A stretch of DNA of 57,196 nt from positions 1-57,196 of the forward strand of contig JAMPAL010000007.1 in the NCBI GenBank assembly GCA_023667245.1. The letters are read 5' to 3'. The notes beneath the pieces are model-generated. The model was given only the letters and a program-made list of their open reading frames with translations. It searched no databases and was not told the origin of the DNA. A program made the translations under genes and the position numbers. The DNA comes from Anaeroplasma bactoclasticum (GTDB lineage: Bacteria; Bacillota_I; Bacilli_A; ML615J-28; CAG-313). Shown piece by piece: positions 1 through 57,196 of this stretch. How positions within the stretch are numbered: position 1 is the first letter of the stretch; every line of letters starts with the position of its first letter.

Positions 1-1312
1 TTGGGGTTGATTCTGCATATTTACTGTTTAATCCTGGATCTCTTGCGACGATAAATACAGCATTGGCAACTGCTCGTTCATGACCATCTGATGGCCGGTT
101 GATAATCTCAAATTCACCATCTCGATTTCTTACAAATAAGTTTACACTACCACCACTATCTAAATTACAAGCATAAGTCGCCCCAGCAAGACGCATCAAT
201 TCACCTGCCTCAAATAAAGTTACTCCCACTTTTTGATCAAATGGTGTTCCTTTGCCATCTACGCACATCATAATTAATGATCCATCTGCTTTATATCCAA
301 GTAACGTTCTTGGGTATTTAATATATATATGTGAATCCCCTGTACTGACTGCTTGATGTTGAGTCCTTCCATCTTCTACAACATAATAATTGAATCCTAC
401 GGTATTTTGGACATTTTCCCATTCACCATTTAAATCATATTGACAAACAACTGTAGTCCCCACAACTAAATCATTTTTTAATTCTTGTTGTTTAGAGACC
501 AAATAAAATTCTTGTTGTTCTGTTGGTCTTTCTGCGGTTTCGCCTTCTTTTATATTTACAATTGTGCCCTTTAAAAATAGACTACCTTCATCAGATTTTC
601 TATATAAATCATAATGTCCTATATATACTGTATAATCTGTTAAATCCAATTGTTGATAAATATCCTTTGTCAATAAAGTAATACCATTGGCATCTACAAC
701 TTGATTTACTTGGGTAATCTCATACTCTTTTTCCTGATGAGTATAAATATGCAAAGTCATATTACTATCTATAGTAGGCAGTCCCATTTGATAACTATTA
801 TCTTCATTTACGCCAAAAACGCCTCTATGCACTGCTGGAATACCATTGGGTCTAAGTACAAATCCTTCTTGAACAAATACATTTGTTGGTTCTTTGGTAT
901 TTGTTGAGGATGCATCTTTGTAGAAATCACCATTTACACCCGCTAAAACAATCCATCCAGGATGACTTTTTTCATACTCTTTGGCCATCAGTGTAGGTTC
1001 TTTTAGACTCCAATTATCTGTGCTATTGGGTCCATATACAACTGTTTTATATGTATTTGTGCTATTTGCGTTACACTCTACCCATTGAACTGTATTGTCG
1101 TTCCACTCACCCCTAGTACTATCACCATTAAATAGTGTTTTTACAATCTCTTTATGTAGGGTTACCCCACTATCTATATTGCTATTGATCACTTCTTCTA
1201 CAGGCTTTACATAATTAGATTCTATTTTAGCAAATACATTTGACTTTCCAATATTGTTGCCTATAATAAATAGAAATCCAATGATATAAAACGAACAAAA
1301 TATCTTTTTCAT
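1..1312 (-). CDS. Phosphodiester glycosidase (NAGPA/DUF2233-like) secreted protein, 3' end cut by window
   Basis: This is an open frame of about 437 codons read leftward from an ATG at 1310-1312, with no stop before the window edge, so the C-terminus is missing. The N-terminus (MKKIFCSFYIIGFLFIIG) is a signal peptide. The last 100 visible residues carry the family pattern of NAGPA-type phosphodiester glycosidases: AGATYACNLDSGGSVNLFV followed by a PSDGHERAVANAVFI block. GVNGDFY is seen earlier. The family is related to the enzyme that uncovers GlcNAc-1-phosphodiester-linked mannose; bacterial members are secreted and thought to act on exopolysaccharide or cell-surface glycans. The substrate cannot be read from the sequence. 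It is separated from the upstream gene by a strong terminator. Confidence 0.8.
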   Translation of the reverse strand, partial: MKKIFCSFYIIGFLFIIGNNIGKSNVFAKIESNYVKPVEEVINSNIDSGVTLHKEIVKTLFNGDSTRGEWNDNTVQWVECNANSTNTYKTVVYGPNSTDNWSLKEPTLMAKEYEKSHPGWIVLAGVNGDFYKDASSTNTKEPTNVFVQEGFVLRPNGIPAVHRGVFGVNEDNSYQMGLPTIDSNMTLHIYTHQEKEYEITQVNQVVDANGITLLTKDIYQQLDLTDYTVYIGHYDLYRKSDEGSLFLKGTIVNIKEGETAERPTEQQEFYLVSKQQELKNDLVVGTTVVCQYDLNGEWENVQNTVGFNYYVVEDGRTQHQAVSTGDSHIYIKYPRTLLGYKADGSLIMMCVDGKGTPFDQKVGVTLFEAGELMRLAGATYACNLDSGGSVNLFVRNRDGEFEIINRPSDGHERAVANAVFIVARDPGLNSKYAESTP

Positions 1313-1370
1313 TATATACCTCATTTCTTTTCATTTCCCCTCATTAGTATATCATATTTTGATCATTAAA

Positions 1371-1426
1371 AAAAGAAAAACATCTTTAAATAGAACAAAA
1401 ACGTTCTAGTTTTAAAGATGTTTTTT
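1371..1426 (-). terminator. Intrinsic terminator of the Sel1-repeat gene
   Basis: Leftward, a long hairpin pairs AACATCTTTAAA with TTTAAAGATGTT and has an inner GAAC/GTTC stem. A T-rich run follows. It starts just after the stop codon at 1429. Confidence 0.85.
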
Positions 1427-1428
1427 CA

Positions 1429-2685
1429 TTAAGCTAATCTTTGAAGACGAGTCTTAGCATGCTTATTGCCTTTATCTGCAGCTTTAGTATACCATTCAAT
1501 GGCTTTTTGAACGTCTTTTTCGACACCCTTACCATATTCATAGCAACTACCTAAATTATCTTGTGCCCAGCCATTTCCTTTATTAGCAGCCTTTGTGTAC
1601 CATTCTACGGCTAATTCATAACTTTGATCTACACCATAACCATTAGCATAGCAATCACCTAGTTTATTGATAGCTCCTTCAATATTTTGTTCAGCAGCTT
1701 GTAAATACCATTCTACGGCTAATTCATAACTTTGATCTACACCATAACCATTAAAATAACAATTTCCTAAATTATATTTAGAAATATTGTGACCAGCTTC
1801 AGCAGCTTTTTGATAATATCCGAAGGCTTTGTCATAATCTTGGTCTACACCACGGCCATAATAATAGCAATCTGCTAAACGACTCATTGAATTTTTATTT
1901 CCTGCTTCTGCAGATTTTGCAAAATATTCTACTGCTTTGGCATAATCTTGTTCAACACCATCACCATAATAATAACAATTAGCCAATTTATTTTGGGCCC
2001 ATTCATTACCTGCCTCAGCGGCTTTTTCATACCATTTTACAGCTTCACCAAAATCCTTAGCTACACCATTTCCATATGCATAGCAATCACCTAAATTAGA
2101 TTGTGCCAATGCATTCCCAGCTTCAGCGGCTTTAGTATAATACATAGCGGCTTTGGTTTGGTCTACCTCAACCCCTTTACCATAATTATAACATTCACCC
2201 AAATAATAATTTGCCCAATCACTACCTTTTTCGGCAGATTGTTCGAAATAGTGCATAGCTTGTCCAAAGTCTTGTACTACCCCTTCACCACGATAATAAC
2301 AATTTGCTATGCTTTCTAGTGCATATTCTTGACCCTTATTTGCTGCTTGTCGATACCAATAAACAGCTTTTTTATAGTTTCTTGGAACACCTTGTCCAAA
2401 GTAAAAGCAATCCCCAATTGCATTTTGTGCTTCTGTATGTTCTAACATTGCAGCAAGTTCAAAATAGTATGATGCCTTTTTATCATCTTTATCAACACCA
2501 ATTCCTGCTTGATATAATTGTGCTAGTTCATATTCAGCCTCAGCAGAATCTAATCTCACTGCTTGTTCATAATAACTCACTGCTAATTCATAGTCTTGTT
2601 TCTCAAAGCATTCTTTAGCAAGTGCATATACTTGCTCTTTTGTTAACTTTGGTTCATTGTTTTCTAATGTTTCTTTTTTTGCCAT
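1429..2685 (-). CDS. Sel1-like (SLR/TPR) repeat protein
   Basis: A 418-residue soluble protein without signal peptide. After an N-terminal TPR-like helix pair it is built of about ten tandem Sel1-like repeats of 36 residues, each with a core like LGDCYAYGNGV followed by a helix ending in WYEKAAEAGN. Sel1 repeats form alpha-alpha solenoids that scaffold protein-protein interactions; partners are not predictable here. The cysteine in the CYxYG core is kept in nearly all units. The start is supported by GGTGAAGGG about 8 nt upstream, and the gene ends in its own terminator, so it is probably monocistronic. Units 8 and 9 are almost identical at DNA level (see the repeat entry), which points to recent unit duplication. 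Confidence 0.9.
   Translation of the reverse strand: MAKKETLENNEPKLTKEQVYALAKECFEKQDYELAVSYYEQAVRLDSAEAEYELAQLYQAGIGVDKDDKKASYYFELAAMLEHTEAQNAIGDCFYFGQGVPRNYKKAVYWYRQAANKGQEYALESIANCYYRGEGVVQDFGQAMHYFEQSAEKGSDWANYYLGECYNYGKGVEVDQTKAAMYYTKAAEAGNALAQSNLGDCYAYGNGVAKDFGEAVKWYEKAAEAGNEWAQNKLANCYYYGDGVEQDYAKAVEYFAKSAEAGNKNSMSRLADCYYYGRGVDQDYDKAFGYYQKAAEAGHNISKYNLGNCYFNGYGVDQSYELAVEWYLQAAEQNIEGAINKLGDCYANGYGVDQSYELAVEWYTKAANKGNGWAQDNLGSCYEYGKGVEKDVQKAIEWYTKAADKGNKHAKTRLQRLA
1598..1753. repeat. Exact 48-nt direct repeat within the Sel1 gene
   Basis: Positions 1598-1645 and 1706-1753 are identical over 48 nt. They are offset by 108 nt, exactly one 36-codon Sel1 unit, and encode the same NGYGVDQSYELAVEWY segment in two successive repeats. 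Confidence 0.9.
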
Positions 2686-2987
2686 AATTTTTTCCCTTCA
2701 CCTGTATAAATTTTCTATTTTTAGCTCCTTTTCTTTTGATGAGCCGGTTAACATTATATCATTTTTCGATTTTTTTTGAGGTGTATTTGATAATATTTTT
2801 TTATCTTTATTTTTGATTTTTTTCATAAATAAATGTACTTTTTTACATTTTATTTCCAAATATTTTTCCAAAACCTATTTCATCAATGAATGAAAAAAAT
2901 TCTTTTTTTATATATATGAATTTATCGAACTTCTTTATAACATTTATAAAAAAATTGGTTAGTAAAACCAATTTTTTTACATTTTAA
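2686..2987. other. AT-rich intergenic region with Sel1 promoter candidate and cotJC terminator
   Basis: There is no credible gene in these 302 bases. Near 2753-2762 the minus strand reads TGATATAAT, an extended -10 box for the Sel1 gene, with only a weak -35. The left end carries the terminator of the cotJ operon. The middle is low-complexity A/T sequence. Confidence 0.5.
2949..2977 (-). terminator. Intrinsic terminator of the cotJ operon
   Basis: Leftward hairpin AAATTGGTTT/AACCAATTT followed by a run of seven T, 11 nt after the CotJC stop codon. Confidence 0.85.
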
Positions 2988-3545
2988 TTAATAACCTAAT
3001 TTTTGATAGTGTTCAAGCAATTCTTTAAAACGTTGATAATGCACAATCTCACGCTGTCTTAAAAAAAGCAATGGTTGTATAACTTCTTGATTATTTGTCA
3101 TTCGAATTAGATTTTCATATACAGCACGTGCTTTTTGTTCTGCTGCCATATCCTCTACAATATTGGCAATCACATCACCTGTGGATGACATATATGCAGT
3201 AGTGTAGGGTTCCCCTGTTGGTGTTTGTGGAAAAACATCTTTTCCATGTTCTGCATAATATCCTGCTAAGCCTGCTGCTTTCAATTCATCTATGGTTGCA
3301 TCTTTCATCAACATATGAATCATCGTTTGCAGCATCTCAATGTGAGCTAATTCCTCAATTCCAATGTCATTTAACAAACTTCTTCCATAGTCATCTGGCA
3401 TAGTAATCCGTTGATTCAAATATCGAATTGCAGCATTAAGTTCTCCTTGTGGACCACCATATTGACTAACTAGCAATTTAGCCATATTCAAATCCTTTTT
3501 CGTAATATGAAGTGGATATTCTAGTAATTTTAAATATTCAACCAT
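2988..3545 (-). CDS. cotJC: CotJC-like spore coat protein (manganese catalase family)
   Basis: A 185-residue protein matching CotJC and short Mn-catalases. It has an N-terminal segment PLHITKKDLNMAKLLVSQYG, QYGGPQGELNAAIRYLNQR, then EELAHIEMLQTMIHML and a C-terminal RQREIVHYQRF. The Glu/His pairs in ExxH (EELAH, REIVH) are the expected di-metal ligands. I start at the ATG at 3543-3545, which has GGGGGAG 8 nt upstream; a longer reading would run into the preceding gene. It lies 2 nt downstream of the CotJA-CotJB fusion, the order known from Bacillus cotJABC. In sporulating species CotJC is a coat protein; in other Bacillota such proteins may act in peroxide defence. Which applies here is not settled by this window. 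Confidence 0.85.
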   Translation of the reverse strand: MVEYLKLLEYPLHITKKDLNMAKLLVSQYGGPQGELNAAIRYLNQRITMPDDYGRSLLNDIGIEELAHIEMLQTMIHMLMKDATIDELKAAGLAGYYAEHGKDVFPQTPTGEPYTTAYMSSTGDVIANIVEDMAAEQKARAVYENLIRMTNNQEVIQPLLFLRQREIVHYQRFKELLEHYQKLGY

Positions 3546-3547
3546 GA

Positions 3548-3958
3548 TTATTTCTCCCCCGCAAAAGGCCAGTTGTGTTCCCAAACCCAGTTTTTAGTTA
3601 AATTGTATTTGGACTCCAATGTCAATGGCCCTTCCTTTCTTTCAATTTCTTCTTTCATTTTTCTAAACTCTTCTAAATATTTATTGAAAAGTTCTTTTAC
3701 CACAACATCATCTGGATGAACATCTAGATAAAGTTGCAAATCAATCATAGCAAACAAGAACGCTCTAAGTAACACTTTAGGATCTTTTTCATCTAATTTT
3801 TTAGATACATAATTAGCAAAAGGGTCATAAAGTGCTACATCCATATTTCCTTTTGACAAACCCTCTACTGCTAATGCAAACTTAACACTTGCCCTTTGAT
3901 TATTGGTAAGTTCTTGATTCAAATGATTGAGATCAAAATAATTAATGTGATTTTGCAT
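3548..3958 (-). CDS. CotJA-CotJB fusion protein
   Basis: A 136-residue protein whose C-terminal part is CotJB: LLRAFLFAMIDLQLYLDVHP, then DD, a central helix, EGPLTLESKYN and a Trp-rich tail WVWEHNWPFAGE. Residues about 28-55 (ALAVEGLSKGNMDVALYDPF) resemble the short CotJA protein, whose core is a Gly-Asn/Thr-x-x-x-x-Leu-Tyr-x-Pro motif. In Bacillus these are separate genes cotJA and cotJB; here they appear joined in one frame. The ATG has GGGAGGAG a few bases upstream. It is followed 2 nt later by cotJC, so the locus keeps the cotJABC order. The CotJB part is clear; the CotJA assignment is an inference from a short motif. Confidence 0.7.
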   Translation of the reverse strand: MQNHINYFDLNHLNQELTNNQRASVKFALAVEGLSKGNMDVALYDPFANYVSKKLDEKDPKVLLRAFLFAMIDLQLYLDVHPDDVVVKELFNKYLEEFRKMKEEIERKEGPLTLESKYNLTKNWVWEHNWPFAGEK

Positions 3959-3994
3959 ATTCTTTCTCCTCCCTTATTAAAATATGTCATTATG

Positions 3995-4031
3995 AAAAAA
4001 AAGAATGGGCTTATCGTAAGATTACCCATTC
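3995..4031 (-). terminator. Terminator overlapping the end of murB
   Basis: Leftward stem GAATGGGT/GCCCATTC followed by eight T. The left arm lies in the last codons of murB and the TAA stop is in the loop. Confidence 0.85.
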
Positions 4032-4913
4032 ACATTCTAACTGAATATGCTTTTCATGTAGTGCTTTTTGTTGAATAAATTCTATCAAATCCATCATATC
4101 TTGAAAGGTGGCCTCTTTCTCATTCACTAAAAAATTGGCATGCTTATAACTAATTCTTGCATCGTGCACAGCATAGCCTCTAAGACCAAGCGTGTCGATC
4201 ACTTCCCACGCCTTTCTTGTTGGTGTGTTTTTAAAAGTAGAACCTGCCGTATTTTGACCAATTGGTTGCGTTTCCTTTCGATTTTTTTTATATGTAATCA
4301 TTTTTTCTAAAGGCAACTGAGCTGAAACAGCTTTATCTACACAAAAAATAGCTTCAATAATGATGCCATGTTTTTCCTGAAATATACTTTTTCGATAGCC
4401 AAACTGACAATCTTTTTTACTATAAGTCTTGAGTTTGCCATCTTCTAAATACGTGACTTCCTGAATCAAATTGGCAATTTCTTCATGGTATGCCCCCGCA
4501 TTCATATAAATCAGTCCTCCAATGGAACCAGGAATGGTAGATAAAAACTCCATTTTTGTATATCCTAGTTTAGACAAATGCCTGGCCAAATGGACCCCAG
4601 TTAGACCAGCTCCTACTTGAAATACTCCAGGTTTTAATTCAATTATGCGATTTAAGTACTCAAGTGAGATTATAATTGTTTCAAAAGTTTCATCGCTTGC
4701 TAAAATATTTGATCCTTTACCAATGATAAAATAAGGCAATTGTTTTTCTAAAATGTACTTCATAGCCTGAACCAAATGATCCAAAGTATGAGGTATATAT
4801 AAACACTTGATTTTACCCCCAATTTTGAGTGTAGTTAAATCTTTAAAGGATTTGTGTGTAACAATATCCCCTAGTTGGAATTGATTGATATATGTTATAA
4901 ATGATGGCAACAA
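4011..4913 (-). CDS. murB: UDP-N-acetylenolpyruvoylglucosamine reductase MurB
   Basis: A 300-residue flavoenzyme that reduces UDP-GlcNAc-enolpyruvate to UDP-MurNAc with NADPH, in the cytoplasmic phase of peptidoglycan synthesis. FAD-binding motifs GKGSNILASDE and IPGSIGGLIYMNAGAYHEE are present. So are YRKSIF, the catalytic-serine motif QNTAGSTFKN and the C-terminal ECEW with the late catalytic Glu. The length fits the short type II enzymes. The start is TTG at 4911-4913: AGGAGG sits 7 nt upstream, inside the end of murG, and no ATG fits. It follows murG by 3 nt and is the last gene of ftsW-murG-murB. Confidence 0.95.
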   Translation of the reverse strand: MLPSFITYINQFQLGDIVTHKSFKDLTTLKIGGKIKCLYIPHTLDHLVQAMKYILEKQLPYFIIGKGSNILASDETFETIIISLEYLNRIIELKPGVFQVGAGLTGVHLARHLSKLGYTKMEFLSTIPGSIGGLIYMNAGAYHEEIANLIQEVTYLEDGKLKTYSKKDCQFGYRKSIFQEKHGIIIEAIFCVDKAVSAQLPLEKMITYKKNRKETQPIGQNTAGSTFKNTPTRKAWEVIDTLGLRGYAVHDARISYKHANFLVNEKEATFQDMMDLIEFIQQKALHEKHIQLECEWVILR

Positions 4914-4916
4914 ATT

Positions 4917-5987
4917 TTATTCCTCCTTATTTAAATAAACTTCAATATGTTTCATAAATGTCTTCACAACAGGTGGTGGAGAATATCTGTTCAAATTGTG
5001 CTTAATCGCATCATACTGCTGCTCTAGTTTTAAAATCCATGAAAATAAGCCCTCTTTTGTTAACTCTTGCTCATCTACTAAGCAAATTAGATTTTGTTCT
5101 GAAAAATTTTTAGCATTAAAGTATTGATGGTTTTTGGTAACATGTGGTGATGGAACCACAAGTGATACACTTTTTGTACCAAGTATTTCAAACAAGGTTG
5201 TAGAACCTGCTCTAGAAACAACAATTCCCGCTTGTTTGAGTAACGCTAACATATGAGATGTATAGGGCAATACTTGATAATGGTATCCAGGTTTTAATTG
5301 TTCTTTTACATGTTGATAATATTTTTTTCCTGTAATGAGTGTTGTTGTATATGCATGAGATGCTTCATGATTTAAAAAAGCAACTGCTTCTTGATTTATA
5401 CAAGCCGATCCCAGACTACCAGAAGTAATTAAAATATTTGATTTAGCCTGATAACAAGATGAAGGTGCCTCTAAGGCAATATCATATCTAGGGTTCCCTA
5501 TGCAAACTACTTTATCTTTATATTGTGAAGGGATGTTGGTATTTGGAAAAGTTGTTAATATTTTATCCGCCTTTTTCAGCACCAAGCGATTCGCAAATCC
5601 AACAATACTATTTTGCTCATGCACAATGGTTGGAATATGACAAGCTTGACTTGCCAATATGGTGATGCCACTTACATATCCTCCCATACCAATAGATAGT
5701 AGTACAGATTTTTGGCGAATTATTTTTTTCATTTGTTGATAACTATGATAGTTAACTATACAATTTTTAGGTAATTTCATTACATTTTTTGGTATACCAT
5801 AAACATGAAAATAGTACACCTCATCAATATATACATGATGTTTTAAAATATCCAAGTCTTCTTCTTTTTGAGTAGCAAAAAAGATAATATGTAGATGAGG
5901 ATAAGTTTGCTTTACTTGTTGAATAAAAGAAAGGGCTGGATAGATATGTCCTAATGTTCCTCCACCAGAAAATAAAATTGATGCCAT
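4917..5987 (-). CDS. murG: UDP-GlcNAc:lipid I GlcNAc transferase MurG
   Basis: A 356-residue GT28 glycosyltransferase that adds GlcNAc to lipid I to make lipid II on the inner face of the membrane. The N-terminal glycine-rich loop reads SGGGTLGHIYPALS, GMGGYVSG and HEQNSIVGFANR follow, and the C-terminal domain holds SGSLGSACIN and VSRAGSTTLFEILG. The usual GGTGGH of the first loop is GGTLGH here, an unusual Gly-to-Leu change. Its ATG overlaps the ftsW stop by one base (TAATG), so the two are translationally coupled. Confidence 0.95.
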   Translation of the reverse strand: MASILFSGGGTLGHIYPALSFIQQVKQTYPHLHIIFFATQKEEDLDILKHHVYIDEVYYFHVYGIPKNVMKLPKNCIVNYHSYQQMKKIIRQKSVLLSIGMGGYVSGITILASQACHIPTIVHEQNSIVGFANRLVLKKADKILTTFPNTNIPSQYKDKVVCIGNPRYDIALEAPSSCYQAKSNILITSGSLGSACINQEAVAFLNHEASHAYTTTLITGKKYYQHVKEQLKPGYHYQVLPYTSHMLALLKQAGIVVSRAGSTTLFEILGTKSVSLVVPSPHVTKNHQYFNAKNFSEQNLICLVDEQELTKEGLFSWILKLEQQYDAIKHNLNRYSPPPVVKTFMKHIEVYLNKEE

Positions 5988-7099
5988 TAATCCACCATTC
6001 CTTGCTCCGTATACTGACTAATATTGATGACTAAACCTAAAAATACGAGTGTCAAAACCAAACTAGATCCCCCATAAGAAATAATGGGTAAAGTAATACC
6101 TGTAACAGGTAATAATCCAATGACTACACCTATATTGATAAATACTTGTACAAATAGGGATAATCCTATACCAAGCGATAAAAACTTTAAATACAAATCA
6201 TCTATGTTTACCGATATTTTGACTATTTTGATACATAAGAATAAAAATAGACCAAGCAAAATGACACCACCAATTAATCCTAATTCTTCACAAACAATAG
6301 CAAAAATAAAGTCGTTTTGTGGCTCCGGCAAAAAAAAGTGTTTTTGCATACTTTTATTATATCCTAAACCAAAAAGTCCACTTGGTGCAATAGCAAATAA
6401 GGCTTGAATACCTTGAAATCCACTACCTAAAGGATCACTCCATGGATCTAAAAAAGCAAAAATACGTGTAAGACGATAAGGAGCACTGGCAATTAAAGCA
6501 ATCAACCCCACTACACCTAGTCCAATTAAAATCAGAAAATATTTCCATTTTCCTCCCGCATTAAAAAGCAATAGGATACTAGATAAAACAAGGACGAGCC
6601 CTGTACCAAAATCAGGTTGCAACATAATTAAACCAAATGAAGAAACAATTAAAAACAATACTTGAATAAATGGCCAAGGTTTTTGTAAATCTTTATGATG
6701 ACGCGATAAATATTTAGATAAGAGAAGGATAATGGATAATTTCATAAATTCTGATGGTTGAATGGAAAAAGAACCTATACCAATCCAAGATCTTGCTCCA
6801 CCTCTTACTCTCCCAATTCCAGGTATCAATACCAAAATAAGCAGCACTAAAGAGATGATATATATAACTGTTGTTGCTTTAAATACTTTTCGAATATCTA
6901 AATGAATGACCAAAAACATAAGGGCAACACCCACAATGGCAAAAATACATTGTCTTTTCAAAAAATAAGCTTTATCATTATATTTATACAATGCCACAAT
7001 GTTGCTTGCACTATAGACCATAAAAAGGCCAAAAACAACCAAAAGGAGTACTACAATTAAAATACTATAATCTATCTTATGTTTCTTCAAGATTATCAC
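5987..7099 (-). CDS. ftsW: SEDS-family lipid II polymerase, FtsW-like
   Basis: A 370-residue membrane protein with about ten TM segments. It has the SEDS motifs: FMVYSAS near the N-terminus, ARSWIGIGSFSIQPSEFMKL, LQPDFGTGLVL, QNDFIFAIVCEELGL and PVTGITLPIISYGGSS near the end. SEDS proteins polymerise lipid II into glycan strands with a class B PBP. I favour FtsW over RodA or SpoVE because the gene heads ftsW-murG-murB, although SpoVE shares this context in Bacillus. The reading frame opens with GTG at 7097-7099, but a TTG nine bases downstream with GGGTGA just ahead of it is an equally likely start. Confidence 0.88.
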   Translation of the reverse strand: MIILKKHKIDYSILIVVLLLVVFGLFMVYSASNIVALYKYNDKAYFLKRQCIFAIVGVALMFLVIHLDIRKVFKATTVIYIISLVLLILVLIPGIGRVRGGARSWIGIGSFSIQPSEFMKLSIILLLSKYLSRHHKDLQKPWPFIQVLFLIVSSFGLIMLQPDFGTGLVLVLSSILLLFNAGGKWKYFLILIGLGVVGLIALIASAPYRLTRIFAFLDPWSDPLGSGFQGIQALFAIAPSGLFGLGYNKSMQKHFFLPEPQNDFIFAIVCEELGLIGGVILLGLFLFLCIKIVKISVNIDDLYLKFLSLGIGLSLFVQVFINIGVVIGLLPVTGITLPIISYGGSSLVLTLVFLGLVINISQYTEQGMVD

Positions 7100-7140
7100 C
7101 CATTCATTTTATGAAACGATATGTCCATCTATGACTAAAA

Positions 7141-7172
7141 GAAAAAGAGATGATATTTTCATATCACCTCTT
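7141..7172 (-). terminator. Terminator of the secreted peptidase-like gene
   Basis: Leftward hairpin AAGAGGTGATAT gaaa ATATCATCTCTT followed by a T-rich run, 19 nt after the stop at 7191. Confidence 0.8.
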
Positions 7173-7190
7173 CTATTATATAATTTATAT

Positions 7191-9368
7191 TTATTGATTG
7201 AAAATCTCAGTTACTACATATTGACCATTGTCATTTAATGCATAGCGAACTTGGACATTTTCTTGAGTGGTTGTAGTATATTGATGAATAATAGCACCAC
7301 TACCCACTGATTGACCAGCTGTGCCTAATAAATCAACTACTTGATCAATAGTCATACCTATTGACAATTGTCCCATTAATGTGGATGAAATAGTTGGTAC
7401 TGTGTTTACACCATAAATAGGTTGTTGTAATTGTGAAACAGATAATGTAGTAGCAGTAGTTGCTTGATACATATTATCCCATCCAGATACTGCATAGAAA
7501 CCTAAGAATAAATCATATTCAAAGTAGCCATTTCTTCTATCTGCTGTTTCTGGATCAATAATTAAATTACCACTATAGTCATATCTTGTAACTGCAGTTC
7601 CACCAGGTTTATGTGACCAATATCCATCTGCATCTTGACGATACCAATGATAATCTTCGTTTGAACTATTTGCAACTAATGCCACTTTATACGTACCCGC
7701 AGGACATGCATCATATTTTCCTATGGGTTGGAATACAAGATTTGTACCAAAGTCTTCATTGTATTTAACAAAGTCACTTAGTACAGCAGCTCTCATTTCT
7801 TCCTCATTTGTGAAATCTTCTGCCCAATTACCTGCGTATTCACCAGGTTGTTGAAACCAAAGCCAATTAGTTCCAGGATATACTTGATTATTTAAAGCAT
7901 ATGCATAACAATTATTATAAGGTCTGGTTTGTCCATTCCAAAGACTAGGATTGTATTCTTTTTCATATCCAGACAAAGCTAGTGTAACAAATACGGAAAG
8001 AACAATTCTAACACGTGGATTATATTTATAAGAACCTGTAATAGTTATTGTTTTCCCTAATGCAGATTTTTCTATTTTCATTAATCCCCAGCTTGTAACT
8101 GTAATATCCGCTGGTTTTGAAGAAACCCACTCATAATCAGATAATATATTAATTGGAACATCTACATCATTTAAATCGATAAGTGTATCTTTACCTGCCG
8201 CTACTGTCATAGATACAGGTATATCAATCATACTAATATTTGTATCTTGAAGAATTTTAAATTCCCTTACATATGTAATGGCTGGATTCTTTTTGTATAC
8301 CGCAACAATTTTTACTGTTTCACTTGGCTCTGAAATTGGTAAAGCTAAAACTGTACCATAGGAACTCACTGTTGCAACCTTAGTATTACTACTATACCAA
8401 CTGTAGTCTAAACGAGATTGACTTGGTGCAGTTGCTTCCATAAAAATTAAACGCGTGAATCCCTCTGTAATAAAGGATTGATTGTAGCTCTTCGTTGTGC
8501 TATTTTTTTCATTGACTGAAATTTCACTTCCAGTTAAACCTTTACGTGGATCAGTCATTAGCATATTGTTGACTGGAGAAGTAACTTCTCTAGTCATATC
8601 TAAACGAATAGTAGCTGAATTAGATAAATTAAAATATCCAATATAATAAGTGCTAGCATCTAAATCTACTGTTTGTGCATAATTTGTACGAGCACTATAA
8701 CTATAGATTACTTTTCTAGAAGAATTAAACAATACTACAACGTAATCATTTGATAATGTTCCTGTAACTGTACTTTTAATTTCAAATCTACCTGGTTGTT
8801 TAACTACAAATCTTTTTACTTGATCTCCGGCTACACCTTGTTGAAGTAGGTTTGCTGTAAAAGTGGTAGGATTATTATAATCAAACATATTGATATCAGT
8901 AGTATTATCTGAAGATCCGGCGTTCTCAACAGTTAATGTTAATGATGTTAAATTAGCAGTATTATAATTTATTTCTACATAATATTTTGCTGTTTTTGGT
9001 AATTGTACGCTTAGATTGTTGACATTGTCGTTAGTTGCATTCATATCATATCCTGCAACATTTAGTTTTTTCATCAATTGATAATTGGCATCTTTGACTT
9101 GAATAGCACCTGCTGGATAAGTTACTTCGCCATTAGTCTTAGTTGCTTTTAAGGTAATATTAACAAATCCAGTACTACCAGAAAATCGGAACACTCCAAA
9201 ATTATTATCCATATTAGAAAGAATATCAGTAGTTTTGTTTGTTGAAATAGTCGTAAAATCTGTTGGTACTACTGGTGCCGCAAATACATTAGCGAATTTT
9301 CCTGTCACAAAAGTAAGACATGCTAATAATAAAGTTAATGTCAATAACTTTTTCACAATTTTTTTCAT
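7191..9368 (-). CDS. Secreted multidomain protein with Ig-like domains and a putative papain-like peptidase domain
   Basis: A 725-residue exported protein with a signal peptide over residues 1-31 (cleavage near VFAAP). Residues about 40-280 form two beta-rich modules of unknown family. Two BIG2/Ig-like modules follow at about 285-465, with YSWYSSNTKVATVSSYGTVL typical of bacterial Ig folds. Residues 468-640 look like a papain-fold cysteine hydrolase: NNCYAYALN (Cys487), DYHWYR (His574) and GYWSHKPG (His586). The catalytic role is an inference from this Cys/His pattern. The C-terminal 84 residues resemble a SmpA/BLIP-like module (GMTIDQVVDLLG, GSG). It could be a wall-associated peptidase or amidase. 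GGGGAGG precedes the ATG. The gene has a long structured leader and its own terminator, so it is monocistronic. Confidence 0.75.
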   Translation of the reverse strand: MKKIVKKLLTLTLLLACLTFVTGKFANVFAAPVVPTDFTTISTNKTTDILSNMDNNFGVFRFSGSTGFVNITLKATKTNGEVTYPAGAIQVKDANYQLMKKLNVAGYDMNATNDNVNNLSVQLPKTAKYYVEINYNTANLTSLTLTVENAGSSDNTTDINMFDYNNPTTFTANLLQQGVAGDQVKRFVVKQPGRFEIKSTVTGTLSNDYVVVLFNSSRKVIYSYSARTNYAQTVDLDASTYYIGYFNLSNSATIRLDMTREVTSPVNNMLMTDPRKGLTGSEISVNEKNSTTKSYNQSFITEGFTRLIFMEATAPSQSRLDYSWYSSNTKVATVSSYGTVLALPISEPSETVKIVAVYKKNPAITYVREFKILQDTNISMIDIPVSMTVAAGKDTLIDLNDVDVPINILSDYEWVSSKPADITVTSWGLMKIEKSALGKTITITGSYKYNPRVRIVLSVFVTLALSGYEKEYNPSLWNGQTRPYNNCYAYALNNQVYPGTNWLWFQQPGEYAGNWAEDFTNEEEMRAAVLSDFVKYNEDFGTNLVFQPIGKYDACPAGTYKVALVANSSNEDYHWYRQDADGYWSHKPGGTAVTRYDYSGNLIIDPETADRRNGYFEYDLFLGFYAVSGWDNMYQATTATTLSVSQLQQPIYGVNTVPTISSTLMGQLSIGMTIDQVVDLLGTAGQSVGSGAIIHQYTTTTQENVQVRYALNDNGQYVVTEIFNQ

Positions 9369-9430
9369 TTTCTATTTCCTCCCCTATTGAATTTAAATTG
9401 TAAAATGTCTAATTTTAACTTTATTATTTT

Positions 9431-9469
9431 TTATATGACTATAACTAAAAATATAAGATAATATCTCAT
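9431..9469 (-). CDS. Possible 12-residue leader peptide
   Basis: Within the leader a 13-codon frame (MRYYLIFLVIVI, then TAA) starts at the ATG at 9467-9469. It is preceded by AAAGGGGGGAAGTT, one of the strongest Shine-Dalgarno sequences in the window. The peptide would be very hydrophobic. It lies between the attenuator-like hairpin and the main gene. Translation is an inference from the ribosome binding site alone. Confidence 0.3.
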   Translation of the reverse strand: MRYYLIFLVIVI

Positions 9470-9532
9470 AACTTCCCCCCTTTCAAATATAAAAGAACAT
9501 TTATGAAAAATGACTTTTATCCATATAAAAAC

Positions 9533-9561
9533 AAAAATCCTCTCCTATTGCTAAGAGAGTC
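9533..9561 (-). terminator. Attenuator-like terminator in the leader
   Basis: Leftward 7-bp stem CTCTCTT agcaat AGGAGAG followed by GATTTTTG. It lies about 90 nt after the predicted transcription start and about 165 nt before the gene. Confidence 0.65.
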
Positions 9562-9656
9562 TTTACATAATACTTTATATTTGATATTGTAATTATGAAT
9601 AGATATGTACATCTTCTATTCAAACTATCTTTGCATATAGGCTTTTCCCTATTTGT

Positions 9657-9685
9657 ATTATACCAAATTATTCAAATTTAGTCAA
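9657..9685 (-). promoter_or_regulatory. Sigma-A promoter of the secreted peptidase leader
   Basis: Minus strand TTGACT at 9680-9685, 17-nt spacer, TATAAT at 9657-9662. The predicted start is near 9650. Confidence 0.8.
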
Positions 9686-9742
9686 ATATTTACTTTTTAT
9701 GACATTTTTTTTAGTACTATATTATATCGACCTATAATGTTT

Positions 9743-9775
9743 AAAAAAATCCCTTTTTAAAAAAGAGATTTTTTT
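9743..9775 (-). terminator. Terminator-like inverted repeat
   Basis: A near-perfect inverted repeat with AAAAAAATCcCTTTTT against AAAAAGaGATTTTTTT. It could stop leftward transcription coming from the 10078-11013 lipoprotein gene. It is symmetrical, so direction is not certain. Confidence 0.55.
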
Positions 9776-9856
9776 TCATTTATCGTATTAATTGGATATC
9801 TTGTTAGATGAACTAGTATAAGAGAAATAAAATTTTTTATAATTGAATTATTTTGC

Positions 9857-9997
9857 TTATACTACTAAAATAAAGTGTTTGTCTTCATATCTAATATCAT
9901 CTATAATGTCACGATATACTTTATATAAGGGATGTTCTAAAGAACCATCAATTGTTTCATCTTGATACAAAAACAAATTGATAAATACTAAATTCAT
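9857..9997 (-). CDS. Small ORF or gene remnant, 46 residues
   Basis: A 46-residue frame starting MNLVFINLFLYQDE and ending YEDKHFILVV. The composition (charged, with the segment HPLYKVYRDIIDDI) looks like real protein rather than random AT-rich DNA. There is no clear ribosome binding site, and a TGA lies in frame four codons upstream of the ATG. It lies between the lipoprotein gene at 10078 and the terminator at 9743-9775, so it would be transcribed. It may be a degraded gene end or a small protein; I do not recognise the family. Confidence 0.3.
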   Translation of the reverse strand: MNLVFINLFLYQDETIDGSLEHPLYKVYRDIIDDIRYEDKHFILVV

Positions 9998-10077
9998 AAT
10001 TAAATACAATCAAAGATATATATGAATGTGTCTAATATACGCCATTATTCAATGAATAATATCCTACAAATTTATTC

Positions 10078-11013
10078 TTATCCAATATATGAAATTTGAA
10101 ATGCAGGTAACTGTTCATTACGATTCGTCGATTCATTTAAGCCTAATTTTGTGACATTAAAATCTATACTAAACGTATTTCCTAAATAGTCAAATAAAAA
10201 CATTCCTTTTTCTGTTCTACCATTACAATGAGTGATATACCATTCTTTTGTCTTTTCAATCTGCTCTTCTAGTACTGTAGTTTGCTTTTTAATATAATCA
10301 GGATAATAGAAAATATAATATCCCTCTTTTGCTTCTGTATCTACATACTTATCTACATTTTGATCTTTCACGTTTTTACCAATTAATTTATCTAATTCAA
10401 TATTATCAGATACGATATATTTGGTATCGTATGGTAAGGGAAGTAATACAAGTTTATTCTCATTGTTTTTCTTGACAACCATAAATGGCATGTGCATATA
10501 TATCATCATATTTTCTACATAACGATATACATAATACGTTTTTCCTCCACTCACAAATGTGCGATAGGAATAAGAAATTCTCGTACCATCTTCTAATGTC
10601 ACTATTATCATTTCTTCTTTAGAAATCGTGCCTTCATCTAAAACTAATCTGTCTTTACCCACTCTAGCTTGAAGGGTATCCTTTTGTTGTTCCACTGAGC
10701 TTGTTACAATAATTTGATCTTTTTGATACGTTTCCAAATGATTTTTAAAAGCATCGCTCAAGATATATTGATCATTTTGAACAAAAACAATTTTATTATC
10801 GGTAGAATAATTCGAAATTCTTACACCATCATAATCAAAATGAATCATAGGAAGTGGTGTAGAGTATAATAAATAATCTTGATATATTTTTGGAATGGTA
10901 ATGTCAATGCCATTTTCTTTCACAATATATTTATTTTGTAAATTAGAACAACTACATCCTGAAAGAGTCAATATGCTTATGAGTCCTAAAAACAATACTA
11001 TTATCTTTTTCAT
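10078..11013 (-). CDS. Lipoprotein of unknown function
   Basis: A 311-residue lipoprotein. I start at the internal ATG 11011-11013 (MKKIIVLFLGLISILTLSGC), because AAAAGGA sits upstream and the signal peptide begins there; an eight-residue longer reading would overlap tgt. The lipobox is LSGC with the lipidated Cys at about residue 20. The mature part is predicted beta-rich and hydrophilic, and I do not recognise a domain. It starts one base after the tgt stop, so it is co-transcribed with tgt. No function can be inferred from that link. Confidence 0.8.
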   Translation of the reverse strand: MKKIIVLFLGLISILTLSGCSCSNLQNKYIVKENGIDITIPKIYQDYLLYSTPLPMIHFDYDGVRISNYSTDNKIVFVQNDQYILSDAFKNHLETYQKDQIIVTSSVEQQKDTLQARVGKDRLVLDEGTISKEEMIIVTLEDGTRISYSYRTFVSGGKTYYVYRYVENMMIYMHMPFMVVKKNNENKLVLLPLPYDTKYIVSDNIELDKLIGKNVKDQNVDKYVDTEAKEGYYIFYYPDYIKKQTTVLEEQIEKTKEWYITHCNGRTEKGMFLFDYLGNTFSIDFNVTKLGLNESTNRNEQLPAFQISYIG

Positions 11014-11014
11014 A

Positions 11015-12160
<1,146 letters not shown>

Positions 12161-12179
12161 CTATATAATATTTTTATTT

Positions 12180-12208
12180 ATTATACCATATTTTGTCCCT
12201 ATTTTCAA
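12180..12208 (-). promoter_or_regulatory. Sigma-A promoter of tgt
   Basis: Minus strand TTGAAA at 12203-12208, 17-nt spacer, TATAAT at 12180-12185, about 30 nt before the TTG start. Confidence 0.8.
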
Positions 12209-12249
12209 TTGATATTACTTTTTAGGATGATTAATCATTTTATCCATAT

Positions 12250-12296
12250 AAAAAACATATACAAGTTCTTTTACCCTAAACTTGTATATGTTTTAT
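12250..12296 (-). terminator. Terminator of the dnaE-pgi operon
   Basis: A very long stem AAAACATATACAAGTT/AACTTGTATATGTTTT with a T-containing tail, directly after the pgi stop. Confidence 0.85.
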
Positions 12297-12298
12297 TT

Positions 12299-13618
12299 TT
12301 ATAATCTTTCTTTTAATTTTTTAAGAAGTTCTTCATATCCTGGTTTACCTAAAAGGGCAAACATATTCTTTTTATAATCTTCTACACCTGGCTGATTAAA
12401 TGGATTAACACCTAGTATATATCCACTTACACCACAAGCAAACATAAAGAAATAAAGCAAATAACCTAAATGATAAGCATCTAATTGTTCTATATTCAAT
12501 ACTAAGTTAGGTACTTCTCCATCCACATGAGCAAGAATAGTTCCTTGCATTGCTTTTTTTGCCACACTATCCAAATTTCTTCCTTCTAAATAGTTCAGCC
12601 CATCTAAATCAGTTGGTTCCTTTTGAAGAAGAATATCTGAAGATGGCTTATCAATATTGATGACTGTTTCAAACATCATTCGTTTACCATCTTGGATATA
12701 TTGTCCCATTGAATGCAAATCGGTTGAATATACAAGGCTTGCTGGAAAAATACCTTGATGATCTTTTCCCTCTGATTCACCATACAATTGTTTCCACCAT
12801 TCACTAATGAAAGATACTTTTGGTTCAAATGTAACAAGTACCTCGGTCATTTTTCCTTTTTGGTATAATAAATTTCGTATACTTGCATAAAGAAGAGCAG
12901 GGTTTTCTAAATAAGATTTTGTAACTGCATCTTGATATGCAACTTTCGCACCCTGCATCAATGCATCAATATCGATTCCAGCACTTGCAATTGGGAGAAG
13001 ACCGACTGCGGTGAACCATGAATATCTCCCACCTATATCGTCTGGAACAACAAATGTCGTATATCCTTCCTCAATAGCTAAATTTCTGAGTGCTCCTTTT
13101 TCTTTATCGGTGGTTGCATATATTCGCTCAGCAGCACGACTTTGATATTTTTTAGTTAATAAAGCTTTATATAATCTAAAAGCTACAGCTGGTTCTGTAG
13201 TTGTTCCAGATTTAGAAATTACGTTGATTGAAAAATCTTTATCTTCTAAATAATCTAATAATTCTTTATGATATGTCGCAGAAAGAGAGTTTCCAGCAAA
13301 AATAATTTCTAATCCTTTTTCTTTTGAAAAATAGGGTTGCAATGCTTCAATAACTGCTTTTGCCCCTAAATAAGAACCACCAATACCAATGACCACTAGT
13401 ACTTCACTATCCTGTCTAATTTTTTTTGCAGCTTGTTTGATTTTCTCAAACTCTACTTGGTCATACTGATTTGGATATTCAATCCACCCTAAAAAATCAT
13501 TTCCTTTTCCTGTTTTTTCAAGAAGTGTTTTTTTAGCTTTTAAAACAACTGATGCATTCTCTTTTATTTCTTCTTCGGTAATAAAACTCAATACATTTTT
13601 ATAATTGACATTTAACAT
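12299..13618 (-). CDS. pgi: Glucose-6-phosphate isomerase Pgi
   Basis: A 439-residue isomerase that interconverts glucose-6-P and fructose-6-P, cytoplasmic glycolysis. Visible motifs are [72 protein letters not shown] and the C-terminal [16 protein letters not shown]. The length is typical of the short bacterial form. It lies 2 nt after the phosphoglucomutase stop and ends the operon dnaE-ROK-pgm-pgi before a strong terminator. The ATG follows AGGAGG with 5-6 nt spacing. Confidence 0.96.
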
Positions 13619-13620
13619 AT

Positions 13621-15333
13621 TTATACCTCCTCAATTGAATCAATCATTTGCAAAATTTCTTGTTTTAGTGTAGCCACTAAAGATTCTGCTTCTTGTTTTG
13701 TATTTGCTTTAATGGCAATATATATTTTTAATTTTGGTTCAGTTCCAGATGGTCTAAGTACAAACCATCCTCCATCATCAAAAATATATTTTAAAACAAA
13801 TGATTGAGGAAGCGTCAATGAAGATGTTATACCCTCACTGATACGAATAGATTGCTCATAGTCCTCAAATACCTGTATATGTTTGCCTGCAATGTGTTGT
13901 AAATGAGCATTTTGAAAATATCTCATAATTTTTTCAATTTTTGCACTACCTTCAAGCCCAACTAAGGATATATTATGTACACCTTCTAAATAATAGCCAA
14001 ATTCTTCAAATAAATCATCTAATACTTGTATTAATGTTTTACCTAATGATTTATAATAGGAAGCCACCTCCGCAAGTAATAGGGTTGCTTGAAAGGAATC
14101 CTTATCTCGCACAAAATCTTGAATTACATATCCGTAAGACTCCTCATACCCAAAGAAGAAAGTTTCATTGGTTCCTTCTAACTTAGCTGCTTGTTCACCA
14201 ATATATTTAAATCCTGTTAGAGTTTGGACCAATTTGAGTTGATATTTATCACAAATTGCTTTTGCTAAATTAGATGTAACAATAGTATTAAAAACAACAC
14301 CTTGTTTATCTAATTTTTTGAATTTTCCTAGATAATCCAATAAAATCGCTCCTGTTTGATTTCCTGTTAACAATACATACTCATCTTTGGCATTTTTTGC
14401 AGCAATTCCCATTCTATCCGCATCAGGATCAGTTGCAATTAAAATATCCGCATTCTTTTCTTTTCCTAGTTGAATGGCATATTCAAATGCACTGGCTTCT
14501 TCTGGATTAGGTGATTTAAGCGTACTAAAATTACCATCTGGCACCATTTGTTCTGTTACTGGATATACAGTATAGCCACTTGATTCTAATAGATTTACCA
14601 TATGAGTTGCGCCAGTACCATGCAAAGGCGTATACACAATGCGAATATTATTTTTTTCAACAGATTGAATAGGAACGGTTTTTACAGCCTGTAAATAACT
14701 CTGATCCACCACTTGGTCAATTAATTCAATAAGTCCCTCTTGGACAAGTTGTTCAAAAGGTTTTGTTTCAATATGAAACATATCTTCTATTTGATTAATT
14801 TTTTCAATCACTTGATCAGCAAGTTCTGGAACCAACTGACATCCTTCATGATCATAAATTTTGTATCCATTATACATAGGAGGATTATGACTCGCAGTAA
14901 TCATAATTCCACCTGCACATTTCAAATATCGAACAGTATAACTTAACTGAGGAGTAGAACGAATAGATGTATATAGATATGCTTTTACACCACGACTTGC
15001 AATGACTTCTGCCGCATGCTTAGCAAACAAATAGGAATTTTTTCTACAATCATATGAAATAGCTACCCCTTGTGTTTGAATATTAGGGTACTTTTTTATC
15101 ATATAATTTAAAAATCCTAGTGTTGATTTTCGAACTACATATATATTCATTCGATTTGTACCCACACCTAAAATTCCCCTTAGTCCACCTGTACCAAAAG
15201 CGATATCTTGATAGAAAGCATCCATCAATGCTGTTTCGTCTTGCATCAATGTTTCTAGTTCATCTTTCAAATCCTTGTCTAATTCTTTAAAATTAGACCA
15301 CATACTTACTTTTTGGAATGTTTTTTGATCCAT
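13621..15333 (-). CDS. pgcA: Alpha-phosphoglucomutase / phosphomannomutase
   Basis: A 570-residue member of the phosphohexomutase superfamily that interconverts glucose-1-P and glucose-6-P through a phosphoserine. [17 protein letters not shown] lies near residue 50, the active-site loop [13 protein letters not shown] near 146, the metal loop DPDADRMG near 302 and the phosphate-binding [12 protein letters not shown] near 524. The length matches PgcA of Bacillus rather than the 450-residue GlmM type. It overlaps the kinase gene upstream by one base (TAATG) and precedes pgi, which supports a role in hexose-phosphate metabolism. Confidence 0.93.
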
Positions 15334-16208
15334 TATTTATTCTTCTCCTTGTATTCTATAAAGTTAAAATAAGCGCCCATCATACCACCATCGTTTCTAA
15401 ATTTAGCAGTATGTACTTTTGCAGTATATCGAAATCCTGATAATAAATGAGAATTCATAAATTTTTCTACATCACTTGAAAAAGTTTCCCTCTTGGAAAT
15501 TCCTCCACCAATAATGATGGCCTCAGGATTAAATGCATACACCAAATTAGCCATACCAATTCCTAGTAAATCATAAAATCGACTGACTACTGCCATTGCA
15601 ATAGGATCATGATTATCATACAACTGGAATAATTCTATACCATTATTGACATCTAATCCAGCTCGTTTGGCCTCTTTGATTAAAGCAGAAGTGGATGCCA
15701 CACTTTCCCACTTGGCATTTCCAATCAATATTCTTCCTACTTCCCCTGCGTTATAATTTTTTCCACGCCAAATCTCATCATTCATAACAATAGCACCACC
15801 AATCCCAGTACCTACTGTAATGACGATAAAATGATCATAATCTTTGCCTGCTCCACTTACGCACTCTGCTTTTGCAAAACTATTTACATCGTTATCTGCT
15901 ATACAATCTAATCCAACTTCTTCTTTAAAGATGGTTCGAAAATCCCAATCAGAAAATTCAGGAAGTGCATCCGGAGCAGTATGAATATAGGCATGTTCAA
16001 AGTCTACACTACCTGCACAAGAAATACCCACACCCTCTATTTGATATTTTGCTTTCATTTGTTTAGCTATATCTACTAGTTTATTTGTTAAATATGTCTT
16101 GCCTAAATGAGCGTCTGTGTCAAATAAGCCCTTTTCTAAAAATTGTTCTTGATCAATGACACCATATTTAATATTTGTGCCACCAATATCAAAGCAAAGT
16201 ACTCTCAT
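15333..16208 (-). CDS. ROK-family sugar kinase
   Basis: A 291-residue sugar kinase with the ROK phosphate loop DIGGTNIKYGVID at the N-terminus, GISCAGSVDFE, the catalytic ADNDVNSFAKAE and GTGIGGAIVMNDEIWRG. The zinc motif CxCGxxGCxE of classical glucokinases is absent and replaced by AGEVGRILI...WESVASTSAL. That is the pattern of the BglK-like branch of the family (beta-glucoside kinase or N-acetylmannosamine kinase type). Substrate is therefore open, although the position between dnaE and pgm-pgi argues for feeding glucose-6-P. GGAGAAATC precedes the ATG and it lies 11 nt after dnaE. Confidence 0.88.
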   Translation of the reverse strand: MRVLCFDIGGTNIKYGVIDQEQFLEKGLFDTDAHLGKTYLTNKLVDIAKQMKAKYQIEGVGISCAGSVDFEHAYIHTAPDALPEFSDWDFRTIFKEEVGLDCIADNDVNSFAKAECVSGAGKDYDHFIVITVGTGIGGAIVMNDEIWRGKNYNAGEVGRILIGNAKWESVASTSALIKEAKRAGLDVNNGIELFQLYDNHDPIAMAVVSRFYDLLGIGMANLVYAFNPEAIIIGGGISKRETFSSDVEKFMNSHLLSGFRYTAKVHTAKFRNDGGMMGAYFNFIEYKEKNK

Positions 16209-16219
16209 ACGATTTCTCC

Positions 16220-19200
16220 TTATATTTTTTTGATATGACTGACAACCACTTGAAGGGTTACTCGTCTTTGTGGCGTTCCACTAACCATTAAAATATTTCC
16301 TGTAGTCAGTGGACGCGCTTCTTGATAGACTCTAGGAAAGAAAACAAGTTCAATACTAGATTCATCATCCATTAATTCAATAAACGCCATTATTTCATTT
16401 TGTTTGGTTTTAATCTCTTTTATTTTTTTGACAATTCCTATTGTATGAGCAAGTTGATTCTCCTTGATTTGTATGATTTTTTGAAGATGATATTGTGTAT
16501 AAAATGAAGCAAATTGACGAAAAAAATTATAAACCAAATTAATTCCCAATACTTCTAATTCCTTAGTCTGTAATAATCCATATGCAAATTCTTCATTGGT
16601 ATAACTCCCCTCTAACATATCTTTAATAAAATGATATTCAGACTTATCAATGATGGCTTGGTATCCCTCAATCATTGCTTTTTTAGTTAAACCAAAACAA
16701 TCTAATGCACCACTGTAAATGATATTTTCTATGATAGAACTAGCAAAAATATGTTTCGTTCGCATTAAAAAATTTTCAAATGAGGTAAATAAACCTTTTT
16801 TTCTTTCTTCTAAACATTGCTTTGTTTTCATTTCTCCTAATCCTCTAATAATAGTAAGGGGAAAATAAATGGCGCCATCTATTACTGAAAACTCATCTTG
16901 GCTTGCATTAATATGCGGTGGTTGAATATTGACCTTTTTTCGAATAGCTTCTTTGGTATATTCCAATACTTCTGTTGTACTCGACATAAAAGAAGTCAAT
17001 AAGGTAGACATATAATAAGCAAAATAATGACACTTTAAATAAGCTGTAAGATAAGCGACCTTAGCGTAAGCAACACTATGCGCTTTATTGAATCCATAAT
17101 CTGCAAATTTTACAATATAGTCATAAATCATATGGGCATCTTCTTTGGTATATCCATGTTGAACAGAAGATTGAACAAAATTCAAACGTTCTTCTTCAAG
17201 TACTTCTTTTTTCTTTTTGGACACAGCGCGGCGTAATATATCTGCCCTACCTAAACTATATCCTGCAAATTGACAAGCAATGAGCATAATTTGATCTTGA
17301 TAAACAATCATCCCATAAGTTTCATCCAAAATACTTTTTAAATCTGGATGAGGATAACTGACTTGCTCTTGACCAAATTTACGTTTGATGAATGTCGGTA
17401 TAATCTCCATTGGACCGGGCCGATAAAGAGCAAGTGCTTGTGTAATATCATTAAAATGAGAAGTCTGCAATTGCATAATTAATTTACGCATTCCCGCTGA
17501 TTCTAATTGAAACACACCAGTTAAATCACCAGAGGCCATCATCTGATAAGTAGCTCTATCATTTTCATCTTTTGGCAATGTAAAATTAGATATATCTTTT
17601 TGAATCAATGACACAGTTTTAGCAATATTTGTTAAATTTTTTAAACCTAAAAAATCCATTTTTAAAAGCCCAAGTGCTTCTAAATCCTCTGCTTCGTATT
17701 GTGTTTGATAAATGCCATCTAACCCTTCATCAAGAGGTGTATAATTTACCAAATCAAAACGTGTAATGACAATGCCTGCCGCATGTGTAGAAATATTACG
17801 GGGAATATCTTGAATCTTAGAGGCTATACTCAGTACTCTATCAATATCTTCATGATCTGCCATAAGCATAGTTAATTCATCATCATTTGCGATCACTTCT
17901 TTTAGAGATACATTCTCATATGGCTTGATTTTTACTTTATCAGCTATTATTTTATAAATTTGTTTCAATTTTATATCACTTAACTGATAGACCCTTGCAC
18001 AATCATTGATAGCCAATTTCATTCGAAATGTACCAAATGTTAAAATGTGAGCGACCTTTTCCTTACCATACTTTTCTCCCACATAACGGATCACTTCGTC
18101 TCTTCTATCATCTGGAAAATCAATATCAATATCTGGCATTGAAATGCGCTCTTGATTCAAGAAACGTTCAAATAGCAATCGATGATAAATAGGATCAATA
18201 TCTGTAATACCTAATGTATAGGCAACAAGTGATGCTGGAGCAGAACCCCTGCCAGGTCCTACGTAAATATGATTCTTTTTGGCAAACTTGACATAATCAT
18301 ATACTATCAAAAAATAATCACAAAATCCCATTTTTTGAATTACATTTAACTCATAAAACAAGCGTTCATAATATGTATTCAAATGATATGGATATTGAAA
18401 TTGAGAAATTCTTTTGTCTAATCCTTTTTGGCACAATTCTTTTAAGTATCGGAAACTATCTAATCCTTCTTGATAAAGTGGTAGTTGATATTTTCCAAAA
18501 ACAATATCGACTTGACACATGTGAGCCAAGCGATTGGTTTCTTCTAATAAATGAGGATAATCGGCATATATTTTAGACAATTCTAATTGTGTATACATAT
18601 AGTGCGTTTTTTCAACAGGTGGAAGTTGAACCAAACGACCATTATTCCTAATTGATTTCAAAGTTATATACGCACCATAATCATCTTGCTCAATAAAACT
18701 CACCTTAGGCAAAGCAACCATCGAATAATGTCTACCATTCAATACGTCATAAATGAATTGCATATGTGTATTTTGAATGGTTTCTGGTCCAAGACCAACA
18801 AAACATATATCATATGTTGCACATAATAATTGCATAGTTGAAAGGGCATCTTGAATTGCATTTCTATCCAAATATCGTTTAAGAATAGATTCTTCAAAAG
18901 GGACAATGGCCAAAATACCCATTGTAGCTTTTTGCAGATATTCAAAATCAATAATGCCTCCTGCTAGTTTACAACGGCTTGATATCTTCATTAAATTTTT
19001 ATAACCAAAATCATTGATAGCATAAAGTAACAAACTGCTTTCTCTATCATTATAAGTATAATTTACTTTTAAACCAATGATGGGATGGATGCCTTCTTTT
19101 TTACAAGCTTTATAAAAACGAATTGTACCATACATCGTACCTTCATCTGTAATTGCACAAGAGGTAATTTGCAATTGTTTTAATTTTTGAACTAAATCAT

Positions 19201-19261
19201 TTATTTTACAAGCACTTTGTAAAATAGAATATTCAGTTTGTACATACAAATAAGAAAACAT
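16220..19261 (-). CDS. dnaE: DNA polymerase III alpha subunit, DnaE type
   Basis: A 1013-residue C-family polymerase. It has an N-terminal PHP domain (residues 1 to about 200), palm with PDIDIDFPDDRR near 375-385, GPGRGSAPASLVAYTLGITD before it, GIVITRFD, QLQTSHFNDITQALALYRPGP, the thumb/fingers motif ADILRRAVSKKK, and a C-terminal OB region. The PHP metal site is degenerate: the usual HxHxxYS reads VQTEYSIL, so PHP proofreading is unlikely. It is shorter than E. coli DnaE, as expected for the second polymerase of low-GC Gram-positives that also use PolC; PolC itself is not in the window. AGGAGG and a consensus promoter precede it. It heads an operon with three sugar-phosphate genes. Confidence 0.95.
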   Translation of the reverse strand: MFSYLYVQTEYSILQSACKINDLVQKLKQLQITSCAITDEGTMYGTIRFYKACKKEGIHPIIGLKVNYTYNDRESSLLLYAINDFGYKNLMKISSRCKLAGGIIDFEYLQKATMGILAIVPFEESILKRYLDRNAIQDALSTMQLLCATYDICFVGLGPETIQNTHMQFIYDVLNGRHYSMVALPKVSFIEQDDYGAYITLKSIRNNGRLVQLPPVEKTHYMYTQLELSKIYADYPHLLEETNRLAHMCQVDIVFGKYQLPLYQEGLDSFRYLKELCQKGLDKRISQFQYPYHLNTYYERLFYELNVIQKMGFCDYFLIVYDYVKFAKKNHIYVGPGRGSAPASLVAYTLGITDIDPIYHRLLFERFLNQERISMPDIDIDFPDDRRDEVIRYVGEKYGKEKVAHILTFGTFRMKLAINDCARVYQLSDIKLKQIYKIIADKVKIKPYENVSLKEVIANDDELTMLMADHEDIDRVLSIASKIQDIPRNISTHAAGIVITRFDLVNYTPLDEGLDGIYQTQYEAEDLEALGLLKMDFLGLKNLTNIAKTVSLIQKDISNFTLPKDENDRATYQMMASGDLTGVFQLESAGMRKLIMQLQTSHFNDITQALALYRPGPMEIIPTFIKRKFGQEQVSYPHPDLKSILDETYGMIVYQDQIMLIACQFAGYSLGRADILRRAVSKKKKEVLEEERLNFVQSSVQHGYTKEDAHMIYDYIVKFADYGFNKAHSVAYAKVAYLTAYLKCHYFAYYMSTLLTSFMSSTTEVLEYTKEAIRKKVNIQPPHINASQDEFSVIDGAIYFPLTIIRGLGEMKTKQCLEERKKGLFTSFENFLMRTKHIFASSIIENIIYSGALDCFGLTKKAMIEGYQAIIDKSEYHFIKDMLEGSYTNEEFAYGLLQTKELEVLGINLVYNFFRQFASFYTQYHLQKIIQIKENQLAHTIGIVKKIKEIKTKQNEIMAFIELMDDESSIELVFFPRVYQEARPLTTGNILMVSGTPQRRVTLQVVVSHIKKI

Positions 19262-19282
19262 TGACGTTACCTCCTTTTAAAT

Positions 19283-19311
19283 AGTATATCACACAACTTT
19301 TTTTTTTACAA
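19283..19311 (-). promoter_or_regulatory. Sigma-A promoter of the dnaE operon
   Basis: Minus strand TTGTAA at 19306-19311, 17-nt spacer with an A-tract, TATACT at 19283-19288, about 20 nt before the dnaE ATG. Confidence 0.7.
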
Positions 19312-19321
19312 GAAAATCAAA

Positions 19322-19356
19322 AAGAAAAACCATGTAAGAGCCATACATCGTTTTTC
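19322..19356 (-). terminator. Weak intrinsic terminator after the surface-protein pair
   Basis: Leftward hairpin with ATGTA/TACAT core followed by GGTTTTTCTTTTT, downstream of the stop at 19383. Confidence 0.5.
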
Positions 19357-19382
19357 ATCCATTTATTTGAATCAAAAATATT

Positions 19383-21590
19383 TTATTTTTGCATTTGTTT
19401 TCTTTTTTTACACCACTGATACAGTACTACGAATAAAACTATTACCATACTCAAAATAAAGGATATATATTTTATGATAGTATTCTTTTTGAACTGAAAG
19501 GACATAGTCATATCGTTTTTATTTATTTTAACTGTTTTAAGTTCTACCTTTTCCTCTAATAATCCTTGAATAGTCAAACCTTGAAATACATCCTTTTCAG
19601 TCGAAAATACAAGTTGGATAGGAGTCTTACTACGAGAGGATACTTTTAATTCCATGCAAGATATTTTTTGAATATGTTGACCATCATCGCACAATAAATA
19701 GATTTTTATATGAGTAAGTGGTTTAGATAATGCTATTGATTGGGATTGAAAATGAGTATACACTGTTGATTGAAGATGATTATCTTGATAATACTCTACT
19801 AAACAGTCTAGAATGGCATCATCTTGATCAATAGATTGATAATGAATATTTTGCTCTAATACTTCAATTTCTATATGGGGTAATCGTTTTAATGTATATA
19901 TATTCCATACTTTATGAATAGGTATTATTTGCCCATCTTCTAATATGATTTCTGAAATATCGTATGTCATTATTTGACCCGGCGTAGCTGATGGGAGACA
20001 AATCCATATATTCCTATCCACTTGTTGAAATGGATAGGATAATTGGTTCACCATAATCTCTCGTACTACTTCATCTCCCGAAAGTGTAATTTGATAATCT
20101 ATACTCGTATTTGGCATCAAATATATATCTATTTGGTGTAGCCGATCTTCAAGATTAGGTGCATCCTGATTTGTAATATATATGGTATAAGTCAAGGTTG
20201 TTTCCTTTGTATGATGAATGAGTGTATGTAATCCTGGCGTTTTTAATTTTTCCCCATTATATACAGTTTGTCCGTCTACTGTTAATTCATCTGTAAATAG
20301 TAATGTATATCCCACTTTATATATCCCTAAATTAACTATGTTAATATATCTAGGCACAACATATGGGGTAGTCACCTCAAAATACGATCCATCTTCTTTT
20401 TCTATCTCATATTTGGCTTGATAAGTTCCTGAATGTAAAAGTGAAATGGTTGTATCATTTTTTTCACTATAGTTGATGGTTAGCGTTTCAAAATCAGATG
20501 CTATTTCTATATGTGATGTGTCTTTTGGATCTTGGTCATACCGATTATAAATATAATCGTCTTGCTTTAAGATATGATATTCTGTGATTTCAAAGTGCTC
20601 ACAAGATGAAAATAACTTTGAAAAAATATGTAATACCCCTTTTTCAATGACCGCAAAATCAATACTACTACAAGGAGCAATTTCATGATGATGCCATGTT
20701 TCGTCTCTCCAAATGGCATAATATAATTTTTGATGGAATGTATAAATAAAAATAAACGACCTAGGATGAGACCTCACTGGTACCACTTTGATGTGCTGAA
20801 ATGAAAATTGTTCTGATAAATTATATTTTTCTATTTTTTGAAGTTCTAAATCCAATCTATATAAGTGATATTGATTCCTCTCATCTTGGATAATAAAAGC
20901 GAGTTCCTCTTCTCCTAAAGCAATGTCAAAGAATATTTCGTATCCCGTTTGTTCATTGATATAAAAACTGTTCACTATTTGAAACCCCTTATCCAATTGA
21001 ACAATAAAAGATTTCATATCATCAACATGACCAACATGCAAAAAAGGGCTTCCCATACTATATGCTTTCTTTTCACCAAATAAAAAAATCATGTCTTCTT
21101 TTTGTTCAATATGTACCCATCTTTCTAATGCGTCCCCTCCCAAACAAATTTTTTGAATCAATTGTAAATCCAATTGATATACATATATACAAGCATCTCC
21201 CAACTCTTCTCCAACCCCAACTACTCTTCCATCAAAATAGGTAATATCATATAATCGTGCTGAAATTACCTTTTCTCTTTTTTCTTTGGTTTTTAAATTG
21301 ATTTGATATAAAGTGGTATTTGTAGTACCATACATAATGCCATAAATGAATTCATCATTTGCCACATATGCCTCAGTCATCCCCTCTATGATTAGTTGAT
21401 ACTGATCAAAATAAGTGTGATTCATACTCACATATGTGAATTCATCTAATACTTTTACAATCTTTTCTTCCTTTTGAATAATTTGAGAAGTTTGATGAAT
21501 AACAGAATTTGCCCTACATAAACTGCCTTGTTTTACACTTAACCACCAAATAGAGCAAATACAAAATACAATATAAATGCCTTTTTTCAT
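19383..21590 (-). CDS. Large membrane-anchored extracellular protein (second of a pair)
   Basis: A 735-residue protein with a signal peptide (MKKGIYIVFCICSIWWLSV), a long extracellular part and a C-terminal TM helix near residues 705-725 ending in KKRKQMQK. The N-terminal 330 residues show repeated short strands with ID/YQLDL-type ends that suggest a beta-propeller. The region from about 370 to 640 looks like several Ig-type beta modules (YEIEKEDGSYFEV; GQTVYNGEKLKTPGLHTLIH). I do not recognise a family. The start is the ATG at 21588-21590, one base after the stop of the preceding gene, with GAGG upstream. The similar architecture of that gene suggests a functional pair at the cell surface. 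Confidence 0.75.
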   Translation of the reverse strand: MKKGIYIVFCICSIWWLSVKQGSLCRANSVIHQTSQIIQKEEKIVKVLDEFTYVSMNHTYFDQYQLIIEGMTEAYVANDEFIYGIMYGTTNTTLYQINLKTKEKREKVISARLYDITYFDGRVVGVGEELGDACIYVYQLDLQLIQKICLGGDALERWVHIEQKEDMIFLFGEKKAYSMGSPFLHVGHVDDMKSFIVQLDKGFQIVNSFYINEQTGYEIFFDIALGEEELAFIIQDERNQYHLYRLDLELQKIEKYNLSEQFSFQHIKVVPVRSHPRSFIFIYTFHQKLYYAIWRDETWHHHEIAPCSSIDFAVIEKGVLHIFSKLFSSCEHFEITEYHILKQDDYIYNRYDQDPKDTSHIEIASDFETLTINYSEKNDTTISLLHSGTYQAKYEIEKEDGSYFEVTTPYVVPRYINIVNLGIYKVGYTLLFTDELTVDGQTVYNGEKLKTPGLHTLIHHTKETTLTYTIYITNQDAPNLEDRLHQIDIYLMPNTSIDYQITLSGDEVVREIMVNQLSYPFQQVDRNIWICLPSATPGQIMTYDISEIILEDGQIIPIHKVWNIYTLKRLPHIEIEVLEQNIHYQSIDQDDAILDCLVEYYQDNHLQSTVYTHFQSQSIALSKPLTHIKIYLLCDDGQHIQKISCMELKVSSRSKTPIQLVFSTEKDVFQGLTIQGLLEEKVELKTVKINKNDMTMSFQFKKNTIIKYISFILSMVIVLFVVLYQWCKKRKQMQK

Positions 21591-21591
21591 A

Positions 21592-23577
21592 TTAGCCTCT
21601 TTTTTTGATATAAATATATGATGCAATTAAAATAGATAATGGAAGAAAAAGAAACCAAACTTGAGAATGTGCTTTTCTTTGAAAATCATTATGATTTATC
21701 GCATTATTCAAAGTAACTTGATTTTCAATTTCTAGATTGGATAGCACTGCTTGATTTTGTATAGTGGGTTGCTTTTTTTCCTTGATTACTTTAGAGTCTG
21801 AAAGACTAGCTATTCGAAAATGAAGTTCTATTTGTTCTTGTTGATTGCCTTCTAAAACAAATGTATAATCTCCTTCATTTTCTATTGTATATCCAGATGG
21901 AATAATACGATTATTTAAGTACCCTCTCCCATTGAATATGAGTTCTGTATTTATATCATAAGTTTCTTGGTTCGCTAGATTAATTTGAGGCAATATCCTG
22001 ATTCTATCTAAAAATGCAATCTCTAAATTCTGAGTCAAAAATACATAACAAATGTCATAGTCACCAAAAATATGCTTATTTAGTGGTAACTGGGATAATT
22101 TTTCGTCTATTGTGTGTACTTCTTGATTGGTATACAGTATAGGATAATCTAACGAAGCAAAAGATGAGATTTGCTGATTACTTTTGTACTGCATATATAA
22201 AAAAACAATATGATGAACTGACAAACTATTTGGACTTGCTAAAACAAGATCTATGGTAGAATCTCCCACAAAGCCTTGAATAGATTCATTTGAACAATAT
22301 TGTTCAATTTGAACTTGAACTTCGCTATCTTCAATACGCTGATATAAATAGCCATAAGGCTTTTCTTGATTCGGTTGATATAAACTAAACAATATAATTT
22401 GTTCTTGCTCATTTAAAGGAATAAAATCTAAAAATGTAATATTCTCAAAGTGGTCCCCATATATTTGATAAATCAATTCTTTTTCATAGTTATCCTTTAT
22501 ATGATATAAATTTGTAACATATTTTTGAATGCTATACAAATAATCACTTGTTGCAATATACAATTGATTATTTTCATCTACCTTTAATTTTAAAAAAGTT
22601 TCTGTAAGTGTAGTGGTAAAATATTTTTTCTCTACCTGCGACTGATTCACACCATTAAGATACCAAATATCCATAACCTTCATTTGTTTAGATGGATCAA
22701 AATATCGCGTAAGAATGGCAATATTTTGGTTTTGAATTGTTGCATCAATAACCTCAGTATCAGCACAATTAGATAAATAATGACGTGCCACTAGTTGATA
22801 ATTATTTTTACGAATACAAAAAACAAATCCGCATTTATGTAATTGTTGGGTAAGAAAATACTCATCTTTTGATGTGGTTTCTCCTACGATATAATAATTA
22901 TCTTGATCCATTAACAATTTTTTGCCAAATTCTATTCCACTTCCAAAATAGCAATTCTCAAATATAATTTGTCCTACTTCATTTAAAACAACTACATACA
23001 AATCTTGTCTAGTTGCAATATTATCCTTTTCTATCAATAAAATTATCTTTTCTTGGTCAACAATAAAGTCAACAATTCTTCCTTTTACCTGTGTAAATAT
23101 GGTTGTTTGAAATAAAATTTCTTCCAAATTGAGTTTCATTACACCTATATCATATACTTCTTCTTTTCCCTCTATTGGCTGAAGATAACTGACTATATAA
23201 TTTCCATCTTCTGCCTTTTTGGTTTGATGATATATATAATTCTGATGATTTTTCACATATAATTCTATATGTTCTTGCAATACCATTCCATTCATCAAAT
23301 CATCTTCTGATCTTACCTCAATTTGTTTTTCTATTCTTTCTTTTGTTTTTTCGTCTTCATATATTATTTGATAGTGCCCACAACAATCGAAATTTACATT
23401 GGACGATATTATTTTATATCCCGGATAGGACAACTGATTATAATAAGGTGTACCTACCTTGCATACAAACGTTTTTTGAATAGATTCATTATCAGTAGCT
23501 GCTTGAATAGGTTGCAATAAAGAATAAGCCATCCATATATTTAGACTCATTACAATCCACAATAATATTTTTTTCAT
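21592..23577 (-). CDS. Large membrane-anchored extracellular protein (first of a pair)
   Basis: A 661-residue protein with a signal peptide (about residues 1-26, ending QPIQAA), an extracellular part and a single C-terminal TM helix (WFLFLPLSILIASYIYI) followed by KKRG. As in the next gene, residues about 90-500 consist of short beta strands separated by turns, compatible with a beta-propeller, and a beta-sandwich-like segment follows (YDINTELIFNGRGYLN...). The family is unknown to me. AGGAGAG-type sequence precedes the ATG. It is the first of two genes joined by TAATATG and a shared weak terminator, so the two are almost certainly co-translated. Confidence 0.75.
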   Translation of the reverse strand: MKKILLWIVMSLNIWMAYSLLQPIQAATDNESIQKTFVCKVGTPYYNQLSYPGYKIISSNVNFDCCGHYQIIYEDEKTKERIEKQIEVRSEDDLMNGMVLQEHIELYVKNHQNYIYHQTKKAEDGNYIVSYLQPIEGKEEVYDIGVMKLNLEEILFQTTIFTQVKGRIVDFIVDQEKIILLIEKDNIATRQDLYVVVLNEVGQIIFENCYFGSGIEFGKKLLMDQDNYYIVGETTSKDEYFLTQQLHKCGFVFCIRKNNYQLVARHYLSNCADTEVIDATIQNQNIAILTRYFDPSKQMKVMDIWYLNGVNQSQVEKKYFTTTLTETFLKLKVDENNQLYIATSDYLYSIQKYVTNLYHIKDNYEKELIYQIYGDHFENITFLDFIPLNEQEQIILFSLYQPNQEKPYGYLYQRIEDSEVQVQIEQYCSNESIQGFVGDSTIDLVLASPNSLSVHHIVFLYMQYKSNQQISSFASLDYPILYTNQEVHTIDEKLSQLPLNKHIFGDYDICYVFLTQNLEIAFLDRIRILPQINLANQETYDINTELIFNGRGYLNNRIIPSGYTIENEGDYTFVLEGNQQEQIELHFRIASLSDSKVIKEKKQPTIQNQAVLSNLEIENQVTLNNAINHNDFQRKAHSQVWFLFLPLSILIASYIYIKKRG

Positions 23578-23649
23578 ATAATCTCTCCTTTCAAAACATA
23601 TTACGTATGATTAATTCTGTTTTACGTTTTTATCTGTAAATTACATAAT

Positions 23650-23680
23650 AAAAAAACATGATATCTTATTGGATATCATG
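23650..23680 (-). terminator. Terminator overlapping the end of the SGNH lipoprotein gene
   Basis: Leftward 9-bp perfect stem CATGATATC/GATATCATG with seven T after it. The stop TAA lies in the loop. Confidence 0.9.
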
Positions 23681-25585
23681 CCCTTCTACATATATTTTTT
23701 TTCTTAATTCTTCTAAAGCAACATTGGTATTTACTATAGATGTAACAAATACAACATCTAAATCTTGTTCTTCTTGTGGATCCTCATTATAAAATTTTTG
23801 AACTGCCTCTACTGCAAGATCAGCCATTGCAGTCATACCTTTTATATTCGGATGCACTGTATCTACTAAGTACTCCTTTGAATGAAATGCATTGGTAAAA
23901 TCAATCAAGGGTAATTGATACTCTTGTGCTAGTTTTTTAATGACTCCATTCAATGCTTGTGAATTTGCTATATGTTGCAAATAAATGCTTTCTTCCTTAG
24001 ACTGATAATTGGTCTCATAGGTGAGAGTACACAAAAATAATTGTACTTCTGGATATAATTGATAAATGTTATTTAACATATTCCGATAAGCTTTTTCGAA
24101 GTCAGTTTCATTTAATCCATATGGCGCCGCTAAAGAATCATTCATGCCCATGAATATAATTAAAATATCGGGTGGTAAATTATCAAATCGTTTAGATTTC
24201 AACAATCTTGAAACGGATTCACCTGCAGTAGATGCACCATATTTTTGACTTACACATGTACCACTATACGAATTATTTATTCCTAATTTACATCCCACTC
24301 GATCAACAGTCATTTTCCACCAAGTTTGTTCTACCAATAAATCACAATATTGTGGATAAAAATAACTATACCCCGCAGGAATATACCCTTTAAACGTTGA
24401 AATACTATCTCCTAAAAATCCCATATATGCATTTGCTAAATTTTTTTCTTCCCATTTCGCATATAACGCAATATTTCTATGTTCACCCATTTGTAAAATA
24501 TTATAACGTGTACCACTATAATCTGGCTCTTCATACCAGCCTCTAAAATAATATCCTTCTTTGGTTGGTATAGCAAGAGGAATAGGTTCATACTGAATTT
24601 GATTAGGTAAATAGGAAGTCAGTAAATCAGTAGCTATACCCCCATTTAATTCATATGAAATCGTATAAATTGGATCAAATCGTGCATACAAATCCATATC
24701 AGTTGTAATGATTCTACTCATCATAAATACAGTAGTACAAGATTCATCTATACAATAATACATAAATTGATGGTTTGCTTTAACGGGATTTTCCAACGGA
24801 TATACAGCTAAAATTGTTTTTCCTTCTGGAACCAAAATTTGAATATTTTCTTCACCATTATTGGGATGAATGGTCACTGTATATACACGTGTCCATTTTG
24901 CTACCAAATGAAGGTCTTGTATAATTTTTGTTTCAGGTGAAAACAACTTACCTGATGCATACCAACCTACAAATGCATATCCCTCTTTTGTAGGTACAAC
25001 TGGAGTCATTATTTCTTCATAGCCGACTTCTTGAGCATCAAGAGGCAAACCACCCTCTGTGTCAAAGGTAATAGTATACACTTGTTTTTCCCATGATGCA
25101 TAAAACACACTATTTTCTTTGACTCTATAGGTATCTAACTGAACCAATTGTTGATCTTTCATCCACCCTTTAAACACATATCCTTGTCTTTGAGGTGGTT
25201 CAATTTGCAACAAATCTCCTGTATTGACAATCATAGTTTGGTATAATACATCCTCATCTTCATAAAAGGTAACCGTCCGTTGATTGGATTCAAATTTGGC
25301 AACCAAAACTATATCTTGTGCAATGGGCGTATCAAAATCAAATTTTATGCCATCTTTTTCCCAATATAGAAAAGTATAACCAGATTGAATAGGCTGATTT
25401 ATTGCGGATACAGTTTTATTTTTCCTTACCTCTATTATTGTATAAATTTCTCCTGCTTCGTCTTGAAAAGTCACTTGATAAGTCGTTTGACATCCAGACA
25501 AAAACAACAAACCAAAAATCATCATACAACCTACTATAAAATATGCTCTATGCCAACAATCCATTTTTATTTTATTCTTCATCAT
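23666..25585 (-). CDS. Lipoprotein with InlB B-type repeats and an SGNH/GDSL hydrolase domain
   Basis: A 639-residue lipoprotein (lipobox LFLSGC, Cys near residue 32). Residues about 36-375 hold five Listeria-Bacteroides (InlB B/Flg_new) repeats, with endings such as GYVFKGWMKDQQ, GYAFVGWYASG and GYYFRGWYEEPDYSG. Residues about 385-620 form an SGNH esterase: GFLGDSISTFKG (nucleophile Ser), IIFMGMNDS and DTVHPN (catalytic Asp/His). It probably deacylates a surface or dietary glycan. AGGAGG is only 2 nt from the first ATG and 5 nt from the second, so translation may begin at the second. The gene starts 12 nt after the U-run of the SRP RNA, leaving no room for a promoter. Confidence 0.85.
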   Translation of the reverse strand: MMKNKIKMDCWHRAYFIVGCMMIFGLLFLSGCQTTYQVTFQDEAGEIYTIIEVRKNKTVSAINQPIQSGYTFLYWEKDGIKFDFDTPIAQDIVLVAKFESNQRTVTFYEDEDVLYQTMIVNTGDLLQIEPPQRQGYVFKGWMKDQQLVQLDTYRVKENSVFYASWEKQVYTITFDTEGGLPLDAQEVGYEEIMTPVVPTKEGYAFVGWYASGKLFSPETKIIQDLHLVAKWTRVYTVTIHPNNGEENIQILVPEGKTILAVYPLENPVKANHQFMYYCIDESCTTVFMMSRIITTDMDLYARFDPIYTISYELNGGIATDLLTSYLPNQIQYEPIPLAIPTKEGYYFRGWYEEPDYSGTRYNILQMGEHRNIALYAKWEEKNLANAYMGFLGDSISTFKGYIPAGYSYFYPQYCDLLVEQTWWKMTVDRVGCKLGINNSYSGTCVSQKYGASTAGESVSRLLKSKRFDNLPPDILIIFMGMNDSLAAPYGLNETDFEKAYRNMLNNIYQLYPEVQLFLCTLTYETNYQSKEESIYLQHIANSQALNGVIKKLAQEYQLPLIDFTNAFHSKEYLVDTVHPNIKGMTAMADLAVEAVQKFYNEDPQEEQDLDVVFVTSIVNTNVALEELRKKIYVEGHDIQ

Positions 25586-25602
25586 TTCCTCCTAATAAAA
25601 AA

Positions 25603-25710
25603 TCTCAACTTAGATCCCCCCACCCACAAGTTACATAAGCTTAAGGCTGCTTCGATCAAGACCTGACCTGGTTCACCATGGAACCTTGGATGAAGGTATC
25701 TAAGTTGAGA
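25603..25710 (-). ncRNA. ffs: Small SRP RNA (4.5S-like, no Alu domain)
   Basis: The minus strand folds into one long hairpin closed by a perfect 13-bp stem (25603-25615 with 25698-25710) and followed by a U-run. The conserved Ffh-binding helix 8 is present: AACCAGGTCAGGTC on the 5' side and GAAGCAGCCTTAAG on the 3' side. At about 108 nt it is the short bacterial type. The apical loop is unusual: between GGTC and GAAGCAGCC it reads TTGATC instead of the common CGGAAG, so the GGAA tetraloop is missing. A consensus promoter lies at 25757-25785, so the primary transcript should carry about 40 extra nt at the 5' end. Confidence 0.93.
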
Positions 25711-25756
25711 TAATTCGAAGATATAAAAAGAAAGTATCTTTTCTAATTACATCCAT

Positions 25757-25785
25757 ATTATACTATACTTTTTGATTTTTGTCAA
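25757..25785 (-). promoter_or_regulatory. Sigma-A promoter of the SRP RNA
   Basis: Minus strand TTGACA at 25780-25785, 17-nt spacer, TATAAT at 25757-25762. It is one of the two strongest promoters in the window. Confidence 0.85.
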
Positions 25786-25791
25786 TCTCTT

Positions 25792-26265
25792 CTAATGGTT
25801 TATTTTTTGTTTTTGCCTTTTATCTCTAAAAAATTGTTGTAATAATTGTGCTGACTCTTCTTTTAATACTCCAGTTGTTACTTCCACTTGATGATTAAAA
25901 GCACCTTGATAAAATACATCCATTACACTACCTAACACACCAGATTTAGGTTCAAAAGCGCCATAAACCACTCTTTTAATTCTAGATTGTAAAATAGCAC
26001 CTGCACACATCAAACAAGGTTCAAGCGTTACATAAAGAGTAGCATCTTCTAAAATCCAAGCATTTTGTTTTTTTGTTGCCTTTTGAATCGCTTTGATTTC
26101 CGCATGTCCCAATACATCATGGTGCCTTTGTCTCACATTATGCGCCTTAGCAATAATTTGATTGTCAACTACAATCACACATCCTACTGGTACTTCATCT
26201 TGTTCATACGATTTTTGTGCTTCACGAAGTGCCTGTTTCATAAAATAGATATCATCTTTTAACAT
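25792..26265 (-). CDS. tadA: tRNA adenosine(34) deaminase TadA
   Basis: A 157-residue deaminase that makes inosine at the wobble position of tRNA-Arg(ACG). The zinc/catalytic motifs HAEIKAIQKA and EPCLMCAGAIL are intact, as is VPVGCVIV. I start at ATG 26263-26265 ([13 protein letters not shown]) because TCAGGAA lies upstream and it overlaps the tdk stop by one base (TAATG); the ten extra residues of a longer reading would lie inside tdk. It ends about 10 nt before the SRP promoter. Confidence 0.93.
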   Translation of the reverse strand: MLKDDIYFMKQALREAQKSYEQDEVPVGCVIVVDNQIIAKAHNVRQRHHDVLGHAEIKAIQKATKKQNAWILEDATLYVTLEPCLMCAGAILQSRIKRVVYGAFEPKSGVLGSVMDVFYQGAFNHQVEVTTGVLKEESAQLLQQFFRDKRQKQKINH

Positions 26266-26849
26266 TATTTTTCCTGACATGGCACTTGATGACAATGCCT
26301 ACAACGTGATTCATATTTTTCACTAGCACTAACTAAAATAGTTGGATCATCATAACTCGCAGGTCGTCCATTGATTAAACGCTGTGTACGTGTTGCTGGA
26401 GCACCACAAACCATACAAATACCTTGTAATTTGGTAACATATTCCGCCCTTGACATCAGTTCTGGCATAATACCAAATGGCTCTCCTCTAAAATCTTGAT
26501 CTAACCCTGCTACAATCACTCTAACTCCTGAATTAGCCAAGCGCTCAATCATATCAATTAATCCCTTATCAAAAAATTGTGCTTCATCAAATGCCACTGC
26601 ATAAGGCAATTTTTCAATATGAGCCAGTACCTCTTTAGAACTCGCAATGGGAATAGAATCCACACGATGATTAGAATGAGACACTACTTGCTTTTTATCA
26701 TATCGATCATCAATGATGGGTTTAAATACCATTACTTCTTTCTTTGCATATTTGATTCGATTGATCCGTCGAATCAATTCTTCTGTTTTCCCCGCAAACA
26801 TACATCCACAGATAACTTCTAGCCATCCATCTTTACTTTTTAAATCCAT
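26265..26849 (-). CDS. tdk: Thymidine kinase (type II)
   Basis: A 194-residue kinase that phosphorylates thymidine to dTMP in the salvage pathway. The Walker A motif [14 protein letters not shown], the DEAQFF motif (FDEAQFFD) and the zinc-binding lasso [13 protein letters not shown] with CRHCHQ near the C-terminus are all present. The length is normal for the family. It is the first gene of tdk-tadA, with a promoter at 26887-26915. Confidence 0.96.
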
Positions 26850-26886
26850 ATTTGCTCCTATATTTATCTTCTATTTTACTTGTCGT

Positions 26887-26915
26887 ATTATAACAAAAAA
26901 AGAAAAAAAAGTCAT
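26887..26915 (-). promoter_or_regulatory. Promoter of tdk-tadA
   Basis: Minus strand ATGACT at 26910-26915, 17-nt spacer, TATAAT at 26887-26892. Confidence 0.65.
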
Positions 26916-27030
26916 TTAATTGGCTAACAAAAATATCGTTACCACTTAGTATTTATTCTCCTTTTTCCATTATTTGAATATTTTTTCATCATTCTATATA
27001 TTACTATTTCAATCCATATTATTGATTGTT

Positions 27031-27059
27031 TTGCTTTTTTCAAAAAACTATGATAAAAT
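27031..27059 (+). promoter_or_regulatory. Promoter of the 27080 gene
   Basis: TTGCTT at 27031-27036, 17-nt spacer, TAAAAT at 27054-27059, then AGGAGG before the ATG. Confidence 0.65.
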
Positions 27060-27079
27060 AAAAATAGGAGGTATCATAT

Positions 27080-27559
27080 ATGATAAAACAATTGATGGAA
27101 CGTTTTATACAGGGTAGTCTTTCTATACCTGAATATATAAAAGCGATTGTCCCCCTCAAAAAGCAAGATATACAAGATATATATTCCTATAATGATACGA
27201 CTCATATGGATGAAATGATGCACGCATTTATTTTACTTTGGACTTTAAAATACAACTATATTGATCTAACCTATCCACAAGAACACATCTATTTATCCTA
27301 TTTATCTAGTTTATTAGAAGATGAATCTATTATACATATATCCTTTTTGGACATTCAGTCTTATTCAGCCACAATTCAAGTATTTACCACAAAAGGGCAT
27401 ATCTATTTCTTTATCAATCATAGTGTGAAAGAAACCATCTTGGATGTACCAAAAGAGATCCAGTTTCAAACTTTATATTGCTTAAATTGTAATGATGATA
27501 TAGATTTGAATACTCATTTAGATATTCCTGAATTTAGCTTTTATGCATTAAAAAAATAA
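27080..27559 (+). CDS. Orphan protein of unknown function, 159 residues
   Basis: A soluble 159-residue protein without signal or TM segment. It has its own promoter, AGGAGG ribosome binding site and terminator, so it is a real single-gene unit. The N-terminal half is helical. The C-terminal half is predicted beta, with IQVFTTKGHIYFFINHS and an end PEFSFYALKK that faintly resembles the small beta domain closing many GH13 alpha-glucosidases. No catalytic domain is present, so it could be a detached accessory domain or something unrelated. I would not assign a function. Confidence 0.7.
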   Translation: MIKQLMERFIQGSLSIPEYIKAIVPLKKQDIQDIYSYNDTTHMDEMMHAFILLWTLKYNYIDLTYPQEHIYLSYLSSLLEDESIIHISFLDIQSYSATIQVFTTKGHIYFFINHSVKETILDVPKEIQFQTLYCLNCNDDIDLNTHLDIPEFSFYALKK

Positions 27560-27587
27560 CTTCTGTAATAGAAGTTATTTTTTTTCT
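27551..27587. terminator. Bidirectional terminator between convergent genes
   Basis: Perfect 10-bp stem AATAACTTCT/AGAAGTTATT with A-run before and T-run after. It serves the 27080-27559 gene rightward and the 27590-28276 gene leftward. Confidence 0.9.
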
Positions 27588-27589
27588 TA

Positions 27590-28276
27590 TTATTGTATCC
27601 TCTTTTGAATATCAATTGTTTTGACTTGCTTATACTTTTCTTTTTGATGATGCCTGATATTTTCTTTATATAATATCTTTGTTTGCTCAAGGTTGGTCAG
27701 CAAACAACTATTTTTATTTTCTTGATAAAGTAAAACACCTTGTGCTAACAATTGAATTTGCGTTAACATCATATGATATAAATAACTTGTATCATGATAT
27801 TGCATATGCAATGTATTATACGCATGAATCCGATCAATTTGAAAACTATAGTAATACGCATAACAAACTCTTGTATCTACGATTTGAATTGTCGCTTTTT
27901 TTGGTTGAAAAGTACAAATTAATTGTGGATGTCCCAATTTAATTTCATCATTTTCAATCTTTATATCTATATGACCAATACATTCTTCTAATGGTAATAT
28001 CAAATTTTTTTCAAACATTTTCCCTTCAAAGTCTTTTTTTATCCTTTGATAATAATTGCCTTTTCTCTTCTTTTTGGCTTGAATTAATTGTTGTTGATAC
28101 ACCTTGGTTATCAAATAAAAAGCAAGAGGGACTAAAACAACGAGAAAAATAAAGAGCAAGGAAAGTCCATGATGAAATTCAAAATTAGTCGTTATTTTAA
28201 ATAATACTAAAATAATAATCCACCACAAGAGAATAATGATATTGCGATACATCGCAAGGAATGTTTTAAATTTCAT
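27590..28276 (-). CDS. Two-TM membrane protein of unknown function
   Basis: A 228-residue protein with two N-terminal TM helices (IIILLWWIIILVLFKI and LLFIFLVVLVPLAFYLI) and a cytoplasmic C-terminal domain of about 165 residues. That domain is lysine-rich at first (KKKRKGNYYQRIKKDF) and ends in a basic helix. I recognise no domain; the two-TM hairpin plus soluble domain recalls DUF3137-like proteins, but only loosely. I chose the ATG at 28274-28276, within the last codons of psuG (11-nt overlap, AAGG upstream); the longer reading begins with TTG. It is the last gene of the amidase-psuG operon. Confidence 0.7.
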   Translation of the reverse strand: MKFKTFLAMYRNIIILLWWIIILVLFKITTNFEFHHGLSLLFIFLVVLVPLAFYLITKVYQQQLIQAKKKRKGNYYQRIKKDFEGKMFEKNLILPLEECIGHIDIKIENDEIKLGHPQLICTFQPKKATIQIVDTRVCYAYYYSFQIDRIHAYNTLHMQYHDTSYLYHMMLTQIQLLAQGVLLYQENKNSCLLTNLEQTKILYKENIRHHQKEKYKQVKTIDIQKRIQ

Positions 28277-29198
28277 GATGATATGCCTTAGCAATTTGAG
28301 CTGCTAACTCACAATTGTGATACACCAATTGAATATTTGAAGATAGACTTTCTCCCTTTGTTAAATCTTTAATAGTCGCCAATAAATATGGTGTAATTTC
28401 TTTTCCTTGAATTCCTCGTTGACGCATCATTTCTAAAGCTTGATCAATGGCTTGTTGCATTAGCGTTTCATCTAATGAATATGCTTCTGGTATAGGATTG
28501 GTGACCAAAACACCCCCATGTAAACCTAGATCCCATTTGGTTTGCAACATATGAGCAATTTCTTCTGGTGTATCCATTTGATAATCTACTTGATAAGGGC
28601 TTGTTCTAGTATAAAAAGCTGGCAATATTGATGTCTGATATCCAATAACAGGAACTCCCTTCGTTTCTAAATACTCTAAAGTTTTTGGTAAATCTAAAAT
28701 CGCTTTTGCGCCTGCACATACAACCAATACATCCGTTTTAGCAAATTCATCCAAATCAGCAGATATATCCATTGTGACTTCCGCTCCACGATGTACACCA
28801 CCAATACCTCCTGTTGCAAAAATAGCGATATGGGCAAGACTAGCAATATACATTGTAGCACTTACAGTTGTAGCACCATCTAATCCTTTAGAAACAATAA
28901 CAGGTATATCTCGTCTTGATGTTTTCACTACATCTTTTCCTTTTTTAGCAATATATTCAATTTGCGAAGCATTTAAACCTACACAAATTTTTCCTTCTAT
29001 AATGGCAATTGTTGCAGGTACTGCTCCATTTTCTCTAATAATAGATTCACACTGAAGTGCAGTCTCTACGTTTTTTGGATAAGGCATACCATGTGAAATA
29101 ATGGTTGATTCTAATGCAACAATAGGCAAATGATGATGTAAAGCATATTGTACTTCTGGACTAATTTGTAAGTAGTTTTCTAATGCATTATGCTTCAC
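28266..29198 (-). CDS. psuG: Pseudouridine-5'-phosphate glycosidase PsuG
   Basis: A 310-residue enzyme that reversibly splits the C-C bond of pseudouridine-5'-phosphate to uracil and ribose-5-P. Family blocks ALESTIISHGMPYPKNVETA, VPATIAIIEGKICVGL, GGIGGVHRGAEVTMDISADL and GVPVIGYQT are present, including the conserved Glu, Lys and Asn (VTNPIP) of the active site. The start is GTG at 29196-29198, with GGAGGTAGCAA directly upstream; it overlaps the amidase gene by 11 nt. The usual partner, the kinase PsuK, is not next to it. Confidence 0.94.
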   Translation of the reverse strand: MKHNALENYLQISPEVQYALHHHLPIVALESTIISHGMPYPKNVETALQCESIIRENGAVPATIAIIEGKICVGLNASQIEYIAKKGKDVVKTSRRDIPVIVSKGLDGATTVSATMYIASLAHIAIFATGGIGGVHRGAEVTMDISADLDEFAKTDVLVVCAGAKAILDLPKTLEYLETKGVPVIGYQTSILPAFYTRTSPYQVDYQMDTPEEIAHMLQTKWDLGLHGGVLVTNPIPEAYSLDETLMQQAIDQALEMMRQRGIQGKEITPYLLATIKDLTKGESLSSNIQLVYHNCELAAQIAKAYHHEI

Positions 29199-31290
29199 TT
29201 GCTACCTCCGGCAATAGATGAATAATAGATGCTGATTGATATGTTTTGCCATTTCTTTGTACTTTTACTTGAAATTGAATATCTACAGGCTGTTTTACTT
29301 CTTTATTATAGTAAAGCCCATTTGCACCCTTTATAAACAAATTATCCAATACGGATTGTGTAGAACTATATATATCGGTTGACAAATCATATGTTACACT
29401 AGACTGTCCAAAATATTTTTGAAGTAAATATTCCATACGAACCATTTCTAAAAATTCTTCATAACGAGCTGTTCGAATCAAGTAACTTGGACATTCTTTA
29501 CCTTTTGGATCCATATCATGGTGACGTTTTACATTATCCATATTAAGATTATATTTTAACATCAAACTTGCAACTAGTTTAGCGTTATTTGCTAATGTAC
29601 CTTCATAATTACCATCTTGATTTACACACATTTCAATACCAATACCATTGTTATTTCCTGTACCTCTTGTTGCAGTACCATCACTTGCATGCCAACAAAT
29701 AATATTATCTGCAAAGCTTTGATAAATACTATAAGCATCTACTTGATAATTCCAAGAAGCCTCACGTCCACCATCTTGGAAAGCATAACGATATTGCATA
29801 CTAGCTAAAAATGCTGCATTTTGTCCATTGATAGTCATTGCACTTTCATGAACAACTACCCATAAAACGTTATCTTCATTTGGCATTTGATAGCCTTCAT
29901 AAAATCTACTATTCAAAGTACTTTGTGGAACAGTTGGTTTATATACTGTACCTAGTGTACCAGAACCAAAAAATTTAGCAACAAAATCTGTTCTTTTCTC
30001 ATCAATTAAATATTCTTGATTAACATTGAGTGGTGTAGTTTGGAATAAATTTAATACACCATATGAATTGATTCTTTCTTGATAATCTAAATAAAGCTCA
30101 TCATTGTATTCTTTATGTAAATGATTAATCGAACCTTTTAATTCTATTTTGCTATAAGCATCTAATAAGGCTTGTAAATATGTATCCTCATCAATCATTC
30201 CACCAACCTGTTTTAAATCAAATTCCATTGTGCTACTACTGCCTTCATATTTAATCACACATTTTAAACGTACATCTGTTTTTTCCATTGGTGTCAATAC
30301 AACTTGATCTAAAACAATAAATTCAGGAACATTTGCACTCCATGCTAAATCAGTTTCATATGTATCACAATAAAGTGGTAATGTGCTTTCTTTTCCTTCT
30401 GCAAATGCAGTTACCATTTGTTGAACCTCTGTTTTAGCAAGATCTACTCGTTTTAAGCCACTCCAAGCAGATACGATTACTTCAGTAGGGTATATAATGG
30501 CTATTCCATCTTTAATGACATATATATTTAAAATAACAGTTTGATCTCGTTTACCTTGGGTAATTTCGCCCTTTGATGTCATAATATTTGAATCTAAACT
30601 CTCATATAAAACAGAACATCCATTGTATTCTCTTGTAATTAATGTTACATTTTTATTTAATGCTTTTGCAACTTTTGTTTGATAATAATTATATGCATAA
30701 TCGTAAGTACCTTTAGATAAAGTAGATGTTTTTATCGTAATTTGATAATTTCTTTTGTAAGTTGTTCCGTCAATTGTTATTTCGGCAACTAGGATTACCT
30801 CTTTATCCGCATCTTGATATACAAGTGTACCATCATCTAATAATACATCGTGGTCAAGTGATGTCCACTTGATATCATAGGTCTCAAATTGTTTTGGCAA
30901 AACAAGCGCTGAGGAAGTCTCTTGAGGAAGTAATGATTCCAATTGTTGATCAATTAAATCTTTTGAAAAAACTTTTTGGCAAACCGAACAGTAACTTCCC
31001 TTATCATAAGTAGCATCCACTATCGTATGTCCTAATGCTTCCCCTTCTGTGCTATGACATCTATCACAAGTTTTTGGATTTTCACAATCTGCATCTTTCC
31101 AGTTGTGTCCAAGAGGAGAACCTTCCGTTGTTTGACATACATTACATGTTTTTGCATTAGTGCAAGTGGCCTCTACCCATGTATGGCCATTTTGTTCACA
31201 TTCACTTTTTGGCTTATTCTTTTTGCACCCTATTAAAGAGAGTACGCAAAGTAACATAATCATACATAAACCATATCCTTTTTTATTCAT
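29188..31290 (-). CDS. Lipoprotein N-acetylmuramoyl-L-alanine amidase (Amidase_2) with Cys/His repeats
   Basis: A 700-residue lipoprotein (lipobox LSLIGC, Cys22). Residues 29-110 hold three Cys/His-rich units of the type CEQNGHTWVEATCTNAKTC with CQTTEG and LGH. Beta-rich Ig-like modules follow, and residues about 475-630 form an Amidase_2/PGRP domain with VVVHESAM (His481), CWHAS, IGIEMCV, KRHHDMDPKGKECP (His590/591, Cys600). It should cleave the bond between MurNAc and the stem peptide and act in wall turnover. The Cys/His repeat region is shared with the CHAP lipoprotein at 36110. A promoter lies at 31318-31345. Confidence 0.88.
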   Translation of the reverse strand: MNKKGYGLCMIMLLCVLSLIGCKKNKPKSECEQNGHTWVEATCTNAKTCNVCQTTEGSPLGHNWKDADCENPKTCDRCHSTEGEALGHTIVDATYDKGSYCSVCQKVFSKDLIDQQLESLLPQETSSALVLPKQFETYDIKWTSLDHDVLLDDGTLVYQDADKEVILVAEITIDGTTYKRNYQITIKTSTLSKGTYDYAYNYYQTKVAKALNKNVTLITREYNGCSVLYESLDSNIMTSKGEITQGKRDQTVILNIYVIKDGIAIIYPTEVIVSAWSGLKRVDLAKTEVQQMVTAFAEGKESTLPLYCDTYETDLAWSANVPEFIVLDQVVLTPMEKTDVRLKCVIKYEGSSSTMEFDLKQVGGMIDEDTYLQALLDAYSKIELKGSINHLHKEYNDELYLDYQERINSYGVLNLFQTTPLNVNQEYLIDEKRTDFVAKFFGSGTLGTVYKPTVPQSTLNSRFYEGYQMPNEDNVLWVVVHESAMTINGQNAAFLASMQYRYAFQDGGREASWNYQVDAYSIYQSFADNIICWHASDGTATRGTGNNNGIGIEMCVNQDGNYEGTLANNAKLVASLMLKYNLNMDNVKRHHDMDPKGKECPSYLIRTARYEEFLEMVRMEYLLQKYFGQSSVTYDLSTDIYSSTQSVLDNLFIKGANGLYYNKEVKQPVDIQFQVKVQRNGKTYQSASIIHLLPEVASEA

Positions 31291-31317
31291 TTTATATTAC
31301 CTCTTTTCTACCCTCAT

Positions 31318-31345
31318 ATTATAACATATTTTTTTGAAAAAGCAA
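31318..31345 (-). promoter_or_regulatory. Promoter of the amidase-psuG operon
   Basis: Minus strand TTGCTT at 31340-31345, 16-nt spacer, TATAAT at 31318-31323. Confidence 0.65.
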
Positions 31346-31400
31346 ATACCTAAACTACTAAATTTGACTTTTCTTATCTAAATAATAAATCTTTTTTATG

Positions 31401-31427
31401 AAAAAAACTTTCCTAATAAGGAAAGTT
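31401..31427 (-). terminator. Terminator of the beta-helix lipoprotein gene
   Basis: Leftward stem AACTTTCC ttatta GGAAAGTT followed by T-run, 15 nt after the stop. Confidence 0.85.
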
Positions 31428-31441
31428 TCGCTAAATCATTT

Positions 31442-33304
31442 TTAATATCTTGGACCTCCCAATCCCCCTTCTGGACGATTAGGACCAACAGCTTTTCCGA
31501 TTTGATTTAAAATATTTGTCAATGTTACCGACTGATTATTTGTACCCACTGTAATAGTATACGTGTGTTGCAAGATAAAGTCTGGTAAACTTACAATTAA
31601 AGATTGGAATTGTTTTTTGGATATTGTTTCAAATAAAATATCACTAGACTCATTTTGAATTTGTACTTTAGTATTGGCTGGCACTATATTCGATAAATTA
31701 TATGATACAAAACACTGTTTCGAATTTTTAGATGGTGTTTCAACCATTCCAGATGACCCCATAGCAATTACAATTCCCCCATTGATTAAAATTCCCCTAT
31801 CTGCATCGATAGCCGCGTCTCCGTTAGATACTGGTCCATGCACAATTGTAATACCCCCTGCAAATTCAATTGTACCATTACTATCTATTCCATCTCCTGA
31901 AGCATCAATTTGAATGTTTCCTCCACCAATATATATATTGAAATCATATTGTGATAAATCTTTATTTGCAGCATTAAGCGCATCATCCCTACTAATAATA
32001 TCAATTCGACCACCATAAATTTCCACTTTTGCGCCTTCAATGCCTTCATAACATTTAGAAATGGTTATATCTCCAGATACTATTTTGGAAATATATTCTG
32101 CATGAATACCATCATCTCCACTTTCAATCTCAAATGTACCACTTTGAATAATCAAATTCCCTTTTGAAGAAATAGCATCACTATTGCTATTGATAATATA
32201 CTTCCCACCATCAATGACAAGCATATAGTTATGCTCACATTGAGAAGCTAAATCTATTTTAGTAGTATCAGTTACATATTCAATCCCATCTACTTTTATG
32301 GCTTTTCCATCAGCATGATCCGATGAATATTCTGTAATTATATCTGGTGCACCTGTATTGGTCGTAATATCAATAACCCTATCATCATCATTTTCTATAT
32401 ATAAAAATGAATTGGCGGAAATACCATCATCTCCAGATACTATTTTCATTTCTGTATTTCGAATATAGATATATCCTTGATAAGGGTCTTTTGTATATAT
32501 ATCCTTTTCTTCTTCAGTTTCTGCCTCAATTCCTGTTTTTATACCATCTCCTAAAGCATTAATTTCTAAAGTGGCATCTGTCAAATTGATTCTCTCATCT
32601 GCTTTTATCCCATTGTTAGGTACGTTGATGTGAAAGGTTGTACCAAAGATATCTAATTCTTTTTTTACCTTTAAACCAGTTGTATCTTCACCTTTTGCAT
32701 CTAAAATCAATTTACCTTTTCCATTGATAACTAAACTTGATTTTTTAGCTTGAATAACGGCTGAGTCTCCATCTATTTTTGTATCTGAAGAACTATCGGA
32801 TAAATAATTTAATGTATTTTCTTGAATAGTCAATATTCTCATTCCATCATTTTTTGCAAATACAAGTGGTGCTTGTGCTTGATTATCTTTAGTTTCAATT
32901 GTTACATTATTTAAAATGATTCTGACATAACTGGGTTTACCAGAAATAGAAACTGCACCGCAGAATGTAGAAGTCAGCATATATACTCCATCTTTAGTAA
33001 TGGTTAATACATCTTCTTGATAGGTATAATAATCTGTATTCTCATTTTCTACTAGTTTGGATAAATCTATTTGTACTGCGTCAATTGTAGATGTGTCTAA
33101 TAACTCCTCGCTTGGATGCAATACCTTTTCTAAATTAGCCAAACTATCTTTTTGAATAGTCGATAAATCTGATTTTTCACCTGTTTGACCACCTCCTAAA
33201 TGATCGAAATCAGGATTTTCTTGATTTATTTTACATCCCGCTAAGCCTATCCCCATAAACGCTATCCATACTATATAAACTATTTTTCTAAACTTTTTTT
33301 TCAT
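31442..33304 (-). CDS. Carbohydrate-binding beta-helix lipoprotein (Cthe_2159/DUF4353-like)
   Basis: A 620-residue lipoprotein (lipobox IGLAGC, Cys24). Most of the protein is a repetitive parallel beta-helix with turns such as GDDGISANS, GDGIKTG, SDAISSKGNL, GDDGIHAEY and GDGIDSNG. The Asp-Gly-Ile ladder and overall length match the Cthe_2159 family, which binds acidic polysaccharides and calcium through a pectate-lyase-like fold. No lyase residues can be identified by eye. It is flanked by its own terminator and an upstream inverted repeat overlapping the -10, so it is probably monocistronic. Confidence 0.83.
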   Translation of the reverse strand: MKKKFRKIVYIVWIAFMGIGLAGCKINQENPDFDHLGGGQTGEKSDLSTIQKDSLANLEKVLHPSEELLDTSTIDAVQIDLSKLVENENTDYYTYQEDVLTITKDGVYMLTSTFCGAVSISGKPSYVRIILNNVTIETKDNQAQAPLVFAKNDGMRILTIQENTLNYLSDSSSDTKIDGDSAVIQAKKSSLVINGKGKLILDAKGEDTTGLKVKKELDIFGTTFHINVPNNGIKADERINLTDATLEINALGDGIKTGIEAETEEEKDIYTKDPYQGYIYIRNTEMKIVSGDDGISANSFLYIENDDDRVIDITTNTGAPDIITEYSSDHADGKAIKVDGIEYVTDTTKIDLASQCEHNYMLVIDGGKYIINSNSDAISSKGNLIIQSGTFEIESGDDGIHAEYISKIVSGDITISKCYEGIEGAKVEIYGGRIDIISRDDALNAANKDLSQYDFNIYIGGGNIQIDASGDGIDSNGTIEFAGGITIVHGPVSNGDAAIDADRGILINGGIVIAMGSSGMVETPSKNSKQCFVSYNLSNIVPANTKVQIQNESSDILFETISKKQFQSLIVSLPDFILQHTYTITVGTNNQSVTLTNILNQIGKAVGPNRPEGGLGGPRY

Positions 33305-33328
33305 TTTATTTTCTCCCTATATTCTTGT

Positions 33329-33358
33329 AAATTCATTATACTTTACGATAATGAATTT
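33329..33358. promoter_or_regulatory. Inverted repeat overlapping the promoter of the beta-helix lipoprotein gene
   Basis: Perfect 11-bp arms AAATTCATTAT and ATAATGAATTT around an 8-nt loop. The minus-strand TATAAT at 33335-33340 lies in one arm. No T-run follows, so it fits an operator better than a terminator. Confidence 0.45.
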
Positions 33359-33380
33359 TAATTAATCTAAACCTAAATTT

Positions 33381-34022
33381 TTACTGAATAAACTTGAGAA
33401 TATCAGAGAATGTTTTAGCAATCATTTCTACACCTTGTGCTTTCAAAAACGCTTCTCCTCTAAACCCCCAAGCAGCCCCAATACAGGGTAATTGTGCATT
33501 TTGGGCAGTTAAAACATCTATATCACTATCTCCTACATATACTGTAGTAGCAGGATCTACTTGAAGCTGTTTTATTGCTAAATCTACCATATCTCTACTT
33601 GGTTTTTTAGCATATCCTGGCTGTTCACCAATCATTACATCCATATACTTCCCAAATAAAGGTGTACATATTTCAGTTACCCCTTGTTGATATTTATTTG
33701 AAACAATGGCCATCCGAATACCTTTTGCTTTTAAAAGTTCTAGTGTTTCAAATACGCCTTGATATGGAGCAGTTTTATTTGTTTTATTTTTTTCATAGTG
33801 GGTTAAAAAGGTTTGATACACCACATCAAAATTGTCTGCACATTGAGGAAGGGCTCTTTCAATCATAACTCGAATACCACTGCCTACAAAAAATTTGACC
33901 TCCTCATAAGTATGTGTAGCATATCCTTCCTTTGCTAATGCATAGTTTAAACTATCAGCCAAATCGTCTAATGTATTCAGTAAAGTACCATCTAAGTCAA
34001 AAATAATTGTTGTATATTTCAT
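33381..34022 (-). CDS. HAD-family phosphatase (Gph/PpaX-like)
   Basis: A 213-residue HAD phosphatase. Motif I is IIFDLDGTLLNT with both Asp residues, motif II is AIVSNK, motif III the Lys in AKKPS, and motif IV is YVGDSDIDVL. The cap is the helical type seen in phosphoglycolate phosphatase and pyrophosphatase PpaX. The actual substrate cannot be told from sequence. It starts 8 nt after the nuclease gene upstream and forms a two-gene operon with it. Confidence 0.9.
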   Translation of the reverse strand: MKYTTIIFDLDGTLLNTLDDLADSLNYALAKEGYATHTYEEVKFFVGSGIRVMIERALPQCADNFDVVYQTFLTHYEKNKTNKTAPYQGVFETLELLKAKGIRMAIVSNKYQQGVTEICTPLFGKYMDVMIGEQPGYAKKPSRDMVDLAIKQLQVDPATTVYVGDSDIDVLTAQNAQLPCIGAAWGFRGEAFLKAQGVEMIAKTFSDILKFIQ

Positions 34023-34030
34023 TTGTCCAC

Positions 34031-34825
34031 CTATTTGAACTTTCTTCTATCATAATCATATTCTGGATCTATTTCACCAAAAAAACGTCTTCCAGTTTTC
34101 ATTGTAGCAATACTTGCTTCCATAAAAATATCCTTATATTTGGATTTACTTAACGTAGAATTGCTATATCCTTGTTCAATGATTTCCAAATTCAAAAGTA
34201 CACCATCTACCCAAACAAATCCCAAATATCTACCATATGTTTCTGTTCTAGCTCCTTCTGCTTCCAAAACAATTGTTTTCGCTTCATTTAATCTTGCTTT
34301 GGTATAACGTGATGCTGCAAGACCCCAAGGATCTTCTCCTGCATATACTTCTGGTGTATCTATACCAAGGAAACGAAGTCTAAATGTTTGCCCTGTAATG
34401 ATATCTTCAAATGTCGCTGTATCACCATCTGTACCATACACCAGCCTAACTTGGCCTACTCCATCTTGAATGAAGCTCTTTCCTTCCCATTCAAAATCCA
34501 TCTCTAATGTGCTAGATAAGGTAGAAGTTAGCGGAAGCACAGTGGTATAAATTGATAGATGTTTGTCTTTGGGATACGAATCTCCAGCGAAATAACCATT
34601 TCCATATCGGACAAATTGATTTAATTCATCATCACTTTTAATGATTTGTTTCTCAAAATAAAAAGAATATGTAATATCATAATCTGCTAATTTTTCTATA
34701 ATTTGTTCTCTGGTCATTCCTGTTAGATCAGGTAATATCAATTTTGTAGAATCTACAATACCTGTTGTACACCCTACAAGTAATAAAACTAAACATATAT
34801 ACCCTGTTATCCACAACTTTCTCAT
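34031..34825 (-). CDS. Lipoprotein thermonuclease (SNase) with PASTA-like domain
   Basis: A 264-residue lipoprotein (lipobox LLLVGC). Residues about 30-90 contain a PASTA-like module (LPDLTGMTREQIIEKLADYD). Residues about 115-260 are a staphylococcal-nuclease domain with TDGDTATF, RLRFLGIDTPE (Arg/Asp/Glu of the active site) and ARTETYGRYLGFVWVDG (second catalytic Arg). It would degrade extracellular DNA or RNA while held at the membrane. The ATG at 34823-34825 has GGAG upstream; a longer reading would begin upstream of the predicted transcription start, so I rejected it. Confidence 0.9.
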   Translation of the reverse strand: MRKLWITGYICLVLLLVGCTTGIVDSTKLILPDLTGMTREQIIEKLADYDITYSFYFEKQIIKSDDELNQFVRYGNGYFAGDSYPKDKHLSIYTTVLPLTSTLSSTLEMDFEWEGKSFIQDGVGQVRLVYGTDGDTATFEDIITGQTFRLRFLGIDTPEVYAGEDPWGLAASRYTKARLNEAKTIVLEAEGARTETYGRYLGFVWVDGVLLNLEIIEQGYSNSTLSKSKYKDIFMEASIATMKTGRRFFGEIDPEYDYDRRKFK

Positions 34826-34850
34826 TATAATTTCTCCTTTTTTTAGTTGT

Positions 34851-34879
34851 ATTATATCATACTTTTTCCTTTTTTTCAA
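34851..34879 (-). promoter_or_regulatory. Promoter of the nuclease-HAD operon
   Basis: Minus strand TTGAAA at 34874-34879, 17-nt spacer, TATAAT at 34851-34856. It places the nuclease start at 34825. Confidence 0.8.
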
Positions 34880-34920
34880 TCATTTCTTCTTCTTTCAAAT
34901 TGTCTATTTATATATAAGTA

Positions 34921-34949
34921 TTGTTTTTTTTCGATTTATTTGTTATAAT
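34921..34949 (+). promoter_or_regulatory. Promoter of the GNAT-CHAP operon
   Basis: TTGTTT at 34921-34926, 17-nt spacer, TATAAT at 34944-34949. It is divergent from the nuclease promoter. Confidence 0.8.
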
Positions 34950-34984
34950 AAATTGTAATTTTTAAAAAAAGAGGATACAAAATT

Positions 34985-36109
34985 ATGATTATAGTAAAGG
35001 AAGTTTCATGCAAAAGGGAATTTAAGGCCTTTATTACATTCGCCAATAGAATGTATCAAGATGTTCCACACTTTTGCCCTACACTCAACCAAGACGAAGC
35101 ACAAAATTTTAATCCAAAGAAAAACCCCGCTTTTGCACATTGTGATGTCCATCTCTTTTTGGCCTATCAAGACAATATAATTGTGGGTAGAATTGCTACT
35201 ATTATTAATCAAAAATACAACGAAAATCACGGAACCAAGAAAATTCGTTTTACTAGATTTGGTTGCATTGAGGATTTTAATGTTGCACAAGCTCTATTCA
35301 AAAAGGCATTTGAAGTAGCTAAAAAAGCAGGCATGGAAGAAATCATTGGTCCGCTTGGATTTTGTGATTTAGATAGGGAAGGTATGTTGATTGAAGGATT
35401 TGAAGAAGATAATCTTTTTATTACCATTTATAACCATCCCTATTATAAAGATTATTTAGAAAGACTCGGCTTTCAAAAAGATGTGGACTGGATTGAATGC
35501 CAATTTTTTCCAACTGATGATGGAATGAAGCGCATTCAAAAAATTACCCAGTTAGTTGAAAAACGCTATGGATACACCACTAAACAATATAAACATAAAA
35601 GAGAACTCAAAAAAGATGCTTATCAAATATTTGAAATTCTAAATATGGCATATGAAAAATTGTATGGTGTTGTCCCTTTAACACAAGCACAAATTCGTAT
35701 GTATATTAAACAATTTATTATGCTTATTAATTTGGACTTTATTGCAACCGCATATGATAAATCAGGTAAAATGATAGGAGCTGCTATCGTTGCACCATCC
35801 TTTAGTGAAGCCGTTCGTAAGTCAAAAGGAAAACTATTTCCATTTGGATTTATTCACTTTTTAAAAGCTATTAAACATCCAAAAGTATTAGATATGTATC
35901 TGATAGGTGTTCGTACAGAATATCAAGGTACAGGCGTAAATGCTATATTGATGGAGACTTGTTATCGCTCTTATCAAAAATATCATATTCACCACTGCGA
36001 AACAGGTCCAGAACTTGAAACAAATCATAAAGTACTTGGACAGTGGGAAACATTTGAACCACGTTTTCATAGGCGTAGAAGGTGTTTTATTAAAAAAATA
36101 GAAAGGTAG
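34985..36109 (+). CDS. GNAT-like N-acyltransferase family protein
   Basis: A 374-residue cytoplasmic protein. The region around residues 60-130 (HLFLAYQDNIIVGRIATIIN, FTRFGCIEDFNVAQALFKKA) and the C-terminal part (VLDMYLIGVRTEYQGTGVNA, then ILMETCYRSYQ) both look like acetyl-CoA-binding cores of GNAT folds, so it may be a double-domain member. Similar proteins are usually annotated only as N-acetyltransferase or YghO-like; the acceptor is unknown. It is followed with no gap by the CHAP lipoprotein gene. Confidence 0.75.
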   Translation: MIIVKEVSCKREFKAFITFANRMYQDVPHFCPTLNQDEAQNFNPKKNPAFAHCDVHLFLAYQDNIIVGRIATIINQKYNENHGTKKIRFTRFGCIEDFNVAQALFKKAFEVAKKAGMEEIIGPLGFCDLDREGMLIEGFEEDNLFITIYNHPYYKDYLERLGFQKDVDWIECQFFPTDDGMKRIQKITQLVEKRYGYTTKQYKHKRELKKDAYQIFEILNMAYEKLYGVVPLTQAQIRMYIKQFIMLINLDFIATAYDKSGKMIGAAIVAPSFSEAVRKSKGKLFPFGFIHFLKAIKHPKVLDMYLIGVRTEYQGTGVNAILMETCYRSYQKYHIHHCETGPELETNHKVLGQWETFEPRFHRRRRCFIKKIER

Positions 36110-37852
36110 ATGAAAATGAAAAGAAAGTATATATTTTTAATTTTAATGTTTGTGTTATGTATTTGTACAAGTTGTAAAAAAACGCCCCAAAAAAGCGAGT
36201 GTGAACAAAATGGTCATACATGGAAAGAAGCGACTTGTACTAGTGCTAGAACTTGTTCTGTTTGCCAACAAACAGATGGTAATGCACTTGGTCACGAGTG
36301 GATAGATGCCACTTGTTTTTCGCCTAAAACTTGTTCTGTTTGTCATACAATAGAAGGAACTGCTCTTGACCATCTTTGGGTAGAGGCTACTTGTACTTTG
36401 GCAAAACACTGTACACTATGTAATACGGCTGATGGATTACCACTCGAACACCAATATACAGAACCTACTTTAGATGCTCCCGCAACCTGTACCACATGTG
36501 GACACACTAAAGGAACCCCTTTATCCCCTATTCACTACGATTTAATGATTGACTATATATCTATTGATGAAACTACTATGATTTGGGTTGATGATTATTT
36601 TGAACTCGATCCTTTTGATATTAGTTATACTCAAGAAAACATCATCCAAATTGATCGTTTTGGTACTATTGAAGCTCTTCGAGTAGGAAAAACCAAAGTT
36701 AAATTTGCTTTAAAAAGCAATCCTCTTCTTTATTTCGAGTTTGATTTTGAAGTTATTCCTAAGATGCCAAGTATTTATGCCACCTATGAAAAAATGACAA
36801 TTGGCGATAGTACTCATATTTATTTTAAAGATAAAGCAATGTGTATTGATGATTATGACATTACATTTTCTAACGATTGTTTAATACTAAAACCTGACCT
36901 ATCAATTGAAGCTGTTCAATATGGTTCTAGCATAATTACCATTACATCTAAACTAGATAAACGGTTAACAACAAGTTGCGAAGTATCTATTGTAAATAAA
37001 GATAGTTTTCTATTACTTTATGCAGAAGATAAAGCAGAAACAGTTCCTGCAGGTGAAAGATTTAAAATGTTTAACTCTTTCAATTTGGCTAATGATTCTT
37101 TGGTATGGATTAGTTCTAATAAAGAAGTTGCTGTGGTGTCTGATAAAGGCGTTATTACCACAAAATCAGAAGGATACACTATTATTAGTGTTTATGATAA
37201 AAACAACATCAATGATAAAACCAAGAAAACAAACTTTTATCTAGATGTGACTGGTTCTATTGAAGTCGATTATTTAAGTCGGTTTATCCTTACAGCTCTT
37301 GAAGAAAACGGGACAGAGGAAGTTGGAAATAACATTCAAAAATATGGTGAATGGTATCCGAACAATGGTCAACCTTGGTGTGCAATGTTTGTATCTTGGT
37401 GTTGGAATCAAGCAGGTTTATCCACAGATATTTTGTGTAAGTATCAAGGATGTACTGCAGGTATGAAATGGTGTACTGAAAATGGTATTATGCATTACGT
37501 TCAAGATTTCCATTTTAATGAACCATTAGAACAAGGTGCTTCACAAAATCAATATAAAGAAGATTATAAACCTGTAACAGGAGACATTGTGTTCTTCTTA
37601 AGTAGCGGAATGTCTCATACTGGCATTTGTATTTATTCAGATGATACTTATCTATATACCATTGAAGGAAATACTTCAGATCGTGTAGCCATTAAGAGAT
37701 GGTCTTTACAAGATGCTAGAATTACCGGTTACGCTCATCCAAAATATCCTGAATATAGTGGAGCACGAGAAGATTTTAGTTGGATTAAAGAACTAAAAAG
37801 TGATGGCACTTACTGGTGGACAAATGTTTCTGAACAACAAAAGGTAGATTAA
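36110..37852 (+). CDS. Lipoprotein CHAP-domain peptidoglycan hydrolase with Cys/His repeats
   Basis: A 580-residue lipoprotein (lipobox CICTSC). Residues about 28-140 contain four Cys/His-rich units, such as CEQNGHTWKEATCTSARTC and CSVCHTIEGTALDH, closely matching those of the amidase lipoprotein at 29188. Two Ig-like modules follow (WISSNKEVAVVSDKGVITT is BIG2-like), then a CHAP domain: QPWCAMFVSWCWNQAG (Cys424), GMSHTGICIYS (His503) and TIEGNT (Glu519, Asn521). It should act as a cell-wall amidase or endopeptidase. The first ATG abuts the upstream stop; the ATG two codons later (36116) has better spacing to AAAGG and may be the true start. Confidence 0.87.
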   Translation: MKMKRKYIFLILMFVLCICTSCKKTPQKSECEQNGHTWKEATCTSARTCSVCQQTDGNALGHEWIDATCFSPKTCSVCHTIEGTALDHLWVEATCTLAKHCTLCNTADGLPLEHQYTEPTLDAPATCTTCGHTKGTPLSPIHYDLMIDYISIDETTMIWVDDYFELDPFDISYTQENIIQIDRFGTIEALRVGKTKVKFALKSNPLLYFEFDFEVIPKMPSIYATYEKMTIGDSTHIYFKDKAMCIDDYDITFSNDCLILKPDLSIEAVQYGSSIITITSKLDKRLTTSCEVSIVNKDSFLLLYAEDKAETVPAGERFKMFNSFNLANDSLVWISSNKEVAVVSDKGVITTKSEGYTIISVYDKNNINDKTKKTNFYLDVTGSIEVDYLSRFILTALEENGTEEVGNNIQKYGEWYPNNGQPWCAMFVSWCWNQAGLSTDILCKYQGCTAGMKWCTENGIMHYVQDFHFNEPLEQGASQNQYKEDYKPVTGDIVFFLSSGMSHTGICIYSDDTYLYTIEGNTSDRVAIKRWSLQDARITGYAHPKYPEYSGAREDFSWIKELKSDGTYWWTNVSEQQKVD

Positions 37853-37860
37853 AATGAAAA

Positions 37861-37888
37861 GATAAAGCGAGTTGCTTTATCTTTTTTT
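37861..37888 (+). terminator. Terminator of the GNAT-CHAP operon
   Basis: Stem GATAAAGC/GCTTTATC with seven T, 9 nt after the stop. Confidence 0.9.
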
Positions 37889-37928
37889 AGGATTAGTATA
37901 TAATGTTAATGTTTGAAAAAACATATAT

Positions 37929-38009
37929 ATCCTAATGGGGAGCATCTGCTGAGAGGTTATTTAGTTAACGACCCAAAACCTGATCTAGATAATGCTAGCG
38001 TAGGGAAAC
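37929..38009 (+). promoter_or_regulatory. TPP (thiamine pyrophosphate) riboswitch
   Basis: The conserved TPP-box elements are present in order: GGGGAGCATCTGCTGAGAGG, ACCC, then ACCTGATCTAGATAATGCTA and GCGTAGGGAA, closed by a CCTA/TAGG stem. It sits upstream of thiT and should shut the gene off when TPP is high. A 10-bp hairpin (38010-38040) and then a terminator (38053-38081) follow. A TATAAT lies at 37898-37903. Confidence 0.95.
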
Positions 38010-38040
38010 ATGCAAATTTTTTATTCTATTAAATTTGCAT
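38010..38040 (+). other. Hairpin between TPP aptamer and terminator
   Basis: A perfect 10-bp stem ATGCAAATTT/AAATTTGCAT with an 11-nt loop and no T-run directly after it. It could be part of the switching region or a stabilising element. Confidence 0.5.
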
Positions 38041-38052
38041 ATCTTAGCAATG

Positions 38053-38081
38053 TTCTTTGGATAAAACCAAAGAATTTTTTT
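38053..38081 (+). terminator. Riboswitch-controlled terminator of thiT
   Basis: Stem TTCTTTGG ataaaa CCAAAGAA followed by seven T, about 20 nt before the thiT start. Confidence 0.85.
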
Positions 38082-38100
38082 GTTAATAGGAGGTTTTGTA

Positions 38101-38682
38101 ATGAAACATATTTTTGGTTTTACTGTAAGAGATATAGCTGAAATTGCTATACTATGTGCTATCGCTGTAGTGCTAGACAAATTTGTAAAATTGTCTATTG
38201 GTGCAACAGGTGGATCTATTAATATTGCTATGGTGCCACTTTTTATCATTGCCTTAAGACATGGTTGGTTTAAAGGCTTAATTGCTGGAGGACTAGTTTA
38301 TGGTCTGATTAGTTGTTTATTAGATGGATATGGCCTAGTTACTTATCCACTAGAATATCTTGTTGCTTTTGGATCTGTTGCAATTACTGGTCTAGTGGCA
38401 AAATGGATTAATCAATTCTATTTGAATAAAACTACAACAGGTGTTATACTATCTTTCTTATGTTTAATCGGTTCTATGCTTACTGCATTTATCATTCGTT
38501 TTATCTGTGGTTCAATAGACTCTGTTCTTCTTTACGATTATACTTGGTCAGCAGCTTTTGTTTACAATGCACCATACGTATTTATATCTGGTGCTGCCGT
38601 AGCAGTAATTATGTGTCTTCTTTTACCTAGTATTGTTTTATTAAATCGTGAATATCCTACTCAATATTTAAAAGGTGAATAG
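38101..38682 (+). CDS. thiT: Thiamine ECF transporter S component ThiT
   Basis: A 193-residue membrane protein with six TM segments, the thiamine-binding S subunit of an energy-coupling-factor transporter. GATGGSINIAMVPLFIIALR and HGWFKGLIAGGLVYGL and the YPLEYLVAF segment are typical of YuaJ/ThiT; the Trp and Tyr/Glu residues that hold thiamine fall in these regions. AGGAGG lies 7-8 nt before the ATG at 38101. The general EcfA-A'-T module must be encoded elsewhere. The upstream TPP riboswitch supports the substrate assignment. Confidence 0.95.
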   Translation: MKHIFGFTVRDIAEIAILCAIAVVLDKFVKLSIGATGGSINIAMVPLFIIALRHGWFKGLIAGGLVYGLISCLLDGYGLVTYPLEYLVAFGSVAITGLVAKWINQFYLNKTTTGVILSFLCLIGSMLTAFIIRFICGSIDSVLLYDYTWSAAFVYNAPYVFISGAAVAVIMCLLLPSIVLLNREYPTQYLKGE

Positions 38683-38700
38683 TTTGGTTTATGATATAAA

Positions 38701-38726
38701 ATGACTGTACAATATGTACAGTCATT
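38701..38726. terminator. Bidirectional terminator between thiT and flotillin gene
   Basis: Perfect 10-bp stem ATGACTGTAC/GTACAGTCAT with T-run rightward and A/T-rich sequence leftward, between convergent genes. Confidence 0.8.
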
Positions 38727-38735
38727 TTTTCTTTT

Positions 38736-40214
38736 TTATGCATCTATTTTGGTTGCTTCGGATGGTTTAGATTCTTTAGTTTGTTCTGGTTGTGTATTTT
38801 TATCTTGCTTAGCTTGAGTAACTAATTTCCCACCTAAATATCCAGCAAGAATAGATTTAATATCAATACCTAACGTTTGTTCTAAACTTTGTATCAACTG
38901 TGCCCCATTGCTAGTAACTTCTTTTGCTAACTTAGCTGTATTTCCTTCGCCATACATCGTAATTGAACCAATTTGACCATATGCTTCCGCAAGAGGTTCT
39001 GAATAAGCTTTCACAACATCTGGTAATACACCTGAATTTAAAATCAATTCAAGGACAGATGCTTCACCCATTTTCTTCATTGCTTCGGCTTTTTTCTCAA
39101 TGGCTTCTGCTTCTGCTTCACCTTTTGCAAGTATACCAGCTGCTTCTTGTTCTGCTGCATATCTGGATGCTTCAGATTGTGCTTTTAATGCATAAGCACG
39201 TTGTTCTTCTTCATAACGAGATGCTTCTGCTGCTTTCTGACGTTTAAATAATTCCGCTTGGGCAATTTGTTCTGCTGCATACTTTTCTGCATCTGCTGTT
39301 TTCTTAATTTGTGCTTCTAATTGACGTTCTTGAAGTTCAACTTCTTTTTGTCCAAGTTCTACTTCCCTTTCGCGCTTAGCAATATCTGCATTTACTTTTG
39401 CAACGTTAATTTCTTGTTGACGTTTTTGCTCTTCAATAGAGTATGCCGCATCTGCTGTTGCTCTTGCTGTATCAGTTTTCATTTTTAATTCCGCTTGGCG
39501 AAGAGCAAGACTTGTATTTTGTTCAACAATTAATGTCTCTGCATCTATTCTAGCCTTATTCGCTGTTTCGTTTGCTTCTGACTGAGCAATAGCCACATCT
39601 CGTTCAGCTTGTGCTCTAGCTATGCTTGCATTTTTAGAGATTTGTGCAATATTATCTACGCCAAGATTTTCAATTACACGATTATCATCAATAAAATTTT
39701 GAATAGTTAAATTAATGATTTGAAGTCCCATTCTTGCCATATCTTGTGTTGCATTTTCTTTTACCTTTTCTGCAAATAAATCGCGATTATGAACCAAATC
39801 CTCTAGTTTCATTTGCCCGATGATTTCACGCATATTTCCTTCTAAGACTTCTTTTGCAATAGATCGAATGCCATCTAGATTTTGTTGCAAGAAAATTTGT
39901 GATGCTTTTGAAAGAGCCTCAGGTTCTGAATCAATTTTAATATTAGCAACACCATCTACAAAAATATTAATAAATTCTTTTGTTGGCACTGCATTAGATG
40001 TTTTAATATCTACTTGTATCAAACTAAGTGGTATTTTATCTACTCTTTCTAACCCTGGAAATCTAAATCCTGCGCGACCAATTAATACTCTTTGTTTAAA
40101 TGGTCCTGTAATAATGAAGGCAGTATCTGGTGGTGCTTTCACATAAGATATGCCAATTAAAATGAGTACGAATAGCACTATTGCAGCAATAATAATATAA
40201 GTTATGTAGTCCAT
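38736..40214 (-). CDS. floT: Flotillin-like SPFH-domain protein
   Basis: A 492-residue protein with one N-terminal TM helix (YIIIAAIVLFVLILIGISYV), an SPFH/band-7 domain to about residue 190, a long Ala/Glu/Gln-rich coiled coil (residues about 195-390) and a flotillin C-terminal segment (GEASVLELILNSGVLPDVVKAYSEPLAEAYG). This is the FloT/YuaG type, which marks functional membrane microdomains in Bacillota. The usual NfeD-like partner gene is not adjacent. It has a consensus promoter and is monocistronic. Confidence 0.9.
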   Translation of the reverse strand: MDYITYIIIAAIVLFVLILIGISYVKAPPDTAFIITGPFKQRVLIGRAGFRFPGLERVDKIPLSLIQVDIKTSNAVPTKEFINIFVDGVANIKIDSEPEALSKASQIFLQQNLDGIRSIAKEVLEGNMREIIGQMKLEDLVHNRDLFAEKVKENATQDMARMGLQIINLTIQNFIDDNRVIENLGVDNIAQISKNASIARAQAERDVAIAQSEANETANKARIDAETLIVEQNTSLALRQAELKMKTDTARATADAAYSIEEQKRQQEINVAKVNADIAKREREVELGQKEVELQERQLEAQIKKTADAEKYAAEQIAQAELFKRQKAAEASRYEEEQRAYALKAQSEASRYAAEQEAAGILAKGEAEAEAIEKKAEAMKKMGEASVLELILNSGVLPDVVKAYSEPLAEAYGQIGSITMYGEGNTAKLAKEVTSNGAQLIQSLEQTLGIDIKSILAGYLGGKLVTQAKQDKNTQPEQTKESKPSEATKIDA

Positions 40215-40247
40215 TTTCTTTTCTCCTTTTCTTTAATCTACTCTTAT

Positions 40248-40276
40248 ATTATACATTATTTGTAAAAATATGTCAA
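40248..40276 (-). promoter_or_regulatory. Promoter of the flotillin gene
   Basis: Minus strand TTGACA at 40271-40276, 17-nt spacer, TATAAT at 40248-40253. Confidence 0.85.
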
Positions 40277-40361
40277 TGTATTTTTATGTATTTTTTGTAT
40301 TTTTTAAAAAATATTTTATTTATTATACATTTTTCCCAATTTAATACTATATATAGATAGC

Positions 40362-40396
40362 AAAAAAGATTGCTCTCATCTAGCAATCTTTTTTTA
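40362..40396 (-). terminator. Terminator of pepF
   Basis: Stem AAAAGATTGCT/AGCAATCTTTT followed by T-rich sequence leftward, just beyond the pepF stop. Confidence 0.9.
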
Positions 40397-40398
40397 TT

Positions 40399-42165
40399 TT
40401 ATTCTTCAACTAATAACTTTTCTAATTCTTCTACAAGTACATCCATTCTTTCTACTACTGCCATATAAGCATCTTTTTTTGTAAAATCTACACCTGCTTC
40501 TTTTACTTGTTCTACTGGATATTTTGATCCTCCAGAACGAAGCAATTGAATATATCGATCAAATGCACCTGGTACATTATCTTTGACATCTTTGTAAATT
40601 TTGAAACTTGCTGCAAAACTGGTTGCATATTGATACACATAAAATGGTGTGTAGAATAGATGCGGAATATATGCCCAAACATATTGTTTTACACCTTCTT
40701 TAGTGATATCCATACCATAATATTTTTTATACAAGTCTACCATAATACCAGATAATACTTCGTAATTGATAGGTTTACCTTGTGCTACTTCTTGGTTAGC
40801 TAAATACTCATATTCAGCAAATAAAGTTTGACGATAAAAAGTACTCATAATCTCATCAATGGCTTTTTGAATTACCATAATTTTCTCTTCTTTAGATGCA
40901 TTAGGTAAAGTTAAAAAGTAATCAAGCAATGCATGTTCATTAAATGTAGAGGCAATCTCTGCTACAAAAATAGTATAATCTTGTAACATTGTAGGTTGTG
41001 TTTCTGCCGCATACATAGAATGAATAGAATGTCCTGCCTCATGTGCTACTGTAAATACACTATCAAGTGTTTTGTCATAGTTCAATAAAATAAATGGATG
41101 CAAATTGGCAACACTTGAAGAATATGCTCCAGTCGCTTTTCCTTCACGCTCTTCTACATCTACAAAGCCCTCTTTTAATACTTCATGTGCTTTTTCTTGG
41201 AAATCAGTTGGAAAATGTTGAATAGCTGTAAAGAAAAGATTCTTGGCTTCTTCATATGTATATTCTTTATTAGAATGAGCAAGTTCAAGAAAACGATCAT
41301 ATGTACAATATTTTTTTAATCCTAGTGCTTTCTTACGTAATTTAATGTATTTTTTAACAGATTGATTATGTTTGCTAGCTACATTGATCAAATTCAAAAA
41401 AACAGATGTATCAATATTATTATTGTATAAATAACTCTCTAATACAGATACATAGTTTCTAGCTTTAGCACTGGCTTTATTATCTTGTAATACATTGTTA
41501 TAAATGCTAGCATAAGTATGCTTATGTGCTTCAAATGTATTAAATACAGCCTCAAAAATCTTTTTACGATCACTTGCTTCTTTAGATTGAGCAATCAATG
41601 CACGGTAATTTCCCTGTGTAACTGTAACAACTTGTTTGTTTTTCAATTTTACATCTACACTTTTTCCATCCCCCACAGCTAGAGCACTATACAGTTCTCC
41701 TGATGATGATGTTACTGGTGCATATAATGACAGTAATTTTTCGCTTGCACTATCTAAAACATGCTTGCTTCCTCTAAATAATTTTTCTAGTGAAAAACGA
41801 AACTCTTCAATTTCTTTATGTTGATCGAGCATCCCCATCACTTTTTCTTCACCAATTGATATCAATTCTGGTTCAACATAAGCGGTTGTCTCAGATAACG
41901 TATAAAATGCCATTCTACATCTATTGAGTGCTGCAGCATTTTCTACATCTTTTCTATTCAAATCACTTTTTAATGAGGCATACTGATAAACTCGAGAAGC
42001 TTCTTCTTCAAATTTTTTCATCAATAAACAGTAAGCAACAAAAGAATCTTCTTCCCCAAGATGACCTTGAAATGTTGCAAATTGATTAACCATTTGGTAC
42101 ACACCTTGTAGTGCTTCTTCAAATGCTTCTTTTGTATTAAAATGATAAGTTAAATCCCATTGCAT
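40399..42165 (-). CDS. pepF: Oligoendopeptidase F (M3B)
   Basis: A 588-residue cytoplasmic zinc metallopeptidase that trims oligopeptides. The zinc motif HEAGHSIHSMYA lies near residue 375 with the third ligand Glu in the EIASTFNEHALLD segment. The family blocks AYSSSVANLHPFILLNYD and the C-terminal FYVYQYATSFAASFKIYKD are present. Length and arrangement are typical. It is flanked by its own terminator and is single. Confidence 0.95.
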   Translation of the reverse strand: MQWDLTYHFNTKEAFEEALQGVYQMVNQFATFQGHLGEEDSFVAYCLLMKKFEEEASRVYQYASLKSDLNRKDVENAAALNRCRMAFYTLSETTAYVEPELISIGEEKVMGMLDQHKEIEEFRFSLEKLFRGSKHVLDSASEKLLSLYAPVTSSSGELYSALAVGDGKSVDVKLKNKQVVTVTQGNYRALIAQSKEASDRKKIFEAVFNTFEAHKHTYASIYNNVLQDNKASAKARNYVSVLESYLYNNNIDTSVFLNLINVASKHNQSVKKYIKLRKKALGLKKYCTYDRFLELAHSNKEYTYEEAKNLFFTAIQHFPTDFQEKAHEVLKEGFVDVEEREGKATGAYSSSVANLHPFILLNYDKTLDSVFTVAHEAGHSIHSMYAAETQPTMLQDYTIFVAEIASTFNEHALLDYFLTLPNASKEEKIMVIQKAIDEIMSTFYRQTLFAEYEYLANQEVAQGKPINYEVLSGIMVDLYKKYYGMDITKEGVKQYVWAYIPHLFYTPFYVYQYATSFAASFKIYKDVKDNVPGAFDRYIQLLRSGGSKYPVEQVKEAGVDFTKKDAYMAVVERMDVLVEELEKLLVEE

Positions 42166-42291
42166 ATATTTTTTCTCCTTTTTCTCTTTATTATTTTACC
42201 ACATTTTCAATATTTTAACATAGCAAATGGTAAGAAAAATAAATGTATCATCATTATTGATACAGTTTATCTTTGACTTATCTTATAAAAA

Positions 42292-42320
42292 AGAAAATAG
42301 GGCTTATGCCCTACTTTCTA
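42292..42320 (-). terminator. Terminator at the end of the InlB-repeat lipoprotein gene
   Basis: Leftward stem AGAAAgTAGGGC/GCCCTAttTTCT followed by T-run. It begins at the stop codon itself. Confidence 0.8.
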
Positions 42321-44360
42321 TTGCGGATTATATTTATCGCCATTATTGAAATAACCAAAAGTAAATGCCATACCTTGGTAATACATACATAGGTATTCAC
42401 CTTGATATATTACATTAGTTGGATCTACAATTTGTGAATTGGTAATATCAAATAAACCATTCGTTGTACCATATGCATACCCTGCAGTTGCGGTTGCTGC
42501 AGAAGTTTGGAATACAGGTGCACCTTGTCCACCTGCTTGTGCAAGTAAGCCTGCAATATATGGATTATTTTCGCCAAATTCAAATGCTTGATAACTATCA
42601 AATTGAAGTGATCCTTTAATAATATCATTTGTTAATCCTTCAGCGTCACCTGATTTATTTACGCAAATTAAATTCATATATGTTAATGTATTATCCAAAT
42701 TACTCTTTAAGAATGAACGACCAAATGGTGTAAATAATGCATTTAACCCTTTGATTTGTGGAACAAAAGCACTTGCTTTTACAACAGTAAACCAACCTTC
42801 GCTACCTGTTACATAAGATTCTAGTGTAGAATTTTCAATAAATGTTTTAGCAGGATGTCCACCATCAGCTGCTTTCGGATTTACATGGTCTTGAATGATA
42901 ACTGGACCACCAGCACCAATCATTTCCGAATCTTTGATGGTTACTTTATCAGAACCCCAGTTGTATACGAAACAATTGAAAGAATCATATGCACGACATT
43001 TTTCAATCAAATAAGGTTGAGAAGTACGATTAGGGAAATATGCAATAAATGAACAAGATGTAATATTGTTATAAGCAGTAAATGTACCTGCTTCTACCTT
43101 CATAAAAATTTGACCACCTGACTTAATTACATTTTCAACACGTGGTGCATTACCAATAATGTTTACACCTTCAATTGAAGATGTAGCGGTTTCAGCTCCT
43201 CTTAATTTAATTAATGTAGCATGAGAAATAACTTCTCCTTCAGCAACAATTTTATTGTCACCACGAACTACTTCTTTAAAAGATTGGGTATCTAGCGTAA
43301 AATAGTTTCCATAGATATGTAATTCTTCATCAGCTGCTAATTCTCTAATATAGAAATCCATCCAGTCTTTCATAGAACCAAGTGCTCTTTCATAGTCAGA
43401 ATCAGATTTTGAAAGTTCATGTTCTTGATAGAAGAAATAACTTGGTACATCTTTTGCAGTAAGAACAATATCATTTTGGAAAATAAATGCATGAGGATAG
43501 AAATCAAGTTGTAATCCATTTTCAGTTTTGAATGCATTCCATGCATCTGCTTCATTACCACTTTTTCTATTTTCTAAATAAGCAAGTTCTTTGGGTGTAT
43601 ATAGGTTATATCCATCTACTACATCGAATTCATAATTTACCGTATATTTTTCTTTATTCTCTAATTGTTTTTCAGTCAAACCTTTTGGCAAAACAGAAAT
43701 TTGGAATGATTGTCCAATTGCTTCTTCTGAAAAGTCTACTGTGCAAGCAACATTATCAATTCTTTCTACATAACGATTAAGATTGGCTTCATCTAAAACA
43801 ACATAAGTACCATTTTCTAAAATGGAAACTGTAATTTCATATTCCCAAGATTCTACTGTTGTTGGAGTTGTTTTTCCTGTTGCAAGCTCATATTTTACGA
43901 AACTCACTTTAGGTTCTGCACGCCAAGGATTATCATCACCTACTAAATATGCTTTTGTTAAATCCATAAATTCAATACGTTTATTATCTTTTTCTTTTTT
44001 ATTAGCCTGATATAAAACAATATTAGAAGGCAATTGTACATCGTTAATTAATATTTTATTTTGTGATGCATCTACTTCCCATCTTGCATATAATGTTATG
44101 CTTTCTTTTACTTCTTCTTCAAATGTATATTCAGTTGCATATGTTTTTTCTAAATACCAACCTTTAAATTCATAACCACTTCTTGTAGGATCTTCTGGTT
44201 TTTCAACCTTTTGACCTTCTTCTACTTCAACTTCTTTAATGGTGGATCCACCCATTGTGTCAAATGTAACCTTATATGTCTTGGTTTCTATACAAGAAGC
44301 CATCATAAGACCAAAGACTACAAAAATGCCTAATAAGAAAACTTTTTTTAAACTCTTCAT
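42318..44360 (-). CDS. Lipoprotein with an InlB B-type repeat and a beta-helix region
   Basis: A 680-residue lipoprotein (lipobox LMMASC, Cys23). Residues about 28-95 are one Listeria-Bacteroides repeat (VTFDTMGGSTIKEVEVEEGQ, GYEFKGWYLEKTY). Residues about 330-560 look like a right-handed beta-helix: the series IEGVNIIGNAP, FTAYNNITSCSFIAYF, YLIEKCRAYDSFN, VTIKDSEMIG and FIENSTLES. Such folds bind or cleave polysaccharides, but no catalytic set is visible. It is 76 nt downstream of the ABC exporter operon with no clear terminator between, so it may be partly co-transcribed with it. Confidence 0.8.
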   Translation of the reverse strand: MKSLKKVFLLGIFVVFGLMMASCIETKTYKVTFDTMGGSTIKEVEVEEGQKVEKPEDPTRSGYEFKGWYLEKTYATEYTFEEEVKESITLYARWEVDASQNKILINDVQLPSNIVLYQANKKEKDNKRIEFMDLTKAYLVGDDNPWRAEPKVSFVKYELATGKTTPTTVESWEYEITVSILENGTYVVLDEANLNRYVERIDNVACTVDFSEEAIGQSFQISVLPKGLTEKQLENKEKYTVNYEFDVVDGYNLYTPKELAYLENRKSGNEADAWNAFKTENGLQLDFYPHAFIFQNDIVLTAKDVPSYFFYQEHELSKSDSDYERALGSMKDWMDFYIRELAADEELHIYGNYFTLDTQSFKEVVRGDNKIVAEGEVISHATLIKLRGAETATSSIEGVNIIGNAPRVENVIKSGGQIFMKVEAGTFTAYNNITSCSFIAYFPNRTSQPYLIEKCRAYDSFNCFVYNWGSDKVTIKDSEMIGAGGPVIIQDHVNPKAADGGHPAKTFIENSTLESYVTGSEGWFTVVKASAFVPQIKGLNALFTPFGRSFLKSNLDNTLTYMNLICVNKSGDAEGLTNDIIKGSLQFDSYQAFEFGENNPYIAGLLAQAGGQGAPVFQTSAATATAGYAYGTTNGLFDITNSQIVDPTNVIYQGEYLCMYYQGMAFTFGYFNNGDKYNPQ

Positions 44361-44436
44361 ATTTTTTCTCCTTTTTCATTTTTTTACCACATTTTTTGAT
44401 TTACATAATTCTTTTTTGTGGCGAAAAGAATATGTT

Positions 44437-44892
44437 TTAAAACCAATCATTATCCATTGCATAGATTTCTATTTCAATGCTTTTTTTCTTATTATCTGTT
44501 GCACGAATAATGATGGTTGCGGTACCCTTTTCATGAAACTCAATGGTTGCGGTACCATCAGCATTTTCAGTAACACTGAATACTCTTGATTTTTCATCAT
44601 ATGCATACTCCAACTTTTGATTGGTTGCATTATCTGGTTTCAATTGGCATTTGATTACTACCTTTAAACCCGGTGTAAATTGTTCACTGATATACCCTTC
44701 AATTCCTTGATCGATTTTAGGCTTTTCATCAGGCTTTGATGGATCATATTTTGTATATCCGTCTGTAATACAAATAATTTCTTCAACATACTTTGTTTCG
44801 TTGTATACTCTCATTCTAAGCCCAATGAAACCAGGAACAACAATCGCAATAATAAATATCACACCTATTGTTAAAATAACTGATTTTTTCAT
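44437..44892 (-). CDS. Membrane-anchored extracytoplasmic accessory protein of the ABC exporter operon
   Basis: A 151-residue protein with one N-terminal hydrophobic helix (VILTIGVIFIIAIVVPGFIG), probably an uncleaved anchor, and a beta-rich extracellular domain. The last 80 residues (VFSVTENADGTATIEFHEKG followed by TATIIIRATD) have the look of an Ig-like module. The family is not known to me. It lies 5 nt after the ABC permease stop, and its ribosome binding site AGGGG is inside the permease's last codons. A role with the exporter is inferred from this position. Confidence 0.75.
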   Translation of the reverse strand: MKKSVILTIGVIFIIAIVVPGFIGLRMRVYNETKYVEEIICITDGYTKYDPSKPDEKPKIDQGIEGYISEQFTPGLKVVIKCQLKPDNATNQKLEYAYDEKSRVFSVTENADGTATIEFHEKGTATIIIRATDNKKKSIEIEIYAMDNDWF

Positions 44893-44897
44893 AGCAA

Positions 44898-46571
44898 TTA
44901 CCCCTGTATCTCATAATAATATGCTTTAATTTTTTTGAAGAACATATATACACTAGAACCAAAAACAACTAGACTAATTAATAATAATTTCACAAAGCCA
45001 ACCGTAAGGTCATTGTTATACAAACTTGCCTCTGATAATAGCTTATAAGCAACTAACGCATAAATAATAGAAATAATGAATGCAAGCCCCGTAGATTTGT
45101 TTTCATTTGGATTATCAATAGAAACGCCAGTTGTTGCATATTGCTCATTTTGTGGATGAATAATATCTAATGTAGCGCTATACACCATATGACCTATATG
45201 TAAGAACAATATAGCAAAGCCAAATAGGATAATGTCACCTATATGAAATTGCACAGAATTGCCAAAAATAGCTACAGTGGCAAATACGCTTGGTATAGAA
45301 AACAACACGTTAAAGAATAATTTAGCAAGTAGTGGATAAACCACATCAATAGGCTTTGTTTTTTTCATATATCCAGCACGCCCTTCTCTACTATAGTAAG
45401 TAGAGATTAGTGCATTAGAAGCTAAAAGCGGCAAACAAATCAATAATACGTTAAACGTATAAATTAACCAATTCCCCAATTCTCTTGTATCCATAGCTTT
45501 ATAAATGGCATTTAATAACAGAATTAAAATGGGTACAATAATATAAACCATTAAATAGTTAATTGATATATCAATTGTTCTTAAATTAATCTTGAATTCC
45601 TTGTTAACAAAAGTCAAATAATGTCCATGTTTTTTATTTTTTCCACTTGTTTTATTACTCTTATTTAACTCAAAATTTTTAGCCATCATAACAAAAAATA
45701 ATGGTCTTGATGCAAAATAAGAAATAAAGAATAAAACAGTTGATACTCCAATTAAAATAACAAATTTACCTATAGTAAAGAAATTGATACCAAAAGCACC
45801 ACCTTTTGACTGTTCACCAATCATAATTCGAATCAACTGATTCATTACAAATAGTTTCTGTTCTACAAGTAGTAAAAATTCACGAATACTATTTCGAATG
45901 GTTGGCCATTGATTGATTAAATCGATATTTTCTGGAATAAGACCTATCAAGTATACTGCTAGCCAAATGAGTCCAGCAAGCACGATTAGAAAAACAATAA
46001 ACTCTATAATAGCATTTTTTTTCAAAAATCTATAAATATACAATACTGGTATAGAGAAAATAGCGCCAAATAATACGGGAAGTGCCACAATAAATAATAA
46101 TGGTATCCACATCCAAATATATACCCAAAAAGAACAATAACCTTGTGTAAATAATAAAGTAATGCAAGACAAACTAATAGGTATCAACAAACTAAAACTT
46201 TTCTTTAATTCGTATACATAAAATACAATAATCTTAGAAATAAAAATTTGATTTGCTCTAACAGGTAAAGTAATTAATACTCTATTATCTTCTGCAAAAT
46301 ATAAATTTTTCATTAGCTCTACTGTACAAGAAATAAATGATAATGCCAATGATATGGTGAGTACAAGCACCATAATCCGTGGCGATTCATCATATAAAAA
46401 GATACCGAATCGATTACACAATGATAAGATAATATATATAATTGTCGTAATAACAAGAAATTTAACCAAGGATAAAATAACTTTTCGTAAAGCTTCTTTC
46501 TTATTTTTAATCCACCCTAAATCAATCTTATCCCGAATTTGCATCACGACAAGTGTCTTCAAGTGATTCAT
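44898..46571 (-). CDS. ABC exporter permease (PF16949-like)
   Basis: A 557-residue membrane protein with about 12 or more TM helices, the size and hydrophobicity pattern of the putative ABC exporter permeases of PF16949. The cytoplasmic loop LINKNKSNKTSGKNKKHGHYL-like basic stretch (residues about 300-325) separates two halves. YFAEDNRVLITLPVRANQIF is typical of the family's N-terminal part. The substrate is unknown. It starts 3 nt after the ATPase gene with GAGGAAT within the ATPase's last codons, so the two are coupled. Confidence 0.85.
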   Translation of the reverse strand: MNHLKTLVVMQIRDKIDLGWIKNKKEALRKVILSLVKFLVITTIIYIILSLCNRFGIFLYDESPRIMVLVLTISLALSFISCTVELMKNLYFAEDNRVLITLPVRANQIFISKIIVFYVYELKKSFSLLIPISLSCITLLFTQGYCSFWVYIWMWIPLLFIVALPVLFGAIFSIPVLYIYRFLKKNAIIEFIVFLIVLAGLIWLAVYLIGLIPENIDLINQWPTIRNSIREFLLLVEQKLFVMNQLIRIMIGEQSKGGAFGINFFTIGKFVILIGVSTVLFFISYFASRPLFFVMMAKNFELNKSNKTSGKNKKHGHYLTFVNKEFKINLRTIDISINYLMVYIIVPILILLLNAIYKAMDTRELGNWLIYTFNVLLICLPLLASNALISTYYSREGRAGYMKKTKPIDVVYPLLAKLFFNVLFSIPSVFATVAIFGNSVQFHIGDIILFGFAILFLHIGHMVYSATLDIIHPQNEQYATTGVSIDNPNENKSTGLAFIISIIYALVAYKLLSEASLYNNDLTVGFVKLLLISLVVFGSSVYMFFKKIKAYYYEIQG

Positions 46572-46574
46572 ATC

Positions 46575-48671
46575 TTATTCCTCATGACTTTCAATCGTAT
46601 CTAAATAAAATTGCTCAAGGGTTGTTCCTGATGATTCAATTTCTTCCAATGTTTTTATACATTGAATCTGTCCTTTTTTGATGATAGCGATTCGGCCACA
46701 AAGTTTTTCCACAATATCAATCAAATGAGAACTGAAGAAAACAATATTTCCTTCTGCGGCATGTTGTTTCATACACTCTTTGACTTGATAAATACTTGTT
46801 GGATCAAGTCCTGTAAGAGGCTCATCTAAAATCCACACTTTTGGATTATGAACAAGTGCAGACATAATTGTAATTTTTTGTTTCATCCCATGAGAATAGG
46901 TCTTAATCTTACTATCTATAGAACCTTGTAATTCAAATATTTGAATATATTTTTCAATTCGAGTATTGCGATCTTCTTCTGATACATTATAAATATCAGC
47001 AATATAATTGATATATTCTCTTCCAGTTAATTTTTCATATAATGCATAGTGATCAGGTACATAACCAATATTGGATTTTGCATCTACTGGTGAAGTGGCA
47101 ACATCATAACCACAAATTTCAATAGCGCCTTCTGTAATGGGTTGTATGCCTACTGTGCTTTTGATAATAGTTGATTTACCTGCTCCATTAGGTCCAAGAA
47201 AACCAAAAATTTCACCTGCATGAACCTCTAGATTTGCATCCTTTACTGCGTATACTTTACTAGTCGCATATTTTTTTGAAAAATGCTTTAACTCCATTTT
47301 TGCTTCAATTGATTCATTCATCATATTCTCCTTTCTTGTGCTAACAGATTGGACAGCATACTTATGTAATCGAATAGCTCTTAATTTCATATGTAATTCA
47401 TAATGACTATCTGCGATTCTAAAAAATTCACCATAAATGAACCATACCCCAAGTCCGAGCGCTACATAAACTAAGAAAAAAACAAGTTGATATAGGGGAT
47501 GAAATTCAAGTTCTAATCCCGCTACATGAATAGTTGTACTTAAATTAAATATATTTTCTGCCCATGTGCCAAGTTTATCCGCAACATAATTACTATTGAT
47601 AAAGAAATAATCAACAGGATGTCCTTTTGCACTAAATACAACATTGAGTACCAATACTAAGAAAAAGTAACCAAAAAACCAAATCATTGACCATTTAAAT
47701 TCTTTTAGCGTAGGCCGTTTAAATTGTTTTAATGCAACCAGTAAAATTGGCATAAAGAAAGCAATCCAGTGATTATACCAGAAATTGAAAATACGCATGC
47801 TAAGTAGGTTTACGCTATCTGGATAGTTTGGCATAAGCATAGCAATTAATGCGCCCATTACATTGATAAAATAAGTAAAATAAAATAAACGCTTGCATTT
47901 AAAAATTAAACAAATCGGAATAATGAACATCGCTGTATTGCAAAGGTGAAATGGCCATGTCCAAGGTTCCAAAAAGTTTGTATAATTAAAATTAACTAAA
48001 AACCCAACCATTGTGGCTATACTGATAAATATTAAACTAAACCGAATGACTTCTTCCGATTGATTACGTAATGCGAAATAAAGGATAAAAGGAACGATAA
48101 TCCCAATGTAGATAAAGATCCGATGCGTAAAACTAATATCCTTTACAAAAATAGATGTTTTTGCATAGCCGAACAAAAACTGTGGTAAATAAGATGGTAG
48201 ACATGCGATAAGCAATAATGCAAATATACCAAGCATTTGAAAAATATCTCCTACTTGTGTTTTCATGCCTCTATCCATAATCAAATAATAGATACTTTCT
48301 ATTATACCGATTATTGCTTCTAGCATATATACAACGCTCAATAGATGAATCCCCGTTTTACCACACAATAATTGCGAAATGGGTAAAGCGAGTGCCAAAT
48401 TCAAAATATGAATAGGTAAACAAGTAAATCTAGCTAAATTCTTAACCATCTTAAAATGAAAGAAAGGTCTCATTAGCATAATTAAAATAGCTGCAAAATT
48501 AAACCATATTGCAAGTAAACAAATAATAGTTAATCCCTTATTAGCTAGTGGAGATGTGTCTAAACCAACATATCCACTGATAGTTTGTTGATAGCAAAAT
48601 AAACGAAATGTAAATAATGCCATAAAAAAGAAAGGAATAATTCTTTCAAATATTAATTTCCGTGTTTTCAT
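46575..48671 (-). CDS. Fusion of YwaF-like membrane protein and ABC exporter ATPase
   Basis: A 698-residue protein. Residues 1 to about 420 contain around ten TM helices; the second half of this region (EPWTWPFHLCNTAMFIIPIC, then FNFWYNHWIAFFMPILLV) matches the YwaF/TIGR02206 integral membrane family. Residues about 458-698 are a complete ABC ATPase: Walker A FLGPNGAGKST, Q-loop YVPDHYALYEKLTG, signature YSHGMKQK, Walker B VWILDEP and SSHLIDIVEKL. Such fusion is unusual. Met450 (47322-47324) has AGAAAGGAGAAT immediately upstream, so a separate 249-residue ATPase could also be made from the same message. It starts the exporter operon. Confidence 0.88.
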   Translation of the reverse strand: MKTRKLIFERIIPFFFMALFTFRLFCYQQTISGYVGLDTSPLANKGLTIICLLAIWFNFAAILIMLMRPFFHFKMVKNLARFTCLPIHILNLALALPISQLLCGKTGIHLLSVVYMLEAIIGIIESIYYLIMDRGMKTQVGDIFQMLGIFALLLIACLPSYLPQFLFGYAKTSIFVKDISFTHRIFIYIGIIVPFILYFALRNQSEEVIRFSLIFISIATMVGFLVNFNYTNFLEPWTWPFHLCNTAMFIIPICLIFKCKRLFYFTYFINVMGALIAMLMPNYPDSVNLLSMRIFNFWYNHWIAFFMPILLVALKQFKRPTLKEFKWSMIWFFGYFFLVLVLNVVFSAKGHPVDYFFINSNYVADKLGTWAENIFNLSTTIHVAGLELEFHPLYQLVFFLVYVALGLGVWFIYGEFFRIADSHYELHMKLRAIRLHKYAVQSVSTRKENMMNESIEAKMELKHFSKKYATSKVYAVKDANLEVHAGEIFGFLGPNGAGKSTIIKSTVGIQPITEGAIEICGYDVATSPVDAKSNIGYVPDHYALYEKLTGREYINYIADIYNVSEEDRNTRIEKYIQIFELQGSIDSKIKTYSHGMKQKITIMSALVHNPKVWILDEPLTGLDPTSIYQVKECMKQHAAEGNIVFFSSHLIDIVEKLCGRIAIIKKGQIQCIKTLEEIESSGTTLEQFYLDTIESHEE
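47322..47334 (-). promoter_or_regulatory. Internal ribosome binding site and start within the fusion gene
   Basis: In-frame AAGGAGAAT directly before two consecutive ATG codons (Met450-451), just ahead of the ATPase domain. It may give a free ATPase subunit of 249 residues. Confidence 0.5.
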
Positions 48672-48696
48672 AGAAATCTCCTTTTTACTCCTTAAT

Positions 48697-48725
48697 ATTT
48701 TACATCAATTTGACATATTTTGCAA
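48697..48725 (-). promoter_or_regulatory. Promoter of the ABC exporter operon
   Basis: Minus strand TTGCAA at 48720-48725, 17-nt spacer, TAAAAT at 48697-48702. Confidence 0.65.
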
Positions 48726-48768
48726 TACTCTTTCAACTAGGTGGCATAAATTGCTAGGTAAAAGGCAT

Positions 48769-48802
48769 AAAAAAAGACTATTTATGAGATGAAATAGCCT
48801 TT
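48769..48802 (-). terminator. Terminator of the 4-TM protein gene
   Basis: Leftward stem AGGCTATTT/AAATAGTCT followed by seven T, starting at the stop codon. Confidence 0.85.
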
Positions 48803-49289
48803 ATTTTTGTTCGTTTTGTTGTTTGACTTTTTGAAAAAGTAAACTGAGCAACATAATGTTCACAACGGATAGTAGAATAACACTAGCACATATAAGAATT
48901 ACAGTAGTAGATTGAGATTGAATCAAAGATACAAACATATATATAACAGCCACACAAAGAGTAATCATTTCCAATACAAATAATGCAATAGCTGATGTTT
49001 TAGGATATACCTTTTTAAAGACTAAATTTTTAGATAACAATAAATATACCAAACCAATAATAAGCATGATTCCAAAGGCAATCAAACTAAAAACACCTAT
49101 GACCTTTGCACAGCCTTCAGCAATCCCTGCCCCAAGTTCGCCAGCAGGTTGATTTGGATCAGGAGTAACTGTTGATCCAGTAATCAGTCCAATTCCACCA
49201 AATAATAGCACGATTGCACAGACTAATAATGCTATACTTTTAATAAATAATAAAATACCTGATGTCTTTTGTAATTGTTGTTTATCCAT
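48801..49289 (-). CDS. Four-TM membrane protein of unknown function
   Basis: A 162-residue protein with four predicted TM helices (ILLFIKSIALLVCAIVLLFG, CAKVIGVFSLIAFGIMLIIG, AIALFVLEMITLCVAVIYMF and LICASVILLSVVNIMLLSL). One extracytoplasmic loop is rich in Thr/Pro/Gly and the C-terminus is short and basic-polar. No family is recognised. GGAGG precedes the ATG. The gene begins about 30 nt after the 3' end of a structured RNA with no promoter between, so it is probably expressed by read-through from that RNA's promoter. Confidence 0.75.
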   Translation of the reverse strand: MDKQQLQKTSGILLFIKSIALLVCAIVLLFGGIGLITGSTVTPDPNQPAGELGAGIAEGCAKVIGVFSLIAFGIMLIIGLVYLLLSKNLVFKKVYPKTSAIALFVLEMITLCVAVIYMFVSLIQSQSTTVILICASVILLSVVNIMLLSLLFQKVKQQNEQK

Positions 49290-49317
49290 ATTTATCCTCC
49301 TGATAAATTGATTTTTA

Positions 49318-49507
49318 ATAAAAACCCAGATGAGTCGTTATCACAGGATGCGCAACCGCATCTATAATAAGGTGGTAAACTTGAGTCATATATCGGGATT
49401 CCTACATCCAATAGGAGCAAGCTTTCGACACCAATATGACAATCGTTTCCTAAGTTGTTTTGTTCGGGCCGCTAAATAAAAAGTGAAAATGCGAGCTCTC
49501 CAGGCAC
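49318..49507 (-). ncRNA. Structured RNA, best guess 6S RNA
   Basis: The minus strand between a consensus promoter (49512-49540) and a U-run (49320-49324) has the size (about 185 nt) and shape of 6S RNA. A closing stem pairs CCTGGAGAG with CTC-A-TCTGGG. A large central internal loop has a small hairpin GATGCG gtt GCGCATC on its 3' side, and an apical arm contains CATAT...ATATG and TCCTA/TAGGA. It contains no tRNA, tmRNA or SRP core, and matches no riboswitch class I know. The 6S assignment rests on architecture alone. A cis-acting leader of the following 4-TM gene is the main alternative. Confidence 0.5.
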
Positions 49508-49511
49508 CAAT

Positions 49512-49540
49512 ATTATATCATATCTATATTACTTTTTCAA
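49512..49540 (-). promoter_or_regulatory. Promoter of the 6S-like RNA
   Basis: Minus strand TTGAAA at 49535-49540, 17-nt spacer, TATAAT at 49512-49517. The predicted start is at 49505-49508. Confidence 0.8.
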
Positions 49541-49684
49541 TCAAATGCTCATAATTTTATTTGAAAAAATGTACCAATTTTACTTATTTGATTCAAAACA
49601 ATTTCATTTAATTTATTTCTATTTTTTATATTTTTTCCCAATGAAGCATTTTTATACCCTATTTTTTTCCTTTTCTTTATTTGC

Positions 49685-49713
49685 TTGCAAAAAAGGTATT
49701 TTTTCAGTATAAT
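49685..49713 (+). promoter_or_regulatory. Promoter of the ttcA-like gene
   Basis: TTGCAA at 49685-49690, 17-nt spacer, TATAAT at 49708-49713. This excludes any protein start upstream of 49720. Confidence 0.75.
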
Positions 49714-49741
49714 AATTAAACCAAAGATAGGAGGAAAAATT

Positions 49742-50596
49742 ATGGAAAAATATCAAACAGTTGAGCATTCAATTATTACAAAATTTAGACCCACTATCTA
49801 CCGATTATTCGTGCGTGCCATTGAAGAATATCAATTGATTCAAGAAGGAGATAAAATTGCCGTATGCATATCAGGTGGTAAAGATTCTATGCTTCTTGCT
49901 AAATGTATGGCAGAATTTCAGAAACATGGTCCTATTTCATTTGAAGTTATCTATATGTGTATGGATCCTGGTTATAGTCCAAAACATTTAAAGCAGTTGC
50001 TGGATACCGCAAATCTATTGCATATTCCCTTAGATATTTTTCAAACAGATATTTTTCATATTGTTCATGAAATGAAGGATTCACCTTGTTATATATGTGC
50101 AAGAATGCGAAGGGGACACCTATATGCAAACGCCAAAAAAAGGGGATGCAATAAAATTGCCTTAGGTCATCACTTTGATGATGTAATTGAAACCGTATTG
50201 ATGAGTATGATTTATGGAGCAGAATATAAAACAATGATGCCTAAAATCTTGAGTGAAAATTACCCTGGTTTAGAACTTATTCGACCGCTCTATTTGATTA
50301 AAGAAGAAAATATAAAAAAATGGGTTACCTACAATCAATTGGAATTTTTGCAATGTGCTTGTCGTTTTACAGAAGAAAATCATATGTCAGCACAAGGTTC
50401 CTCCAAGCGTCAAGAAATAAAAGCACTGATTCAGCAGCTTCGTGCCAATTATCCCAATAGTGATATCAATATTTTTAGAAGTTTTCATGATGTCAATCTC
50501 AATACTTTAATAGGATATCATACAGATAAAATGACATACCATTTTTTAGATGACTATCAGGATCGAAAAGAAAAGCAAAAACAAAAAGAAGAATAA
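49742..50596 (+). CDS. TtcA/TilS-superfamily tRNA thiolation protein
   Basis: A 284-residue PP-loop ATPase with SGGKDSMLLA (residues about 43-52). The Cys pairs CYICARMRRGHLY and CACRF, as in TtcA, suggest an iron-sulfur cluster. GHHFDDVIETVLMSMIYGAE is the second ATP-pyrophosphatase motif. TtcA makes 2-thiocytidine-32 in tRNA; related proteins modify other positions, so the exact target is open. I start at ATG 49742-49744 with AGGAGG 8 nt upstream; the longer frame begins inside the promoter. Confidence 0.88.
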   Translation: MEKYQTVEHSIITKFRPTIYRLFVRAIEEYQLIQEGDKIAVCISGGKDSMLLAKCMAEFQKHGPISFEVIYMCMDPGYSPKHLKQLLDTANLLHIPLDIFQTDIFHIVHEMKDSPCYICARMRRGHLYANAKKRGCNKIALGHHFDDVIETVLMSMIYGAEYKTMMPKILSENYPGLELIRPLYLIKEENIKKWVTYNQLEFLQCACRFTEENHMSAQGSSKRQEIKALIQQLRANYPNSDINIFRSFHDVNLNTLIGYHTDKMTYHFLDDYQDRKEKQKQKEE

Positions 50597-50641
50597 CTTA
50601 TTCCATTTAATGTATACGTTTTCATTTTATTATTATTTTAG

Positions 50642-50670
50642 TTGAAAATTTTCTTATCTTTTAGTATAAT
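50642..50670 (+). promoter_or_regulatory. Promoter of the SGNH hydrolase gene
   Basis: TTGAAA at 50642-50647, 17-nt spacer, TATAAT at 50665-50670. Confidence 0.85.
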
Positions 50671-50705
50671 GAAAAAAGTATGAATTGACTATATGAGGTG
50701 ACATT

Positions 50706-51323
50706 ATGGAAATAAAAAAGAAGAGTACTATTTTATTCCTTGGTGATTGTATTACTGGAGCAGATCGTAATCTTGAAGATCCAAACGATTTAGGTCATGG
50801 TTATGTGGCGCGGATTAATGATGCTTTAAAGAATTATCGAATTAAAATTGTAAATCGTGGGCTTGATGGAAATCGTACATTACATTTGCTTGAACAATAC
50901 GAAGAAAATGTCCTCCAAGTTCAACCAGACTTTATCACCATTTATATAGGAATGAATGATGTATGGCACCACTATTCTAGAAATATTGAAACAAGTAATA
51001 TTGCATTTGAACAACAACTGCGGACCCTACTTGAAAAAATCAAACAAGATTTAAATGTGCCTATTTTAATTATTGAACCATTTATTATTGATATTACACC
51101 TGAATTAACCAAAATGCGTGAAGAGTTATGGCAAAAGGTTGATATTATTCGAAAATTAGCCAGAGAATATGCCTCAGAATACGTTGCATTAGATGGATCA
51201 TTTGCCAGTGCTTGTATCAAACATGAACCAACCTTCTATTCTATCGATGGAGTACATCCTACTGAGGAAGGACACAAATTTATTGCTAGACGATGGCTTA
51301 GAAATGTGATTGTTGAAGATTAA
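50706..51323 (+). CDS. SGNH/GDSL hydrolase-family protein with Cys at the nucleophile position
   Basis: A 205-residue cytoplasmic protein with the blocks of SGNH hydrolases: ILFLGDCITGADRN (block I), NRGLDGNRT (block II Gly), YIGMNDVWHHY (block III Asn) and DGVHPTEEGH (block V Asp/His). The block I nucleophile, normally Ser in GDS, reads Cys15 (GDC, codon TGT). A Cys nucleophile could still work, or the protein could be catalytically changed. The other catalytic residues are kept. It has a consensus promoter and shares a bidirectional terminator with the convergent antiporter gene. Confidence 0.88.
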   Translation: MEIKKKSTILFLGDCITGADRNLEDPNDLGHGYVARINDALKNYRIKIVNRGLDGNRTLHLLEQYEENVLQVQPDFITIYIGMNDVWHHYSRNIETSNIAFEQQLRTLLEKIKQDLNVPILIIEPFIIDITPELTKMREELWQKVDIIRKLAREYASEYVALDGSFASACIKHEPTFYSIDGVHPTEEGHKFIARRWLRNVIVED

Positions 51324-51330
51324 TTAAAAG

Positions 51331-51372
51331 AAAAGAAGTTGTACGACTAAACTCGTACAGCTTCTTCTTTTT
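51331..51372. terminator. Bidirectional terminator overlapping the antiporter gene end
   Basis: Stem GAAGTTGTACGA/TCGTACAGCTTC with loop CTAAAC; T-run on the right and A-rich flank on the left. The antiporter's TAG stop lies in the loop. Confidence 0.9.
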
Positions 51373-52612
51373 TTCTCTTTGCTTCTTGTGGAATTTCTCC
51401 CGATTTGGCCAGTGCTATCTTAGTAATAACCGGACCAAACAATTCGTAAATCAATGTTGCACAAAGCACAATGGTAACAACACTTGTAGCAATGCCCATT
51501 GTTTCAGGATGGCTACCAAATTTCTTGGACACCATTTGAGCCATACCAATCGCAACACCTGCTTGCGGAAATAAAGTTAATCCTAGATATTTTACAACAT
51601 TTTGATCAGCATGAACTGCTTTTGCACCAAAATAAGCACCAAAATATTTTCCTAAACATCTTGCAATTAAGTAAACAACACCTACTACACCAATTTTAGC
51701 TAGATTACTCATATCTAGTTCTGCACTTGATAAAATAAAGAATAACATAAATAGTGGTGGGGTCCAACGCTCGCATCCATCCATAATACCAAGAGCTTCT
51801 TGGCTAAGATTACAAAACGTTGCACCAATCATCATACAAAGAAGTAATGATGATAATCCAAATGGTAAATTCAATGTTTCGAATAACTCACAAAGTCCAA
51901 CTCCTAAAAAGACTGCTGTAATCATCAAAATAAGACGATTGGCACGAGATTTAAACCATTTTGTAGCAAACGCGAGCATTGCTCCGATGATTGCTCCTAT
52001 ACCTAATGATGCGACAATTTCCACAATCGGCCATACCAAAATATTGAATACAGTCAATTGTTCTCCTGTAGCAAATGCCTTTGCAAGGGCAAAAGAGAGT
52101 GAAAAAAACATCAAGCCAAATGCATCGTCTAATGCAACTACAGGCAAAAGTGTATCTGTGACTGGTCCTCTTGCCTTATATTGACGCACAACCATTAATG
52201 TAGCTGCAGGGGCAGTTGCTGTAGCAATAGCACCTAATACAAGAGAAAGTGCTAAATTTTCATTATTATACGATCTCATGCATACAAAGGTGATTACAAC
52301 AAATACATCTACTAGAACTAATGCTGCCATACTTTGAGCGAATGTAATCGAGAAAATACTTTTTCCTAATTTTTTCAAACTTGAGATTTTAAATTCACCA
52401 CCAATAGAAAAGGCAATGAAGCCTAAAGCCAAATCCACAATAATAGTGAATGCTTGAATACTATCTTCTGTTAATAGATTAAAACAAGATGGCCCTATCA
52501 ATAATCCCACTACTAAGTATCCTGTTACATTTGGCAAATGTAATATCTTCACAATTCTAGTCGACAAAAGTCCAGCGACCAGTGCAATAACAATACTCAA
52601 TATTGGTGACAT
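51347..52612 (-). CDS. CPA2-type cation:proton antiporter
   Basis: A 421-residue membrane protein with about 12-13 TM helices of the KefB/NapA-like monovalent cation:proton antiporter family. It has LPNVTGYLVVGLLIGPSCFN, AFSIGGEFK, GAIATATAPAATLMVVRQY, VVALDDAFGLMFF (the Asp pair of the ion site) and FPQAGVAIGMAQMV. No RCK/TrkA-N domain is attached. I take ATG 52610-52612 as start, since the frame opens upstream only with TTG at the very end of the preceding gene. It follows the PII-like gene with one base between stop and ATG; the pair suggests regulation by that protein. Confidence 0.9.
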   Translation of the reverse strand: MSPILSIVIALVAGLLSTRIVKILHLPNVTGYLVVGLLIGPSCFNLLTEDSIQAFTIIVDLALGFIAFSIGGEFKISSLKKLGKSIFSITFAQSMAALVLVDVFVVITFVCMRSYNNENLALSLVLGAIATATAPAATLMVVRQYKARGPVTDTLLPVVALDDAFGLMFFSLSFALAKAFATGEQLTVFNILVWPIVEIVASLGIGAIIGAMLAFATKWFKSRANRLILMITAVFLGVGLCELFETLNLPFGLSSLLLCMMIGATFCNLSQEALGIMDGCERWTPPLFMLFFILSSAELDMSNLAKIGVVGVVYLIARCLGKYFGAYFGAKAVHADQNVVKYLGLTLFPQAGVAIGMAQMVSKKFGSHPETMGIATSVVTIVLCATLIYELFGPVITKIALAKSGEIPQEAKRKKEEAVRV

Positions 52613-52613
52613 A

Positions 52614-52946
52614 TTATTCAATACCTTCTAAGAAGTCGATTGGTAAGGCATACATAAATCCCTTATCTTGAATACCACCCGTTGCCTCATTAATTAAACG
52701 GGCAAGTGTTTTCACTTCTTCATCTTCTTTGACAACAACAAAAACCATAGGTCTTGGTGAGTGATCATATTCAATGACTTTACTGATACCACCAAACATA
52801 GGCACAGGTTCATTGTGATTATTTAGCAATGCTTTCTTAATGCTTAATGTTGGCATTACACTACCATGGAAGTTATGATCAGATAATTTTTTCAAAATTT
52901 TAGGCATATATTCGCCTTCCACTAATACTGTAACAAATAATTTCAT
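52614..52946 (-). CDS. PII-like (GlnB-fold) regulatory protein
   Basis: A 110-residue soluble protein with the ferredoxin-like PII fold pattern: MKLFVTVLVEGEYMPKILKK for strand 1 and helix 1, a T-loop-like region around NHNEPVPMFGG, strands ending in RPMVFVVVKED, and the C-terminal GFMYALPIDFLEG. The C-terminal phrase resembles PII-like proteins that sit next to transporters, rather than classical GlnB. Such proteins sense nucleotides or small molecules and block or open the partner. The gene is directly upstream of a CPA2 antiporter, which it likely regulates. Ligand unknown. Confidence 0.8.
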   Translation of the reverse strand: MKLFVTVLVEGEYMPKILKKLSDHNFHGSVMPTLSIKKALLNNHNEPVPMFGGISKVIEYDHSPRPMVFVVVKEDEEVKTLARLINEATGGIQDKGFMYALPIDFLEGIE

Positions 52947-52974
52947 TAAAATTCCTTCTTTCTTCTAGCTATAT

Positions 52975-53004
52975 ATTATAGCACTTTTCCTCTATATATT
53001 GCAA
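52975..53004 (-). promoter_or_regulatory. Promoter of the PII-like/antiporter operon
   Basis: Minus strand TTGCAA at 52999-53004, 18-nt spacer, TATAAT at 52975-52980. Confidence 0.7.
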
Positions 53005-53035
53005 GATTTTTAAATTAGAAAAGTTTTATAATAAA

Positions 53036-53083
53036 TAAAAAACTACCTTAAAATAGTTTCATCTATTGTTAAAGTAGTTTTTT
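53036..53083 (-). terminator. Terminator of the FMN-binding-like lipoprotein gene
   Basis: Long leftward hairpin AAAACTAC..TTAA/TTAAGGTAGTTTT with an inner AATAG/CTATT stem and a T-run. Confidence 0.8.
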
Positions 53084-53103
53084 ATATTTCATTTATTTAC
53101 GAT

Positions 53104-53862
53104 TTATTTTGTTGCGTTTTGGTATGCTCTTTGTGCAACTTTATAATAATCTAATGCATCAGTCAATGTAGCTTGTGATGTAACACCATCAAAAGTCCAT
53201 GTATTACCTTCTTTTACAATTTTGCTTTCTGCTGCATCCATTTTTGTGCCAACAAGTGCATCTGATAAATATTGCATATTTTTCTTCCAACCAAGACCAT
53301 TTCCACCTTCAGGCCAATAGTTAGCTGCAGTTTTTGTGAAACCTTTTGTCTTACCAGAGAAATCGAATGTAGCTTCTTTGAATGTAGCATCTGCAACTTT
53401 TGCATTGTTTGCAAGTAATGCTTCAGCGTACCATTTTGCATTTTCTTCGCTTGCTTGTACATATGCTTTTAAATCAGCAATTCCTTCTGCGCTATATGTT
53501 ACAGTATAAGTTAAATCATCACCTTCACCACTAGCAACTGAAGTACCTGTAAATTTCTTATCACCAATCAAAAGATATTTAGCAAGTTGAATATGACTGC
53601 CATGTGATGTATGAAGAACAGTTAAATCTTCTGATACACCTTCACCAGTTACTTGTGCCCATGTAGATGGTAAAAATACTTCTTCAAAAGTAAGTGAAGT
53701 TACTCTTTCTTTTTTTACCTTCATTGTTGCGATACCTACATAGTCTTTATGAACAAGACCATATCCAACGCCTTCTGTTTCCTTGCTCTTCTTACATCCT
53801 GTTGCAAAACTTAAAGTAAAAAGAAGCACCATTGTCATTAAAATAAAAACTCTTTTTTTCAT
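53104..53862 (-). CDS. FMN-binding-domain-like lipoprotein
   Basis: A 252-residue lipoprotein (lipobox SFATGC). The mature part looks like an FMN_bind domain: a strand pair GIATMKVKKERVTSLTFEEV after the N-terminus, a helical middle (GLGWKKNMQYLSDALVG) and the end FDGVTSQATLTDAL followed by a YYKVAQRAYQNA helix. In PplA and RnfG-type proteins the analogous S/TGAT motif is where ApbE attaches FMN to Thr. Here GVTSQAT would supply that Thr. If correct it may carry electrons at the outer face of the membrane. ApbE and partner dehydrogenases are not in the window. A palindrome overlaps the promoter. Confidence 0.6.
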   Translation of the reverse strand: MKKRVFILMTMVLLFTLSFATGCKKSKETEGVGYGLVHKDYVGIATMKVKKERVTSLTFEEVFLPSTWAQVTGEGVSEDLTVLHTSHGSHIQLAKYLLIGDKKFTGTSVASGEGDDLTYTVTYSAEGIADLKAYVQASEENAKWYAEALLANNAKVADATFKEATFDFSGKTKGFTKTAANYWPEGGNGLGWKKNMQYLSDALVGTKMDAAESKIVKEGNTWTFDGVTSQATLTDALDYYKVAQRAYQNATK

Positions 53863-53893
53863 CTTTGTTTCTTTTCCTTTCTTTATTGTTTTT

Positions 53894-53916
53894 ATTATAT
53901 GTAAGTAATATTACTT
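53894..53916 (-). promoter_or_regulatory. Promoter with palindromic operator candidate
   Basis: The minus strand has TATAAT at 53894-53899. A perfect 14-bp palindrome AAGTAATATTACTT at 53903-53916 fills the spacer just upstream. There is no good -35, which suggests regulated expression of the FMN-binding-like lipoprotein. Confidence 0.5.
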
Positions 53917-53950
53917 CATACCTATTTTATCTTTGATAAGTCTTTGCCTA

Positions 53951-55054
53951 TCATTTTAGTTGAAATTTCATATATACAGGGTTATGATCGCTGTATAAAA
54001 AATCAGTGTCTATATTGACAACTTCTTCAACCACTACATTATCAGATACAATAAAACCATCTAATACGACTGTATAATTTTCGCCTTTATGATAAGGCAT
54101 ATCAGTACTTCTACAAGTAGGGATTTGATTGCTTGTTGCAAAAGTATAGTGATCCGTTAAATCATTTTCGTTTAATACGTAAACCCAATCAGGTTTTTCT
54201 TGAGTAGTTTGAAATAGCCCCACACTATCTGCAATGTCATGGTTAAAATCTCCACCACAAATTACATAATTTCCTTTTTGATATTCCTCATCTAAAAAAG
54301 TATTGAGCGTCTCCCATTGTTTCTTTCGATATATTCCACCTTCATCATATGCAGATAAATGCACATTGACAATGACTAAATCATAATCTGTTTCAGTTGC
54401 AATATAAGTTGCAGAAAAACAACGATCTAAATCAAAAAACTTGGTAGGAAAAGCATCACTTATTTCTAAACTATGACGAACAACTTGTTTGACTTGATAA
54501 CTAGAAAATGTTGCTATACCACTATTGACTTGTCCATGAGGATTAAGTAATGGATAAAACAAATAGGCTGAGTGAAAATTAGAAACATGCACATTAGCCA
54601 TATTGACAAAAGATTGGCATAACATTTCAAATTGATTCACTTGATAACTTCTACTAGCCGCAGTATCTACTTCTTGAAAGAAACAAAAGTCTGGCTGTAA
54701 TGACTGAACAGTTTGCATAGCCCCAATAGTATTTTGAATAACAGTTTGTTCAGAAGCTGCTCGTGAACCTGTTCCAGATACTTTTTTCCCATTTTTCATC
54801 GTACCACTATCCATAAAAAAGGAGAAATCATGACTATATGCACCAAATCCAATATTATATGTAGTAATACTATAATGCGTATTTAAGGATACTTTTTCAT
54901 TTTGATTTTGCTTGACCATTTGGGTATAATCTTTTAAATCCTCTATTCGATAATATTGAACAGAAATATATACCACATAGGTAACGAGTAGTAAAATTAT
55001 ACACGCAAAAAAGCCTATAATCAATCGTAATGCAATTTTAAAATTTTTATTCAT
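53951..55054 (-). CDS. Membrane-anchored endonuclease/exonuclease/phosphatase family protein
   Basis: A 367-residue protein with one N-terminal TM helix (LIIGFFACIILLLVTYVVYI) and an extracytoplasmic EEP (DNase I-like) domain. Catalytic motifs: TYNIGFG (Asn), CFFQEVD (Glu metal ligand), IVNVHLSAYD (His), CGGDFNHD (Asp/Asn) and the terminal YSDHNPVY (Asp-His). The family includes nucleases, inositol phosphatases and sphingomyelinases; substrate is undetermined. It overlaps hisS by 8 nt, so the two are co-translated, although no functional link is known. Confidence 0.87.
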   Translation of the reverse strand: MNKNFKIALRLIIGFFACIILLLVTYVVYISVQYYRIEDLKDYTQMVKQNQNEKVSLNTHYSITTYNIGFGAYSHDFSFFMDSGTMKNGKKVSGTGSRAASEQTVIQNTIGAMQTVQSLQPDFCFFQEVDTAASRSYQVNQFEMLCQSFVNMANVHVSNFHSAYLFYPLLNPHGQVNSGIATFSSYQVKQVVRHSLEISDAFPTKFFDLDRCFSATYIATETDYDLVIVNVHLSAYDEGGIYRKKQWETLNTFLDEEYQKGNYVICGGDFNHDIADSVGLFQTTQEKPDWVYVLNENDLTDHYTFATSNQIPTCRSTDMPYHKGENYTVVLDGFIVSDNVVVEEVVNIDTDFLYSDHNPVYMKFQLK

Positions 55055-56303
55055 ATGCTTTTAATACAATATCCGTATAACCCTCTTGGATTAATTTTTC
55101 TCTTTGAAATTTGAAATTTTTAGATTTATATACCACTAAAACTTGCTTATTTTCTTGTTCTCGCAAACGCTTTGCTTCTTGGAGGGTTTCAATTAATGCT
55201 ACCTTAGATATATTTTTCTCAATAACAAATGCTACCTTTTCAGCAGCATCAATAGGTAGATGGTGTTCCTTTTCTTTTAAAATGGTAATTATGCGCTCAA
55301 ACCCAATGGAAAAACCACATGCAGGTACATTCATATTGGTAAATTTTTCAATCATTTTATCATACCGGCCACCTCCTGCAACACTACTTGCTAGTTCTAC
55401 CATTTCAATTTCAAAAATAGTACCTGTATAATAGGACATTCCTCTTACTAAAGTTGGATCAAAAGTAATATCAAATTGTTGATGCGATGTGGCCTCTGTT
55501 GTATCGATGATTTGATCAATGTTTTCTAACACATCTGTTTCAATACAGTCAATACCAATGCTTTGAAAATAAGCTTTTGCATTGCCTATAAAACTTTCTT
55601 CTTTAAATAGTTGCATATATTTTTCTACAGATTCTTGTTCATAACCTGCATCTAATAGTTCTTGGTAAACACCTGATTTTCCAATCTTATCCATTTTGTC
55701 TAAAATAATAAATATGGCATCACTTTTTTCTTCTGGTAATCCACAATATAAAGCCATTTGTTTTAAAATTCTTCTATCATTGATTCTAACCTTAAAATTA
55801 GAAAAACCAATTTTAGTAAGCAATGTAGTTGTCGCTTGAATCAATTCTATTTCAGCTAAATTGCTTTTTTCACCCAAAATATCAATATCGCATTGTATAA
55901 ATTGACGAAATCTTCCTTTTTGGGGACGTTCTGCCCGCCATACATTGCCAATTTGTAAAGCTTTAAATGGGCTTGGTAATTTGGCCATATTATTGGCATA
56001 ATATCTTGATAGTGGAACAGTTAAGTCATAACGCATTCCCATATCTACTAAATCATTCTCTGTTTCAATATGAGTTATATCTAACTTTTCCCCTCTTTTT
56101 AGTATTTTAAAAATTAATTTTTCATTATCTCCGCCTTGTTTTGAACACAAATTTTCAATATGTTCCATACAAGGCGTTTCAATAATATTGAAACCAAACT
56201 TGCTATATGTATCTTTAATTTCTCGAATCACATATTCTCTTAACCGCATTTCATCTGGTAAAAATTCATTCATTCCCTTTACAGGTATTTTGATAAACGC
56301 CAT
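55047..56303 (-). CDS. hisS: Histidyl-tRNA synthetase HisS
   Basis: A 418-residue class II aminoacyl-tRNA synthetase. Motif 1 region ETPCMEHIENL, motif 2 RAERPQKGRFRQFIQCDIDI, the histidine-binding motifs LVRGMSYYTGTIFEIE and GGGRYDKMIEKF, and motif 3 ACGFSIGFERI are all present. The C-terminal anticodon-binding domain follows. Standard length. I see no T-box leader: only 28 nt separate it from the upstream gene, so it is likely transcribed with the glycerophosphodiesterase gene. Confidence 0.95.
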   Translation of the reverse strand: MAFIKIPVKGMNEFLPDEMRLREYVIREIKDTYSKFGFNIIETPCMEHIENLCSKQGGDNEKLIFKILKRGEKLDITHIETENDLVDMGMRYDLTVPLSRYYANNMAKLPSPFKALQIGNVWRAERPQKGRFRQFIQCDIDILGEKSNLAEIELIQATTTLLTKIGFSNFKVRINDRRILKQMALYCGLPEEKSDAIFIILDKMDKIGKSGVYQELLDAGYEQESVEKYMQLFKEESFIGNAKAYFQSIGIDCIETDVLENIDQIIDTTEATSHQQFDITFDPTLVRGMSYYTGTIFEIEMVELASSVAGGGRYDKMIEKFTNMNVPACGFSIGFERIITILKEKEHHLPIDAAEKVAFVIEKNISKVALIETLQEAKRLREQENKQVLVVYKSKNFKFQREKLIQEGYTDIVLKAYE

Positions 56304-56331
56304 AGTGCACCTCTTCTATTTATTGTATTTT

Positions 56332-57021
56332 TTATTCTAAAATATTGGTTGTTAGATAATCTACTCCAAAATTGAATAGTTTTTCATATATTTCTTTGTC
56401 ATCTACCGTCCATACATTAATCTCAAGACCCTTTTGATGAAAACGATCAACCAATTCTTGTGTTACTAAATCATATCGAATATCTAAACTAATGCCCTCT
56501 TCTAAGCACCGATTGACAATATCTTCGCTATACAACATACCTAACAAAAATTGAATATGATAATCGGGATATGTTTTTTTAATATATAAAACCGTATCAA
56601 ATGTATAACAAATCATCATACTTTTATCATACATATCTTCATCTAATAATAGACGCATTAATTCATCAACAGCTTGGTAATCGAAGCCCCATTTGAGTTC
56701 AATAACAGGATACTTTTGATAATGTTTACAGATTCTTAAATATTCTAATGGAGTTGTAATATGGTAATGATAAGTATGGTAGTTTCCTTTTGCATTTAAC
56801 TCTATACGTAAAGCTTCTTTATAATTGAGATTTCTAATGGCAATATCTTGCCCTGCAAGACGTTTCAAATCATCATCATGAAATAATACCATTGAACGAT
56901 CTTTTAATAAAACAACATCAGTTTCAATTCCAAAATAGGACCGATTTGCTGCAGCAAGAAAAGCTTCTTTGGTGTTTTCCAACTCATATTTGGAATACCC
57001 TCTATGTGCTATCATTTTCAT
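56332..57021 (-). CDS. Glycerophosphodiester phosphodiesterase
   Basis: A 229-residue cytoplasmic enzyme of the GDPD family that splits glycerophosphodiesters to glycerol-3-phosphate and an alcohol. MIAHRGYSKYELENTKEAF (His and Arg of the active site), GIETDVVLLKDRSMVLFHDD (metal Glu/Asp and second His), VIELKWG (Glu, Lys) and the C-terminal INVWTVDD are present. I start at ATG 57019-57021, with AAGGGG about 9 nt upstream; a longer reading would precede the usual family start. The promoter lies at 57056-57084. Confidence 0.93.
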   Translation of the reverse strand: MKMIAHRGYSKYELENTKEAFLAAANRSYFGIETDVVLLKDRSMVLFHDDDLKRLAGQDIAIRNLNYKEALRIELNAKGNYHTYHYHITTPLEYLRICKHYQKYPVIELKWGFDYQAVDELMRLLLDEDMYDKSMMICYTFDTVLYIKKTYPDYHIQFLLGMLYSEDIVNRCLEEGISLDIRYDLVTQELVDRFHQKGLEINVWTVDDKEIYEKLFNFGVDYLTTNILE

Positions 57022-57055
57022 ATCTATCAACCCCTTAATTTTCCAATCCATCAAT

Positions 57056-57084
57056 ATTTTACCATATCTTTATTTTATTTTCAA
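57056..57084 (-). promoter_or_regulatory. Promoter of the glycerophosphodiesterase-hisS operon
   Basis: Minus strand TTGAAA at 57079-57084, 17-nt spacer, TAAAAT at 57056-57061. Confidence 0.75.
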
Positions 57085-57149
57085 CAACTATAATCTAAGA
57101 TGTTATGCAAGTGACTATTATGTGTTATACTATTGATAGGGTGACACAA

Positions 57150-57196
57150 GTGAAAAAGAAATATATCCTTTATCCTTACTTAGGAATTCATATTAT
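57150..57196 (+). CDS. Start of a rightward gene, cut by the window edge
   Basis: GTG at 57150-57152 opens a frame (MKKKYILYPYLGIHI) that runs to the window edge. AGGGTGA lies 5-6 nt upstream and TATACT is at 57126-57131. Only 15 codons are visible, so nothing can be said of the product. Confidence 0.45.
   Translation, partial: MKKKYILYPYLGIHI

Follow-up and report, generated by a model that had tools for sequence, protein, structure and literature searches.

A candidate transcription attenuator recurring upstream of exported-protein genes in one order of Bacilli

Known attenuators and the present leader

The vmlR leader of Bacillus subtilis combines an anti-antiterminator, an antiterminator and a terminator with antibiotic-stalled ribosomes on an upstream ORF (uORF) that lies inside the anti-antiterminator (PMC9226507). 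The logic of three structures is thus already known, and attenuators of which the signal is unknown are common (PMC2965389). The leader that we describe here resembles vmlR in having three mutually exclusive structures before a gene, with an anti-antiterminator overlapping the antiterminator; it differs in that no conserved uORF precedes the terminator, while a conserved short ORF follows it. With the ABC-leaders and attenuators of unknown signal of Naville and Gautheret (2010, PMC2965389) it shares a promoter-proximal terminator with an alternative antiterminator. Compared by description and not by sequence, the two differ in that the text of that study does not mention lipoprotein or protease genes and the present leader was found in one Bacilli order only. 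LoaP-dependent leaders likewise have a hairpin near the promoter and long operons with exported products, but only house-keeping NusG-like matches are found here. Leaders controlled by ANTAR proteins should carry hexaloop hairpins in tandem, each with a conserved A1 and G4, and these are not seen in the present leader. The likeness to this last group (eut; PMC3369931) lies in a first hairpin followed by a second element that overlaps the terminator.

Our search of the literature returned no description of the present leader. None of the sources searched reports this RNA family, its confinement to a single order within the genomes examined, its use in multiple copies ahead of exported-protein genes, or a conserved short ORF behind the terminator.

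Layout of the leader and its relatives

The window is the whole stretch of 57,196 nt of Anaeroplasma bactoclasticum DNA that was analysed. The features of the locus, all on the minus strand, are the following.

9657-9685, minus: sigma-70-type promoter, TTGACT-17-TATAAT with extended -10 (TGGTATAAT), predicted from the consensus match and the same offset in 19 of 20 copies
9637-9652, minus: predicted hairpin P1, AUAGG-GAAAAG-CCUAU, at or adjoining the predicted transcription start (folding and helix counts over 20 copies)
9622-9634, minus: segment X, GCAAAGAUAGUUU, candidate 5' strand of the antiterminator, partly common to P2 and able to pair with 9562-9550
9590-9627, minus: upper P2 hairpin, the second hairpin of an initial annotation and candidate anti-antiterminator (folding)
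9540-9560, minus: predicted hairpin of the intrinsic terminator, with a GCAA loop; the 3' strand of the antiterminator is provided by its 5' arm (terminator scan, helix counts)
9527-9539, minus: U-rich tract following the terminator hairpin, where the short RNA is expected to end (read from the sequence)
9431-9469, minus: short ORF MRYYLIFLVIVI of 12 aa with Shine-Dalgarno GAAAGGGGGGAAG (read from the sequence; relatives under purifying selection)
7191-9368, minus: 725-aa secreted protein with signal peptide, Big_2-like, DUF7689-like Cys/His and BamE/BLIP-like C-terminal parts, domain matches being below curated cut-offs

Judged by sequence and by comparison with its relatives, the stretch from 9685 to 9527 very probably corresponds to a promoter followed by a transcription attenuator that combines an anti-antiterminator, an antiterminator and a terminator.

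The initial annotation of the window had placed a perfect promoter about 290 nt upstream of the start codon. Its position and spacing hold, with TTGACT at 9685-9680, a 17-nt spacer, TATAAT at 9662-9657 preceded by TG, and 289 nt from the promoter end to the ATG at 9368. The match is, however, 11 of 12 consensus bases, the -35 hexamer being one base from TTGACA. The same annotation had described two hairpins around ATGCAAAG, and we find this segment (9636-9629) between P1 (9652-9637) and upper P2 (9627-9590); in a fuller reading, the segment flanked by the two hairpins is AUGCAAAG. A 7-bp terminator-like hairpin with a T-run had also been noted. The terminator is present 164 nt ahead of the start codon, but its stem has 8 bp (CTCTCTTA-GCAA-TAGGAGAG at 9559-9540, then GATTTTTGTTTTT). 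It is the one terminator-like site in 1 kb, where shuffles expect 0.1, and the 125-nt leader is more stable than its dinucleotide shuffles (z = -2.9; 2/200). Another AT-rich hairpin with a T-run (AAAAAATCTCTTTTTTAAAAAGGGATTTTTTT) lies at 9775-9743 (minus), between the upstream lipoprotein gene and the leader promoter, and is probably the terminator of that gene.

The leader had been left without a known riboswitch class, and this stands: the covariance models of Rfam 15 do not match at their gathering threshold, and a permissive threshold yields chance-level matches only. We found by blastn against 60 genomes a near copy at 90 % identity in a congener (G001) and weaker matches that cover the promoter-to-terminator part only, at unlinked loci and in one genome twice. 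A covariance model of seven copies (R1), run on 43 genomes of the same order, yielded 20 clear copies at unlinked loci in 10 of them. The model of all 20 copies (R2) recovered the same set at E 2e-19 to 9.8e-9 together with diverged members, and leader-type loci in related uncultured bacteria number about 20 to 30. The window's own locus has one named relative only, a MAG of uncultured Bacilli.

Run on about 390 genomes of the class and about 390 of the phylum, the covariance model gave nothing convincing outside the order. One marginal match in the class (G317) was set aside; it is without P1 and precedes a different kind of gene. Several weak R2 matches were judged to be chance on reading their sequences. 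Plasmids searched with the window leader and phages searched with a family-A copy gave no match. Of two patterns run on viral contigs, the terminator pattern had no match, and the single match of the search is a coincidence within a phage gene. Two more diverged leaders of the same type were noticed in the window's own genome, one (L130) before a broken copy of the Cys/His domain of the window protein and the other (L129) before a short ORF and a 1984-aa RHS-repeat protein.

The copies follow a common plan of promoter, P1, P2, segment X (UCUAAGAUAGUU) and terminator. Nineteen of the 20 have the promoter at a constant offset; usually 4 nt separate its -10 from the P1 arm GUGUGGGG, and 21-27 nt separate it from X. 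Family P1 is GUGUGGG:CUCAUAC, and P2 is CAUACU-C-UAAG-A-UAGUUA with UAAUUA-x-CUUA-A-AGUAUG, a series of short helices with single mismatches between them. The antiterminator is UCUAAGA-U-AGUU with AACU-C-UCUUAGA and the terminator is ACUCUCUUA:UAAGAGAGU. The window departs from this plan in that the middle helix of P2 is missing and its upper part longer, and in one extra mismatch in the antiterminator.

Exclusive pairings and the predicted switch

Each structure shares a strand with the next: P1 and P2 share CAUAC, P2 and the antiterminator share X, and the antiterminator and the terminator share the terminator 5' arm. X can consequently pair either within P2, as anti-antiterminator, or with the terminator 5' arm, as antiterminator. 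The window leader is a candidate switch because its segment X is complementary to the terminator 5' arm; this complementarity, like the 12-aa ORF between terminator and gene, had no place in the initial annotation. The attenuator layout proposed earlier is borne out in the relatives, where the leader is conserved, multi-copy and covarying, with these mutually exclusive pairings.

Helices were counted on an alignment of the 20 copies (A4) against slid controls, in which pairing is far lower for all four. In P1, 89 % of cells are paired and six are changed on both sides; P2 is 88 % paired with two doubly changed pairs, the terminator 97 % with two double changes, and the antiterminator 87.5 % with one U-A to G-C double change, common to the window and G001. 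By eye, P2 goes from CAUAC/GUAUG to CAUGC/GCAUG in G011 and from AUACU/AGUAU to AUACA/UGUAU in one locus of G005 (C9). The comparison of relatives' leaders suggested in the initial annotation finds conserved hairpins with double changes that are few, some of them common to related copies.

For 30 leaders, including diverged subfamilies with other X cores (UUUCCUAAG, CCUAAGG, UUUCUAAGAG), we tested the duplex of upstream RNA with the terminator 5' arm against dinucleotide shuffles of that upstream RNA. The median P is 0.015 and 21 of the 30 are at P<=0.05; in a test of the same kind on 95 other terminators from the same set of loci (100 shuffles), the median P is 0.48 and 5 % reach P<=0.05. The test is partly dependent on how the copies were found because model matches resemble X in sequence, and the window copy alone is marginal (17/300). 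For most copies, the OFF state differs in energy by no more than a few kcal/mol from the structure formed while the terminator 3' arm is still absent.

Sequence comparison shows the unit and its conservation, the exclusive pairings, a coding short ORF in the relatives and the kinds of gene that follow; from this we infer how the switch may act in the cell and which state would be its default. Transcription would start at or adjoining P1. With X trapped in P2, the terminator would form and a short RNA of about 115-125 nt would be released (OFF). With P2 absent, either as P1 keeps the shared strand or as something opens P2, X would pair with the terminator 5' arm and permit read-through into the short ORF and the secreted-protein gene (ON). 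Since P2 is able to fold while the terminator arm is still to be transcribed, the formed P2 should correspond to OFF, and whatever keeps X out of P2 to ON. P1, as a competitor for the outer strand of P2, would be the likeliest sensing element.

Other explanations were weighed against the attenuator. P1 and P2 could together be the aptamer of a small-molecule riboswitch of an undescribed class, with the ligand choosing between P2 and the antiterminator. A conserved leader with a terminator fits a layout of aptamer plus expression platform, and no existing Rfam class is required for it. We nevertheless consider it unlikely: the conserved bases are accounted for by alternative pairing with two partners, no conserved unpaired aptamer-like core and no multi-branched one is visible in A4, loops vary in sequence and length, and the controlled genes do not form a metabolic pathway. 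Ribosome-mediated attenuation through a uORF within the leader, as in vmlR and amino-acid operons, draws on the AUG-CAA-AGA-UAG of the window that overlaps X; the window and G001 carry AUGCAAAGAUAG there. Among the 20 copies, there is no conserved ATG uORF before the terminator and none with a Shine-Dalgarno match, which makes this mechanism very improbable.

The strong promoter and the terminator bound a compact RNA and could delimit a free-standing small RNA gene of about 120 nt, lying by chance before secreted-protein genes that have another promoter. A weaker promoter-like site, TTGAAA-17-TATTAT at 9486-9458, is indeed found downstream of the terminator. Against this, nearly all copies are directly upstream of a gene for an exported protein or exporter in the same direction, the alternative pairing of the terminator arm is maintained, and a conserved downstream promoter is not seen (by eye only); a free-standing RNA is in our judgement a poor candidate. 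AT-rich intergenic DNA folds easily, and on its own P2 stands out little from shuffles (median P 0.09), as chance hairpins would, but chance is hardly credible in view of the conservation across genera and unlinked loci, the double changes in helices and the control with 95 terminators.

If the attenuator is right, its trigger could well be a trans-acting RNA-binding protein of a type outside those searched for, a suggestion that we make tentatively. For LoaP (NF033641), none of the 43 genomes has a match over the cut-off, 41 of them have one NusG-like match each, and 14 control genomes also have none over the cut-off. CAT_RBD proteins (LicT, SacY; RAT) are absent from the 10 leader genomes in a search that detects them in four control genomes. 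The search for ANTAR proteins gave no match in the same 10 genomes, and control genomes gave none either.

The short ORF and the exported proteins

A short ORF follows the terminator in 15 of the 20 copies and is frameshifted in one further copy. Most are of the type MIKIYLMNMVIIFEN and its variants, two are MKNTYLVNMLIILKRSDLK, and the window and G001 have MRYYLIFLVIVI. Over 12 codons of 12 distinct sequences, with the window type left out, pN/pS is 0.32 in frame compared to 3.2 and 1.1 in the other two frames, and the peptide of the relatives is therefore under purifying selection. The stop of the short ORF overlaps the next start codon (ATGA) in about seven copies, as read from the sequences, which suggests translational coupling. 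We consider it probable that ribosomes translate this ORF as a leader and that this assists or gates translation of the following gene. Such an ORF, conserved after the terminator and often overlapping the starts of unrelated lipoprotein genes, is unusual and may represent a testable second layer. A diverged leader subfamily has its own 24-aa version; in L145, L146 and L147 the 24-aa ORF has a GGCC...GGCC inverted repeat near its end, a possible translational checkpoint.

Judged by signal peptides, 15 of the 20 copies have a lipoprotein gene in first position behind the leader. In the window and G001 the first product is a secreted protein; two further copies precede an ABC-exporter gene and one precedes a gene for a membrane protein. 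The signal peptide MKKxFLVFMSLMFIMCLxGC is common to many of these lipoproteins, whose mature parts differ. We noted five (L022, L023, L026, L132, L133) in which the signal peptide is near-constant and the mature parts are different, as if 5' ends and 3' modules had recombined. The second gene encodes a subtilase with BspA-type LRR_5 in G003 (C20) and a trypsin-like protein with LRR_5 in G012 (C43) and G005 (C9), the trypsin match being below the curated cut-off. At another G005 locus (C3), the second gene product is C39/C10-like with LRR_5, again at a score below cut-off. At one G003 locus (L144, C5), the leader precedes two ABC half-exporters and then a protein that by eye resembles an enzyme of the BtrH_N/C39 type, possibly a peptide-export cassette.

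The window gene had been called secreted and peptidase-like. The protein has a signal peptide, the conserved motifs NCY.Y and DYH..R...W.HK and a sub-threshold DUF7689 match, and related operons contain clear peptidase domains. In a predicted structure of its C-terminal 260 residues (pLDDT 64.5), only the BamE/BLIP-like end matched, with no match below E 0.001. The peptidase fold is putative, the structure being of low confidence and its matches limited to that end. A common part of about 400 residues links the window protein to the trypsin-like/LRR protein of G012 (C43). The Cys/His region of the window protein recurs behind a diverged leader in G029 (C8) and as a broken copy in the window's own genome (G000, C22). 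In G002, the ortholog of the window protein is preceded by a different attenuator-like leader and by a lipoprotein gene that is degenerate. Genes of these kinds have therefore repeatedly come to stand behind this kind of leader.

An uncultured order of Bacilli would thereby gain a recognisable regulon in which secreted peptidases, lipoproteins and exporters stand behind one kind of RNA switch, and the covariance model with the list of copies makes the signal and the effector searchable. In a bolder picture, which we regard as rather unlikely as a whole, one lineage-specific unit (promoter, P1 with a start-site-dependent 5' arm, three-way switch and coupled short peptide) would have been copied ahead of the lipoprotein-peptidase pairs and exporters that make up a secretome. 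All of these would then be switched by one signal for the entire cell, read via an undescribed RNA-binding factor or via start-site choice at the G-rich 5' arm of P1, with the short peptide as a second, translational checkpoint.

Elsewhere in the window, a TPP riboswitch (RF00059) at 37926-38024 (plus strand) scores 54.0 bits compared to a gathering cut-off of 54.3 bits and is missed by the default Rfam scan. The gene downstream of it, with a start at about 38101, encodes a membrane protein that by eye resembles a ThiT-type transporter.
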